From NCBI RefSeq assembly GCF_019059575.1, contig NW_024883381.1:31568-95567 (forward strand): 64,000 nucleotides of DNA, given 5' to 3'. The notes under the pieces are model-generated. The model saw only the letters and a list, made by a program, of their open reading frames with translations. It was not told where the DNA came from and did no database searches. Position numbers and translations under genes: made by a program. The stretch comes from Amphibalanus amphitrite. Taxonomy: Eukaryota > Arthropoda > Thecostraca > Balanomorpha > Balanidae. Below are positions 1 to 64,000 of this stretch, piece by piece. Each line of letters starts with the position of its first letter. Position 1 is the first letter of the stretch.

Positions 1-283
1 TTGTTTAAAGATTTAATTTAATTACAGTAAACAGAGATATTTAATTTTAAAACAATGACTTAACTAAAATTAGAAAAACAATTAACAGAAGAATAAAAAT
101 AATGACATTTTTAAACCACGGTATCGCTTACATTTTTTGGCGCGTCTGTTTCAATCCGCCATATTTGCCAATCACTGTTTGACCTTGTGTTGTAACTCTG
201 CAATTTAGAGCTGCCAGTTAATTATGCACCGAGTGAGTGTAGGCTTTGTGTGGTTAAAAAACATTCTTATGCCTTATTTTTTC
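1..283. other. AT-rich left edge, no gene seen
   Basis: No open frame with recognisable protein content and no repeat partner elsewhere in the window. The stretch ends where the foldback element begins at 284. Confidence 0.5.
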
Positions 284-385
284 ATTTGAATGCTAGGATG
301 CATTGAAAAGATGAAGTTGTCTGATTTTATTACCATATATGGTCATCGCCCCGCCCACTCCAGCTGTTGATTGGCTAATCCAATT

Positions 386-700
386 TAAAGAGGCGGTGCT
401 GCATTAGTTTCAGCACGGAATCAGGTTGCGCCTTTTTACGACCTAAATTTCTCGTGCTCCGTCTGTTAAATAATTTGAAAGGAAAAATGTTATTTCAAAA
501 GATGTAGTTTCCGGCTATGTGTTCTAGTTTTGATATTGTTTTTAGACGGGCACAATTCACGTAAATTCAAGCAAGATTGTCTTATGTTATATACTTTAAT
601 TCATGCTTGTTTTGTATGAGTTAAACTTTCACAAGACAATAAATTCGGTGCTCTGTAAAATGAAATTTTGATACCTACGTCGAACACTCCGAACTCTACA
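386..700 (+). repeat. 5' LTR of the BEL/Pao element
   Basis: 315 bp, preceded by the target duplication CAATT and ending CTCTACA. It is identical to the downstream LTR except near base 638, where this copy has an AATAAA-like signal (AATAAATTC) and the other reads TATAAATTC. The left boundary is ambiguous by one base because a T is shared with the target site. I could not recognise a primer-binding site after 700. Confidence 0.92.
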
Positions 701-804
701 TAAGTCTAAAAACAATACAAGTCAAGTAACGTAGATTAGTAGTTTTATGGTCGTATAAGACGATTATAAGATAAAGTAACTTAAATTTCATAAGAGAATT
801 GAAG

Positions 805-2886
805 ATGGAAGCATACAACACGAAGACCAAGAAGGTGTTGAAAATTTTATTGCAAGAAAGGGGACTAAAAACAACAGGAACGAAAGACGACCTCATTAAA
901 AGACTCATCTCATCACACAAGACTTCACAAATGGACATTGAACCTGAAGATAGTGCGTCACAAATTTCAACGTCTTCGTCATCAAGTTTCATTAAAAATC
1001 AGCGAGCCGTCGACACGGCGAAAAGGGCGGAGCTAGAAGCACGATCGAGCATTCTTGAAGAAAGACGGCGTCTACTTGAGGAAGAGTTACGTCTAAAATT
1101 GCGACAAGAGCAATTAAACATTGAAGAAGAATTAGCAGCCATTCATGCCCGTGAAAAATATTTCGCTGCGAGTGATATAATGGAAAATACTGATGAAACA
1201 ACTCATTCACATCAAATTCAGGTTCCTGGCACATCTTCACAATTTGTTCACTCTGATGTTGGTCACAGCAAGACGTGCGGTGCGCAAATGTACGACATGG
1301 CAGAAACTATGTTACGACAACAACGAAGAAGTTCCCTACCGAAGACCGAAATAACGAAATTTAAGGGTGATCCCATGGAATACCCTATGTTTATCCGTTC
1401 ATTTATAAGCCGTATCGAAACCCAAACTGAGAACGACGCCGAAAGACTTTATTTCTTGCTTCAAAGCGTAACAGGAAAACCACATGAAATCGTGAAAGGA
1501 TATATGCACTTACAGCCAGACAGAGGCTACAAGGATGCCAGGGCGGCACTGGATCGCAAGTATGGCGACGAGCATCGCATTTCTTCTGCTTATGTTGATA
1601 AAATTCTCTCTTGGCCGCAGATGAAATCATTGGATGTTGACTGTTTGGAAGATTTTTCAATTCTAATTCGAAGCTGTAAAAATGCAATGGAATCTCTGGG
1701 CGCTCTCAGCGAGGTAAATCATCCTAGGAATCTTCAGAAAATCGTTGGCAAGTTACCATATCAGTTGCAAGAAAAATGGCGTCAGCTAGTGTTTGAAAGT
1801 TCGCAACAAAATATGAAGTCAGATTTTGGAGATATAGTTGAATTTGTGGAGCGGCAAGTGTGTATATGCAGCGACCCAGTGTTTGGAGTGAAAGAAATGA
1901 TGGATGCAAAACCAAGCCACGGAAAATCGTTCAAATCAACATTTTACACTGCAACCACAAATTCAGACGTGCGATGTTACGCATGTGACGAATGTCATAC
2001 AATTGAATCATGTCCTGTTCTACTTCAGATGGATATATCTGCAAGGATCGAGAAAATAAAGGAGAAACGACTTTGTTTTGCTTGTCTTCGTCCAAATCAT
2101 GTATCGAAACATTGTAGAAGGCGAATGCAATGTCGTCATTGTGACAAAAGGCATCCATCTCTACTGCACGTGGAATTCAAACCCGTCACCAGACCTTCCC
2201 TTCCGCCTCACCATGACAGTGTCAGTACCGATCCAAATTCAAGTACTCCACAAAACAAATTATGTGGTGGGACCAAGGCAGTCGCTTCAGGCACAGTTCT
2301 ACCAGTCTTGCCGGTACAATTAAGCGTCTCAGGCAAAGCCCCTGTCAAGACATATGCATTTTTGGATAACGGCAGTCAAAGTACATTCATAACGGAAGAG
2401 TTACGAAGTCAGTTGGGTCAAACTGGAGAAGAGACGCTGCTCACTATTACCACAGTAGAACATACAGCTAGCCCGGTTAAAAGTCGACTGGTAACGGGGT
2501 TACATGTAGCTGATGTCAACGGTAACAACTCTCTTCCGTTACCACCAGTATATACGATACCAACCATTCCAGTTGGAGACCAAGATGTAGCAAGAACAAG
2601 TTTGAAGAAACAGTGGTCTTATCTAGAAATTGAAATCCCAGAAGTAAAGGCGGATAAAATTGGAATATTAATAGGATGCGACTGCCCGAAAGCAATGGAG
2701 CCATGGGAGGTAATCCACAGCCAAAACGGTGGCCCTTACGCCTTGAAAACTTGCTTGGGCTGGACGGTGGTTGGCCCCAAGGTAATGTCCGAAGTCAGTT
2801 ACAATGCAGCAGACGTTAAAGTGAACACTGTACGATTGGAAACAGAAAAGTTACAAGAAATGATTTCAGCACTGATTCCGTGCTGA
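805..2886 (+). CDS. gag-pro: BEL/Pao gag-protease polyprotein with SAP-like N-terminus
   Basis: Structural gag and aspartic protease half of the retrotransposon, 693 aa from the ATG at 805. Residues 5-38 match a SAP-type DNA-binding motif (GLKTTGTKDDLIKRL). Residues 70-115 are a charged coiled coil. The DUF1759-like capsid region spans about 180-330. Cysteine/histidine knuckles lie at about 390-460 (CYACDEC, CFACLRPNH, CRHCDKRH). A DUF1758-type protease has its catalytic LDNGSQS near residue 519. The last residues and the stop come from the inverted LTR sequence that starts at 2872, so the frame is cut at the inversion breakpoint and does not reach pol. In related elements gag and pol form one long polyprotein. 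The domains are clear; the exact N-terminus is not. Confidence 0.9.
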   Translation: MEAYNTKTKKVLKILLQERGLKTTGTKDDLIKRLISSHKTSQMDIEPEDSASQISTSSSSSFIKNQRAVDTAKRAELEARSSILEERRRLLEEELRLKLRQEQLNIEEELAAIHAREKYFAASDIMENTDETTHSHQIQVPGTSSQFVHSDVGHSKTCGAQMYDMAETMLRQQRRSSLPKTEITKFKGDPMEYPMFIRSFISRIETQTENDAERLYFLLQSVTGKPHEIVKGYMHLQPDRGYKDARAALDRKYGDEHRISSAYVDKILSWPQMKSLDVDCLEDFSILIRSCKNAMESLGALSEVNHPRNLQKIVGKLPYQLQEKWRQLVFESSQQNMKSDFGDIVEFVERQVCICSDPVFGVKEMMDAKPSHGKSFKSTFYTATTNSDVRCYACDECHTIESCPVLLQMDISARIEKIKEKRLCFACLRPNHVSKHCRRRMQCRHCDKRHPSLLHVEFKPVTRPSLPPHHDSVSTDPNSSTPQNKLCGGTKAVASGTVLPVLPVQLSVSGKAPVKTYAFLDNGSQSTFITEELRSQLGQTGEETLLTITTVEHTASPVKSRLVTGLHVADVNGNNSLPLPPVYTIPTIPVGDQDVARTSLKKQWSYLEIEIPEVKADKIGILIGCDCPKAMEPWEVIHSQNGGPYALKTCLGWTVVGPKVMSEVSYNAADVKVNTVRLETEKLQEMISALIPC

Positions 2887-2932
2887 AACTAATGCAGCAC
2901 CGCCTCTTTACCCCCTCCCCCGTTTCAGCACG
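2872..2932. repeat. Left copy of a 61-bp inverted repeat bounding the flipped pol segment
   Basis: This is the reverse complement of 6333-6393. It contains, in minus-strand order, the polypurine tract (GGGGGAGGGGG on the minus strand) and the first 39 bases of the LTR. The integrase stop codon (2925-2927) lies inside it, so this is the natural 3' end of pol in its flipped position. Confidence 0.9.
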
Positions 2933-4136
2933 TGCTCGCGCCGTCTTCTGGTAAGAGGAGCACAAGCTTGCTGATCGGCCTTCTAAGAATGGAGGTGCTC
3001 GTCCTCACTTCTGCGACACGAACATTGCCCTTTGCGTCAGGGTACACGTTGATCACTCTTCCCATTTTCCATTCGTTGCGAGAAGAGTCTGCGTCTACCA
3101 GGAGAACCATGTCATTTTCACGCAAATTTCTCTGAGGCTGGATCCACTTTTGTCGTACTTGAAGTGAACTGACGTATTCCTTCTTCCAACGGCGCCAGAA
3201 TTCCGTCGCAAGGTACTGAACTAGTTTCCATCGCTTTCTTGAAAACGAGTCGGCTTCTGAGAAGATACCGGGTGGCAATGGCTGTGCCGAACGGTAGATG
3301 AGCAGATGGTTAGGTGTGAGCGCTTCCAAGTCCCTTGGGTCATCTGAGACAGGTGTGAGCGGGCGTCCGTTCAAAATCGCCTCTACCTCACACATGAAGG
3401 TGGATAAGCACTCATCCTCTAAAGTCTTTTGCTGCAGCAGAAAGTTCAATATTTTCCTCGTTTCGCGAATCAGGCGTTCCCATGTTCCTCCGTGGTGCGA
3501 GGCGCCCGGTGCGTTAAAAATCCATTTTACCTCTTTCTGCAGAAGTTCGTCTTCTATTTGCTGCTGATTCCAGTTGCGGATCTCTTCCTTCAGCTCCCGG
3601 CGGGCTCCCACGAAATTTGTGCCGTTGTCACATCTGATTATCCTTACTGCCCCTCGTCTGGCCATGAAACGACGCAACGCGTTTATGAAGGAATGAGTCG
3701 TCAAGGAGTGTACAACTTCCAGATGTACAGCGCGGATTTTTTGGCACACAAATATGACACCAAACCGTTTCACTATGGCTCTACCTCTTTTGACATAAAA
3801 AGGTCCGAATAAGTCGACTCCAGTGACCGCGAATGGCGTCAAGTCCGGAGTGACGCGGTCTTGCGGGAGATCAGCCATTTTCTGTGTTAAAGGACGGCCG
3901 TGTAGTCTGCGACAGAATACGCAACGTGACAGCACGCGGCGCACCGCAGCCATTCCGCGAATAATCCAGAACCGTTCCCTAATCACTGACAAGACATGGA
4001 GACGTCCACTGTGGCCGATCTTGCGATGTGTGTCTGAGATAATCAAATCAGTCACATGAGACCTTGCTGGCAGAATCGCTGGGTGTGATGCTTCTGAGGC
4101 GTAAGCATGACTGAGTCGACCACCGACCCGTAGCAC
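2925..4136 (-). CDS. BEL/Pao integrase fragment (inverted)
   Basis: About 403 codons open, no ATG at the front because this is the C-terminal part of a polyprotein. The zinc-binding HHCC motif is visible (H37, H42, C72, C75), as is the DDE catalytic triad (D108 in GVDLFGPF, D170 in CDNGTNF, E220 in GTWERL). A C-terminal DUF5641-like region follows (ENDMVLLVD). It would join the cDNA to the host chromosome. It is separated from the RT frame by a tandem 5-bp duplication at 4158-4167, which shifts the frame and creates a stop. Catalytic residues are intact, but no translation route remains in this arrangement. Confidence 0.88.
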   Translation of the reverse strand: MLRVGGRLSHAYASEASHPAILPARSHVTDLIISDTHRKIGHSGRLHVLSVIRERFWIIRGMAAVRRVLSRCVFCRRLHGRPLTQKMADLPQDRVTPDLTPFAVTGVDLFGPFYVKRGRAIVKRFGVIFVCQKIRAVHLEVVHSLTTHSFINALRRFMARRGAVRIIRCDNGTNFVGARRELKEEIRNWNQQQIEDELLQKEVKWIFNAPGASHHGGTWERLIRETRKILNFLLQQKTLEDECLSTFMCEVEAILNGRPLTPVSDDPRDLEALTPNHLLIYRSAQPLPPGIFSEADSFSRKRWKLVQYLATEFWRRWKKEYVSSLQVRQKWIQPQRNLRENDMVLLVDADSSRNEWKMGRVINVYPDAKGNVRVAEVRTSTSILRRPISKLVLLLPEDGASTC

Positions 4137-4156
4137 ACCGCTCTCACAGACTGGAT

Positions 4157-6385
4157 CTAGCCTAGCCGGTAGATATTACTCTTCCTGGTTATTTTCTTGT
4201 GCTCTGGAGAATGAAGAACGGCCAACTCTTCTGAAAAGGATCCTGCTTGAACGTACTTGACAATGCACATTTCAGCACTTTGAAGTTCTTCGACAGACAA
4301 GTCACTCGCTATGCCTCCATTGGTGACGTTTCTGCTCTCTGGCTTCTCTTCTTTCTTGATACGATCACGCAAGACTTGTTTCAATCGCATATAGTAAGCT
4401 ACAGCTCTTTTAAGGCGGTACCAGTTGGAATAATGTTGCAGTAGCTTGTCAGTTGGCTGTGTTTCGGTGGACGTCGCTGACACCAGTTTTGGCATTTTTA
4501 CTTCAGGGTCACCATCCATCACTGTTTCAAGTTCTTTGAATGGCTGCTCTGGCCACTTATCTTCAGGAAGCGTCAGGAACTCTGGCCCACGAACCCACAT
4601 CGACCCATTCAAAAACTTTTCCACCGTTGTGCTTCGTGAGGCTTCATCAGCAGGATTCACCTTTGAAGTAACGTATTTCCACTGGTTCTCGTCGCTGTGT
4701 TCAAGAATGTAACCAATGCGATTTGCTACATAAATATGAAATCTACTTGTTTTGTTCTTGATATATCGAAGAACAGTTGTACTATCGGTCCAGAAAACTG
4801 TCGAGTCGACAACTGTTTGGAGTTCTTCTTTCACAACTAAGTCAAGGCGCACTGCTAAAGTCGCAGCAGTGAGCTCCATTCGAGGAATGGTGACACTTTT
4901 CAGCGGCGCCACGCGCGCCTTTCCAATGAGAAAAGAGCAGTGGATTTTCCCGTTATCATCCACTTGTCGGAGGTATGATACCGCGCCGTAACCAGCTTGG
5001 CTAGCATCTGCGAAGTGATGTATTTGTGTGGATAAGACACGACCAAAATCTCCTGGTTTCATGCACCGCTCTACACTGAAGAGTTCCAGCTGGCAAAGGG
5101 AGGAGTGCCACCGAAGCCATTTTTGTTGCAGATGCATGGGAATAATGTCATCCCAGCCAAGATTCAATGTACATAGTTCTTGAAGGATCAATTTTGGCAC
5201 CATCAAAACGGGAGCAGCGATTCCCAATGGGTCAAAAAATGAGCTTGTTGCCGAAAGAATCCCACGTCTTGTGAGTGGTTTTGACTGGATTTTCACCTTG
5301 AATCTGAACCTATCTTGCTGAAAGTCCCATATAACGCCGAGTGCACGCTCCGCCGTTGTGTCACACCCCAGCTCGGCTCCTTTCATATTCTCCGTTTTGT
5401 CATGGTCTGGTAACGATTCTGTCACTTCTCGATGATTGCTAACGAACTTGGTGAGATTAAATCCCCCCATGGCGCACATTTGCTTGAGTTCGCGGACCAG
5501 TGTCACTGCCTTATTTATGCTTTCCACCGACTTCAGACAGTCATCAATATAAAAAGAATATTGTATAGTATTCGCCGCATCCGGACTGAACGTGTGATTG
5601 TCTTGTGCACATTTTTGTAGTGCGAAGTTGGCACAACCCGGAGACGATACACTGCCAAAAATGTGTTTTTTCATGACAAAGTCCTCCAATTCCCTTGTTG
5701 TATCACCCTCTGGCCACCATAGGAATCTGTAGAAATTGACGTCGGTTGATGGTACTTGTACCTGATAAAACATTTCTTGAATATCCGCCATAAATGCGAC
5801 CCGTTCCTTCCTGAACCTGATGAGAACACCGATCAAAGTATTTGACAAATTTGGACCCTGTAGAAGCTGATCATTCAAGGATGTTCCGCCGTACCTTGCC
5901 GAACCGTCAAAAACCACTCTTGTTTTCTCGGGCTTAGCCGGGTGCTGAACCGAATGATGGGGAATATACCACATTTTGCCTTCTTCTGGAGGATATGCCA
6001 TTGACGCTGGCTCGGCGTGACCCTTTTCTAATAGCCCGTTCATGTATTGAGTGTAACGAATGTGGAGGGCTGGGTCTCTTTCCAGTCTCTTTTTGAGACC
6101 TATGGCTCGTCTCTCTGCTAGGGCTCTGTTATTTGGAAGCCGAACGCTTTCAGCCTTAAACGGAAGGGCTATTTCATAACTACCGTTCTTCAATTGCACA
6201 CTCCCTTCTACCTTGGTCTTCCAAAGTTTATCTTCTTGTGACATGTTTTCATACCCCGTCATCGTAGCAGTCTTATCTGTGAAATCATTGTTGAATATTG
6301 TGATCATCATTGATGACGTGCACGGAATCAATCGTGCTGAAACGGGGGAGGGGGTAAAGAGGCGGTGCTGCATTAGTTTCAGCAC
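4157..6385 (-). CDS. BEL/Pao reverse transcriptase-RNase H fragment (inverted)
   Basis: 742 open codons. Reverse transcriptase: catalytic aspartate near 201 (MADIQEMFYQV) and FYIDD at 278-282. RNase H: FADAS near 458, RMEL near 502, TDST near 533 and a VNPADEASR segment near 576. The first 18 or so codons are translation of the 61-bp inverted repeat, not native pol. The frame opens with a non-ATG codon, as expected for an internal polyprotein piece. It ends in a premature stop produced by the 5-bp tandem duplication at 4158-4167. In a canonical element this block follows the protease on the same strand; here it faces it. Confidence 0.9.
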   Translation of the reverse strand: MLKLMQHRLFTPSPVSARLIPCTSSMMITIFNNDFTDKTATMTGYENMSQEDKLWKTKVEGSVQLKNGSYEIALPFKAESVRLPNNRALAERRAIGLKKRLERDPALHIRYTQYMNGLLEKGHAEPASMAYPPEEGKMWYIPHHSVQHPAKPEKTRVVFDGSARYGGTSLNDQLLQGPNLSNTLIGVLIRFRKERVAFMADIQEMFYQVQVPSTDVNFYRFLWWPEGDTTRELEDFVMKKHIFGSVSSPGCANFALQKCAQDNHTFSPDAANTIQYSFYIDDCLKSVESINKAVTLVRELKQMCAMGGFNLTKFVSNHREVTESLPDHDKTENMKGAELGCDTTAERALGVIWDFQQDRFRFKVKIQSKPLTRRGILSATSSFFDPLGIAAPVLMVPKLILQELCTLNLGWDDIIPMHLQQKWLRWHSSLCQLELFSVERCMKPGDFGRVLSTQIHHFADASQAGYGAVSYLRQVDDNGKIHCSFLIGKARVAPLKSVTIPRMELTAATLAVRLDLVVKEELQTVVDSTVFWTDSTTVLRYIKNKTSRFHIYVANRIGYILEHSDENQWKYVTSKVNPADEASRSTTVEKFLNGSMWVRGPEFLTLPEDKWPEQPFKELETVMDGDPEVKMPKLVSATSTETQPTDKLLQHYSNWYRLKRAVAYYMRLKQVLRDRIKKEEKPESRNVTNGGIASDLSVEELQSAEMCIVKYVQAGSFSEELAVLHSPEHKKITRKSNIYRLG

Positions 6386-6393
6386 GGAATCAG
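6333..6393. repeat. Right copy of the 61-bp inverted repeat (polypurine tract plus LTR start)
   Basis: Exact partner of 2872-2932. It holds the polypurine tract at about 6342-6354 and the first 39 bases of the 3' LTR in + orientation, placed directly against the 5' end of the flipped RT region. The element therefore carries this edge sequence twice, once in each orientation. Confidence 0.9.
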
Positions 6394-6669
6394 GTTGCGC
6401 CTTTTTACGACCTAAATTTCTCGTGCTCCGTCTGTTAAATAATTTGAAAGGAAAAATGTTATTTCAAAAGATGTAGTTTCCGGCTATGTGTTCTAGTTTT
6501 GATATTGTTTTTAGACGGGCACAATTCACGTAAATTCAAGCAAGATTGTCTTATGTTATATACTTTAATTCATGCTTGTTTTGTATGAGTTAAACTTTCA
6601 CAAGACTATAAATTCGGTGCTCTGTAAAATGAAATTTTGATACCTACGTCGAACACTCCGAACTCTACA
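6355..6669 (+). repeat. 3' LTR of the BEL/Pao element
   Basis: 315 bp, preceded by a purine-rich tract and followed by the target duplication CAATT. One base difference from the 5' LTR was seen by eye (near 6608), so divergence is about 0.3%. Confidence 0.92.
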
Positions 6670-6997
6670 CAATTTTTGTTTGGCTCCTCGTAGTTTCCCC
6701 AACTGAGAGACGGAGCCTAAGTTCAGTTGGGGAAACTATGAGGAGCCAAACAAAAATTGGATCAGCCAATCAACGGCTAGAGTGGGTGGAGTGATGACCA
6801 TGTATGGTCATAAAATCTGACAGCATCATCTTTTCAATGCATCCTAGCATTCAAATCCTAGCCATTCGGATAATTTAATCGGAGTTAACTGAAAAAAGCA
6901 GCTCGACAACTTCGATTGACATTCAATTTGAGGAGGGGATAATCCCCCCAACCTCACTCCAGGGAGGGACGGCATCCCCCCCATCCCCCCTCGTGGC

Positions 6998-7435
6998 GAC
7001 GCCCATGTCAGCAACCTACCTGGCTGCATAGAGAGTGCATGCAAGCTCCTCACTGATGATGCGAAGGTGTACGTCGGAGTCGGCACCGAGATCAGCTGCA
7101 GGAAGCTCCAGCAGGATTTGGGCGCCCTGGCGGCCTGGTCTCACAAGTGGAAGCTGCCATTCAACCCATCCAAGTCCACAGTGCTTCACCTGGGCAGCCA
7201 AAACGTGCGGGCGGAGTACACGATCGAGGGCACTTGATTAAATACTGTTGATAGATGACATAGAATATATGGAAAGAGACCTGGGAGTCCAGATGGACAG
7301 ACTGCTTAAATTCAGGGAGCAGGCGGCGACCGGCGTTGGCGAGGCCAACAGAATCCTCGGCCTGATCAAGCACAGTTTCGTCCACATCCACTCCAGGAAA
7401 CTTCCTCTGCTGAAGGAGACGCCAGTGCCACAGTT
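6998..7435 (+). pseudogene. CR1/Jockey-type non-LTR retrotransposon RT fragment, frame-shifted
   Basis: Two consecutive frames read the thumb-side half of a LINE reverse transcriptase. The first (about 7013-7237) gives NLPGCIESACKLLTDDAKVY, where TDD stands in place of the usual FADD catalytic box, then a WSHKWKLPFNPSKSTVLHLG segment, and stops at 7235. The second (about 7245-7435) gives ERDLGVQMD and GEANRILGLIKHSF, then drifts into unrelated residues. The catalytic box is altered, one frameshift is present and both ends are missing, so this is a dead fragment. It lies only about 90 bp upstream of the TMX2 start codon. Confidence 0.85.
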
Positions 7436-7526
7436 TGATCATTTAACGCCCCTCCCTCTCCACAGTTTCTCTGGAGCGCGTCTGTGACTGCTACTTCTCA
7501 CCGCAGCCAGCTGAAGAGCGTCCAAC

Positions 7527-10500
7527 ATGTGGTCCGACTGGAGGGTGATGGTGTCGGCACACCACGTGCTGAACGTGCTGCTCGCATGCTCCTTCCTCGT
7601 CTTCAAGCTGACACCGGTGGTGTGCGAGTACGTGTTCCACGGACCAGAGCCCTGCGAGCTCTCTGATGTGAGTTTCATTGGTTGGAGCTTTTAGTTGAGG
7701 GGCGTATGGAGCTGTGCGCTCGGGTCGTGTACGAGTTCTGCAAATTGTTTTGTGATCTCACTGTTAGATAATCAAATCGGAAATGTGTGCTGTTTTCCGT
7801 GCATGGATTTTTAGTTGATTACTGCATGATTGCCAAGTGTACCTATAAACTTCGAACTTCAGAGCTATGCAGATGAAGTGGTTACGCTTTGTAGGGATCA
7901 AAATTGTTGAACTGTTAGTCATAAGATGTGGTCATTCTCTCTGACATTGCACTGTGTTTCCACAGAACGAAAGCAAACTGCTGTTCTTCGTGGCAGTAGT
8001 GATCTGGGCCAAGACGAAGAAGACTGGGCAGCGCGGCCTCCTGCCCTACCTGAGCACCACCTACACCTACATGAAGCTACTCAACCTGGTGCTCTGGTTC
8101 TACTCTGACCCTGTGAAGGGCATCATCTACCTGGTGCTGGCCACTAGTGAGTTGAGTCATGTTGGTGTGCTGGATGTTTTGCGATCTTAGCTGGGATAGT
8201 GATTTAGGGATAAGTGACGGATAGCAGTGGCAGCTGCCCACTTTAGGGGCTTCCTGTACGAAGGTTCGTAAACTAGCTTGGTATGCGCAAGGGTTTGTTG
8301 CGATCCTTTTACTTTAGGAATCTCTTACGGTGCGAACCCAGTTGGCATGCGAACTTTTTCCATACCGAACTCTATTCCCCTTCGTACCTCAGACGTACGG
8401 ACCTTATCTGATGCGAATCTTTTCCACGCCCTTACAGACTTCATCCCATACGAATCTTACCTGATACGAGCCCTTGCATACGAACCGTCGGTTATGAATG
8501 CGAATCTTGGGCTTCGAACCTTGGTCTGGGTCCCCTGTACTGAAGGGTCACCTGAAGAAGTGAGTGAGAGGCTGGTAAATGTTCAGCGTTAGATATACAC
8601 TTAACAGCGGGAATCACAGAGTAGCTCTTATTGCGCGATTGAAAGAGCATCCACTGGAATAATTTTGTGGTCACGTGGCTATGTGAGCTGGTGATTATTT
8701 CGGGGGGGGGGGGGGGGCAGGGGGAGCGTGTTGAGCGCTAAAGTGAATAGGTTTAGTCATGCCAGCCAACTGCCAATTTGGGACTTCCTATGTGGTAAGG
8801 TACCTAATCAAGCCATTCGGATAATTTCACAGTAAGTAATCGCACGCTCTGTCGCTGTTTCTCCAGGCGAACCGTCACGTCTCCCTCTCCCCTCCCCCAA
8901 TATTCCCTGTTGAGTCTCACTGCAGTGACCCTCTCCTGTTGCTCCTCACTGTATTCTCCTCCCCTATCTGTTGCGTCTCCCCCTCCCCCACATCACCCCC
9001 TAGTCTCATGTTGCATCTCACCACCCTCCCCGCCCTTTCTCCCCATTTCAGTGGCGTACGTGTGGTTCCCGGAGCCGGTATCTTCAGCGCCGGAGAAGGT
9101 CACCTACTTCTCCTACCAGGAGCTGGAGGAGCAGCTCACCACGCAGCGCAACACCACCTTCTTCGTCTGCTTCTTCGCCACCTGGTTCCCGTCGTCGGTC
9201 AACTTTGCCAACGTGTTCTCGCGTCTATCGGGATCGTGAGTGATTCGAGCGGGTCGGATCATATAGGGGAGGTGACAGGGGCTTCCTGGGGGCAATTTGG
9301 GCAGCTGAGCAATTAAATCGATACAAAAACCTTGGAGATCGGACAGTTATTTCGGACCATTTCTCAGTACCATAAGATAATGGGGAATATTTGTTTCTGG
9401 TCCCTAAAAAGCTGTTTCTGGCACCTAATTGCTGATCAGCCCCAAAATGCTTATTCGACCCTAATATCTGAATCTGGCACCTAATTGCTTCCACACAGCC
9501 TAAAGTTGCCAGATCGTCTAGTTGAACTCCGTATTTGCTGTTTGCTGATTCAGCACCAAAACCAAAACATCCAGCACCTATTTTATTCCACGTTTGCCTA
9601 CCTAATTCACGTAATCTTTCTGATTTTATGTATCCTAACAAACATGAACGTTGCATTCGGTGATGTCAAGTGCCATTTTCGCCAGTGGAGATAATGATTA
9701 ATGCCATTTCTAGCCAAAAGAGAATCACTAGCCAGCTATGGTGCAGCATAGCAAGACGCTCGTATACCAGCCCGCTATGTAGAGACTAGAGATTATTGCA
9801 CCCTCGGCCATTTTAACGTGAAAAGTTTGGATCCGTCACTTCCAGCCAGGCTCTCAGGTCATAAACTGGAGTAAAGCAAAATGTAAACTCTGAACAGACA
9901 TGCCACGCAACCGGCCCTCTTTTCAATATTATCAGCTTTCTGCAATCATCGTCTGACTCCATCTCGATCAAACGCAGCATCCGGTTTCTACAGGGGCGTT
10001 TGACTGACCGGCCACACAATAACCAAAAACAAAATCAAAGCTTCATGCACACATATGACATAAGTAAGAAACGGATGAAAAAGGCACAACCACGGCACAA
10101 CTCTGCGCGGCAAACAACGGACAATGTCCCACGCAAGATCCCGCGTTTCTTCAGCGGCCTTGAACGGGATGAAAACATTACATTTCTTTTTTGGAGCTCT
10201 TTGATGACGTCAAAAAATACAATACCCGTTTTAATGGTCAAAATCGAGACAATTACTCACAAAAATGTTTCCCTTTAAGCATTACAAATAAATGCTTTTA
10301 AATATTTAAATGACATTGTTTTTTCAAACAAATCAATATTATTTGCTTACTTAAACGTCATATACAATGCTGAGATCACTACGGGGCTGTCTTAGAGTGT
10401 AGCTGCACTGGCAACCTTTAGGCTAGACTCCAGGGGTCATTATACCAGAACAACATGATTCTACCAGCCAGTAGTTCATTTTTCTACTAGATTGGTGCTA

Positions 10501-12073
10501 TGCTCAGCATTTAGGTGCCAGATTCAGAAAAAAGAGTAAGGCGTACCGATGAATAGGTGCCAGAAACAGCTAATTAAGGTCATTTTCCATGATTGGTGCT
10601 GGTATCCACCAAATAGGTGCTGAGGACCAATTTTGGGGCGAGTCAGCTTTTAGGTGCCAGAAATAGCTTTTCTGGGACGCAATTAAATGGCGTCCTAAGA
10701 TAATTGATCAGCCATAATGAACTTTTCATTCGGAATAATCTCATGCGTAGCCGTAGGTACTCGTCGGAGGCAAGCTCAACATATTTTATTTTGTCTCTAG
10801 CGCCCTGTGTCTTAATGCTGATGTTCCGTGCACAAGCGTGATACTGGATAGTGGATAACTGGATAACGTTTTGATGTTGTGTTCCGTGTCTGAGGGGCGT
10901 GCTGAGCTACTGCTGTTTGTTTGACAGGCGTCCCGTGTCACGGGTACACGGGAATACTCTAAGTGTTCGTCCCACGTCTCATGCTCCCGCTGGATACCTA
11001 CTGCTTGTTTTTCCTCTGTCTCTGGCACTCACTGGATGACCCGTTGTTTGTATTACCCGTGTCTTAAGTGTCGCTTCGCTTGATAACCTAATGTTTGTCT
11101 CACGTCTTGTTCTCGCGCTGGATAACCTGCTGATTTGTCTCACACCTCAGGTACGCACTACATAACCTGTTTGTTCGTCCCATACTCCAGGTACGCGCTG
11201 GATAACCTGAGTTCTTCTTCCTTCACATGGCCGCGCCGGATAACATGTTTGTTTGTTTTACACCCCAGGTACGCGCTGGATAACCTATATTTGTTTCCCC
11301 AATTTGTCTCACACCTCAGGTACGCACTACATAACCTGTTTGTTTTCTCACACCCCAGGTACGCGCTGGATAACCTTTGTGTTTCCTTCATACCCCAGGT
11401 ACGCGCTGGATAACCTCGTATTCGGTAAGGTGGACGTCACGCGACACCCGGACGCCGCCCAGAAGTACCGCATCAGCACGTCCAGCTTCAGCCGCCAGCT
11501 GCCGACCGTGGTGCTGTTCGATGGGGGCCAGGAGGTCACCCGGCGACCCGGCTTTGACGAGAAGGGTCGCCTGGTGCCCTTCACCTTCACACAGGTAGGC
11601 GGACAGCCGCGTGGCTCCAACATCTGGTCAAGGGGGTTCGTTTTGTGTTCTGTGAAATGGTCAGTATCGTGAAAATTGCAAGTGATAATTGCATTGCATT
11701 GCAACATTTTTATGTGGAATGCCAAAGTGATGTTCGTAAAAATGTTGATAGCAGTATCGGCATTCGGCAGTACCAAAATAACGACCATATTTTTCTTGCT
11801 CTTCACACATTATCATGCTTACATGGAGGGCCGCTCTTGTATAACTATCATCTAAGACCAAACTGACAGTAATATAGCCAGCACTTATCAGCGCAGATCA
11901 GCCACGACTGGCATTCACTTCTCGCACCGCGTCCGGCGCTCGTCTCTTACATCTGTCACCGCTCTGCCCGACAGGATAACGTGGTGGCGGCCTTCGACCT
12001 CAACAACGTCTACCAGAAGTGCAAGGACGAGCTACCGCGCTTCCGCAAAATCGAGGCCAAGAAGACCAAGTAG
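7527..12073 (+). CDS. TMX2: TMX2-like thioredoxin-related transmembrane protein, 5 coding exons
   Basis: Exons 7527-7667, 7966-8146, 9052-9235, 11399-11594, 11975-12073; all introns are GT-AG and the phases join into 266 aa. The N-terminus holds a hydrophobic segment (HVLNVLLACSFLVFKL) and two more lie in exon 2 (LLFFVAVVIW, LNLVLWFY), followed by a thioredoxin-fold domain (exons 3-4: VFGKVDV, KYRISTSSFSRQLPTVVLF, cis-proline region QLPT). The C-terminus KKTK is a dilysine ER-retrieval signal. TMX2 is an ER, partly mitochondria-contact, membrane protein. The active-site position reads ATWFPSS, with no cysteine, whereas human TMX2 keeps one Cys (SNDC); a disulfide-exchange role is therefore unlikely here. 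The start was chosen as the first ATG of an exon with good coding content and a following donor. Length is slightly below human TMX2 (296 aa), mainly at the N-terminus and the C-terminal tail. Confidence 0.93.
9385..10685. repeat. Degenerate inverted-repeat element in TMX2 intron 3
   Basis: A cluster of short units around TTTCTGGCACCTAA at 9385-9495 reappears in reverse complement (TTAGGTGCCAGAAATAGC and variants) at about 10505-10685. Each arm contains two to four imperfect copies and a shared CCCCAAAAT motif. The arms flank about 1 kb without coding signal. This looks like an old foldback element, but the ends are eroded and no target duplication was found. Confidence 0.55.
11100..11398 (+). 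repeat. 39-40 bp minisatellite of splice-acceptor-like units before TMX2 exon 4
   Basis: CAG|GTACGCGCTGG or CAG|GTACGCACTAC occurs with AG ending at 11150, 11190, 11268, 11319, 11358 and at the true acceptor 11398. Spacings are 40, 78, 51, 39 and 40 bp. Each unit has a pyrimidine tract, an AG, and a copy of the first six to seven codons of exon 4 (Y-A-L-D-N-L). Degenerate relatives (GGATAACCT-like) reach back to about 10850. The unit between 11190 and 11268 lacks the AG. Confidence 0.9.
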
Positions 12074-14024
12074 CGGCCCACCTCCGTGCTTTCTGTGAAG
12101 CTCATTTGTGCGCGTGTGCATGCTGCGTGCCTGGCCACGCAAGTTGCTGTTTGTATGAGCTTGCGTGCGACGCGTGTTGAGGCGCAAGATATCCCAGTAT
12201 GTGCCATAGGGTAGGTATGTCTCATGCTGGCGTCGCTGTAGTTTGTGCAATAGGGACGATGTCTGGGAGCTCTGGGATCGCTGCTGTTCTCTGTGCTGTT
12301 CTGCGCACGTCACTCCATCCGATCCCATGGTGGCGTGGTCCTCCGATGACGTCACCGCGGCTCCGCTGAACGTCCTTCGGCCCGCTGTGGTCTGACAGTG
12401 AGGACATGAACTGTGAATCTCGGTTCGGCTGCGCGCCGGTCACCATAATTCAGTGTTGCCATCATGTTCTGTACCGTGTTTCAGTTCATTAGAGATGAGC
12501 TTCATGCCCAGAGAACGACATGTTGTGTAGTTGGTGCGAGCTGCTGCGCTGGTCTCAAATACATTGGCAGGTACGGTCGCAGTCGAATGTTATAGCAGTG
12601 GAGTGTAAAACAAATCGATCTGGGTGAATATGCATGATAAATGGGTTACGGACAAAAGTACGTAGGTATTGTAAATGTTCGTTGGTATGACAAATGTACA
12701 AACAAAAGTGTTTATTGCAAATGTACGTAGGGCGCAAAGTAAGTGGAGACATCAAAATAGGTTTGGTTAGTTTGGTAACGCTAGGTCAGGCCATTTTTTT
12801 TAAACTAAACGAGCTTATGTCCTTCTGTAGATATTAGGAAATGTATTGCTTACACCCTACGTAGCTGTCTGCGCATATGAGCATTTGCCTATGTAGGCAC
12901 TTCTTTTGTCCACTCCTATGCTACGCCTTTGAGCGGTACTACACGTCACGTTACTACATGGCTACTTTTATTTTCCAAGTACGGGAAACCTATACCTCGG
13001 TCCTCGAACATTTTTAGATTCTACTTTTTTAGCTTTTTCAAATTGGTAGGTTCATGAACGGTTGGTGTCTGGTGATGTAGTCTTTAGTTTGTCGGTGATG
13101 TAGTCGCCTTGAGTCAACCATTATCGTACGTGGACTGTGTAGCAGGCAATAGGTGTCGCCCTAATCGACACAGATATCGCGGTATTTGATATACCATTCA
13201 ACAGATGGCGTCAGCTCACCATTTACACTTACACTGTACCTATTCTTTGCGCAGAAATCAATGTTGAAAGTGGAGACATGTTCCAAACCAGTTTATATTG
13301 AATTAGTTCCAAACTCAAAACGCAAATACCACGTTGCAATCGCGGTCATATTGAGCGCAATAGTTACCAAATCTTACCACTTCTTTGCCGGTCTGGGCTT
13401 GTAAAAATGTTGCAGCTCTGGGGCAAGCATCAAACTACGTCATTTGTAGATTTACTCCTAAAAATCTTATACTTCTTGACAAAGTTAGTAACTGTTTCAA
13501 ATATATACAATTATATCCCGGTTAATGTTATAAGTAATTTATTTTTAAGACATTGGAACTAGACATTTGTCAAGTATTTTCATATTACGTCATATATTAT
13601 GGCTTTTTCTCATACCCTACATCGATACCGTTTGGATTTTAGACCGATCCTTGAGATCCATGTTGGCGTCATTCCAGTTCCTAACGGCGAGGTGGGGGGA
13701 GCGCTGGTGTGCCGTCTAGGATCTGGAATCAGTCGCTTGACGCTTCCTGAGTGTGACCAGGCGTGTGCGGTCGCTGTGACCTGCAAAATCGTTTGGAAGA
13801 GACTGTAAAACGTTTGCTGTTTCCCTGTTCGATAAACAGAGAAGGGCGTTCAAGAAATCACCGGCTTTAGCTGAAGCTTGATTTGAAGTCAATTGGATTT
13901 ATATTTGACAAGTTTTCAATTAAGTATCCACAGAATCTAAATATTTAAGATCGCTCACAATTAGAGTATCTGCTGCTCTGTGTTACTCTAAAGCATAAAG
14001 ATTACCTGTCAATCAGAAACAACC
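12074..14024. other. TMX2-Spinster intergenic region, no gene seen
   Basis: About 1.95 kb between the TMX2 stop and the Spinster start. It should hold the TMX2 3' UTR and the Spinster promoter and 5' UTR. I found no convincing open frame, tRNA or transposon end. Composition shifts to AT-rich from about 12550 onward. Confidence 0.5.
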
Positions 14025-17000
14025 ATGGCGGAGGGAGGAGTCAAACCAAATATATCACAGCAAGCACTTGTGAAAAATGAGATCCCAGATGTGAAATTCA
14101 TTTCAACTCCATCTGGGGAAGTTACTCCAACAAGAGCATCATCAGCTGCCTCAGGAGGAAGAAGAATAACAGCCCAGCAAGGCATATCTGTTGCTATTCT
14201 CTGTTTTATAAATCTGATCAATTACATGGACCGGTTCACAGTGGCTGGTGAGTGCAATTGCTAGGTGCAGCAGCTCTGTAAACATTTTGTATTTGTCAAT
14301 CTCTACACACAAATTCAGGTATAATGCAGAGCTGGATCACCAACTCTGGACCTTTTCATCTCAATTGCTATCTCAGTTTTTTTTTTTGCAATGAGACTAA
14401 ATCTCAAATCATGTATTTTTAACCATGTTTTGCTGCAGATAATTGCTAAGCTCAAACCTTGACATGCTTTTATTTTGTGTTTTCAGGCATCCTGACTGAG
14501 ATCCAGGACCACTATGGGGTCAACGACTCAATGGCTGGACTGCTGCAGACTGTGTTCATAGTCTCCTACATGATATTTGCTCCTCTGTTTGGGTTCCTCG
14601 GTGACCGGTACAACAGGAAGTGGATCATGGCTCTGGGGGTGTTCATCTGGTCACTGACTACACTGCTTGGATCATTTATGGAGGTAAGCACAAACCAGTA
14701 ACTCTTTGAGCAACCTAAGACTGAGTTAGGAATCACATCCTCATTTCACAGTCAATTTCCAGCCACTTCAGCTGCTAATCTGTAGCCAACCCCCAAAATA
14801 GCTCCTGAAATGGGTGCTGGCCAGTGGTCAACAGTTTGTTGATGTTTCTAATTTGGCTTCAGGATGAAACATAAGTTGATGCCATCCGTTACTCGGCAGT
14901 CGGCCACGGTCGCTGCCGGGCGACCTGCCATCCTGATCCGTCCTGACGCTGGTCCATCCCGGCTGGTGGTCGCTATTCAAAACCGAGATCCGGGGTCACC
15001 CCAGATTTGGCTGGAACGAAGGCATTTCATAACGCTCATTAGTATAGTACTTATTCGGTTTAGGGTCCATGCAAAACACGTGGATGCTACGGTCAGTTTT
15101 CGGGTCTATCTGACGGTTGTGCAACCATTCGGCTGTGCTGGATCGCCAGTGAATTGCATACGGGAGGTCAGTTGCAGGTTCAGGTCAGCCTCGGGTCACA
15201 CCGGACCAGGTTGGGTCACGCCCCCTCCCCATTCTTCATCGCGGTTCACGGCGCGCGGCGCGTAAAACGCCGGCCGGCGCGCGGCGATCACACGACAGCC
15301 GGCGGCGCCGGCCTCGCCGACCAATCAGAGGCCGCCGCTAGAGTCACGCCAGCGGTGACGTCACGGTGTGGGCGGGGCCGACGCCGATTGATCGCCGGCC
15401 ACGCGGCACTTGGCGCAAGCCGTACGGCCGCGGAAAACTGGGACGGCACCGTGTCTGAGGAAAGGGGAGGGGCGGGCGACCTTCCCACGTGGGTTGGGCC
15501 GGCGCCTACGGTCTTCTGATGGCTCAGGAGCGAAACCCCGCGACTAAACAGGGCGAGAATGATTCAGGAGGATCGATCATTGAATCATACAATTGGATGC
15601 AATTCGACGACTCTGCCGTTTGGATATGTTCTTTTTTTATATATTATATCCAGTAGCTGTCGGCCTCACAACTATTGATATGTTCAATGTATTTCGAATC
15701 ATTCCATTGCATGGTTTAGTATTTGATTCGATCACACACACAAAAGACATGGTACACCTAGCCCGTCCCCCCCCCCCCCCACACACACACGTACACGCAC
15801 ACATGCACAAACACTGCCGCAGTAGACTGATGAGTGCAGAGCAGCCAGCGCGTCACAATTTTCACGGATATGACAGAAGGCAAAAGCGCTAGGCAGCAAG
15901 GTGGCGAAGAAACTCAGCGTGTGTTCCAGAGCTAGTGGTGGAGGGTGGGAGGTGGTTCCAGGAGGTTGCCGCTCGGTAGGAAAAAGCTCGTCTCGACATT
16001 GATAAGCGATAATTTGGTAACTCTAATGCACCCGACAGCGTGGAACGTGTGGCGCGCGCAGACACAGCCGCCCGTGTTGTGAACAAAGTGCGTAATGCCG
16101 CGGGAGCGAGCGGGTCCTTCAGCGCTCTGAAAACACGAATGTTGTCGCGATAGGTGACTAAATCCGTGATTTTGGGCCAGCCCAGTGCAGACAACACGGG
16201 GGAAATGTGATCACGGTGTTTCGCCCCAGATACGATTCTAGCTGCGAAATTAATGACTTTCTGCACCCGCTTGAGGTGACAACCTACAGCCCCGCCCCAG
16301 ACTGAGAGGCAGTAAATGATGTGGGGGAAGACATGACATTGAATGAGAAGTTTCAAAACATCAGCTGAGAGGTGATGTCGAATTTTGTAGAGAGAAATAA
16401 GGACGGCATTGTATTTTTTGACGACACTGGAAATGTGCTTTTCCCAGGATAGGCTGGGATCAATGGTTACACCTAGCATCTTCACTTGAGAAGATGGCTT
16501 GAGTACATGTCCCGGTAGGTTTAAATGGAAAGCTGAGGCTTTCTTCAGGTTCTGGGGGGTGCTAGAAATGAGAAGGCTAGTCTTCGATGGGTTCATTTTC
16601 AAAGAGTTTGACGTGAAGTAGTTGAGAACAGCACTGAGGCTTTCCTCCTGTCTCGCTTTTAGGGTAGACAGAGATGCGGGGTCGGTGGAATCTAGTAACT
16701 GTGTGTCGTCGGCATAAGAAACCAAGCGTCCGTGGGGAACATATGCTGGAAGATCATTTGTGAAGATGCTGAAGAGGATGGGACCAACTAAGGAGCCCTG
16801 TGGAACACCGTGAGACAGAGGCAAAGATAGAGACCCGCCTCTCACTACCTGTTGCCGACCAGACAGGTAGCTTCGGAACCAATTCGGATCTATTCCATAC
16901 CAGCAGAGTTTCGTAAGGAGGACGTCGTGATCAACGCTATCAAAAGCGCGGCTCAAGTCAATTGAAGTTACAGCTACGATGTCACCCTCGTCGATGCGCC

Positions 17001-20000
17001 GCGTCATCCACTCGATAGCATCGGTCAAAGCATCCTCCGTCGAGTGAGCAGCTCTATATGCATATTGCGAATTGACCAACAGGTGATTAGTAGCAAGAAA
17101 GGACGACAGCTGCATACAAACAACTTTTTCACATAACTTCGAGAGCACCGACAGGAGAGAGATGGGCCGGAAATTACTCGGGTTATCTATGTCGCCGGAC
17201 TTATGAAGTGGTACGACGGTCGCGAGTTTCCATGATAATGGAAAATGACATGATATTATCGATGCATTCACGATATGCAGCAAGTGTGGACCAATCACAG
17301 GAAAACATGCTCTGATTGCGTGTAGTGGCACACCGTCATGCCCCACTGCTCTAGATGCAGACAACTTTCGCAACGCCAAAGACAGTTCTGATAGTGTAGC
17401 CGGCTTCAGGCGCAGACCCGCTGACGTCACACGCGGCGGCCTTGGCGGGAGCCGAGAGGGACCGCTGACGGCCAGCTCCGCAGCAATTTTCGATCCGACG
17501 GTGGCGAAATGACGATTGAACTCATCTGCCTGTTCTGTCGGCATCCCACATATGCCTTTTTTACCCCCACACGCAGGACGCACCGCAAATTCAGATATGT
17601 TGCGCCAAAAAGATCGTCGATCAGATAACAAGTGAGCTGACAAAAAGTCGCGTTTACTTTTTAATAGACGCCCTTTCACAAGGTTCCGCAATCTCCGGTA
17701 CACATCTCTATCATCGACGGATCGAGAACGTTGCCATGTACGGAAAGCCGTATCTCTTTCACGCATGAGTTGTTTAAGCTCTTCATTATCCTCTATCCAG
17801 GGGCACCGTGGTCGACGAGGGGTTACAGTTTTTAGGGGGCAGTGAGTGTCCACAACCTTCCACCACAGATTTAGAAAAGCGGCTAATTTCTTGTCCACGC
17901 TATCCGCGCTGTACATTTCACCCCAGTCTGATAGTAGCAAAGATAGGCAAACGGCATCCCAATTCACTTTCCGCCAGGGACGTGCCTTGAACGGGGACGG
18001 CCGACGGCTCTGACGACGGAGCTGTGCTCGAACGATGATTGTGAGGTGATCGGCGATTTGGTCAGATGATGTTAGGACTGAAGCGTTTTGATCCGGAACA
18101 TTGCTGATGATGTGATCGATGAGTGAAGTAGAGGGTTCTAGATGTGTTGGCTCGGTGACTAGTTGAGTTAGACCCAGTTCGTTCAAGGCGGCTTTGTACT
18201 GACGTACTCCAGGAGCGTCATGTTGCAATAAATTTATATTTGTGTCGCCCAAGCAAAAAACTGGCTTTCCGTAGCCGAGCGCGTGTTTTAGCTGATCTTG
18301 GAGGTCGTCGACAGCGCTGGCCACCGATGTGGATGGTGCTCGGTACACCACGCCGACTGTGACCGAGCGAAGACCCCTGCCGCTGATGCTGAGCCAGAGA
18401 GTCTCGCAAGGCCCGGCTGCAGGGATTGGCAGAACACTAGTAGTCAGCTCCTCACGATGTATGATAGCCACACCACCTCCACGAGCAGTACCTCTCTGCC
18501 CCGTTTCGGGTTGGGATAGCCGATCTCTTCTTATGATCTGATATCCGGGGAAAGCTAAGATTCTGCTCTGAACGGGTTTTGAGAGCCATGTTTCCGTCAC
18601 GCATAAAACGTCCAAATCTTGTTGCGTTAACAGTTGATTGATTTCATTAAGCTTCGGTACGATAGAGCGAACGTTTGAATGACCGATATTCAGAGTGTGC
18701 CGGGGTAGACGTCGGTTGGTTTCTCCCAGTGAAGGGTGGCGCTCTACACGGCGGGCCCCACTGGCCCCAACGCCTTCCTGCCGGCTGCTGTCCGCTGGCA
18801 GGCCCGGCCCAGCCCGGGGTTCAGCCGTCCGGTCTCGTCCTGCATGGACGAGTCCGGGGCTGCCTGTTAGGGGGATCAGGACACGGCCGCGGCTCGGGCA
18901 CCGCTCGTGCTCTATGGCACGTCTGCGGCGCGCCTGGACGTGGCGGCCGGCCCGTCTCCCCCTGCAGTGCCTCCTTACTCCGCCGCTGGGTGAGAGATTA
19001 ATGGGTCTGTCCATGAGGGATTCTCCCCTGGTCCGAGTGTCCGACGACCGTCGGAGTCGACGGCGGTGGAACGTGCGGCGGTAGACGACGACCGAGCCGT
19101 GTGATTGGCTGGTGGAGCTCTTCTAAAACCGGTAGAATTTTGGTCGAACGAAACGAGGGCCATGGCAAGGCTTTCGATTGTCATGAAGAGTAAAACAAAA
19201 CTTGAATATTATTCGCAAGCCCACAAGATGAGGGACGAGCGAAAAATCACCACGCATTGCCGAAGCTAGCACTGTTCGACATCGCTGATACTTGAAAGCA
19301 CACTGGCACTATTTCCGCGGAAAAAAAACTGGTAAAACGACAGAGCGCACGCAGGGGCGGCTGCCAGCGAGCGGCGCTCAGCCCGGTCAACTGCCCTGCT
19401 CTAGTTAGTAAGAGCTTGAGCAACCTTCCCGGTCAAAAATGTTGGGATGTCATCCGTTCCGTCGAGTTTCAACCGCTTCCCTTCGAGCCCATCATCCTGC
19501 GTGCTCCGGGCAGGTGACCGCCGTGTGAACGAACTCGGACCGGCGCGGCGCCGGACCGGGGCCGGCCAGTTCCGATGGGAAGGGGATGGGGAGGATGTGC
19601 GTCGGTGTCCGGTTTGCTCCGGCACGTGATCGCACGCCTGGTCGATGGATGCTCGATAGTCCGCTCGATGCCGGGTGGGATATGTCGATCGCCTGCTGCG
19701 ATCTGGATTGAAGCTGTTGCGTTTGGTGACTGTTGCAGACTGGACTTCGATCTTTCTGTTGGTCCTACTCTTTTTGCAAGGTTTTTTTTTAAGGTAGCTG
19801 CTCTTCGCTAAATATGATGAAATCGTTCGTCACTGATTCGTTACAAGTTCGTCACAAGTATCCCTGATATCTCCATCAAATTTTGCGGAGTACTTTTGCG
19901 AAGCGGAGCAACAGCTTTGCTCGGATCATCCTATTCCGTGTTGCCTGTCTGCATAGGTGTGGTGTCCTGCTTTGGGATTGATCGCGCTTCTAAACCTGCA

Positions 20001-23000
20001 GACGGCACCGCGAGCCAGCATTCATTACGGGACCGGTCGCCGACCTGGCCTTCCCCCCCCCCCCCTCCGAGGATCGACTGAGCTCCAGACCTGTTCTCGA
20101 CTCCGGCCGGGCTGTGAGTTCCGCACGATGAGGCACCGTGCCGGACGCTGACCCTGACTGGTGGGCCGAGAGGGGCCGCCCACGGGGCTAGTCCCGGGCC
20201 TCTCACTTCGCGTGCCGGGCTCGCGGACACGCCCTGGGGTGATTCAGCGGTGGCTGCCCTCCAGTCAGTGGACCCGGCCGGGATTGGCGCCGGTCCGTCT
20301 GGAGCTAACCTCACCCCTCTCCTACCCCACCCGCCCTCACGCCGGGTGGCGCGGCGTTCCTCGGGCTTCGCCGTCCGCTGTTTACCTGCGTAGCTGTGTG
20401 TCATTATGACGTCATTGGTAACGGACCGGGCCGACCGCCGCCGTCTGTTGTCGGCGAGTAGTCATGTGTTGTATCTATGACGTCAGTGGTGAACGGTTTT
20501 GGCCGGGGTCTCTGCCGTGCCGTGCGCGGTCTCCTCTCGCCGCGGTCAGCGCCGCCCGCACGTGGCGGTCGACGTGGCGGCGGCGGCGGCGGCGGGGATG
20601 ACGTCAACGTCGGCTCCGACGGCCGCCCCCGCCCCCGCCCCCGCCCGTTGCCCAGTGGCGTGATGTCGGAAGGCGGAGCGTCCCGGCCACGCGCAGCCGG
20701 GTGGAACGACATCGAAAACCACGCCCCAAAACCGAGCTCGATCGGGGATGGAAATAGTTCAGGGGTAGAGCTGCCGGTTTCCGGAAAATTGGCACCCGGT
20801 TGAGACTGGTACTCGACGCAGGCATGATGCAAACTTTCGTAAGAGCCAGGAATGCCGAAGTTTTTTTTTCTATTGACAGACTGTTCTGTCACCGTATGTA
20901 GGTATTCCTACGGAAGAAGCTTAATACTTATGAGGCTTCGCTGCTCAATATTCCGCCTCGGATGTAGCCGTTGTGATAAGGTGTCACCTATTTCGGTACA
21001 TTGCCCGAGGTCAGCCCATGCTGGCGCTGCACTGGCACGCCGGCGATCGAGCTGTAGGCGTCTTGTCCGCTCCGTGTCCGCGTGGCTATTTTCGCCGCTC
21101 GGCTGTCGCGCCGATGTGGTGGTCGAGACACGCTCCATCGTAACGGTATAACGGCATGTGACTCTTGTCACGTGATACGTGTAGTGTCTCGTGACGCTCG
21201 TACCATCATGTGATGCATTCTTCTGCTAACGAACTACCACGCGTCGTAGAATATGGCCGTGGGGCTGCTTCTCTGTCGCCATGCCGGGACTGCATCTTTG
21301 CGACAAAAATGCATGCCATAAAGTGCATCACGTATCTGGCACACCAATGGGTCGGCTGCGACTGCGCTGTTGCTAAGACAGTCAGGGTTCAAGGCTGTTG
21401 TCGGCCCTGCCTTGTTGCGTCTGAAAAAGGAGTACGGATGCTGTATTCATGGATGCTGAACTCATTCACGTTGCTATAGAAGAGTTATGTATTGATGATT
21501 TGTTGCTGGTCGGCACGAGACTAAAGGTGAATAAATATGAGTTAGGTATTTGGTCTTCAGGTTTGGGGCTATGGTTGCCGAATGCTGGCAAACGAATAGT
21601 TCAGTCTGAAAGCAGTAGTTTGTTCTCTTCAGAGCTTTACGGAGTCCGGATCATGTTAGTTATTATTATCACTCGTTGTCAGTCCTGCTGTCTTCGTTGC
21701 TGGGCTTTTCTGTCACTTAAAGCATCACTGTCACCAGTGACGTCAGAGTCCGTGCCGCTCCAGTGACGTCAGAGGCCGTTACGCTCCGGCCCGGTCTCTG
21801 GGAGACGGCCGGCGGTCCGGCAGATTTCCGTGCAGATTGCAGGTGTGGCAGAGCCGGCCGGCTGGCCGGTGGGCCAAAGATAGCGCTGTCAGCGGCCGGC
21901 TGGGTCGGCCTCAAGGGCGCCTGGACGGTGGATATAGTGGATGCCAAATGGACGGAGGGGTGGTCCGGTGCCGCCCTGGGTGGGCAGTGTAAAGGGGACA
22001 GGGGTGACACGAATATGAGGTCAGGTGGATGGTAGTGCTGTCAGGAGACTCGCTTCGGGGCGATGCGTTTATGCTCTTAGTCGACGGAGATTGTATTCGG
22101 TTTTGGATAAACGTTATGCTGCTTTTTATCTGTCACCTTTGTTGCGGAAAGAGCACGGAGATCTTGAATGAAGCGCGGATAGAGCGCGGTACCCATCCCA
22201 TTCATAACCACACCCAGTCAACTAACTATAGCCGCGGAGCGTGCAAAACTTGCTATTTTAGGCTCCTTTTGCCATGTGGAGTGTGTATTGTGCATACGAG
22301 TACACTATCCCCTGCCTAGTGAATATTTCAGTTACATTGTAGCTTTATTTCCGGTCCCCATGGTGTCAGCAGAACCTCGAAAATAAACGAGCTTTTATAA
22401 TCGCCATGACCCGATTTCCACCATCCACACGTAGGCCCTGCTCGGCCTCGCCCTGCATAAAACTGCAGAGCACGCTTCACGGTGAAGTCCGGCCAAAACC
22501 GGACCGCACAGCGCTTCACTGCACTCCATGTCCATTGCATGTTCATGTGTCTGATGGGGTTTAACGATGGCTGGCTAGATGCTGGCCGGCTGAATGCTGA
22601 CCGGTCCGCCCCGGGCTGCTGGTGGGGTCTGTGCGGTGCTGGGCCGGCCCAGCCCTGGGGCGAGGCTGCAGCGGTGCCGGTGCACAGGCCGCGGCCGCAG
22701 CCGGCTGGGCGCGGTTATGGGAGAGAGGGACGCCGATCTCTCTTCGCGTTATCTCTCAGCTCTCTCCGTACTTTTCCGCCCCACCCTCTCCCTGGGTTTG
22801 TTGTCGAACCCGCGAGTTGTCAGGATAGTCCGCACTCGACCATTTCCACACATTACATTTAGCTTTACATTTACATTGCATTTGTGCTTAACTTATTTGG
22901 GTATGATGCACTGTAATACGCTTTTGTATGTGGCGGGCTAACTCAGTTTACTAATTCCCGTATTCGGCTATCAGTTTATGTTGTCCTTAACTTAGTTGAA

Positions 23001-26000
23001 GGTGTGCACTGTACTACGCAGCACTGCGTGTACGGGAGTTGTGATTTATAATGTCTGTGTTCCATTCTAGCGATTACTTAAAATAAACGTTCATTGTGCA
23101 ATACGAATGTCTGAGTGGCTCCGTCGAGATGCTTTATTTCTCCACTCCTCCCTGTCCCCTGACCTCTGCTCTGACCCACCTCCCCACTCTCTACCCACAG
23201 ACGTTCACCGGGTTCATCCTGATGCGTGCCGCGGTGGGTATCGGCGAGGCCAGCTACTCGACCATCGCACCCACCCTCATCTCCGATATGTTCGCCAAGG
23301 ACCTGCGCTCCATCATGCTGGCCGTCTTCTACTTCGCCATCCCCATCGGCAGGTAGGCCGAGATGCTGGACGTGTTGAAGTTGGTGACATTTTGGAACTG
23401 TGGTCGAGGTCGTGTTCATTCTCCCTCGCTCACTGTTGCCTGGTTACTTTTACGCTCGTGTGCTCACTCACACTCGATCCCTTTATTGCTCTCTGTTCCA
23501 CCTTGAGAACTTTTTTCACTGTCCTCTGATGTGAGGTTAAATTGAAATGAGAAAGGCCAATCTCTAGTGATCCCTCTGACATCAACAATAACCTTACTTA
23601 CTTTTGATGAACACATCATAAGTTACGAACAATTGTAAGTTTTGATTGTAACGTTCGCCTTTCTCGCTCGCCATCTGATGACCTTTATGTCTATTTGTCG
23701 TATGCCGTCTATTTGTCCTATGTCGTAGCATAGTAGCGGCCCGGCGGCCCAGCGGTGGTCGACCTTTCGAGCTGTTTGTTTTGTTGCCGGTCTTCTGTGC
23801 GGTATATTGACGTGCCTGTATGTACAGTGCTTTAGCGCCTATCAGCTGTCCTTTCATCAGGGGACACGCTTGTATGACGTTATGGTTAAGCGGTAACAGC
23901 ATGATTCCTGAGAGTCATTCTATTCGCTCATAATATAAAACATTTAACTATGTCCGTCAATTCTCGTTATCCTCCCATCACTCAGTCTCGCTTATAGCCA
24001 CTGTAGTTTAGCAGCAGTCTCTCATCATAAGCTCATCCCAATATGCTCTTCAAACATGCTGTGCTGCTCGAAGGTTCAGCGTTGGAGTCTTTTCGACAAT
24101 GCCCGCCCTCGCTCGGACTGGTTTTGATCCGATTTGGCGTTATGATGTGGTGCCATTTGGCGCATTGGCGGCCATCTGTTGGTATGGCTGGCCGCCGGAT
24201 GTGGCGACGCTGACTGACCGCCCCCGCCCCCGCCCCCGCCTCCGCCTCCGCCTCCGCCCGCCCCCGCCCCCGCCCACACCCATGCCTCCGCCCCCACCTC
24301 GCCCCGCTCACACCCATGCCTCCGTCCATGCCTGTGGCACGCCGATGATTGCAGTGGCCCGCGGTGACGCTGCGAATGACGTTTTCTCCCTTTCCTGGCT
24401 ATGTCGGCTATTGGTGGCCAACGGCGGCAGCAGGGCCGGGTCGGTCGTGTTGTTACTCGGTATTCATGACTCTGGGATGTTACACGGTTTTTGCCTCGTA
24501 TCGCTGGCTAGATTACCTTTCTCGTGTCCTACAGTGACCACAGGTAGTGTAGTTTGTCTCTCTGCCGTGCCGCGCTGATGGTCCCTGGGAACCGACAACT
24601 GCCTGGGAGTCTACCCAGCCTTCTACCACGTACACCAGCTGGCTTTGTGCGGTACAGATGAACTTACCCATCCCCCACCGCTCTCAGCCACTCCCGTTCT
24701 CTGTTCCTTTCCAGCTGAGTATGGCCGACCTTGATCTAGCGTCAGGCGCCAGCCGACACGGTTTAAAGTCCACCATCGCTTCCTGTAAACATACTACAGC
24801 TCTAATTGCCGAGTATGTACGGGTGCTAATTGCTCCAACTGCTCTCCCTAGCATCAAATTATCACCAGTTGTGCGTGTCTCCTGTGCGTATGGTGCGTGG
24901 TGACGTGGTCGAATTGTGACACTCAGACCACACTTGTGCGTGAGGCTATCGCGCAGAAAAGGACGTCACTGGTCACGTCGGTGGGCTATTTTTGATGTAT
25001 AGGGCTTGTTAGTGCGGTATGCTCGGTCCTGGGCATCTTTAGAGCTGGTGTGCTGTATATTTGTGAGCTTTTGATCCGCGTTGGGAGACTGATAACAACG
25101 TAGATGCGTGATTATGGCAGCCGAATTCTCCGTTACCATGGTTACCATGGTTATTAGCTAGTACAAAGCAGGACTTTTTCCTAGTAAATCTTCTCGGTGA
25201 TGTGATTTTAGTGCACGAACCTACCTTCTCCACATGTTTATAAGAGTTTGTGTATGTTCGGGCGTTGATGGCACCAGCTATGAAATGTAAACGCAGACCT
25301 GACCTTTTGACGGGGTCTGGAAAATTGGCCGAAATCAGCGCTCTTTCTTACATCTGTACTCAATCACTGGAGACATTGGATACGTTCGTACCATCGCATA
25401 GCCATGCACCAGCGATGTTTGGCGTTTCGCTCTCAATAGCCCCGGCAGGCCACTGCACGCGAAGTTTATCAGTCTGATGGCTGAAGAGACGCGTCCTCGA
25501 TGCTATCTTACGCGGATGTTCTGATATTGCCAGTGCGTGTGTTCGATTGGGGAAGCGTCGTGTCTGTTTTGTTCGTTGATACCTAATCCGGGCTGAATCT
25601 CTATCGTCAGGTTTGATGGTCGTTTGGTACACACAGTTCCGCGATTAGTGTGATAGGGCAGCATAATAACGTCGAAACAACGGGCTTTCACTGATTTGTA
25701 TTAACCCAACCAGGCTATTGAAGGCATAATAAGGCGAGTTATTTCATTTTGTCTCGGAGTTTTCAGTCATTTTTTTTTTATAATTCGCTTTTGGTTAGTG
25801 GAGCATACAGCGTCCTTACACTCTCCGCATTTAATCAAACCAAGCAATATGCATCCAACAACTTCGCCACATGACAGCTGTCTTTTATATGACTAGCACT
25901 CCAGACTCCCTGATCCCGGCAAAGCGCCACCTCTATCCCGGCTCTATATCATCGCGAACTGCGCACGTCTGTGCTGATTTGCCGTCTCCGTTCTCGCTGA

Positions 26001-29000
26001 CTCTGTCTGTAAAGCCGGCGGGCGCAGCGCCGAGGGCCTTGGACGCCGTTTGTGCGGCTTTGTCGGCCGTGATGGTGGATCGTGCCCCATTGCGGACCTT
26101 TGTCTGAGAACGACTGCACTGCTGAGGACGGGGGTGGAGTCCAACTAGCGGTGGATACAGTAGCAGAAACAGTAGCATTAGTTGCATTGCAGCAGCCCCA
26201 GCGTTGGTGACAGCTGTTTGTTCCCAGTCTTGTCTTGCCTACTGCTCAATCTCTCCCGGAAAACCGGACATGACCGTCACTCAGTGTTGTTCCTTGTTAC
26301 TTCCCGTTCCGTAGCCGCGGCCGAGCGCCCCATCCCCCCTGCACTGACGTCATCAAATGGGGCTTTTTGTCACCACCGTCGCACCCAATGTGTGTGAGTA
26401 ACGCCGCCACAAGGCACGTCTGTAACTAACACTGCACAGGAAGACGTAGTTTTTCATACCTTTGATGGAGCCCAATAGACGGGCTGTGGTGCAGACAGAC
26501 ACGACTGTCGTCTCGACTTTTCTGTTTTGTTTTCCCTTGTATGGTCCATGTCCTCATGTGTGCTTGCATTGTCAAATATATCCTCTCTTCCGCTTTATCT
26601 ACTTGCATTCATCATCTCTCTTCATGTTGGTTCCTTTTGTCTGTATTATTCCCTGCATTCCCTCGGTTTAATAACTATACTCGTTTCCATTCATGCTCTC
26701 TCCTCTTCTTCCCGTCTCGTCTTCCTTTGGTCTGTTTCTCCCATCCCTTCTATGTTGTCTCGCCTTCTGTTCCTGACCACCCCTCTCCCTCCCGGCAGCG
26801 GTCTGGGCTACATCGTCGGCTCTGGCGCCTCTTCGCTGGCCGGCCAGTGGCAGTGGGGGCTGCGCGTGACGCCCATCCTGGGAGCCGTCGCCGTCATCCT
26901 GCTGATTGTGGTGCTGGTCGACCCGCCACGTGGAGAGAGTGAGGGCACGTCCAACCTGCAGCCCACCACGTGGTCGCAGGACCTCAAGGCCCTCGTCAGA
27001 AAGTGAGTATTGAGTGAGGGATGTGGTGGTGGGGGGGGGGGGGGTGATCGCCGAGAGAATTTGGGTACGATGGGACTTTTTTAATCGAAGAAGGTAAAGG
27101 CCCAGCCAATCGTTGTATGTCATTTATGTGTCGTACAATTTTGGTAAGGATATCTACGGCTAAATCACACGTCCTGAATCGCGGCTGGATCAAAGCTGAC
27201 CGCCGGGTTAAAACAGAACCGGGTGGATCGCGGCTGGATCAAAGCTACCCCGGTTCACAGTCGGGCTCTGGTTGGTTCGCGACTGGGTCACGGCTGAGTT
27301 CCTATGTCAGACCGGCATCTACCTGGCCTCCTGCCCATGATTTGACGTCGGGCGGCGTCCTTCAGATTCTGCTGTGACGCAGAGATGTCACGTGGTCTTC
27401 TGTGTGACGCAAATCTGTCACGGGACGACTGTGACGCTGCCCGACCAAGGTCGGGGTCGAGCGGAGCTGGGGACTGATATACCACTTGGTGTGTAGGTAT
27501 ACTTCATACTGGTGGTCAGTTTAAAGACAGAGCTGAAAACGAAAACTCGATCCTTCCGATCACTGGAAAAAAAGACCCGTTTCTGCAACATGCTGTTCAT
27601 TTTCCTCGTAAGACACTTTATTTTTAAATCTCGTTTACTATTTCCTGTCCACATTTCCTTTTCCTGTTCACGTTAGTCATTGACTAAGCCTCACAGCTGA
27701 AGGCCCCACAGCTGAAGTCCGTTCGCTCCTATGTTGTGTCGGCCTGTCAGCTGTTGTCGCTGTGTTCCTGGCGCGGTGCCGGCCGGGCCCCCACCTGTCC
27801 TTCTAGCCCTGCCCTGCTGACGGGCTTGGCGTCGGTCGCCGGACGCGTGCGTTGTCCCGGTGTAGGTATCTGCGAGGTGCGCGGTTCTGCTGTGCGTGTG
27901 TCAGATACTGGGTGGAGAACGCAGCTGTTTTTTTTTTATGTAGTCGGGCTGGGGGTGGTCCAAGTCGCCATCGCGTGACCTATTGACAGTGTGCCAGGTT
28001 GATAGAGGGTGGGGTGAGAAGTCAGAAAGAGGGCGGGACGATACGAGGTCGGGGAGAGACATGTAGAGGTCAAGGAGAGAGTGTGAAGAGGAGGGGTGGG
28101 AAGACGCCTTTCCGCGTCAGCCAGAAGCGCTAATTACGGAGGAAACCCTACACTACCATAACTCTTTTAGTGTCACGGTGCTTCCCTGGAGAAATTGGGT
28201 CAATGTGTCATCAACCACCTGGCCCCGCTCCAGCCTAGGCCATATCCCCTGCGGCTACGTCCCCCGGGTAAATTTCCACCGACCAGCGACCGGGCCGGAC
28301 CTGTCTAAAGAGACCGAGCCCACCGCGGGATCCCAGAAACAGTAGCTAATATCGGCTCCAATGATAGCCGTTTGGGCGAGGCCCGTTTGAGCGTCTGCCT
28401 CCATTGGAGATTCCGTATCCGGCTTGGGTGGAGTGAAGGTCGGGGACTGAGTGGTCTGATGCCAGTTAGAGCGGGACAGGATGCGGGTGGCCCGGTGGTG
28501 TGGTTTGGGATCTTCTGACAGTGTCTCTCTCCTCTGTCGGAAGTCATGTGGGTGGCGTTTGGCTATCTCAGGTGGTAATGAGAGGAAATCCGCCCATTTT
28601 AGTGCATCCGTGTAACGAATGGATGGAGGCGGGTTGTATGACAGGTGTCCAGTGACTGTATGTGAGAGCTGTTTACGGCCAGGATTGATAAATGCCCACT
28701 GCCTGATAGGTTGACAGGTGCTCTTTATCGGTGAAGGGATCGATTACCGTTACTGCAATCTACTGATGGTGTCTTAAGTGAACTACACGGCTAAACTTTG
28801 CCCCGTGTGTACCTTGGCTTCTATCTTCTACGAACAATTGATTGTTGCTGTGCACTGTGCAGATTATCTTTTACTTCATATCCATTAAGCTATCGATCTG
28901 TGTTTTGTGTCGTTTTTGGCCTGCAAACCTAAATGTGTCCCACAGCGAATGCACTAGCCGCTGTTCTGACCTCTCCCGCCCTCTCTTTTCAGTCCGAGTT

Positions 29001-32000
29001 TCGTGCTGGGCACTCTGGGCTTCACGTGCGTGGCATTCGTCGCCGGAGCGCTCTCCTGGTGGGGGCCCAAATACGTCACCGACGGCCTCAAGCTGCAGGT
29101 CGGAGACGAGAACGCCGACATCAACGAGTAAGTGAACACGCCGCGGGTCCTGACGGCCTGGGAAGGACAGGGTATAGGGGGAATTTAGGTGTTGCTAGTT
29201 GACTTGGTGCGTAGATGTGCTTTTTTATCGTAGTGAAGTCAGTTACTCAAAATATCGAAATCATCATGACATTTCGCTAGACTAGAGGAACGAATGAACT
29301 CTGGATAGGTGTACTTAAAATGAGGCGCATGCCGTGTTTCGTATCTCGTGGCCTCCTCCAGCCTGAACGACCGGGCTAGAGGTCTTTAAAGTATGACCTT
29401 CATGATTAGCTTTGACGTGGACGCCGATGACCTTTGCAGTCCGGGCTCCCAAAACTGCCAACTCATTGTCCTACGCACGTGCGTAGTACTCTGGTACCTG
29501 GCACATGTGGTGCTTGATGGTCCTCAATGATCGCTGTATAAGAAAATTCAGTACGGATAAGTGCTCTCATAGAAACCACTATCTTGTGATATTTGTGTCA
29601 ATTCATCCTACCACAGCCAAAAAAAAAAAAAAAAAACTGTTTTCTAGCAATACCACGCGGCCACGCCTCTTGCTGTTGTCAGAATGTTGCCTGGTCAGCC
29701 CAACAGCGTATTATGTAAGTTTTCGTCAACAAAGTCATTTTTGCTGTATGGGCGCCTTGTGTTCGTTTTCTTATAGCTAGTTACCCTGTCGACGGTTCGG
29801 CGGTGGGCCGACTGATCACTCACCGTTGCCATGCCGACCGGTGCGCTGCTGATGTGTTCACTGAATGTTTATCTATCAACCAGCCGTGGTTCTTGCCGTC
29901 TGGGACGGGTCTGTCGGTGTCTGTTGAGGTTCGGTTTGGGTTAGTGGGGTCCAAAGGGCTACGTGCTGGTCGCCTGATCCATAGTCGGTCCGATCACGTG
30001 TCATCCTCCCTCCCGACCACATGGTGCCACGTGACAACCGTAGTGTACCCGAGTACCACTGTGGACTAAGGTCACGTGATGTCCATTTGTCCGTGTGAGT
30101 GTGTCAGTCTATGTCTCGTGTCTTTCTCACTGACCGCGCCAGGTGGGGCGATGTGCGTACAAAGTCTGACGGAGGGGCACGCGTGCGAGCCGTGAGGTTC
30201 AAATGCCGACAGTGTTCTTTTAATGCGCAGGATAGAGATTATGTAAGCAATTCCTATCGCGTATGGCGGGACGCTTTGCTAGTTTCAACTTTCATTGCTC
30301 TATTTTTACACAATAATACTCTATCCAATCATTCTGCGGCGAACTAAATGTGGCTGCAACGGGTTACGTGGCTCGGTAGCCAGATGACCTTTGAAAACTT
30401 TGAAATAAGCTCTGCTATCTTGGCGGCCCGGCCGCTCCCGCCGCTGGCTTGTTGCTGAAACTCCGCTCGGGCCAGCTCGGGCCATCCATATTAATCGTCC
30501 GTGTAATATCGCTCGTGGCTCGGGCGTTTCCCCATGAGTAAGTAAATCGATACTTGTTGCTTATTGAGGAGTCCACTCAGCGTCAGTCCTGACGGCCCAG
30601 AGGGTCCGTCGACTTCTAAGCGCTCTAATCTCCCTGGTATAAGGGGTGTGCTGATTTGCTGTGGTGCTGGCTCTCTAACTAACAGACTCGCTGTGTTGTG
30701 CTTCCCTTAGGTTATCCTCTGCCAGTACTGTACCACTTACTCTGCATCTCTCCTCCCTGCGTCTTCTACCCTGACTTACCCCCCCCCCCCTTCTGCCCGG
30801 CAGTGTGTCGTTCATATTCGGCGTGGTGACCATGCTGGCCGGCCTGGTGGGCGTCTCCCTGGGCTCGTTCTCCGCCACCCGGCTGCGGCCGCGCTTCCCG
30901 CGCGCCGACCCGGTGGTCTGTGCTGCCGGTCTGCTGCTCTCCATGCCGTTCATGTTCGGCGGCGCCATCGTGTGCCAGTACAGCACCAACTGGGCGTACG
31001 TGCTGCTGTTCATCGGGCAGGTGTTCCTCAACCTCAACTGGTCCATCGTGGCAGATATGCTGCTGGTGAGTGTCAAACCCTGGAGCAATAGGAGGGAGAC
31101 GGACGGGTGGGGATAATTTAGTGGATAGGGATGGGCGTGGAGATTGATTGAGTCCGTCCGGTTTCCGTTTTACCTAGGTGGTTTCTGTTTCGTTATATGT
31201 GACTTCGAGGGTGGCTTGATTCATAAATGTTGCTGTGGAATTTGGGGATCGTGATGGTACGACTGTTCGATGTAATATGGATGGGGCAGGGCTGCTGACG
31301 AAATGTTGGTCTAGTGCAGTGGTCGGCAGGTCATTCGGGGTCGTGCCCCCTTTTTGGGCGCCAGGCAGGGCCATTACCCCACCTAACAGATCCCATTGCT
31401 GACACAACCAAGTTTACTGAAATTCCATACCGTCCTGGAACTCTTTGGGTATTTGTGCATTTCCAATGCATCAAATTTAAAACATGACACTTCCTCCACA
31501 AAACATTTAATACCTATATCCCAGTAGCGGCGGAACACCTTCAATTAAGGGGGAGGGGTGGGGCACTGCCGACTTTTGGTCCCATTCTTTCCATGCAACG
31601 CCCATAGGGCTAATGTTAAAATGCAAAAATCAAAGGGGGCACGGTGCCCCGGTGCCCTCAACGTTCCGCCGCCTATGCTATATCCCATTTAACCCTTGTA
31701 CGTATAGGGGCGGCGGGTGGTTTTTCGTTAAAAGCTCACGTAAAAGGCATTGGATCACGACCAAATTGTACCCGAGCCCATCATTTTTTTACCAGCCCGG
31801 AAAATATCATGACCTGAGACCAGTTTTACCAACAGAAAAATAACCGCCTGCCGGAATTTTTGCCTCAAGACCGCTTCACATACGGAGCGTAAACGCGATG
31901 GGCTCGTAAGCGGATAGGGCTTTACCGTTTACGCTCCATATGTGAAGCGATCTTTAGGCAAAAAATTCCGGCAGGCGGCTATTTTTCTGTTGGTAAAACT

Positions 32001-35000
32001 GGCCTCTGGACCCATAATGACCGTTGGCTTATGAGCTTTTTCTGGAGATCATCTTGAGCCATAAAATCTCACTTCAAGAAGTTATAGCGGGTCCTGGTTT
32101 TCTTGACACTTGTCATTGCCCTCTTGAATGAGACGGAATGACCAAGGACCTAAAAAATGGGCAGCAGCGGTTTCCTATTGTCACGGGTAGCACGCTCGTC
32201 TTTTTTATGCACAGCTCCATCTCAGAGTCCGAGAGGCCGCGGGGGTCCGATCGACTCCTCCCCCTTACGTTAGCGGCTGTTGAAACGCCAACAGACGGGC
32301 GACGGTTAAAAGTTGCAGCTGCTTTTGTACGACTGTACGGAGGGGTGAGATGGTGAGGCGAGCAGGTACATGAAAATTGGTATCTAATCAATGTGTGCTG
32401 TGCCTTTGGCCTGGGCTAATATTTGAACCCTGGGATGCAACAGTCACGATGGCTCCATCACTGGAGCTACAAACTCTAAAAAGATAGGCTTTCTCAGAAT
32501 CCCTCATTACCCCCACCGAAAGGGCTCCATTACCCCCAAAGGGGGCATGCCCCACCATTTGCCGACCCCTGGTCTAGTGCATCGACTCGGTGGCATGAAT
32601 TGGGGTTTGACTCGTAAAATGTTAGCTGTTGATTGTTGGGTGATTAATTGTGGATGGCTATACTTGCAACTCGGGTCGATATGTTGGGATGTAGCCGCTC
32701 AGTGGAACGCGAAGAGCTGGGCCCTCACAGTAGCCAATGGGCGCACGAAACTAGGGGGCGTCGTCAGTCGGCAAGTTCCCCGAACCGCCCTGTTTATTTG
32801 CTGTCTGGCTGGTATGCCCCGATAACGTTTCACTATCCGCAATACCAACTGTATAGATCACTTGGGGCCCTAGCTACATCTTGAGTAAACTGTCTCCTGG
32901 TATCCCCACTCTCAGTTATTCCCCGACAACAGGGGTATTCAGTCCATCTAAACAGTATTGACAACTGCGGTGGGATTAGTTCGGGAGTGTCTCGCTCCGT
33001 CGGGGCGCAGCCTGTCAGTGTATCAGCGAACGCTGGGTTCGCGGACTGAGCGTCCAAGTACGAGTACCTATACCAGTGTTTGCGCTGCTGTTCGCTATCG
33101 GGCTGGTCTGAGGTGTCGCTTTGATGAGAGAGATATCGAGAGTCGTCGGGGGCACTCAGATGATATCGGGGGAGAGGTACAGAGGCACCAGTCAGGGTGG
33201 AGGGTAGTTGGGGGGGGGGGGGGGGGTTTGACGCTCTTGATCTTACCTGGTTTGATCCGACATGACCTACCGACTTGACGTGATCTTACCTGACTTGATG
33301 TGATTTGACGCTATGTCACTAGAATCTTACATCGCCTTAAAACCTTACCGACGTACCGACGTAACCTTACCGAACCGGTCTGGACCCTGACCCGACTGGA
33401 CCTAGCCTATCCCGACCAGACCTGACCTGACCTGACCTGACCTTTCCCGACCCGACCGATGCAACTCAGCTAAGCCCCGGGCGTGACCCTCCCGTCAAAC
33501 TACCATGACTGCAGCTGTAACTATGGATTGGCGTTCTGGGTACTATCTGGTGCTGGTCTGAGCCCCATTTTCGATTGATTGGGGATCACATGTCAAAGTC
33601 AGCTGAGCCGGAGGCATCATCTGAACGCCGTCCAACAGCCGACAGACTGGCGGCATTTGTTTCACAGAATTGCCAGCATTTCAGCCACTGGCTGGACGTA
33701 TGCCATTTGTTGATTGTGTCTGGTCAATCTGTCGGTTTAACATTCTGACTAGATGTAGGCGTTTGTATTAGGTTGTTTGCTGTGGGCGTGTTATTGTATT
33801 GAATATTTCATTCTCCATGTGGGTGTCTGATTTAATCCGGTTCATGTCTGCATAACGTCTATCGTGGGTATTTTATTGCGGTCGAACTATTTTTTCGTAC
33901 CGTGGGTGTGTTTTTAGTATTGACTCTGATCATGTCTTGCCCCACTCTCACGGGTTCCCCGGTCGGCGAGCAGCTCTCCGCCTAGTGTCTAACACTGCGG
34001 ACCGCCCTCCGCCTAGTGTCTTACACTGCGGACCTCCCTCCGCCTGTTGTCTAACACCGCCTTCCCCTTCCGCAGTACGTGGTAGTACCGACGCGCCGCT
34101 CCACAGCCGAGGCGTTCCAGATCCTGGCCTCGCACCTGTTTGGGGACGCTGGTAGTCCGTACCTGATCGGCATTGTGAGTACCGGGGGAGAGGGTCTGCT
34201 GATGTTTTTGGCAAATAGTGACACGGCTGTGGTTCATCCCTCAGTTCGCCACGGACGAAGTGTTTTTGGTTTAAACTTAGTGCATGCCATCACTGATGGC
34301 AATATGCACTAAGTCACGAAAAAAGACACGTCATGAAACTAGCCATAATTAGACGATATTAACACAAATGTAATGGGCGCACACTGATGGCCCATCAGTG
34401 TGTTCCCATTACATTTGTGTTAATATCTGCCAATTATGGCTAGTTTCATCACGTGTCTTTTTTCGTCTATACTCGGGCGTGCTGTCACGTCTGGTGTTTG
34501 GCGTGCGTCCCATGTTTGACCAGAGCCCGGCTCCGCCTGACAAGTCCTTCCCTCCGGCCAGGTCTCGGACGCCCTGCAGCGCTATTTCTCGTCCTCCTCC
34601 GACCCGACGTCCTCGGCAGCGGCCGTCCAGGCGGCGGCCAACACAACGCTCGGCCTGCCGCCCAACGCCACAGAGGCCAGCCTCGTGGAGACGGTATCGC
34701 TCGCGCTGGCCGCCCCCAGCTCGGGAAACGACGACGTCGACACGTACACCCAGTTCAAGAGCATGCAGTACGCCCTGTTCATCACCATGTTCGTGGAGGT
34801 GCTGGGCGGAGTGTTCTTCCTTATCAACGCGGCCTACATCGTCCGAGATCGGGAACGCGCACGCCGCCTGACAGCCGGTGAGTGAACTGATGGTAAAGGT
34901 GGCGCTTTTGATGTGTTTGGGGCTCCTTGCTATCCTCTGATCCTGATAACGGTGGTTATCATTATCATTTTGTACCCTGGTGCTGGTGCATGGAGCTAAT

Positions 35001-38000
35001 CACTGCATTTGTTCTCATTTTTAATGCCTTTGCTGTAAGCCTATTACCAACCCTTTTTATTATTTATTTTTCATATCAAACTTTCAACTAAATCATCTGG
35101 CATTCCAAGATCCCTTTGAGTAATTTTTGTCTCCCTGTTTTTACGCTGTATCCATTTTAACCGACATTCGAGCACGGCGTCTTCCCTGATAGGTCATCTA
35201 CATACCGGCTCGACTTTGTCTCAACTCTGTTTATCATGTTCTTCCTGTCCCGGTGTGCCCTGTGACATCCATCCCTCCTCCCCTCTCTCCTAACCGCTCC
35301 TCTCGTCCTCTCTCCTCCTCTCCTCTCCCCTCCTAACCGCTCCTCTGCCCCCCCCCCCTTCCCCGCCAGCGGTGCGGGCCGCCCTGGGGCGATTCCGGTA
35401 TCTGAAGCGCCCTCGCTCCTCTTCCGTGCCTCCGCCGGTGGAGATTGGCCGCTTCCACCGCCGGCTCATGTCCACCTGAGTCCACATCCTCGCCTGTCCA
35501 CCCGGTCCACATCGGATGTCCACACCTGACTGGCTCACGGTGAGGATCCACATCCCTTCCACTCAACTCCAGCGCAAAGCTGTCTGTATTTTACCCAACT
35601 GAGCCAAGCAGCTTGCAAGGAGAGGAGCCAACCTGCTGGGGAGCCAGTCTAAACGCTGCTTCGGCCTGCTTAAATCTGCCTTTAATCTCATAAACACTGT
35701 ACTTGTATTTTGTTTGCTTTGGTGGTGGCTCTGTTTTTCTCTGTTGCTATTTCGCCTCATTTTGTATTCACCACTCTGTTCATTATATTTGGTGTTGGGA
35801 ATCCTGTGCTGTTCCCTCGGTTCTCTATGTCTTTCTCTGGTTGTGTGCGGTCTATTTTCTCTGTTCCCGGGCGCCTGTCCCCTCTCCCGTACCGCTACTG
35901 AGCGGCTCTGATGGTCGATTACAGACGGGATGAGCGGTACAGAGCTCGTCCAGGGGCCGGCAGTGACGGCTCTGTGATCAGGTATATCGTGACGGGCGCG
36001 GCCGGAGGGTGCTATGTATTGTACAGTGTACAGAGACGCTGGCTGCACTGGGCCAGAAGGGACTGGAGCGTGCACCCCTGGGACTGATGGGTGCATCCCG
36101 GGGCTAATGAGTGCACCCAGGCCTAAAAGTACACCCGGGAGTGTACCTGGGCTGCGGTTGACGGGTGGCCAAGGAGTTGTGGGCGACTCCTGACTGCTCT
36201 ACCAGCCTACTGGCGATTGCTCTTGGTGGCACAATTTGTTTGTGAATATCTGGGAGATATCACACTGTTAGCGGAAAATTAACCCGCGCCCCACTGGGGT
36301 CTGTGTATAACACGCCCTACTGGGGGGGGGGGGGGGCTATTCATAGCCCCCCCTCCTAACTCCGAAACTACTGGACCGATCGTCAAAATTCAAACGGCGT
36401 CTGATAGCCCCGGAAAAACTGTCGAGCGAAACCTAATTTAATTGACCTCGAGGTCACCGATGACGTCACAGGTCAGGTCAAAGTAAAAATTATTAGCATT
36501 TTGGCTTGTTCACATTTTGGGCTCTGGCCGCCGTCTTACAAGTCAGATCAGGCTCATTTTTGGTTTCCACACTCGTGAAGAGATGCTCTAGATACTTTGA
36601 GGGTACCAAACTTGTACTTTGATTTTCAGGTCAGGGTCAGGTCATCACAGGTCACGAAAATATTATATCATGCGTCGGTCACGTGACACATGTTTTATGG
36701 TCCATTTAGGCCATAGATTTCGAATTTGATGTCGTCTGTGTCATTTGAGGTCATTTGGAGTCGAATTTCGCTTAGGTCAGGTCACTTTCAGGTCAAAAAA
36801 GGTCAAATTTTGAAGTTTACATTTTTCAACAAAAAAGGTGTTTAATGGATGCAGTTTGAGCTCAGGAACACGATGGTGCCATTTATATTGGTGTACGATG
36901 TCAAATACGTACTGAAAAATTGATTTGAAAAATTAATAATTGTGAATTTTTTGCAATAATGCGTATAACTTAGCCATTTTTGAAGATATTTAGCTAAAAC
37001 TTGCTAGAGTTAGTCAACATCATTTGTTCTGTCACATATATTCCGGTTTTTTCGAAAAGTCAAAAACTTTTTGAAAAAAAATATAAAAATATAAATTTTG
37101 AATATTATTATATAAAATTTTCGAAATTTTAAAAATTTTGAAAATCCGAGATAGCAGTTTGATAGCGCGGTCAATTCTGAGTCCTTTCATGCAAAGAAAT
37201 TGGATCTAGCTTAAAAACTGAGCTCTTGGGAGCGATTGCCGTGGTTCAATGTTTTGCGTCGAAATCGGACGAACATGACGTCACTTTGACGTCATTTCCG
37301 GCCGATCTATGGTACCTACGAAGTTCAAATTTTGACACAAGGTGTCAAATTGATGCAGCCGAAGGTCCTGAAACTTTGGCGTCGATCCGTCAAGCGGTTT
37401 GGAAGTTATTGCAGAAAAACGGGAGGGGGGGCTATAAATAGCCCCCCCCCCCCAGTGGGGCGCGGGTTAAGCTACCAGGTAGAATATCGATTTGGTTACA
37501 ATTTAGCTGAACTTTGGAGGACTCCACTGTCATGGATGTCAGCAGTCAGCTAATGTCAGCTGAAGAAATGTCATCTGAAGAAAGGACGATGGGAAGGCAC
37601 TGTTGAAGCGCTGAAGTCAAACATTTTCACGATGATTTTATCCTCGTTTCCGAGCTGGAATCAGTGTTCTAAAATTGGATTTTCGTTGGGTGTGCCGATG
37701 AAGAAAAAAAAAATCCTAGGATGAGAAAAAAGGAAATAAATAACCGAAGTATATTTGCAAAATGGTGTAATGCCAATTTGTATGCCAACTGATAAACCAG
37801 GATTTCATGTCAGAATCTTGACAGGGTGCGAAACAAAAGGATGTGGGTGCATCAACTGTCAAGTGACATGTAAACTGGCTGTTGGGAATACATGAAACTT
37901 TTTCAGAGATGAAGTAAAGTCGGTCATTCATATTTTAGGGATGAAAGTATTTTCCCCATTAGGTGTGATTTGCCACCAAAAAATCTGAAAAATGGAACAC

Positions 38001-40207
38001 TGGCTGAAATAGATTTTGTTGCTTCCTATTTTCGTTTCGGACCACAATGTTTCGCCTATCCATCTTATCTCGCATGTTTTTGCGGCGCCTGAATTCAACA
38101 AAACAAAATCATGTTTTTGTTCCTACTGGTTTCGTGCCTTAATTTTTACCGCCCACCTGTGCATTGGATGAGTTTGTGCTATCTGGTTTGGCTGCCGGCC
38201 AGTTAAGGTTCGAACGATTACCTGGTTAAAGGCTATTATGGATGCCGCTTTCGCTGCGTGCATGATGGATGCTCTGTACGGGAGAGGGGGAGGACCGACC
38301 TCGCTCGTATCGGTACACACTGGGAGAGAGAGGGAGGGACGGCGAACTTGTGTCTCAGTTGCGAGCAACATGCCAGGCTACCTGCTTTTGCATAGCGAGC
38401 TGACTTGCCTCATTCTGCTTCTAGAATGCTTTGCATGCTTTTTATTCAGTTGCTATTTCTTGCATATTAGTGTCATGTAATCTGTCACTTGCACTTCGCC
38501 AGCAGGTTACTTGGCTTTTTGTGTGTGCTGTTTGGTTTACTGTGTGACCTGACCTGGCCATCTCCTGACATAAGCTCTGCCATTTGCGATCCATCATCCG
38601 CTTTATAACCTCTCGGGAGAGTTGGTGGACAAATGCTCATGAAACATATTTGGAGATGATTGAATCGAGTGAAATGTGTGCTCTCATGTGGTTGTGTCGG
38701 TATGATGTGCTTTATTTTTATGTTGGTGTCTGTTGTGCGTGCTTATTATTTTGTAAATCATCACAATCTTATTGAACGTAGATATGTATAGCAATAATTG
38801 CTTTCATCTGTTTAGTTATCCTAATTTATCTCATAAATAAAATATTTCCACCTTGCATTTTACAAGTATCACTTGTTTGAATGATTTGATCGTATTTGAG
38901 TATTTGCGTGTTGTCTTTGTCATGTGGATTATGTGCAGCTGTCAGTATCATACAGTGATCCACGTCTCCCATTGCACATTGCCCCTGTGTTTTCCTCTCG
39001 GGAAGAGAAGGGATGGAGGATGGGAGTGAAATTCCGTCAGCGTCAGCGCTTTCGCTGATGCTATTTTAACACGAGTTCTAAGAAATGTCATGTCATTCCT
39101 TCCGCCAAATTGCAATGGTACAGTTCTATGCGTTTTTAAGGTTTTGCGTTTAAAAAAAAAAATCGTTATTACCACGAATCGTAGATAGAGGCCGGGAGCA
39201 AGTTAGAGGGAGAGGAATAATGCCGTGGTTTCTTTTGACACCGGATGATTTGACATGGTTTGACGTCACTGGTGGTAATTTATTTGTTAATCCGAAGGTT
39301 GGGACTTTTCAATAGAGACAATCAGTATTCTTTAGAATTGTGATTTTCTATTGAAAATCTCAACCTGAGCTACCTTTCTAGGGTATGTTTGCTGCTTGAG
39401 TTTTGTTGTGTTAATCAAGGGACCTTTTCGTGGTTGGATCTATTTGCAGCCGGAGTGGTGTAGCATTACACTGGTATTTGTTGTTGTTTGTTGTGTCGTT
39501 GTGTTTGTGTCTGGTATTTATTGGAACATATTTATGTGCGTGCTGTTCTTGGTGAAGGCCACAGTTGTACATACTTATTTGTCTTCATTTCTGCCTTTGC
39601 GATCCTCACATATCCTTGATGATCTGAACCAACCCGCTTTATATGAACAGTGCCTTGTAAGAACGTTATGAGCATTGTTAGCTTTCTCTGATCTCTACCC
39701 TTTCTATTGCTGCTGACATATAGGTTATTTTATGTTTACGGCACCAATTTATTCTCTTATTATCCTTTGCTTTTTTAAATCAGCCATGAAACCAAGTCAA
39801 TTGAGCCCATCATTGTTATTATCTGATAATGTTTCATTTCATGGTTTGCCTTTCTGCTTTCAGTATTCATTTATTGCCTTTCTATTTCGAAGTCAGCCCT
39901 TCCATCACCCCATCAGTTCCACCATTCCATCTTCCACAGCACGTCTCTACAGCACATATTCGTCTGAACATTGTCACGGTACACATACTGGGTTGTCCCG
40001 TTTGAGTGAATGGCTGACGTTACGTTGACGGTATGTTGGTGCGTGTGTGTCCGGAGTCCGTGTGTCGGGTCGTCTGCTTACCGGGCTCTCTGTGTGTCTC
40101 GCTGGGTTCCAGGCGGCAATCCGGACGCTGTGGCCGACATACCAACCAACCACGTCTTCGCCGACGACCCCATGTTCCGGGAACAGACCAGGGAGCTGCT
40201 CTCCTAG
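14025..40207 (+). CDS. spin: Spinster/SPNS major facilitator transporter, 8 shared exons plus alternative last exons
   Basis: Coding exons 14025-14247, 14487-14683, 23201-23352, 26799-27002, 28993-29127, 30804-31065, 34076-34174, 34562-34877, then 35370-35479 (565 aa) or 40113-40207 (560 aa). All introns are GT-AG and all phases join. A 60-65 residue hydrophilic N-tail precedes about 12 membrane segments. Family hallmarks: [10 protein letters not shown] at the end of TM1, the MFS motif [19 protein letters not shown]-like [64 protein letters not shown] and AEAFQI. Spinster proteins export lysophospholipids or sphingolipids from late endosomes and lysosomes. The TM11-TM12 loop in exon 8 is unusually long and Ser/Ala-rich with two N-glycosylation sequons (NTT, NAT). 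The start has a good context (AACCATGG). Introns 2-8 are loaded with mobile DNA. Confidence 0.94.
15889..19014 (-). CDS. Intact LINE ORF2-like endonuclease-reverse transcriptase (CR1/Jockey-related)
   Basis: 1041 codons from ATG to TAG without a break, antisense inside Spinster intron 2. After a basic, low-complexity N-region (1-105) comes an APE-type endonuclease: SNVRS 113-117, TETW 140-143, VVYRAP near 223, GDTNINLL 256-263, SLIDH 297-301 and the catalytic DHL 322-324. The reverse transcriptase follows: NFRPISLL 614-621, [13 protein letters not shown] 684-696, GVPQGS 736-741 and YADD 767-770. The C-terminal [14 protein letters not shown] is typical of CR1/L2/Jockey relatives. It nicks DNA and copies its RNA at the break. 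The 3' side runs through about 90 bp into a TG-rich and poly-G stretch (poly-C/CA on + at 15768-15800), probably the element tail. No convincing ORF1 was found; a 74-codon frame at 19401-19625 is too short to call. The clade is not settled. Confidence 0.9.
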   Translation of the reverse strand: MDRPINLSPSGGVRRHCRGRRAGRHVQARRRRAIEHERCPSRGRVLIPLTGSPGLVHAGRDRTAEPRAGPGLPADSSRQEGVGASGARRVERHPSLGETNRRLPRHTLNIGHSNVRSIVPKLNEINQLLTQQDLDVLCVTETWLSKPVQSRILAFPGYQIIRRDRLSQPETGQRGTARGGGVAIIHREELTTSVLPIPAAGPCETLWLSISGRGLRSVTVGVVYRAPSTSVASAVDDLQDQLKHALGYGKPVFCLGDTNINLLQHDAPGVRQYKAALNELGLTQLVTEPTHLEPSTSLIDHIISNVPDQNASVLTSSDQIADHLTIIVRAQLRRQSRRPSPFKARPWRKVNWDAVCLSLLLSDWGEMYSADSVDKKLAAFLNLWWKVVDTHCPLKTVTPRRPRCPWIEDNEELKQLMRERDTAFRTWQRSRSVDDRDVYRRLRNLVKGRLLKSKRDFLSAHLLSDRRSFWRNISEFAVRPACGGKKGICGMPTEQADEFNRHFATVGSKIAAELAVSGPSRLPPRPPRVTSAGLRLKPATLSELSLALRKLSASRAVGHDGVPLHAIRACFPVIGPHLLHIVNASIISCHFPLSWKLATVVPLHKSGDIDNPSNFRPISLLSVLSKLCEKVVCMQLSSFLATNHLLVNSQYAYRAAHSTEDALTDAIEWMTRRIDEGDIVAVTSIDLSRAFDSVDHDVLLTKLCWYGIDPNWFRSYLSGRQQVVRGGSLSLPLSHGVPQGSLVGPILFSIFTNDLPAYVPHGRLVSYADDTQLLDSTDPASLSTLKARQEESLSAVLNYFTSNSLKMNPSKTSLLISSTPQNLKKASAFHLNLPGHVLKPSSQVKMLGVTIDPSLSWEKHISSVVKKYNAVLISLYKIRHHLSADVLKLLIQCHVFPHIIYCLSVWGGAVGCHLKRVQKVINFAARIVSGAKHRDHISPVLSALGWPKITDLVTYRDNIRVFRALKDPLAPAALRTLFTTRAAVSARATRSTLSGALELPNYRLSMSRRAFSYRAATSWNHLPPSTTSSGTHAEFLRHLAA
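20407..21771. promoter_or_regulatory. GC-rich intronic region with five consensus CRE octamers
   Basis: TGACGTCA occurs at 20407-20414, 20478-20485, 20599-20606, 21738-21745 and 21764-21771, within strongly GC-rich sequence in Spinster intron 2 that also holds a CGG-type triplet run near 20571-20597. TGACGTCA is the palindromic CREB/ATF site. A regulatory role (enhancer or internal promoter) is inferred only from clustering; some copies may derive from a repeat. Confidence 0.35.
24217..24310. repeat. Pyrimidine-rich (CCGCCC/CCGCCT)n simple repeat
   Basis: Hexanucleotide-like CCCCCG/CCTCCG units in Spinster intron 3. The complementary strand is G-rich and could form quadruplexes. Open frames here are products of the repeat. 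Confidence 0.8.
27179..27290. repeat. Short duplicated segment in Spinster intron 4
   Basis: CGCGGCTGGATCAAAGCT appears twice, at about 27179 and 27228, 49 bp apart, with further degraded GGTT/GGATC-like units around. No function can be assigned. Confidence 0.6.
31522..31677. mobile_element. hAT-like MITE (family A, copy 1), nested
   Basis: 156 bp, flanked by the exact 8-bp duplication CTATATCC (31514-31521 and 31678-31685). Ends: CAGTAGCGGCGGAAC at the left, and CATAGGCGGCGGAAC in reverse complement at the right. The interior is about 90% like the copy at 54094-54247, including GGTCCCATTCTTTCCATG and GGGGCACGGTGCCCCGGTG-like sequence. It sits inside the larger hAT element at 31317-32571, so it is the younger insertion. 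Confidence 0.93.
31821..32001. repeat. Long hairpin (foldback) inside the hAT element
   Basis: Arms of about 75 bp (31821-31895 and 31927-32001) are near-perfect reverse complements; the outer ends read CAGTTTTACCAACAGAAAAA and its complement. The loop is about 30 bp. It may be a third, nested foldback element or the internal part of the hAT element. Confidence 0.85.
33405..33450. repeat. (GACCT)n simple repeat
   Basis: GACCT units in tandem in Spinster intron 6 (around 33419-33443), with looser GACC-type repeats on both sides from 33230 onward. Read on the minus strand this is AGGTC in tandem. Confidence 0.7.
34277..34465. repeat. Two adjacent hairpins filling Spinster intron 7
   Basis: A small palindrome at 34277-34314 (CTTAGTGCAT with its complement) is followed directly by a large one at 34317-34465. 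The large arms of about 73 bp start CGAAAAAAGACACG and meet at CACTGATGG/CCCATCAGTG with almost no loop. Together they take up about half of the 387-bp intron between exons 7 and 8. They are probably foldback elements; no target duplication was identified. Confidence 0.85.
35370..35479 (+). CDS. spin: Spinster alternative last exon A
   Basis: Acceptor CCCCGCCAG ends at 35369 after a pyrimidine tract. It joins exon 8 (which ends in phase 1) to give a basic 36-residue tail rich in Arg/Ser/Pro: [15 protein letters not shown], then [13 protein letters not shown] and a stop at 35477. The tail differs completely from exon B. A canonical AATAAA lies far downstream at 38836. Coding support is the phase match and the codon-like composition; no homologue of the tail was recognised. 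Confidence 0.6.
36069..36160. repeat. Short tandem units around GTGCACCC
   Basis: Four imperfect units of about 22-25 bp (GTGCACCCCTGGGACTGATG-like) downstream of last exon A. No function assigned. Confidence 0.55.
36283..37466. mobile_element. TTAA-flanked (piggyBac-like) non-autonomous element, copy 1
   Basis: 1184 bp between TTAA at 36279-36282 and TTAA at 37467-37470. Perfect 17-bp terminal inverted repeat CCCGCGCCCCACTGGGG, followed by sub-terminal inverted G/C runs around GGGGGCTATTCATAG and GGGGGCTATAAATAG. The interior shifts from AGGTCA-rich (36442-36810) to strongly AT-rich (36840-37150). TTAA duplication with CCC-starting ends is the piggyBac signature. No transposase frame is present. 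It is related to 58886-60073 by several identical blocks. Confidence 0.88.
38836..38841 (+). terminator. Candidate polyadenylation signal AATAAA
   Basis: AATAAA within ATAAATAAAATA, 3.36 kb after the stop of Spinster last exon A and upstream of last exon B. It could end the exon-A transcript; single hexamers are weak evidence. Confidence 0.25.
40113..40207 (+). CDS. spin: Spinster alternative last exon B
   Basis: Acceptor GGGTTCCAG ends at 40112. It joins exon 8 in phase 1 to give [20 protein letters not shown] and then [11 protein letters not shown] with a stop at 40205, an acidic 31-residue tail. It lies 5.2 kb beyond exon 8. Balanced amino-acid composition and the phase match support it as a real coding exon, perhaps the more conserved C-terminus. 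Exon A would have to be skipped. Confidence 0.7.
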
Positions 40208-40740
40208 GCCGCCGCTCGGAGCGACATCTGCCGGCGGCGGCGGCAAGCTGCAGTGCGCCGCGCCGCCGCCGCCGCCCGGACGCGCGGCTAGTGGTGGCGT
40301 CTGGTCGCGTCTGTGGTCGTTCGTCGGGTTAGGCTCGTGGTGTGTTGCTGGTGCCGTCCCGTGGCCGCCGCCGCCGGCTGCTGGCTGTCCTTAGTGTGGT
40401 ACCACGGGTTGTGAGACCAGTCTGTCTGTAATGCGGGTGGCTGACTTAGTCAAATGTCAACAAATCGCCGGTATCGGCCCCTCACCGGGCCTCAGTTCGC
40501 CCCTCAGTCAAGTGGGCATTGCTGAATCGGAACACCATTGCAGTCAGGCGCGAGCGCGTCCGCTGAGCTTGCCAATTCAACCGTGTTCTTCCAGTTGCTC
40601 AAGCGGCGTGCGGCGCGCTCTCGAGCGCGACTGGGACGCGCAGCGCTCCCCGGCCACTAGCAGGGCCCGATCTCTCCGCTCGGCTTGTGCCGCGTCCCCC
40701 CGCGCTCGTCCCTGTACACGGTCCCTCTGTCAGAGGTTGT

Positions 40741-40922
40741 ACGTGGTCCTGTGCTGGAGCCTGTACCCGACCACCCGCCCTGTTCTAGAAATGATGGGAG
40801 TACCGCCGGAGGCCCTGGATCAGTGGAACGTGTTCCATCCAGAGTGGCTGGAGCAGCTGCAGGCCCGCAAGCAGGAGTCGAACGCGGCGGAAACCTCTAC
40901 GGTTGGCTCTGGAGGGCGATAG
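40741..40922 (+). CDS. Orphan exon-like open frame after Spinster
   Basis: After CTCTGTCAG at 40740 a frame reads RLYVVLCWSLYPTTRPVLEM, then a MGVPPEALDQWNVFHPEWLE stretch, and stops at 40920-40922. The composition (hydrophobic start, Trp-rich and helical middle, polar tail) looks like genuine protein. However, the acceptor would be phase 0, which does not fit Spinster exon 8 (phase 1), and I see no upstream exon with a matching donor. I do not recognise the family. It may be the last exon of an unmapped transcript or chance. Confidence 0.3.
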
Positions 40923-40939
40923 TACTCGGCCGATCTATA

Positions 40940-41190
40940 TTACGGAGCCATGTTGGCCGTATGTGAGCTCTGACGGAGCCATGGTGGCCGTACGTGAGCT
41001 CTAACGGAGCCACAGCGGCCGTTCATGAGCTCTAACGGAGCCACAATGGCCGTTCATGAGCTCTAACGGAGCCACAACGGCCGTTTATGAGCTCTAACGG
41101 AGTCACAGCGGCCGTTTATGAGCTCTAACGGAGCCACAGCGGTTGTTTGTGAGCTCTGACGGAGCCGACCACCGTCTGTGAGCTCCCATC
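40940..41190. repeat. 31-bp minisatellite
   Basis: About eight tandem copies of a unit containing GAGCTCTAACGGAGCCACA and GCGGCCGTTTATGAG-like sequence, the outer copies being more diverged. Each unit has a SacI-like GAGCTC palindrome. It is downstream of Spinster and outside any supported exon. Confidence 0.85.
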
Positions 41191-41199
41191 TCTGTCAGA

Positions 41200-44100
41200 G
41201 CCATGGCAGCTGTGAGGGAGTCCGGGCGATATGGCGGGGCTGTACGGCCGTGATAAGCCCGCGGGGCTGTCGGAGCTGGGCGGTAGCTCTGATGGCCGCC
41301 GGCCCATCGTGTGTGATAGTTGTACTGCTCTGTGGGCGGCTAGCCGGTGTCAATACTGTACAATGGTGCCCGCGCCGGGCCCCGTGCTGTACATAGGTGG
41401 ACCTGACGGATCAAAATGTGTAGCGCTGTATATGTTGAATGTGCGTCGTGTGCTGACTGAAGTTACTGCAGATATTTCTGAATATATCCAGCTGTGTTGT
41501 TTCTGGTGGTTTGTGTGTGTGTTGCCGTCTGACGTGGGTAGATGTAGTTACAAGAACCACAGGTTGCTTGAAATAGCTAAACACTATTCAGTATTTACTT
41601 TAACTGTGTTTTTAATGTGGAAACTAAAGCATTTACCAGGAATGTTTTTGATACTTGCTTAGGCCATTAGTAAATATCTGTCATAAAACGACCTATCGTA
41701 TCATTGGCATTTTCATGCAAAAACTGCAAAGCGGGAACTTTTCCCACCGCGACGTGAATGTAATTTCTTTCAATTTGAAATGAAAGTTCGCCAAAGGAGT
41801 CGAGGGATAGACGCTCAACTACTTTGGAATAACCGAAATTTTAAGTGTTAGCTATCACCACCATTGATCCCTCCACCACCCAAGAGCGCCTCCGGCGGCC
41901 AGCTCCACCCCCAGTTACCCTCTCCCATACAGTGATCCTCCACTCGAACCAGAGACTTCACTTAGTGACTACACCCAGTGACTATACACAAAGTGACTAC
42001 ATCCAGCGACTCTCCGGCCAGCCTCAGTGGACCTCTGTCCCGGTGGCGTATCCCCCCGCCCCCAGTCACCCCTCCACCCCTCCCGGTGACCCCTCCACCC
42101 CCTCCCCACCCTTCCCTCGTTGTCCAGCTACCATATCCCTCCCATCTGCCCTCCACCGCTCCCCGGTGACCCCCTCCTCGTTGACCCGCCGGCCCCATCG
42201 CTCCGACCCGGCGGCCTGTCGGGATGGCGTCTGTCCCTGTGGGCGATAACGCCCCCCGGGAAGCGTCGCCGCCGGGCCCGGCTAATAAGGCGACGGTCGA
42301 TGGCGACAGGCGGACGCAGGCGACGCCCGCGGCGGTTAGATCCGCGCCCAACTCACCAGCGCTACCCCCTCCCGGACTACGACTCGGATTACTCGGCTAC
42401 TCTGACTCTCTGACTCCGGACGGTGGATGTGTGTGGTTAGAGTGATGCCGAATGGAGCTTCAGCGTTTGATCTGAAGTGGCTGCGGTCGACCTCTTTTCT
42501 CACGTCCGCGGTAGTTTTCCACGAGAAGTGTCGTCAGGAATCGACGATGGCTGTCCCCGGTACCCGACCTCGGACGAAGCTACGCCGCTGATCGGACGCC
42601 GTGCGACTCTGTAGCGCTACCGGGCAGACGTTACGTGCTCTGGAGTGTTGTCCTCCCTACATCTACCCTCCCCTTTGCCACTCCCACCGGCAATCGGCAG
42701 CAACAGTTGGTACTCCGGCCCCGCGCCAGCGCACTAAGCCGCTAACGACACATTTTGGGGATCAAAGAGACCAGAACGAGATGAAAAGTGTCCGCCCGTG
42801 CGTGGCACGCAGTAGGGGTTCGAGATGGTAACTGAATGTAAATGCTCCACGCAAGTGTGACACAAAACTGGATTGCCCGGTAGACGGTACCTTCTGCTGT
42901 AGGTGCTGGTACATATCGTCTTTCCCTACCTTTGAAGATATATTTCATCGCCACTATTCCAAAGAACGTCTACGATACAGATTGCAGAGACGTGCCGTGG
43001 CGGGAGCCCGGTAGAAACGCTCCCTGGCAGGTAGGCTGCACCGCGGGACGCCAATGCTGTGCGGTACAGTATCATGTCAGGCGTTTGACAGCTAACGCCA
43101 TCTATGAGGCAAGTTTGTAAGCATTTTCGTTTGAGCGGTTATGTAGACATTTGAAAGTGCTTTCAGCTTTCGGTGTTCTTTCCTGTTGTTTCTGTTTCTG
43201 AAAAGCGTGAGGTTGATGTGACTTCATTTGTTTTCAACAAAATTGAGCAGCTCTTTCATCAGTCGCATATTCGAGAGCACTTTCATTTCATAATTTAGAG
43301 CTGCTGAAACGCATAATGCCAGCTGGCGATACCGTACGAGAACATCTCCGGCCCTGCCAGACTGGTCATCATACGCCACTCTTCTATCCCTTCAGCCTCT
43401 ATCGAGACGACGTTCCTCTGCGCACGAGGAGCGGCAGTCTGCGAGCCGTGCGATCGACTCGCCAGTGACCCGGCGCGCCTGTGTTTGTTGTCGTTGGCCC
43501 GCCGGCCTCTCAGTCGCATGGGCACAGATTAAGAGGTGACACTGCAGCGTCACGAGACACATGTCACAAATGACAGCTGTCACCTGGTGAATGCCAAGGC
43601 TGAGTCTGTGACGGGCTGGGTGAGGTCGAGTGTCGAATACCTCACAGGTGGCTAGATATAGATAGATATTGGTGGAGATGTCAGATAACATACAAATTGC
43701 TAGAAGTGTAAGTATCTATAGTTTTTTTAAAGGATAAAAAATCGTAAATGTATTAAAAAGCGTATTAAAAATGTTGAGAATATACCTATAGGCGCCGATG
43801 ACCACTGTAGTCCGGGTGGCCGAACCCCCGAATATACCTATAGATAAAAAACATGAAAGGGATATGGTTTGTTGAAATTTGGATATTTCAGTTTAAGTTT
43901 TTGTTTTGAGATTAAATTTTCTTAGTGACGTGACGCAATTCACATGCGAGTATATGCTTATAAAACTATGCATAGGTTAGGTATTTACACAGGCCATAAC
44001 AACTGCATTACGTACCGACTCTTCAGTGCTCTAGCACTGACTATTTTAATTGTTCTAGAACATGTGGCTACATTTTTCACCGTTACGCATTTGTACCACT

Positions 44101-45070
44101 GCAAAAGCGGTGACGGATATCGTAGTCCGTGAATTACTGGCTGTAATGAATCACTTCGCTGGCTTTGCCAGTGAAATATTGTCACGGGCTCATTTGGATT
44201 GGAAAGAGACAGCAGCTTTTGCAAAAATGATTGTATACAATGCATATGTCTCCTTTTTATCTCAGATTGCAGAGTAAATCAGTGACATAAAGAACCTTTG
44301 TCATTATGGGATGAGAATGTAAGTGTTTGGAACGAAAAGCTGTTCGCTGATTTGCCTCCGCATATCTCACCTTAGGTACTCATCTTAGTAATCGGTCAGT
44401 GGGGATCAGCATGAGTCAGCTCTTGTAGCGCCGCAATGTTTGGCAGACGGCACGCAATACGCATCGAAGTGCAGAGAGTTGACCCTGGCGAATGCTGCAG
44501 CGGCGCTTCAAACATGTCAATAATCCAATATGTATACCTATACATAGAACGTTCTGTTCAAAGGTTCAAATGTTTTTTTTTGTCATCCTTATCGAATAAA
44601 GAGTGTTTAAAACATCGCTGAAGGTAAGCTATGCAAATACAGTCATGGACCTCTACATGTCGGATGGAATGCGTGTTTTATTTCCTGAAATAGTCATTCG
44701 CGTTGTCGCCTTACGCTTTCATCTCGTATCCTCTCACCTTGCATTAGATTCGGTGGTCGATTTTCCTCTCAGAGTCCGTTCAGACGACAGCGCATGCTCC
44801 AGTATACCGTTCAGTCATCTGTGAACCCAGCTGACTGTCCAGTCACTTAGTTGACTGGCTCATCTCCCGACCCAGTCAGCTGACCATGAATGACAATCTG
44901 CCGGTCGGCCGTTGTCATGGCAACCCGGGAAACAGGCGACTTCTGGCGAGCTGGTGCCGCAATCAATCGGCGGCCGGCGCGCGCGCAGCCGCCGCCGCCT
45001 CGGCGGAGCGCCGCTGACAGTCGGCGGCCGGCGGCGGCACGGGTGCGGTGCGTGCGGCGGGGAATGTGAA
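41200..45070. other. Spinster-Kv4 intergenic region, no gene seen
   Basis: Several open frames of 60-140 codons occur (for example 41231-41662 and 44062-44277), but none shows recognisable domains, splice support or a paired exon. 41850-42170 is C-rich low complexity. An isolated AATAAA lies at 44595-44600. The last few hundred bases become CpG-rich, as expected for the Kv4 promoter and 5' UTR. Confidence 0.45.
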
Positions 45071-45071
45071 C

Positions 45072-45127
45072 GCCGGAGCCGGAACCGGAGCCGGGAGCCG
45101 GGAGCCGGGAGCCGAGTGCCGGAGCCG
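45072..45127 (+). repeat. GGAGCCG/GGGAGCC tandem run in the Kv4 5' leader
   Basis: GCCGGAGCCG and GGGAGCCGGGAGCCG units directly upstream of the Kv4 start codon. The transcript would be G-rich here and prone to stable structure. No in-frame ATG precedes 45138. Confidence 0.7.
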
Positions 45128-45137
45128 TGCTGAGGCG

Positions 45138-46252
45138 ATGGCGTCCGTGGCCGCGTGGCTGCCGTTCGCCCGCGCGGCGGCCATCGGCTGGGTACCGATC
45201 GCCAACCAGCCGCTGCCGGAGCCGCCCGTGGCGCGCGACCGGCGCCGCGCCGATGATGAGAAGCTCATCATCAACGTGTCCGGTAGGAAATTCGAGACTT
45301 GGCGCAACACGGTGGAAAAATACCCGGACTCGCTGCTCGGCTCAAACGAGCGTGACTTTTTCTATGAGGAGGACACGAAAGAGTATTTTTTCGACCGGGA
45401 TCCAGACATTTTCCGGCATATCCTTAATTATTACCGCACGGGGAAGCTGCACTACCCGAAACACGAGTGTCTGACCAGCTACGACGAGGAGCTGGCCTTT
45501 TTCGGAATCATTCCAGACGTCATCGGAGACTGCTGCTATGAGGACTATCGAGACAGGAAACGTGAGAACGCCGAACGCCTTCTCGACGACAAAATGTCAG
45601 AGAACGGCGAGGGCACGCTCGTGCCGCTGGCCAGCCTGCGCGAGAAGATGTGGCGCGCCTTCGAGAACCCCCACACCTCGACGGCGGCTCTGGTGTTCTA
45701 CTATGTCACCGGCTTCTTCATCGCCGTCTCCGTGCTGGCTAACGTAGCGGAAACGGTCTCCTGTGGAGAGGTGCCTGGCAAGGCAGAGCCGCTGCCGTGC
45801 GGCGAGCGCTACGAGGTCATCTTCTTCTGCCTAGACACGGCATGCGTGATGATCTTCACGGCCGAGTACCTGCTGCGCCTGTACGCTGCGCCCGACCGCT
45901 GCAAGTTCGTGCGCAGCGTGATGAGCATCATCGACGTGGTGGCCATCCTGCCCTACTACATCGGACTGGGCATCACCGATAACGACGACGTGTCGGGCGC
46001 GTTCGTCACGCTCCGGGTGTTCCGCGTCTGTCGGATCTTCAAGTTCTCGCGTCATTCCCAGGGGCTGCGCATCCTCGGCTACACGCTCAAGTCGTGCGCC
46101 AAGGAGCTGGGCTTCCTGGTGTTCTCGCTCGCCATGGCCATCATCATTTTCGCCACCGTCATGTTCTATGCCGAGAAGAAGGTGAAGGGCTCGACGTTCA
46201 CGTCCATTCCGGCGTCCTTCTGGTACACGATTGTTACCATGACGACACTTGG
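45138..46252 (+). CDS. Shal: Shal/Kv4 voltage-gated potassium channel, first coding exon
   Basis: 371 codons plus two bases, from the Kv4 hallmark N-terminus [18 protein letters not shown] to TTLG just before the GYGD selectivity filter, where the donor GG|GTGAGT lies. The T1 tetramerisation domain (41-140) carries the Kv4 zinc motif HX5CX20CC (H105, C111, C132, C133). S1 is about 184-206, S2 224-246, S3 257-276. The S4 sensor ([18 protein letters not shown], about 291-308) has regularly spaced Arg/Lys, and S5 is about 324-345. Channels of this type give the A-type current of neurons and muscle. Vertebrate KCND genes also end exon 1 at this site. The N-terminus binds KChIP-type partners in vertebrates. 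Missing here: selectivity filter, S6 and C-terminus. Confidence 0.96.
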
Positions 46253-48552
46253 GTGAGTACCTCAATGTGCGACCACATATCGCTTTTTATCACGATTTGC
46301 CGTCTTTGGATACCAGTGAATTAGGAATTACTGTGGGAGGATAGGTAGCGCAAAAACGACAATAGTTGCATAGCACCTAGTACCTTGATAAGTTGGCATT
46401 GCATGCAACTTGGTGAGCCCTATTACCTAAAGTCTAATAAGTTTTATTATCGGGATTCATAATTCTTTAATCGCCCTTTGGGATGTTTATTTTGCATGTT
46501 TACGTATAACCTATTATATGCTGTATTACATAACGTATGCTTATAATTTCACAGAAACAAGAATGAAAATAGTTTAGAGATAAGGTAAAATGCAAGTACG
46601 GAAATGCCACGTTTTTATGAGGCTCTACGCAAAGATAACCGATGATCATTTTATCATTATTTTTTAATCTAAGCTTCATGAACATACCTAGCTAATAAGT
46701 GTACATGTTTTCACGAACAGTTGATGGCAATGAATTGGCATTTAATATATATTAAAGACTCGATTCATTATCAGTTCTACTCCGTATAATTACAACAAAA
46801 GAAATTACAATAATATATCGTATAGCAGAATAGCCCAGCATGCAACGCATCACCAGGTTGTCGATTATCATATCAAAACATAATTTAGCTGCCGAAATCA
46901 CTTTTTTCTGAAAAAAAAAATGTTTGGTGCAAAACGAACGACAGCCGTACCTTTACGCCTTACATTTTATGGATTCATGGCTTTATTTTCCTCGATCGTC
47001 TAATTAAAGCCGAATATATGTTACTATGAGGCATGTGTTTTACCAACGGATATATAATAACGACTGCATGTCCTTTTCAAAGACCGCATGCCGTATGGTT
47101 GTACCGGCATAAAAATGTGCGTCTTTTAATTTCTATTATAAGTGAAGCAGGTCGGTAAATTGGGGACTGTCTCAGCTCTTCTTTCTGGAGCGAAATCTAG
47201 GAAAGTATGTCTGGTAGCAGAAGTGGCCTGTGTTAGATAACTACGAGCAGCCGGATTGGCAGGCCCGGGTAAACTGGCTCACTAACTGGTTTGCATTAAA
47301 AGCAGCAGACATTCTGGCTTATCTTAATTAACTTTTACTTCCCTGTTTGGAATTTGTGAGTAGTTGAGCCGAATTATCTTGCATATATAACTCTATATAA
47401 CTCTTTGTAGGAAAGAGTTGCTTTGTTTTGGAAATACTTACTGAAATGTGCTACAATTCCATTCCATTTCCAGTCGAGCAAATATGATGCTCTCAAAAGT
47501 TGGAGCTTTGAGACAATGTTTCAGTCAGCATTTATCACGTTAGCTTCCAAAGAATTCATGCTGATAAACTGATAAAAAGTTTCCAGATTGCTCACGAGGC
47601 CGCAAACATCTGATTTTACGTTAGACTGTGCCGATGGCATTTCTCGAAATCACTTCGTCGAATTCCGAGCGGATATTGTGTCCATGTTCAGCAGGGCATA
47701 AGTTTGAAAATGCTGCCAAATAGCCACTGAGAGGCTGAGCGCCTAGTGACAAGAGCAGGCTGGCGCTTCTGTCAGGTCTGGTGGCTGCAGGCCCGAAAGG
47801 CAAGCATATTTCTCAGGAACGGCTCTGTTTGGGAAATTGTCCGTGGCGTTAAATGTGTGAGACCGCCGGGTTCGCTGCAGGCGCCCAGTTGATCGCGCTA
47901 AGCTATGCGCCGGAGCGGAGCCGCCAGCAACTTGCAGATCTCAGCGGTTCAGTTTCAGCAAAATGGCCTCGGCCCGGCTGTAAATGGCCGCAGTTTTAGC
48001 CGGGTCGGTGCGAGTGGAGGCGCTATTTTGGAGTGCGGACACCCATTAGCGCCGTTCGTCGTGTACCTGGGGGAGGACGGCGAACTCAGTGCACTGACCC
48101 ACACTGTTTGACGGTGATTTCCAACGGCTTGCCGGTGCTTACAAACCACTATCGGGCACAGGGTCTCGATGTTGACACGCCGGTCAATATCTGTGTTCAT
48201 AACAAACGGAGTCACGTGTTCACTAATGCCAGGCTGTCCAGTGCCAATCTGTGTACTCCGACCTGAGGCTAAGCAATCACTAAAGGGTTCATGGGAGGCA
48301 CACAAATGGTGACAGTCCTGAGTCCCCAACGTAGCTCAGCGCCGAAGGCAATGACATTGACAATTGATGATGCAATGAGATGAGAACTTTAAGATAAATA
48401 AATTTTTGACAACATATAAAAATTGACCACGTATGTCGTATGCTAAGTGTAGACTTCAAAGCTAAATCCGTTTAATGATTTTGCTTTTAATAGTAAAATT
48501 GATGAATGCCAGTAGCAATGTACTGTCAACATTCTGCGGAAGCTAACTAATT

Positions 48553-48733
48553 CCATGAATGATGAATAAGCTGGAGAATGCGACAATCAAACAATCATTT
48601 CTTTTTTCTTAAAAATTTTATTTTCCACTCGCTGGCTTACCTAAATGCCTGGAATGATGAATAAGCCGAAGAAGTTAACAATAAGGCAGTCGATTTCATA
48701 TTCATTTGTTTTTTTTTCATTCGCTGACTTCAG
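48553..48733. repeat. Imperfect tandem duplication, about 95-bp unit
   Basis: Two copies start GAATGATGAATAAGC (about 48556 and 48652) and end in a T-rich run followed by TCGCTG(G/A)CTT. They are diverged in the middle. Confidence 0.65.
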
Positions 48734-50307
48734 CTGACTGTAGTTGCCCCACGAGCTTCAGACGAAAGCTATCCGCAGATCAAATCTAAAGGGACCGAGA
48801 CAAGGTTAGTATGGGCGCTTACCATGCCAAAAGTCCTTGTCTACCGATTAGAGTCGACATAGGTACCTATGTGACAGTTACACGGGCTTCCAGTCCACCC
48901 CGTGGCTTCACAGTTGGTTTGGACAGGACCAGGATGTTATAAAGGACTCCCAGGTCAGCCAGTACAGTTTCGATGGCTGAACTGTCTCGGAGAAGCCCTT
49001 TGATTCGAGAACCGCGACTGGTTGAGTTCTGCTGCCGGGCCGTGGCGACTGAAAAGGTCGCCTGTCACCCGGACGGACGAGCAAGAATCCAATCGCGACG
49101 GGTATCGAGTCGACCGGCGCTGGCGACTGTCGAAGTGGAACGCAGCTTCTCCAGGCACTGCATTCCATGGACTAGAGGCTGACGGAGCAGGGAGGGCCTG
49201 GGGTGTCCAGGCGTGCTGAGTGCTCACAGGCATGGTGACGACCTTTGTGCCGCTGCGGAGCCCTGGGGAGGGGGAGGGGAGGAGCCGGTGTGGCTGTCAG
49301 GCTAGCCGCACTCCGTGTCAGCCGACCATGGTGCTCCGACCCGGCGCTGGCCGCGTGTTTCCCGGCTGTGTCCGTCCTTCAGTGACCCCCGTGACCCCTC
49401 TACACGAGCGGATCACCAGTGGTGACGCCGTCCGCTGGTGCTGGTGTCACGAGTGACGCACGACACCGCTGCCTGCCCGCCGCCCGCCGCCGCGTCGCCG
49501 GCCAGTTATGGGCCGCGTTTCCTGTGTTGCCGAGCCATGCATGCAACTTTGCAGCGGCGCTTCGGCGGCGATCGATTTCAGATTAGCCCCGATGCCGGTA
49601 ATATGCAGGTACGAATGGCGATTGCGTTTAGATTGGGCCATAAAGAGCATTATAAAGATTGTGTGAGTGAGGATGTTACTAGATCCATGGAATAGTATCG
49701 GTATTAGGGATTCTGTCCAAACGGCACGAACATCGCTTTTGGATCATCATTCACATGGGCGGATGGCAATTAATGTGGGGAGCCTATTTAATCTCCAATA
49801 AGCCCATATTTACTCGCTAAATGGAGATTCCTATTCATGGGTTTTATTCAGATGCCACGTTGACATGACAGAAATAAAGTACCTATAGAGCCTCCATTTA
49901 GCCTCAATTTTGAAACTATCGGGTGGGATAGCTGAAGTTGCAGAATATCACGCGCCTATCAGGAGTAGACATACAATATATGTAACGAGACAATCGCTTT
50001 ATCGCCACTGGTTACAGCGTTTTCTTTCTTTTTCTTTTGTTGTATTCTCGGTCAATGAAACAACCTCTACTGGTGTATGAAGAGACACTACTCTTCTTGC
50101 AGACCTACGTATATACTCGTATTACCGTCGGACGGACTCGGTGTTAGGTTTCTATTCAGTTAGAACCTTCTGTATCCGAGCCGTACTGAGACAGCAACAA
50201 TACCAGTACTGTGGTGGGGAGCCACGAGCAGAGCCCGAGCCCTGATCGCACCCCGTTTATTTATCAGCAGTCTGCGACCATGCTGCTACTTTTTGGCTCC
50301 TCATTGG

Positions 50308-50561
50308 CAGGGCTGCGGAGTCGGAGTCGGAGTCGGAGTCGGAGTCGGAGTCGATTTTAGAAACCCGAGCCGGAGTCGGAGTCGGAGTCACCGAGAATCT
50401 GTCGACTCCGCAGCCCTGCTTGGTCTGCGGAGTCGGAGTCGGGAGTTGGAGTCGGTCGGAGTCGACAATTCTGCCCGGAGTCGGAGTTGGAGCTGGTTTT
50501 TGAAAGCCGGAGTCGGAGTCGGAGTCGGAGTCGCCGAAAATCCATCGACTCCGCAGCCCTG
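50308..50561. mobile_element. hAT-like MITE built of GGAGTC repeats, double unit
   Basis: Flanked by the exact 8-bp duplication CTCATTGG (50300-50307 and 50562-50569). Ends CAGGGCTGCGGAGTCGGAG and the complement. The interior is GGAGTC microsatellite. A second complete-looking right end (ACTCCGCAGCCCTG) occurs at about 50406-50420, followed by a new left-type end, so the element is a head-to-tail pair of units inside one target duplication. The minus strand is GACTCC-rich. No coding capacity. Confidence 0.92.
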
Positions 50562-51823
50562 CTCATTGGTCGAATTCAAGTGGTCTATTCGTTAGACCAA
50601 TGAGAGGCCAAGCCGCGCCAGCAATAACTTCCTTATATGGGGAAAACCGACAGCACGCTGATATAAAAACAGCGACGGAACAGGGCCCTGGTGGTGGCCG
50701 CTGTCTGCTCGAGTCGGTTGATGAAGCGCAGTCACCGGCACGCCGACGGGGCTCACCCCTGGACCCACTCAGGGTGAGAGGTCGGGGTCAGAGGCTCTGC
50801 GCCATGTCCGCCGCGCTGATGTGGTCGTCCGGACCGAACCTAGGGTGCGGCTGTTTCCGTCAGTGTCTCAAACTGGTCATAATTAGCTAAACCCGCTGTC
50901 GGCCGACCTGCGACTAAGTTTGTCCGCCTCCGCCAATCTGGCTCGGGAAAGGAAAGGTCATCTGGAAATAGGCCCAACCAGCGCCGCGCGGAGAAGAGGA
51001 GTGGGAGGGTTGCGGAGTGCACGCAGATGTCTCTTCTATACTTGGCCAAAGAGAGGCGGATAATTTGTGGAGTTGGAATGGTGCCTCATCCTGGCAGCTT
51101 CAGACGGCTGAATATTTCGATGCAGTACCATTACAGCTGGTGCAATTTTATGATGATCCTTTTATGCTCGCTACGTTCTATTATTAGAATGAAAGTTATG
51201 GTGTCGGCACGAATGATCATCTTTCAATTTCATCCAACGTCCTGTTTAACGTTATGACAATAAAGTGTCTTTTATTCTGACATATATCTGAGAAATAATT
51301 AACTTCCATTCCAATTTCATTTGTAAAATTTCTCAGCGCTCTATTACGCGGCGGAAATTCATCACAAATATTAGTCCGGCTGAAGTTATTGGCGATTACA
51401 GCATTAGCTGTTCTGAGCGCAATAACGGCGGCGGCTCAACTTTCGGCGCACTATATGGAGCACGTCAACTCTAGTTAGTTGACAGCGCGAATTGGTCGGC
51501 CGACCTCAGCTCTGGGACGAACGGACTGGGTGGGCCATGACAGTGCATTGCAGCTGGTATGTTGAAAGTAATATGGAATGACTTCATTGTGAATGTCTTC
51601 ATAGTTATTTTTCTTTGTCCTTCTACAATGCATTCTCTAGGATGGGACATCTTTTCTTAAGGTTTTACTTTATTTTGTTTATCCTTCCTCTTCTTTTTCA
51701 TATCCATGCATTTATTACTATTGAACTTTCAGCTCATATGGAGTCTATATACGAGCTTATATAGAATCTAGACAATGGTGGCATTGTTATCAGCTGGTGA
51801 GTCTTACCCGCAACATGAACACT

Positions 51824-52035
51824 GAGGGTGGAGACTTCCACAGGCGTCCAACTGGCGTCTAACTGAGCAGACGTCCAAGTTGGCGTCTAACTTGGCGTCT
51901 AACTGTTGGACGGAGACTTCCAAGCTAGACGCGTCTAAATTTAGCCGTCGCCAGATAGACGCAGCGGCCGTCCAGCTAGACGCGTCTAAGACTTAGACGC
52001 GTCTAGCTAGACGCGAAATGGAAGTCTCCACCCTG
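51824..52035. mobile_element. MITE with AGGGTGGAGACTTCCA ends and internal GCGTCTAGC palindromes
   Basis: Left end GAGGGTGGAGACTTCCA and right end TGGAAGTCTCCACCCTG are inverted repeats of about 16 bp. The interior repeats GGCGTCTAACT and TAGACGCGTCTA, a self-complementary unit. Target duplications are unclear (GAAC shared on both sides at most). Superfamily not assigned; the CAGGG-type right end would suit hAT. Confidence 0.8.
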
Positions 52036-53065
52036 AACGTTTCATAGGTACCTGTCTTCGTACTTTCATGAAGGAACCGTCATTTAATTTTTATTTTCGA
52101 CATTGACAGCTGCAAAGCAACATGGAGCGGATTTATTGCTGAATTGACGTCAAAGAACCGCTGTCATTACTACCATCCTGATCATTTCTTGCAATGGCCT
52201 TCACGTGCCTCACAGCTACTAATCGATGTCGAGCAATCAAAAGGACGCAAGGCGCGAGGTGCATACGAATTGACTCAGCTAAAATGGTGCACTATAATTG
52301 CAGCAGAGCTGTATGTAGTGACTACTACATAAGGATGTGCGATGGTAGCTCTGCAAACACCCAGGGCCCTATGCAACCGATTTAGGACATGTGATGTAAA
52401 GCAGGAGCTGCATGCTAAACTAACTTATGGTCATGCTGAGTCATGCACGAAACATATTGGGTTCTTTATTCAAATGTCATACCGCAATAAAGAGATTGTC
52501 ATCTGTCATAGCGAATGAAATGGATATCGAGCTTCTTGCTCTAATGACTTGACTTTTATGAGTTTTGGATATCACTAAGCCTTGAGGTGATCTCATCTCG
52601 CTTTCATGAATTTCTTTTTTTAATGCAGATACCTTCCGACTAATAGATTTCATTATGCGCTTTCCTGTCAGATGTGATATAACATAAAAAGATAGCTGAT
52701 ATATATTTTTTCGTAAAAACATTTCCCTTCTACTCTCCCGTCGGCTTCAAAGTTGTAAACTCCCAGACCAGACACTGTCAATTAGTTATATGCTGCTCAG
52801 CGTTGCTCTCTCGCAGCTGGGTCTCTTCTTCCTTGTCAGCTCCTCCATCAATACGGTCCAATTATTGCTTGCGTATTCAGCATGATGCACAATGGCTCAC
52901 TTTGCCTACTGTGTTAATTGTTCAAAATTCACCCTGGATTTTGGCGAGACGACCCGGCCACCTAACACCACAGCTCGCTGCAGCGGCTCTGATAAGACGT
53001 TATAGTCTGATCGACTCCGCTGCCAGACGAGCGTGGTCAACACTGATCAATTGACCGCCCAGCGA

Positions 53066-53210
53066 GGCGGCTCCTGACTTCTGCACGGAAGAGCGTCTGC
53101 TCCTCAGCTTTCTCCGGAGGCGGCTCCTGTCTCCTGACGGTTAGACTGCTCAGCTTTCTCCAGAAGCGACTCCTGTCTTCTGCACGGCAGACCCTCTGCA
53201 CTGCTGGTCA
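53066..53210. repeat. Tandem repeat, about 60-bp unit, 2-3 copies
   Basis: Units share GCGGCTCCTG, CTTCTGCACGG and CTCAGCTTTCTCCGGA-like blocks. The last copy is truncated. Confidence 0.65.
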
Positions 53211-54093
53211 GCCTCCCCCCCCCTCCCCCATCGCTTCTTCTGTCTCTTGATAGCAGACTGCCTGTTTTGAGCTCTGTGCAGCAGATAGACGTATATCCAT
53301 GGAGACGGGCGAACTGTCAGCGAGACAGACCATGCCTCTCGATGGGTACTGACGGTCAGATTACTCATTTCTAGGCATAGGTACTTTATCATTAAAGATT
53401 TAACATTGATGATAATTTTAACATTATATGAGTGGACGCTTTTTATGGAAACCCGCCTTAAAAGTTCAATAAAAGTAATGCTTACAGATTCACTTATACC
53501 TTCCAGTGCGGTAGAAAGCTGAGCCCAGACCCATACAGCTTGTAGGCATTATTGTAATTACTCGTGCCAATATGCTTACAGCCTTACACATAATATTACA
53601 CCGGAAATTGTGCAAGTCAAATCCAACGATTCAACAGATTAACTTAAGACCAGCCTAAATGCCATCACAGGCAGATTCTGTGTTACAACACCAATGCATT
53701 AAATTAATCAGAGCAATCCAGTTTGACGCACTTCAATCTGGCGATATTGCGTAAGCAGGCGTTCACTCGAGTGCGGCGAGGCCTCGCTGTTGCGGTTGCG
53801 GCGAGCTTCTGTGTTTGTCCCACCGGCCGTTTGGCGGAGTTCTTCAGTCCAAAGAGGTAGTATTCTGTCTCGATTGACCCCTGTGGAGGCTCGGCTCCCT
53901 CCGATCATGCAGCGTCCCATCTCGTACGTTCGTCCGCCGGTCGGGGACTTAATTTCACCACTCGTGTCCTCCGCATGATGACCCTTGAGTGATCTGACTG
54001 GGACAGGGAAGTGGCTCATATCTCGCTCAGTCCTCCGCAGGCCCCAGGAGCCCACTCAGTCCTCGACTCAGTCCACCCAGGGCGTCGAGCCAG

Positions 54094-54247
54094 CAGTAGC
54101 GGCGGAACACCTTCAGCTAAGGGGGGGGGGGGGGGGCACTGCCGAATTTTGGTCCCATTCTTTCCATGTAACGCCCATAGGGCTAACGTTAAAATGGCAA
54201 AATCAAGGGGGCACGGTGCCCCGGTGCCCCCCATTCCGCCGCCTATG
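54094..54247. mobile_element. hAT-like MITE (family A, copy 2)
   Basis: 154 bp, flanked by the exact 8-bp duplication CGAGCCAG (54086-54093 and 54248-54255). Same ends and interior as 31522-31677, in the same orientation. It differs mainly by a long G-run (54121-54137) and a few substitutions. No coding capacity. Confidence 0.93.
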
Positions 54248-55775
54248 CGAGCCAGCTCTTAGCTCTGCCCCTTCCTTGGATTGAACGCCCTCAAGCAAAC
54301 TCTCGTTCAATGCAGGACATTAGTCAGAACCCTCGGCCACGCTTTGGTCCTCTGCTTTCCTGACCTGCGGTACCGATATTTCGGTCACGGCGGTAGACCA
54401 GTGGCCCGTTAGCCAGTCTTCCGGGGGGTCACTCAGCGCTGCCGAGCTATACAATCGCCGAGCGACGGAAGGACCCCCGCCGTTGGTTGGCCGCTGTTCA
54501 AATAATCCCGCCAGAGAATCATTGATGTGTGGCGAGATAGAGCCGACGAAATGTTTCTCAAACACATATCAAACAGGAATCCGCCTCCGCTGCCGGAATT
54601 TACGTGGGAATGATGTTCTCTTTGCAATATATCAACGGCATTTCTTGATGGCAGAAACGTATTGATAATGTGGGCAATGCTCACGTATTGTAATGGAGAG
54701 AATAAGTAATTCTCACCGGTAATGGCACATGGGAGATCAGTAGAATGGTAATATCGTTGATCGTTATCCGGCATTCCTGTTGGGCGCCGGAGCTGTTAAT
54801 GCGGCTGATGGTCTACGGTGCTCCGGGGACGGAGGTAATGAGACCGGGGAGGGTAGGGGAGGGGGTGTGGCGCAGACAGACACCTGACGTCACTCACTTC
54901 GGGGACAGAACGGCTCTCAGCGACCAAAGATGGCGTCGCGGGCGTAGACAGAAAACACACGGCTTTCGAGTTTCGATCTACTGGAAGACTTGAGCTTGTT
55001 CAAGATTTGTAAACTTTGACAGCTTTGGATAACAGCTTTTTGAAAGGCCAGCACTTTCAGTTTATTAATGGATGGGTGTCTGTTGTCTATAACCAGAATG
55101 AAACTACGTAGCCGTGTTTACGAATTTGTTCTATTATTCAGTTTATCAGCTGCTTGTGTTCTTGCAGGTATGCTTCATCTGATCTCTCGGTTTCCTCGAA
55201 TATGTACGCCCCCTCTATTCTAAGCAGTCTATTTTCTTGCTTGTCCTCGGTCCTCTGGTGTTATTCCTAATAATTTCTCAGCTCTCTGCGGTTCCCTAGT
55301 TATTCTAGAATAAGATTCTCTGCAGATCCGTTCATAGTATGCTTATCTAATATCCACCTACTATGACTATTGACTACACTTATCATATTTACTCCTTCAG
55401 GGTTAGCGGAGCGCGCGTAAAGGCTTCCTTCACTTTGTGGGCGCCTGCAGGCTTCGTTTATCCTGTCCGGTCATCCTGCGCATGCCATATCGCCGTTTTT
55501 CCAAACTCCATATCTGTTCTTCCGTGAATTTCCGATAGGTTGAAAAGAAACCTTCTAAAAAGGTACAGTTACCCGGTTTTTCTCAAGTTGGTCTGTCTTG
55601 GCAGATCAAGAAATATCAGAAGAAGCTCACTAACACACATATTTGATCAGGATTGAATGATTGGACACCTTTTTAATGGAATCTTTCGTGCTTCCCGAAA
55701 ATTCACGGAAAACAGATATGGGGTTTGGAAAAAAACGCGTCGATATAGACTCTCCGCCCCGGCGCCTTCATCCGC

Positions 55776-55982
55776 GGACGCTGTGCTGTGCTCTCCCTGT
55801 GCGCGGCTTGACGCGTCTGCGGCCCAGCGGACGCTGTGCTGTGCTCCCCCTGTGCTCTCCCTGTGCTCTCCCCGTGCTCCACCTGTGCGCGGCTGCGGCC
55901 CAGCGGACGCTGTGCTGTGCTGTGCTCTCCCTCTGCTCTCCCTGTGCGCGTCTGCGGCCCGGCGGACGCTGTGCTGTGCTCG
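55776..55982. repeat. Tandem repeat around CGGACGCTGTGCTGTGCTC
   Basis: Four copies of CGGACGCTGTGCTGTG (about 55776, 55826, 55905 and 55963) separated by variable CTCTCCCTGTG runs and GTGCGCGTCTGCGGCCC. Open frames on both strands here are repeat-derived. Confidence 0.8.
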
Positions 55983-58885
55983 GCTATTGATTCTGTCTGG
56001 CCACCAGCTTGGCGTCAACGAGCTCGGGCCTGACCGCCGACGCCGCGACCGCGTCGCTCCCCGGGGAGAGCTTTATAATGTCATCCAGACATAGCTTATC
56101 AACGCCCTGATTTTTCAGCGAAGCATCGAGTGATTTTGTGTTACTGAATGCTAGTTGTTATTATTGCAAATTGACATTTATATAAGAATCATTTATATGA
56201 CCGGTGCCTAAAATGAGTAGGAATGTTTAAAAGAATTGTGATGATTCAAAGTCAGTGCAGGGTATAGCTTTGTAGAGACCTTCACTTATCAGTGGCATGC
56301 TTTCAACACATTTGGGAGAAACCAGGTAACAATGTAAAGTGGCCGTTCACATTCCCACAAGCACTTTGATGTGTCAGGTATTATTTGAACAGCAAGGTGA
56401 TATGTGAGAAAGCCTGAAGGTTAGTCCGTCAGAAATGCCATTCTGCAAGGAGCCAACTGTACTGGACTGACATTTAAGCCTTTCATTATGAGATGTGATC
56501 TGAAAGATATCAAAATAACCTGAGTATTTTGCGACATACTTTGACGAGCGCGGAATCTTATCTTGCAGCCTTTTGAAGATGCAAAATGAGTCCCGCATAT
56601 GAGCAGTTGAACTAATCACTATTCACTATCGTAGCACTGTGCTCTGATAAGTGATAACGGTACACATCATTGGCTTTATTTTCGTAGCACTTTGGCTTCA
56701 ACTCATCTAAGTTCGTTTATTTCCTTCCAAAGACGTCGATCTCGGAGCCGCCTGATGCAGCCCAGCAAGTCTTTCCACCACTTAAATTAATTTGCAGTTG
56801 GCTGAAATGAATCTTCCACTGTTCATATCTCCAGCTCCGTTTCCGAAAACCTCAGCTCATCCATCCCGACCAGCGTCACCGCTCCGAGGCTCTGCTTTTC
56901 TCCCTCCCTCTGTCCTACTCTCTCCCTCTCTCCTCTCTTTTCTCTCGTCCAGCGTGCGATGACGCCCGGAGCGTAGCGCTGCCTCCGGGAATCCTTTGGA
57001 AAGGTCGGCGCTGTGACCGCCGCAGGGCGCCTGTGGTGGGGAGAGGAGGGGAGGGGAGAGGGGGAGGGGGAGAGCGATGGGAGGGTGACCGATGACCGGC
57101 GGAATTGTGGCGAGCCGCCGCGCCCCCAGCAGCCTGATCCGCCGCAATAGATGAGCCTTCTCCCGACAGGGAAGCCATAAAAATCGCCTTTATTGGACGC
57201 GAACGTCGTAACAGGTGGTGACCGAGAGCACAGACACTCGCCGCTGTCGCTCTATATATTGATCTGAGCTCCACGTCATATGCATGACCCATATCGATGC
57301 GCCCCCATTGTGCTCTCACTTTCCAGCGTTCGGCGAAGACGCGACATCACGCCAAGATGAGTGCACGGCAATATTTCGATGATAAATAGGCCCATGTCGG
57401 CCTGATATTCGGTCGGTCGCCAGAGACGCCAGAGACGCGTTGTGCTGACGAATAGTGTAATTCGGCATTAGGCAGCAGTACAGTGGATCTATAAGTCGGC
57501 AAATGTCTTATTTCCGTAATTTGTCAAGTAAGCGCAAGAGCTCACCACCGTCATGAATTACTGATACTTTATTCAATATCTTACATAATCTTTTAAAAAT
57601 GGAACCCCCCATTTTTAAGAGCGGTAAATTGTCCTTAAAGCTTTTGACAGAGCTTGTTCATATCATTGTGATGTTGCTTCAATGGTTTGATACCGCACAG
57701 TCCTGGCTGTGGCGCACGGCAGGCAATCAATGCGGCACAGTATCGCACCAGGCGCTGAATAGTGTCTCCATCTAGGGACAGTATTTAAAACTTACTACAG
57801 GCTCTAAATCCCTCTTAAACAAAGACTGCACTGCCCTTTCAAGAAAGAACACGTAGTCACACCCGTTATGCGTCAAGTAATGCAAAAAGTGACGTTAACC
57901 ACTGCCACCAATCTCGTTTGTGTCAATGACAGTTGTTTACACTGAATTTTATTATTTTCATTCAAGCGTTGCGTGCTTTACACAATCTAACGTACTTTTA
58001 AACGATTATTGCGGCCATGCAAACGCTTTAAGCTAGCAGCAATGGTCATTGTTGAATGACAATGGCGTTATATGCGATATAACTTATGTAAGCTAGACGC
58101 TGCGATCGTATCACAAGCGAGATAAAGTGAAACACTTTACCCTTAGCCCAAACTCAGCTGCTTTCTTATTCATTGACGCCGAATTTAATCGGGTCGTTGA
58201 ATGGTATCTGTTCGGCTCGCCTGTGACTATTTCGGCTGCTTGTTCTACCTGGCTTGCCAGTCTGTGGAACTCTAGACGACCATCTCATGAATATCAACGA
58301 CCGACAACTTTTGAGCAACGCCCCGCGAATGGAGACGGCCGCCGCCGAGCGAGGTCGGCCGATCGCCGGCCGCCGCTCACAGACGGTGCTCGTAAAATGC
58401 CTAATGAAACCGGGGGCGGTGGCTGTGGAGCCCGGCTGCTGTCTGAGTGGCGATCAGCTGTTCTCAGTGACACCACGACAGCTGGAAAGGGCGGGCTCAG
58501 AACGGCGTCTTGGATGTGAGAGCTCAGACATTTCTCTACGGCCTTCATGGCGCGACTCCTCATGGAAGTTATTAATGTTTATTTATTAGATAATGTAATA
58601 CCTTGCGCTCAAGTAGTGAGGATCATGGTTGATCAGTTTCTTTCGCGAATGTGAGAGCTAACTTTAAGATAAAACGGGCTATTGGGTACGTTGTCTCACA
58701 TCACTGATGAATTGTCATTAATGAGATAAACTATGCAGCTGATTAGATTAATTGGAATCCACTCTACACTCCATGATGGATGATATTCTACAAGATCATC
58801 TGCAGACCTATCTATTGTTCTTATGTCTCAAGAAGTCCCAAGTTCTATGGCGTCAGCCTGGAGGGGTTCGATATCATCAGCTTAA

Positions 58886-60073
58886 CCCGCGCCCCGTTGG
58901 GCTCTGCCGAGCAACGCGCCCGGTCGGGGGGGGGGGCATTTTGGCCCCCCCCCCCTAAGATCTCGAGAACCACGCAACATAGCGACAAGCGGTAAACGGC
59001 GTTGGATAGCCCCAACGGGGAACTACCTTGTGACCCAATTTTATTGACCTAGGTCAAACCGATGACGTCACAGGTCAGGTCAAAGGTCCAATTTTCACCG
59101 TTTACAGGCATTTCAAGAAATGCGTTGTAAAATCGAGTAAAATGCATTTCATTGAAAATCATCGATGGGGAAATGTTCTTCAAACACATAGTTTGCTATT
59201 TGAGGTCGCTTATACCAGGTCAGGTCACAGAGGTCAGGTCACGGGGGGGTCACAATATGAAAGTGTCGTGTGATACATGTTTTATGGTCCATTTTACATG
59301 ACAAATGCGATTATGTGGGTCAGACAGCCTTTGGGGCCAGCTTAGGTCACGTTTTGGTCAAGGTCAGGTCAAGGTCAGGTCAAGGTCAGGTCAAGGTCAG
59401 GTCAAATTAGGTCAAATTTCAAAATTGATATTTTTGCATAAAATGGGTATCGAATCGATGCAGCTCGTCACGGGGAGTTCAATGGTGGTCTTTGTTTTGC
59501 CGTACGTGGTCTAGAATCGCTAAAAATTGAGTTCAAAAATTTGACGTCATCATTTTTGAACAGTTTTTTCGCTATAACTTGGCCAAAAAACGAGATATTG
59601 ATCTGAAATTTGGTATGTATATAGAAGAGCGCTGGGACTATCACATATATTCCGGTTTTTTCGAAATTCGGAAAATTTTGGATTTTTTCTTAGTTTTTCC
59701 AAAAAAATCAATTTTTTTATTTTTTTTTTGTCAAAAACCAAAAATTTTGAAAATCCGAGATCGCAGTTTTGTAGCGCCGCTTTTTGTCTACTAGACCATA
59801 TAAAGAACTTTGAAATTGCTTGATAACTGTAGATTCGGTGAGCGTTTCAAGATTGCATGTTTTTTGCTCATTTTTGCTCGAACATGACCTCAGTTTGACC
59901 TCAATAACTCCTGACCTAAGGTGACCTAAGACTTGAAATTTTGTGTGAAGGTGTCAAATTGATGCCCGGGAAGGTACTGAAAATTTGGCGGCGCTGCGCG
60001 CCGCCGTTTTCTTGTTATTCAGGAAAAACCACAGGGGGGGGGGGCCAAAATGGGCCCCCCAACGGGGCGAGGG
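58886..60073. mobile_element. TTAA-flanked (piggyBac-like) non-autonomous element, copy 2
   Basis: 1188 bp between TTAA at 58882-58885 and 60074-60077. Ends CCCGCGCCCCGTTGGG at the left and CCCTCGCCCCGTTGGGG in reverse complement at the right. It shares with copy 1 (36283-37466) a 28-bp identical block (59058-59085 = 36456-36483) and a 26-bp identical block (59641-59666 = 37032-37057), in the same order and spacing, though the rest is diverged. It holds four TCAAGGTCA sites at 11-bp intervals (59357-59400) and many other AGGTCA half-sites. No transposase frame. Confidence 0.88.
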
Positions 60074-61049
60074 TTAAAAGTGGCTGAACCACCTGAACAA
60101 TTTCATTGCTACTTACTAAGCCTTTTCCTCTCAGTGCAGAGTGCACGATACGATCTCTAGCCTAGCAGACCGGGGTCCGCGGAGCACGCAGTTCCCATTT
60201 GACGGACTGGGTGCCTGGACCGCCCACCGCTAACCATTCTGACCAGCCGTCTGCTGCCGGCCGTCAGACCACCCAGCCGGAGTGACTCGCCGCCCTCGGC
60301 GACACCCCAACAGGTGGCACCGTCCTGACGCCCCGATGATCCGTGTCTGCTAAATTATACATCAGACCGACGTAGGCGGCAACAGGGAGCGGGCGGGGCC
60401 GACCGGGGGCGGCGGAGGCCCAGCGCACCGCCCAGGCGTGGTCAGACAGACTCGCACCCGGGCCGGACGGTTTCCGAAAAGGAAAGCGAACGTCCTTTGA
60501 GAGCACGCCTGCAGAGAACGCCCCAACAGAGACGATAAAGTTGGCCCGTTTAGCTCGGCCGGTTAGCGGCACAGCACAAAGTTCCGTCACTATTTACCGA
60601 CGGCCACGCTGCCCTTTGCCGTTCGTATAAAATCAGTTTTGTTCCATATGTCCTAAGCTGCGAGGCGCATCGATTCTCGAATGCATCTCTCTGACCTTTT
60701 CTGGGAGCGTCTCCCGGTCGTTCCGAAGCGCCGTCGCCTTCCCATAGCATTTCCGTTCGTCACACACATGGCTTTGATCACACCAACCTTTGACCCCGGG
60801 CCGGCACGCCCACCATCTCCTCTCGGTGCCCATCGCTCTCTCCTCTCTGCCGCTCTCCCGGACTCTACCTGCGCACTTTCTCTGCCCAGTGGAGCCGGCC
60901 CGGCTGCGAGGCTGCTTTTCCGCAGCCCCCAGACTATTGATTTGTTGCTATAGCAACGGCGCAAGAACTCTAGTGGCGGTGTATGTATCGTAACTGGGTA
61001 AAAATGTGATACTTGGATGATAACATGGTGTAATTGTTATGGGAGCACG

Positions 61050-61077
61050 GCAAAAAAAAAAACACACACACACACAT
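61050..61077. repeat. Poly-A followed by (CA)n
   Basis: A run of ten A then CACACACACACACACA; a simple microsatellite. Confidence 0.8.
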
Positions 61078-62943
61078 TTTCTTAGACGTCGTAGCAGCAT
61101 AGTGTGTCGTAAAAATATAAGATGAAACAGCTAAAAGGTTGGGAGTAAGCCACCGCGAATAAGTGCATGTATCGTAGATACATACATATATGCATAGCGA
61201 GCGAGGTAGTTGCATCCATGCACTACGTGCATTAAACTGGAATGCGAGTGCAGGTTCAAGGGTACCAAATATAGAAACTGGAACAGTAGGTATATATCCA
61301 TGTAACAATTCACATCAATGTTGAAACCATATTGACATGCTTACGAATTATAATTATCTATTATTATAAAAGCATGCTTACGAGTTATAGGAATCTCGAT
61401 AAGAAAGTGATATTTTCCATAAGATAGAAACATGTTAGTACCTAGGTTCCTACGGTACATAAGAAAGACATCGGGATTGAGGGGTGGAAGCTGGAGCAGT
61501 AGGCATGCTAAAATGTTAATTGCAAATGATACCGTTGCATTGGGTCCAAGTATCACAATGGGTGCATCCAGCCCTAAGCTAGCTGTTGTTGAACAATGCT
61601 AGATATATAATTCTCTGGGCGTGGTTATATGTCAGGAGAAGGGCGTGGTCACTGCACGCCCTCGGGGCGGAGCATGTCAGACAGCAGTTTTCACTCGGGC
61701 CCGGCCGCTCATGTTACATTGCCTTACATTCCACACTTCGCAGCCGCCTTCATCAGGTGCATGTGTCTCTCATGATCAAATGGTCCTCTGTCGATATGCT
61801 GAGTGACGAGCAAACAAGAGATGGCGGTGCCACCAAACTTCACGAAATGATCAATGCAGTCACCTATCCTGCAACCGAGAGCAAAGAAATAGCGAGCCTA
61901 GTTCAGAAAACACCACAATTCGACTCCGCATTCTGTCTCCTTGCCAGTCCCAATTGGCTACCGTCGCATTTGGCCAGCACCGGATCACCAATAACACCAT
62001 AACTTCCCCTATCGGAAAACAAGAGGAGCGCCGTACTCTAGACAGATTGCTGCCCACCTACCGCATGTAAATCGCTGCCGCTGCTCTATGGCAGTAAATC
62101 TCGGCACCGGAGCCGGCGGTCCCGGTTCTGGACGCCGCAGGATCTTGCCGTCGCCCGGAGCGTTCCAGCTGAGTTTACGAGCGGCCCCGGCCCACCGCTC
62201 GGGCGGCCGGCCCGTCGCAGTCGCCGCGGCCAGCGACGAGCCGCCGGTCGAGATGCTCCATATTTGCGTGCCAAACGTCGGAAGCATTCCGGTCGTCATT
62301 TCCGGCTGTTTCCGGCAGAGTGGGCGCCGATCTCTGGCCTGTTTGTCGCGGAGCGGTCGGCCCGCCGGGCCCCGGACGATAGCGGCCGTCGGCGTCCGCC
62401 GATAGCGGTGATGTTCCCTCTGTCGACCCGTCAGCGCTCGCGATTGGCGTGTCACCCTGTCGGCTGGGACGGCGGCGGGGGCGGAAGACGAGCCGAGCGA
62501 CCCTGTCTGTCCCGCTGACATATTTTAAACACCTCAGAGCGAAGGTCATCGGTCGTATGCCATCGGCGCGGCGCCGGCTGTATTTTTCGCCGGCGGCGCT
62601 CTGCCTGTCTGACCTGGCGAGGGCCGTCGGCAGTTCAGCAGCTGGCCCGGTGTTAATTAAAGATTCAGAGCGCTGAGCTGGCTGCCCGTGGTGCCCCGAC
62701 ACGGCGGGAAATCGGGCACACACGCGGACCACGCTATTCTCACACAATACGAGGCTCATCGCTAGCCGTTCTCATCGCTAAAGTTCCAACAATAAGGCAA
62801 CGCGATAGGCTATTCTTTGAGTAAGTCATGTCCATAATAGTACTTTAATATAACATATTCGCATAATCTACAGTAAGTCATTGCTGTTGTTGTTTTTCAG
62901 CATAAATTATGTTTGAAATTATCATCATGTTCGTAGCAGTGAC

Positions 62944-63198
62944 CAGGGGCGCGGGAACTAGTTTCAGACTGGGGGCACACCATAATAGAGATCAACCTAG
63001 GGTACCCCGAAATCTAGTTTTCTCACCGGTTTTAGGTGACTTATTTTTCATCCCTTGGCTTTTTCAACAAAAAAAGAAGACATTTGCGAAAATGTGCGGT
63101 ATTCCGTCTCAAATTTGTGGGGGCGCCGCCCAACGGCCCCAGAGTGTGGGGGGAGGGGGCAAGCTGCCCCCACTGCCCCCTCGTTTCCCGCGCCTATG
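62944..63198. mobile_element. hAT-like MITE (family B)
   Basis: 255 bp with the exact 8-bp duplication GCAGTGAC on both sides (62936-62943 and 63199-63206). Ends CAGGGGCGCGGGAAC at the left and, in reverse complement, CATAGGCGCGGGAAAC at the right. The ends resemble family A (CATAGGCGGCGGAAC) but the interior is different. No coding capacity. Confidence 0.92.
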
Positions 63199-64000
63199 GC
63201 AGTGACTCAGAAGTCTATAGCATTTGATTAGATGAATAATGCGTAGCGTATTTTTTTATAAGTTTCATACGAAACAACAAACATATTTTCCGTCAAAGTT
63301 ACCATTGTAAAGCCACTGCATTACTTCCATGAAAGTAAATTCCATTCAACTGAATAGTGCCGTTTAACTTCCCGTGCCAGCCGTGAGCCGAGATAAGCAG
63401 TTAATGCCTCGGTTCGTCATTCGGAGTGAAGGAGCACCAAGAAGTGAGCAAGTTCCACTCATCAGAACACTCGAACTCCTCTCTTAGGTGCCTGACTTCC
63501 TTTGATTCGAGCACCTGGTCCACTCAAGTCTCACCACCTGTTTCACTCTATTTCTCAGAAGTCGACTCCGGCAGGCTGAATGACCATCGCGACGCACGCA
63601 AGAATCGACCGTGTAACATTGAGCGTCTCGCTGAATGGGTCTGAATATCGTATGAGCTGGTCGTGTGGCGTGGAGCGTGGGGATCAAGCGATGACCATGG
63701 GTCAATGTGCGTCCCTTGGGGACCCCTCGGGCGTCAACGTGAGCCCCCGAGCCAGCCTTGAACGTCAGCGCAGCCCACAGAGCGCCATCGAGGGTCAACG
63801 CGGATCTCGAGCGGACCCCCGAGAGTCAATGTGAGCCCGCTGCAATTCCGTTTTCTCTGAACAGTCCTGTTAAGATCAGACAGAGGGTCTTCACTGCCGG
63901 AGTGCCGCCGCGGCTGATCGCACTGGTGCGCGACTGTATCGATCAAAGAGCGCCCTCTCCTCCATGACGACGGCTGACGCAGCCATCAGGCGGCCGTCAC

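Follow-up and report, generated by a model that had tools for sequence, protein, structure and literature searches.

A young BEL/Pao element of Amphibalanus amphitrite with its pol half reversed between direct LTRs, and a candidate self-complementary primer site in its family

Inverted proviruses of HIV-1 are among the closest described counterparts of the element reported here. Internal inversions are listed there among the provirus defects that are partly attributed to template switching during reverse transcription (available parts of PMC8264403 and PMC9278108). In the text available from PMC8264403, inverted proviruses amount to 21% or 2.4% depending on the pipeline, with none among the near-full-length ones of its 691-provirus database set, and the corresponding part of PMC9278108 gives two classes of inversion of 1.3% with n = 1 each. 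In yeast, both foldback insertions of ~5-34 bp at DNA breaks and inversions within extrachromosomal single-stranded DNA are documented (PMC11724301, available part). In the retrotransposon Tf1, the primer site is paired with the first 11 bases of the RNA, which RNase H then cleaves behind base 11 (PMC7175516, available part); the accessible portion of PMC6934838 names eight self-priming elements, and BEL is not among the names.

The stretch analyzed (C1884:31568-95567, 64,000 nucleotides, hereafter the window) was compared with the 807.6-Mb assembly of 2644 contigs. Like the HIV-1 inverted proviruses, the element found in the window is integrated, has LTRs, and carries an internal block in reverse; unlike those somatic viral genomes, it belongs to an animal BEL/Pao family and was read from a genome assembly, and both of its joints could be resolved against collinear copies, which distinguishes it from the HIV-1 cases. 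The short templated inverted fillers at the joints resemble the yeast foldback insertions, except that all the pieces derive from one retroelement and that the product carries an integrase-type target duplication. As in Tf1, the leader is predicted to pair with the element's own transcribed LTR over 11 nt (compare PMC7175516, available part). Whereas Tf1 and Tf2 are Ty3/gypsy elements (same source), the window family is BEL/Pao by its domains, and to judge from its sequence it would work like the Tf1-type self-primers without being a member of Ty3/gypsy.

Table 1. Parts of the rearranged element and its flanks (window positions; LTR numbering from the first base of the LTR)
Feature	Position	Strand	Remark
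Left target-site duplication, CAATT	381..385		
5' LTR	386..700	+	
LTR stretch complementary to the leader (LTR 149-162)	534..547	+	core 537-547, 11 nt
Candidate self-complementary primer-binding site	704..717	+	core 704-714; 3 nt past the LTR
Gag-protease part of the gag-pol frame (SAP, DUF1759)	775..2864	+	native sequence
Joint 1 filler, 7 nt	2865..2871		probably copied by fold-back from the LTR next to it
Inverted repeat, left arm	2872..2932	-	LTR 1-39 and polypurine tract (PPT), reversed
Integrase frame (H2C2, weak rve, DUF5641)	2925..4175	-	reversed
Extra 5 nt, apparent tandem duplication	4163..4167	-	shifts the pol frame; only in the window copy among 8 aligned
RT-RNase H part (weak RVT_1, Peptidase_A17)	4157..6311	-	native sequence, reversed
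Joint 2 filler, 21 nt	6312..6332		includes a copy of LTR 28-38 (6320-6330)
Inverted repeat, right arm	6333..6393	+	11-bp hairpin stem 6333-6343/6376-6386, PPT 6344-6354 inside
3' LTR	6355..6669	+	
Right target-site duplication, CAATT	6670..6674		

The element (386-6669; Table 1) is young, and this copy of it is defective. Its LTRs are direct, 315 bp each, and differ at 1 position. Since a Pao-type Peptidase_A17 domain (PF05380, E = 1e-45) is present together with DUF1759 (PF03564, E = 3.5e-8) and DUF5641 (PF18701, E = 1.2e-29), we assign the family to BEL/Pao, of which the window copy is a rearranged member; its RVT_1 and rve matches were both under Pfam's cut-off. The window copy departs from the single-orientation order gag-PR-RT-RH-INT in that pol is reversed. 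Direct LTRs with a short target duplication, a BEL/Pao trait, are retained, the duplication measuring 5 bp in the window copy and in the five collinear copies that were read. The open frames cover 775-2886 on the plus strand for gag-protease and 4157-6463 on the minus strand for RT/Peptidase_A17. The first-pass annotation of this locus, made from its letters alone, had described a young BEL/Pao element whose pol half, with RT-RNase H-integrase on the minus strand, is flipped between direct LTRs and bounded by a 61-bp inverted repeat containing the PPT and the first 39 bp of the LTR. That description holds in full, the two 61-nt arms being 100% identical.

The element has inserted into a palindromic interspersed repeat, for which 459 candidate places were obtained and 40 scored; 11 paralogues were fetched and six of them read. 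The uninterrupted site with a single CAATT is present in L054 and L056 (two of the six), while L053, L055, and L057 have diverged at the CAATT site and L052 gave no match. Since L054 and L056 keep the site with one CAATT, the flanking CAATT duplication, which had also been annotated at first pass, is real. The palindrome of the target, now split by the element, comprises 284-385 with 6670-6856 and has arms of 103 nt at 89% and an inner hairpin of 37 nt.

We then compared the window copy with its relatives in the assembly. A search with a gag piece returned at least eight family places, plus C2445 (79%) and a fragment on C569 (73%), and an RT piece likewise returned at least eight, plus C1018 and C2445 (76-77%). 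When the strands of gag and pol were compared, one of the eight copies found, the window copy, was flipped (these counts are lower bounds). The other seven (on C201, C746, C216, C187, and C803, and two on C2097) are all collinear with gag and pol continuous, and relative to them it is the block made up of pol, PPT, and LTR 1-39 that is reversed in the window copy. The five collinear copies read all have different target duplications (TGAAT, ATCCT, GGGAC, CCCTA, and TGGTG). The nearest relative of the window copy, on C201, differs from it by 6 substitutions in gag-pro and 9 in pol, and the other collinear copies by 13-15 and 14-19, respectively; the plus-strand copy on C2097 was compared in gag-pro as two parts, with 11 and 1 substitutions. 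Private to the window copy are 2 substitutions in gag-pro, 5 in pol, and the 5 extra nt in pol. A single frame of 1821 aa was found in four of the five copies scanned, the exception being the one on C201.

The joints of the window copy were read against the C201 copy as the collinear reference. At joint 1, gag matches the reference to 2864, and the 7-nt filler is followed by LTR 39 to 1, reversed; at joint 2, native pol ends at 6311, and after the 21-nt filler the sequence resumes at 6333, which is 22 nt before the LTR. The flipped block thus overlaps its neighbors at both ends: 6 bp (AATGAT) shared with the gag piece recur on either side of the gag/pol break, and 61 bp shared with the PPT-LTR piece recur on either side of the PPT/LTR break. 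The fillers can be read as copies of adjoining ends, which fits joint 1 well and joint 2 in part. The joint 1 filler forms a hairpin with the adjacent LTR (z = -4.09, with 1 of 200 shuffles as good), and the reverse complement of its 7-mer occurs within the adjoining 40 nt, which is true of 0.45% of random 7-mers from the element; an 11-mer spanning this filler is found in pol too and may have been its template instead. In the joint 2 filler, the first 5 nt fold back on the pol end, and a copy of LTR 28-38 follows; folding at this joint is moderate (z = -1.56, with 18 of 200 shuffles as good), and 9-mers of the filler are also present elsewhere in the element.

It is in this second filler that an 11-mer singled out in the first-pass annotation, GCACGGAATCA (6320-6330 on the plus strand), is located. 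The stretch exists as annotated, but it is not pol sequence. In each of the seven collinear copies gag/pol is continuous and lacks it, which removes the proposed 11-bp microhomology between pol and LTR as the cause of a strand switch. Its 11-nt match in the 61-bp arm, at LTR 28-38, lies beside the break of joint 1. No such match to the arm was seen in 5000 21-mers sampled from the element outside both joints, compared with 51 of 5000 when the pool included the left arm. Since the joint 2 filler copies LTR 28-38 from beside the joint 1 break, both joints are likely to stem from one episode. As single-stranded DNA, the 61-nt arm forms a hairpin whose 11-bp stem encloses the PPT (z = -3.87 for one strand and -5.09 for the other), and the 61-bp overlap starts at the base of this stem and ends 7 nt beyond its other base. 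In the sister family, the PPT stretch folds at the level of shuffled sequence (z = -0.27), and we therefore do not claim conservation of the hairpin.

A second rearranged insertion of the same family is found on C2097, where a composite (L027:1783 to L028:4467) consists, in order, of a minus-strand copy, an inverted LTR fragment (149-315), a plus-strand copy, and reversed fragments of pol and gag. Its left boundary reads AGGGTCA and its right side resumes with GGTCAGGTGAGG; given that paralogues L068, L069, and L074 have the empty site AGGGTCAGGTGAGG, the outer duplication is GGTCA. On the right flank, the alignments of 9 of the 11 paralogues begin at L028:4467 or 4468, the end of the composite, and those of L064 and L065, which have a different reading here, at 4474; for L066, L067, and L070, a text match for the site returned nothing. 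The 14-nt complementarity between leader and LTR is where the leader of the minus-strand copy meets LTR 149-315, and the inverted LTR piece ends with TAA and 11 nt of leader, followed by filler. The plus-strand copy, whose 3' LTR is cut and stops at 81, is flanked by TGAGG on both sides and may be a later nested insertion. Between the two copies there is 1 substitution in gag-pro and there are 2 in pol, and they are therefore not one read copied twice. The right end of the composite is not an LTR end, and more than one event may be contained in it. Judging from its single outer duplication, the composite probably inserted already rearranged.

We propose, with a probability of roughly 0.6, that the flip in the window copy arose when overlapping, unfinished pieces of cDNA were joined before integration. 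Pieces of cDNA that meet at a plus-strand start may overlap. During or just after reverse transcription, unfinished double-stranded cDNA would have lain in overlapping pieces that met at the PPT, the start of plus-strand synthesis. The 3' ends of the pol block, to which the polarity of the fold-backs points, would then have folded back, been extended, and been joined to wrong partners, either by end-jumping of reverse transcriptase or by host end joining. The rearranged molecule would finally have been integrated by integrase through its intact LTR ends, giving rise to the CAATT duplication. Rearrangement before integration, which had already been suggested at first pass, is the better reading because the C2097 composite has inverted pieces within one target duplication and because the joints in the window straddle the PPT. 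The window copy by itself gives no indication that the flip preceded the insertion. Several further points speak against this reading: fillers of the fold-back kind are just as characteristic of break repair in chromosomes, the joint 1 filler has a second possible template in pol, joint 2 folds no better than many shuffles, the rearranged form was found at one place, and the support from C2097 is messy (a right end that is not an LTR end, and a cut LTR in the inner plus-strand copy). The flipped copy suggests that even badly rearranged BEL/Pao cDNAs can still insert cleanly, and its joints, when set against collinear copies that are nearly identical, would record how this happened.

The main rival to this proposal, which we consider appreciably less probable, is that a collinear element was inserted and its pol block was turned around afterwards, within the chromosome, when breaks at gag/pol (6-nt stagger) and at PPT/LTR (61-nt stagger) were repaired with inversion and templated fillers. 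Such a flip would leave the LTRs and the target duplication looking identical; the fillers fit break repair (PMC11724301, available part), and filled staggered breaks could account for the 6-bp and 61-bp inverted duplications. It would, however, require both breaks to fall within one young element, one of them straddling the PPT, and a stagger of 61 nt is long; the inverted pieces inside one target duplication in the sibling insertion on C2097 also argue against it. An artefact of assembly or sequencing at the inverted repeats is very unlikely. The repeat is perfect and the analysis was made on the assembled sequence, but filler bases are present at both joints, and the joint 2 pattern, found at one place only with up to two mismatches, is not what wrongly joining existing sequence would produce; the 61-bp arms are moreover short relative to long reads, if long reads were used. 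Self-integration, in which an LTR end of the cDNA attacked the element's own gag/pol region, had been raised at first pass, and the AATGAT repeat at the gag/pol break does resemble a target duplication. Since one joint falls at LTR position 39 and the other 22 nt short of the LTR, with fillers, and neither is at an LTR end, we reject this explanation as largely refuted. A heritable lineage replicating with antisense pol is scarcely credible and is rejected on copy counts: its LTRs, leader, and PPT are as in relatives and long open frames remain, but the pol frame is shifted, one of eight copies found is flipped, and each joint, sought in the genome as the first-pass annotation had advised in anticipation of further copies, was seen at the window only (lower bounds, joint 2 with up to two mismatches), so that neither family places nor joint searches gave any sign of multiplication.

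The leader of the family points to a candidate for self-priming of the Tf1 type. In the window family, the LTR is followed by TAA and then GTCTAAAAACAATA, the 14-nt complement of which lies at LTR 149-162. When this one LTR was shuffled 3000 times with dinucleotides preserved, no shuffle reached a run of 14 and one reached 13; among 138 internal 40-mers compared with the LTR, 137 had runs of at most 10, and the remaining one, with a run of 30, was the reversed LTR piece at joint 1. In the sister family (C2445), the leader keeps TAAGTCTAAAAACA and then diverges, the LTR keeps TGTTTTTAGAC, and 11 nt pair. Stretches of similar length elsewhere in the LTRs of the two families are also kept, and the LTR side alone is therefore weak evidence. 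The pattern of the LTR/leader joint (at most one mismatch) was found at 11 places, of which 10 are joints of the window and sister families; the match on C77 was counted as chance, there being no LTR visible beside it. C1018, which has a 3' LTR and no second LTR found nearby, offers no readable leader and was left out of the leader counts. An insert of the sister family on C788 (C788:93560-94110) consists of one LTR, TAA, and 22 nt complementary to its own LTR, followed by further bases that end as the LTR ends, with CTAAC on both flanks; it looks like the outcome of strong-stop DNA synthesis that copied a primer taken from the element's own RNA.

No TGG was seen by eye close 3' of the LTR, and ARAGORN found no tRNA genes in the 64-kb window. 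Among the papers listed in literature searches, titles and opening abstracts yielded no report of self-priming in BEL/Pao, which is not proof of novelty, and the accessible parts of two BEL/Pao papers (PMC3118150 and PMC554778) do not mention PBS, primer binding, priming, or tRNA. We tentatively suggest, as a possibility short of an even chance, that in this BEL/Pao lineage a fragment of the element's own RNA primes reverse transcription and that the same self-complementarity leads cDNA ends to misanneal, repeatedly yielding inverted and composite cDNAs that integrate. If so, such misannealing would have left its fossils in the C2097 composite and the C788 insert, and the window copy would be a product of the same sloppy process. 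Confirmation of the leader as a primer site would show that self-priming is not confined to Ty3/gypsy elements, and it would be relevant to the proposed late origin of tRNA priming (PMC3601003, available part).

Outside the element, the window contains a 1077-aa open frame with endonuclease and reverse transcriptase domains (15889-19122, minus strand), probably a non-LTR retrotransposon; part of the coding sequence of a Shal-type (KCND, Kv4) potassium channel gene (45138-46253, plus strand); and a 74-nt repeat in five diverged copies (11095-11416).
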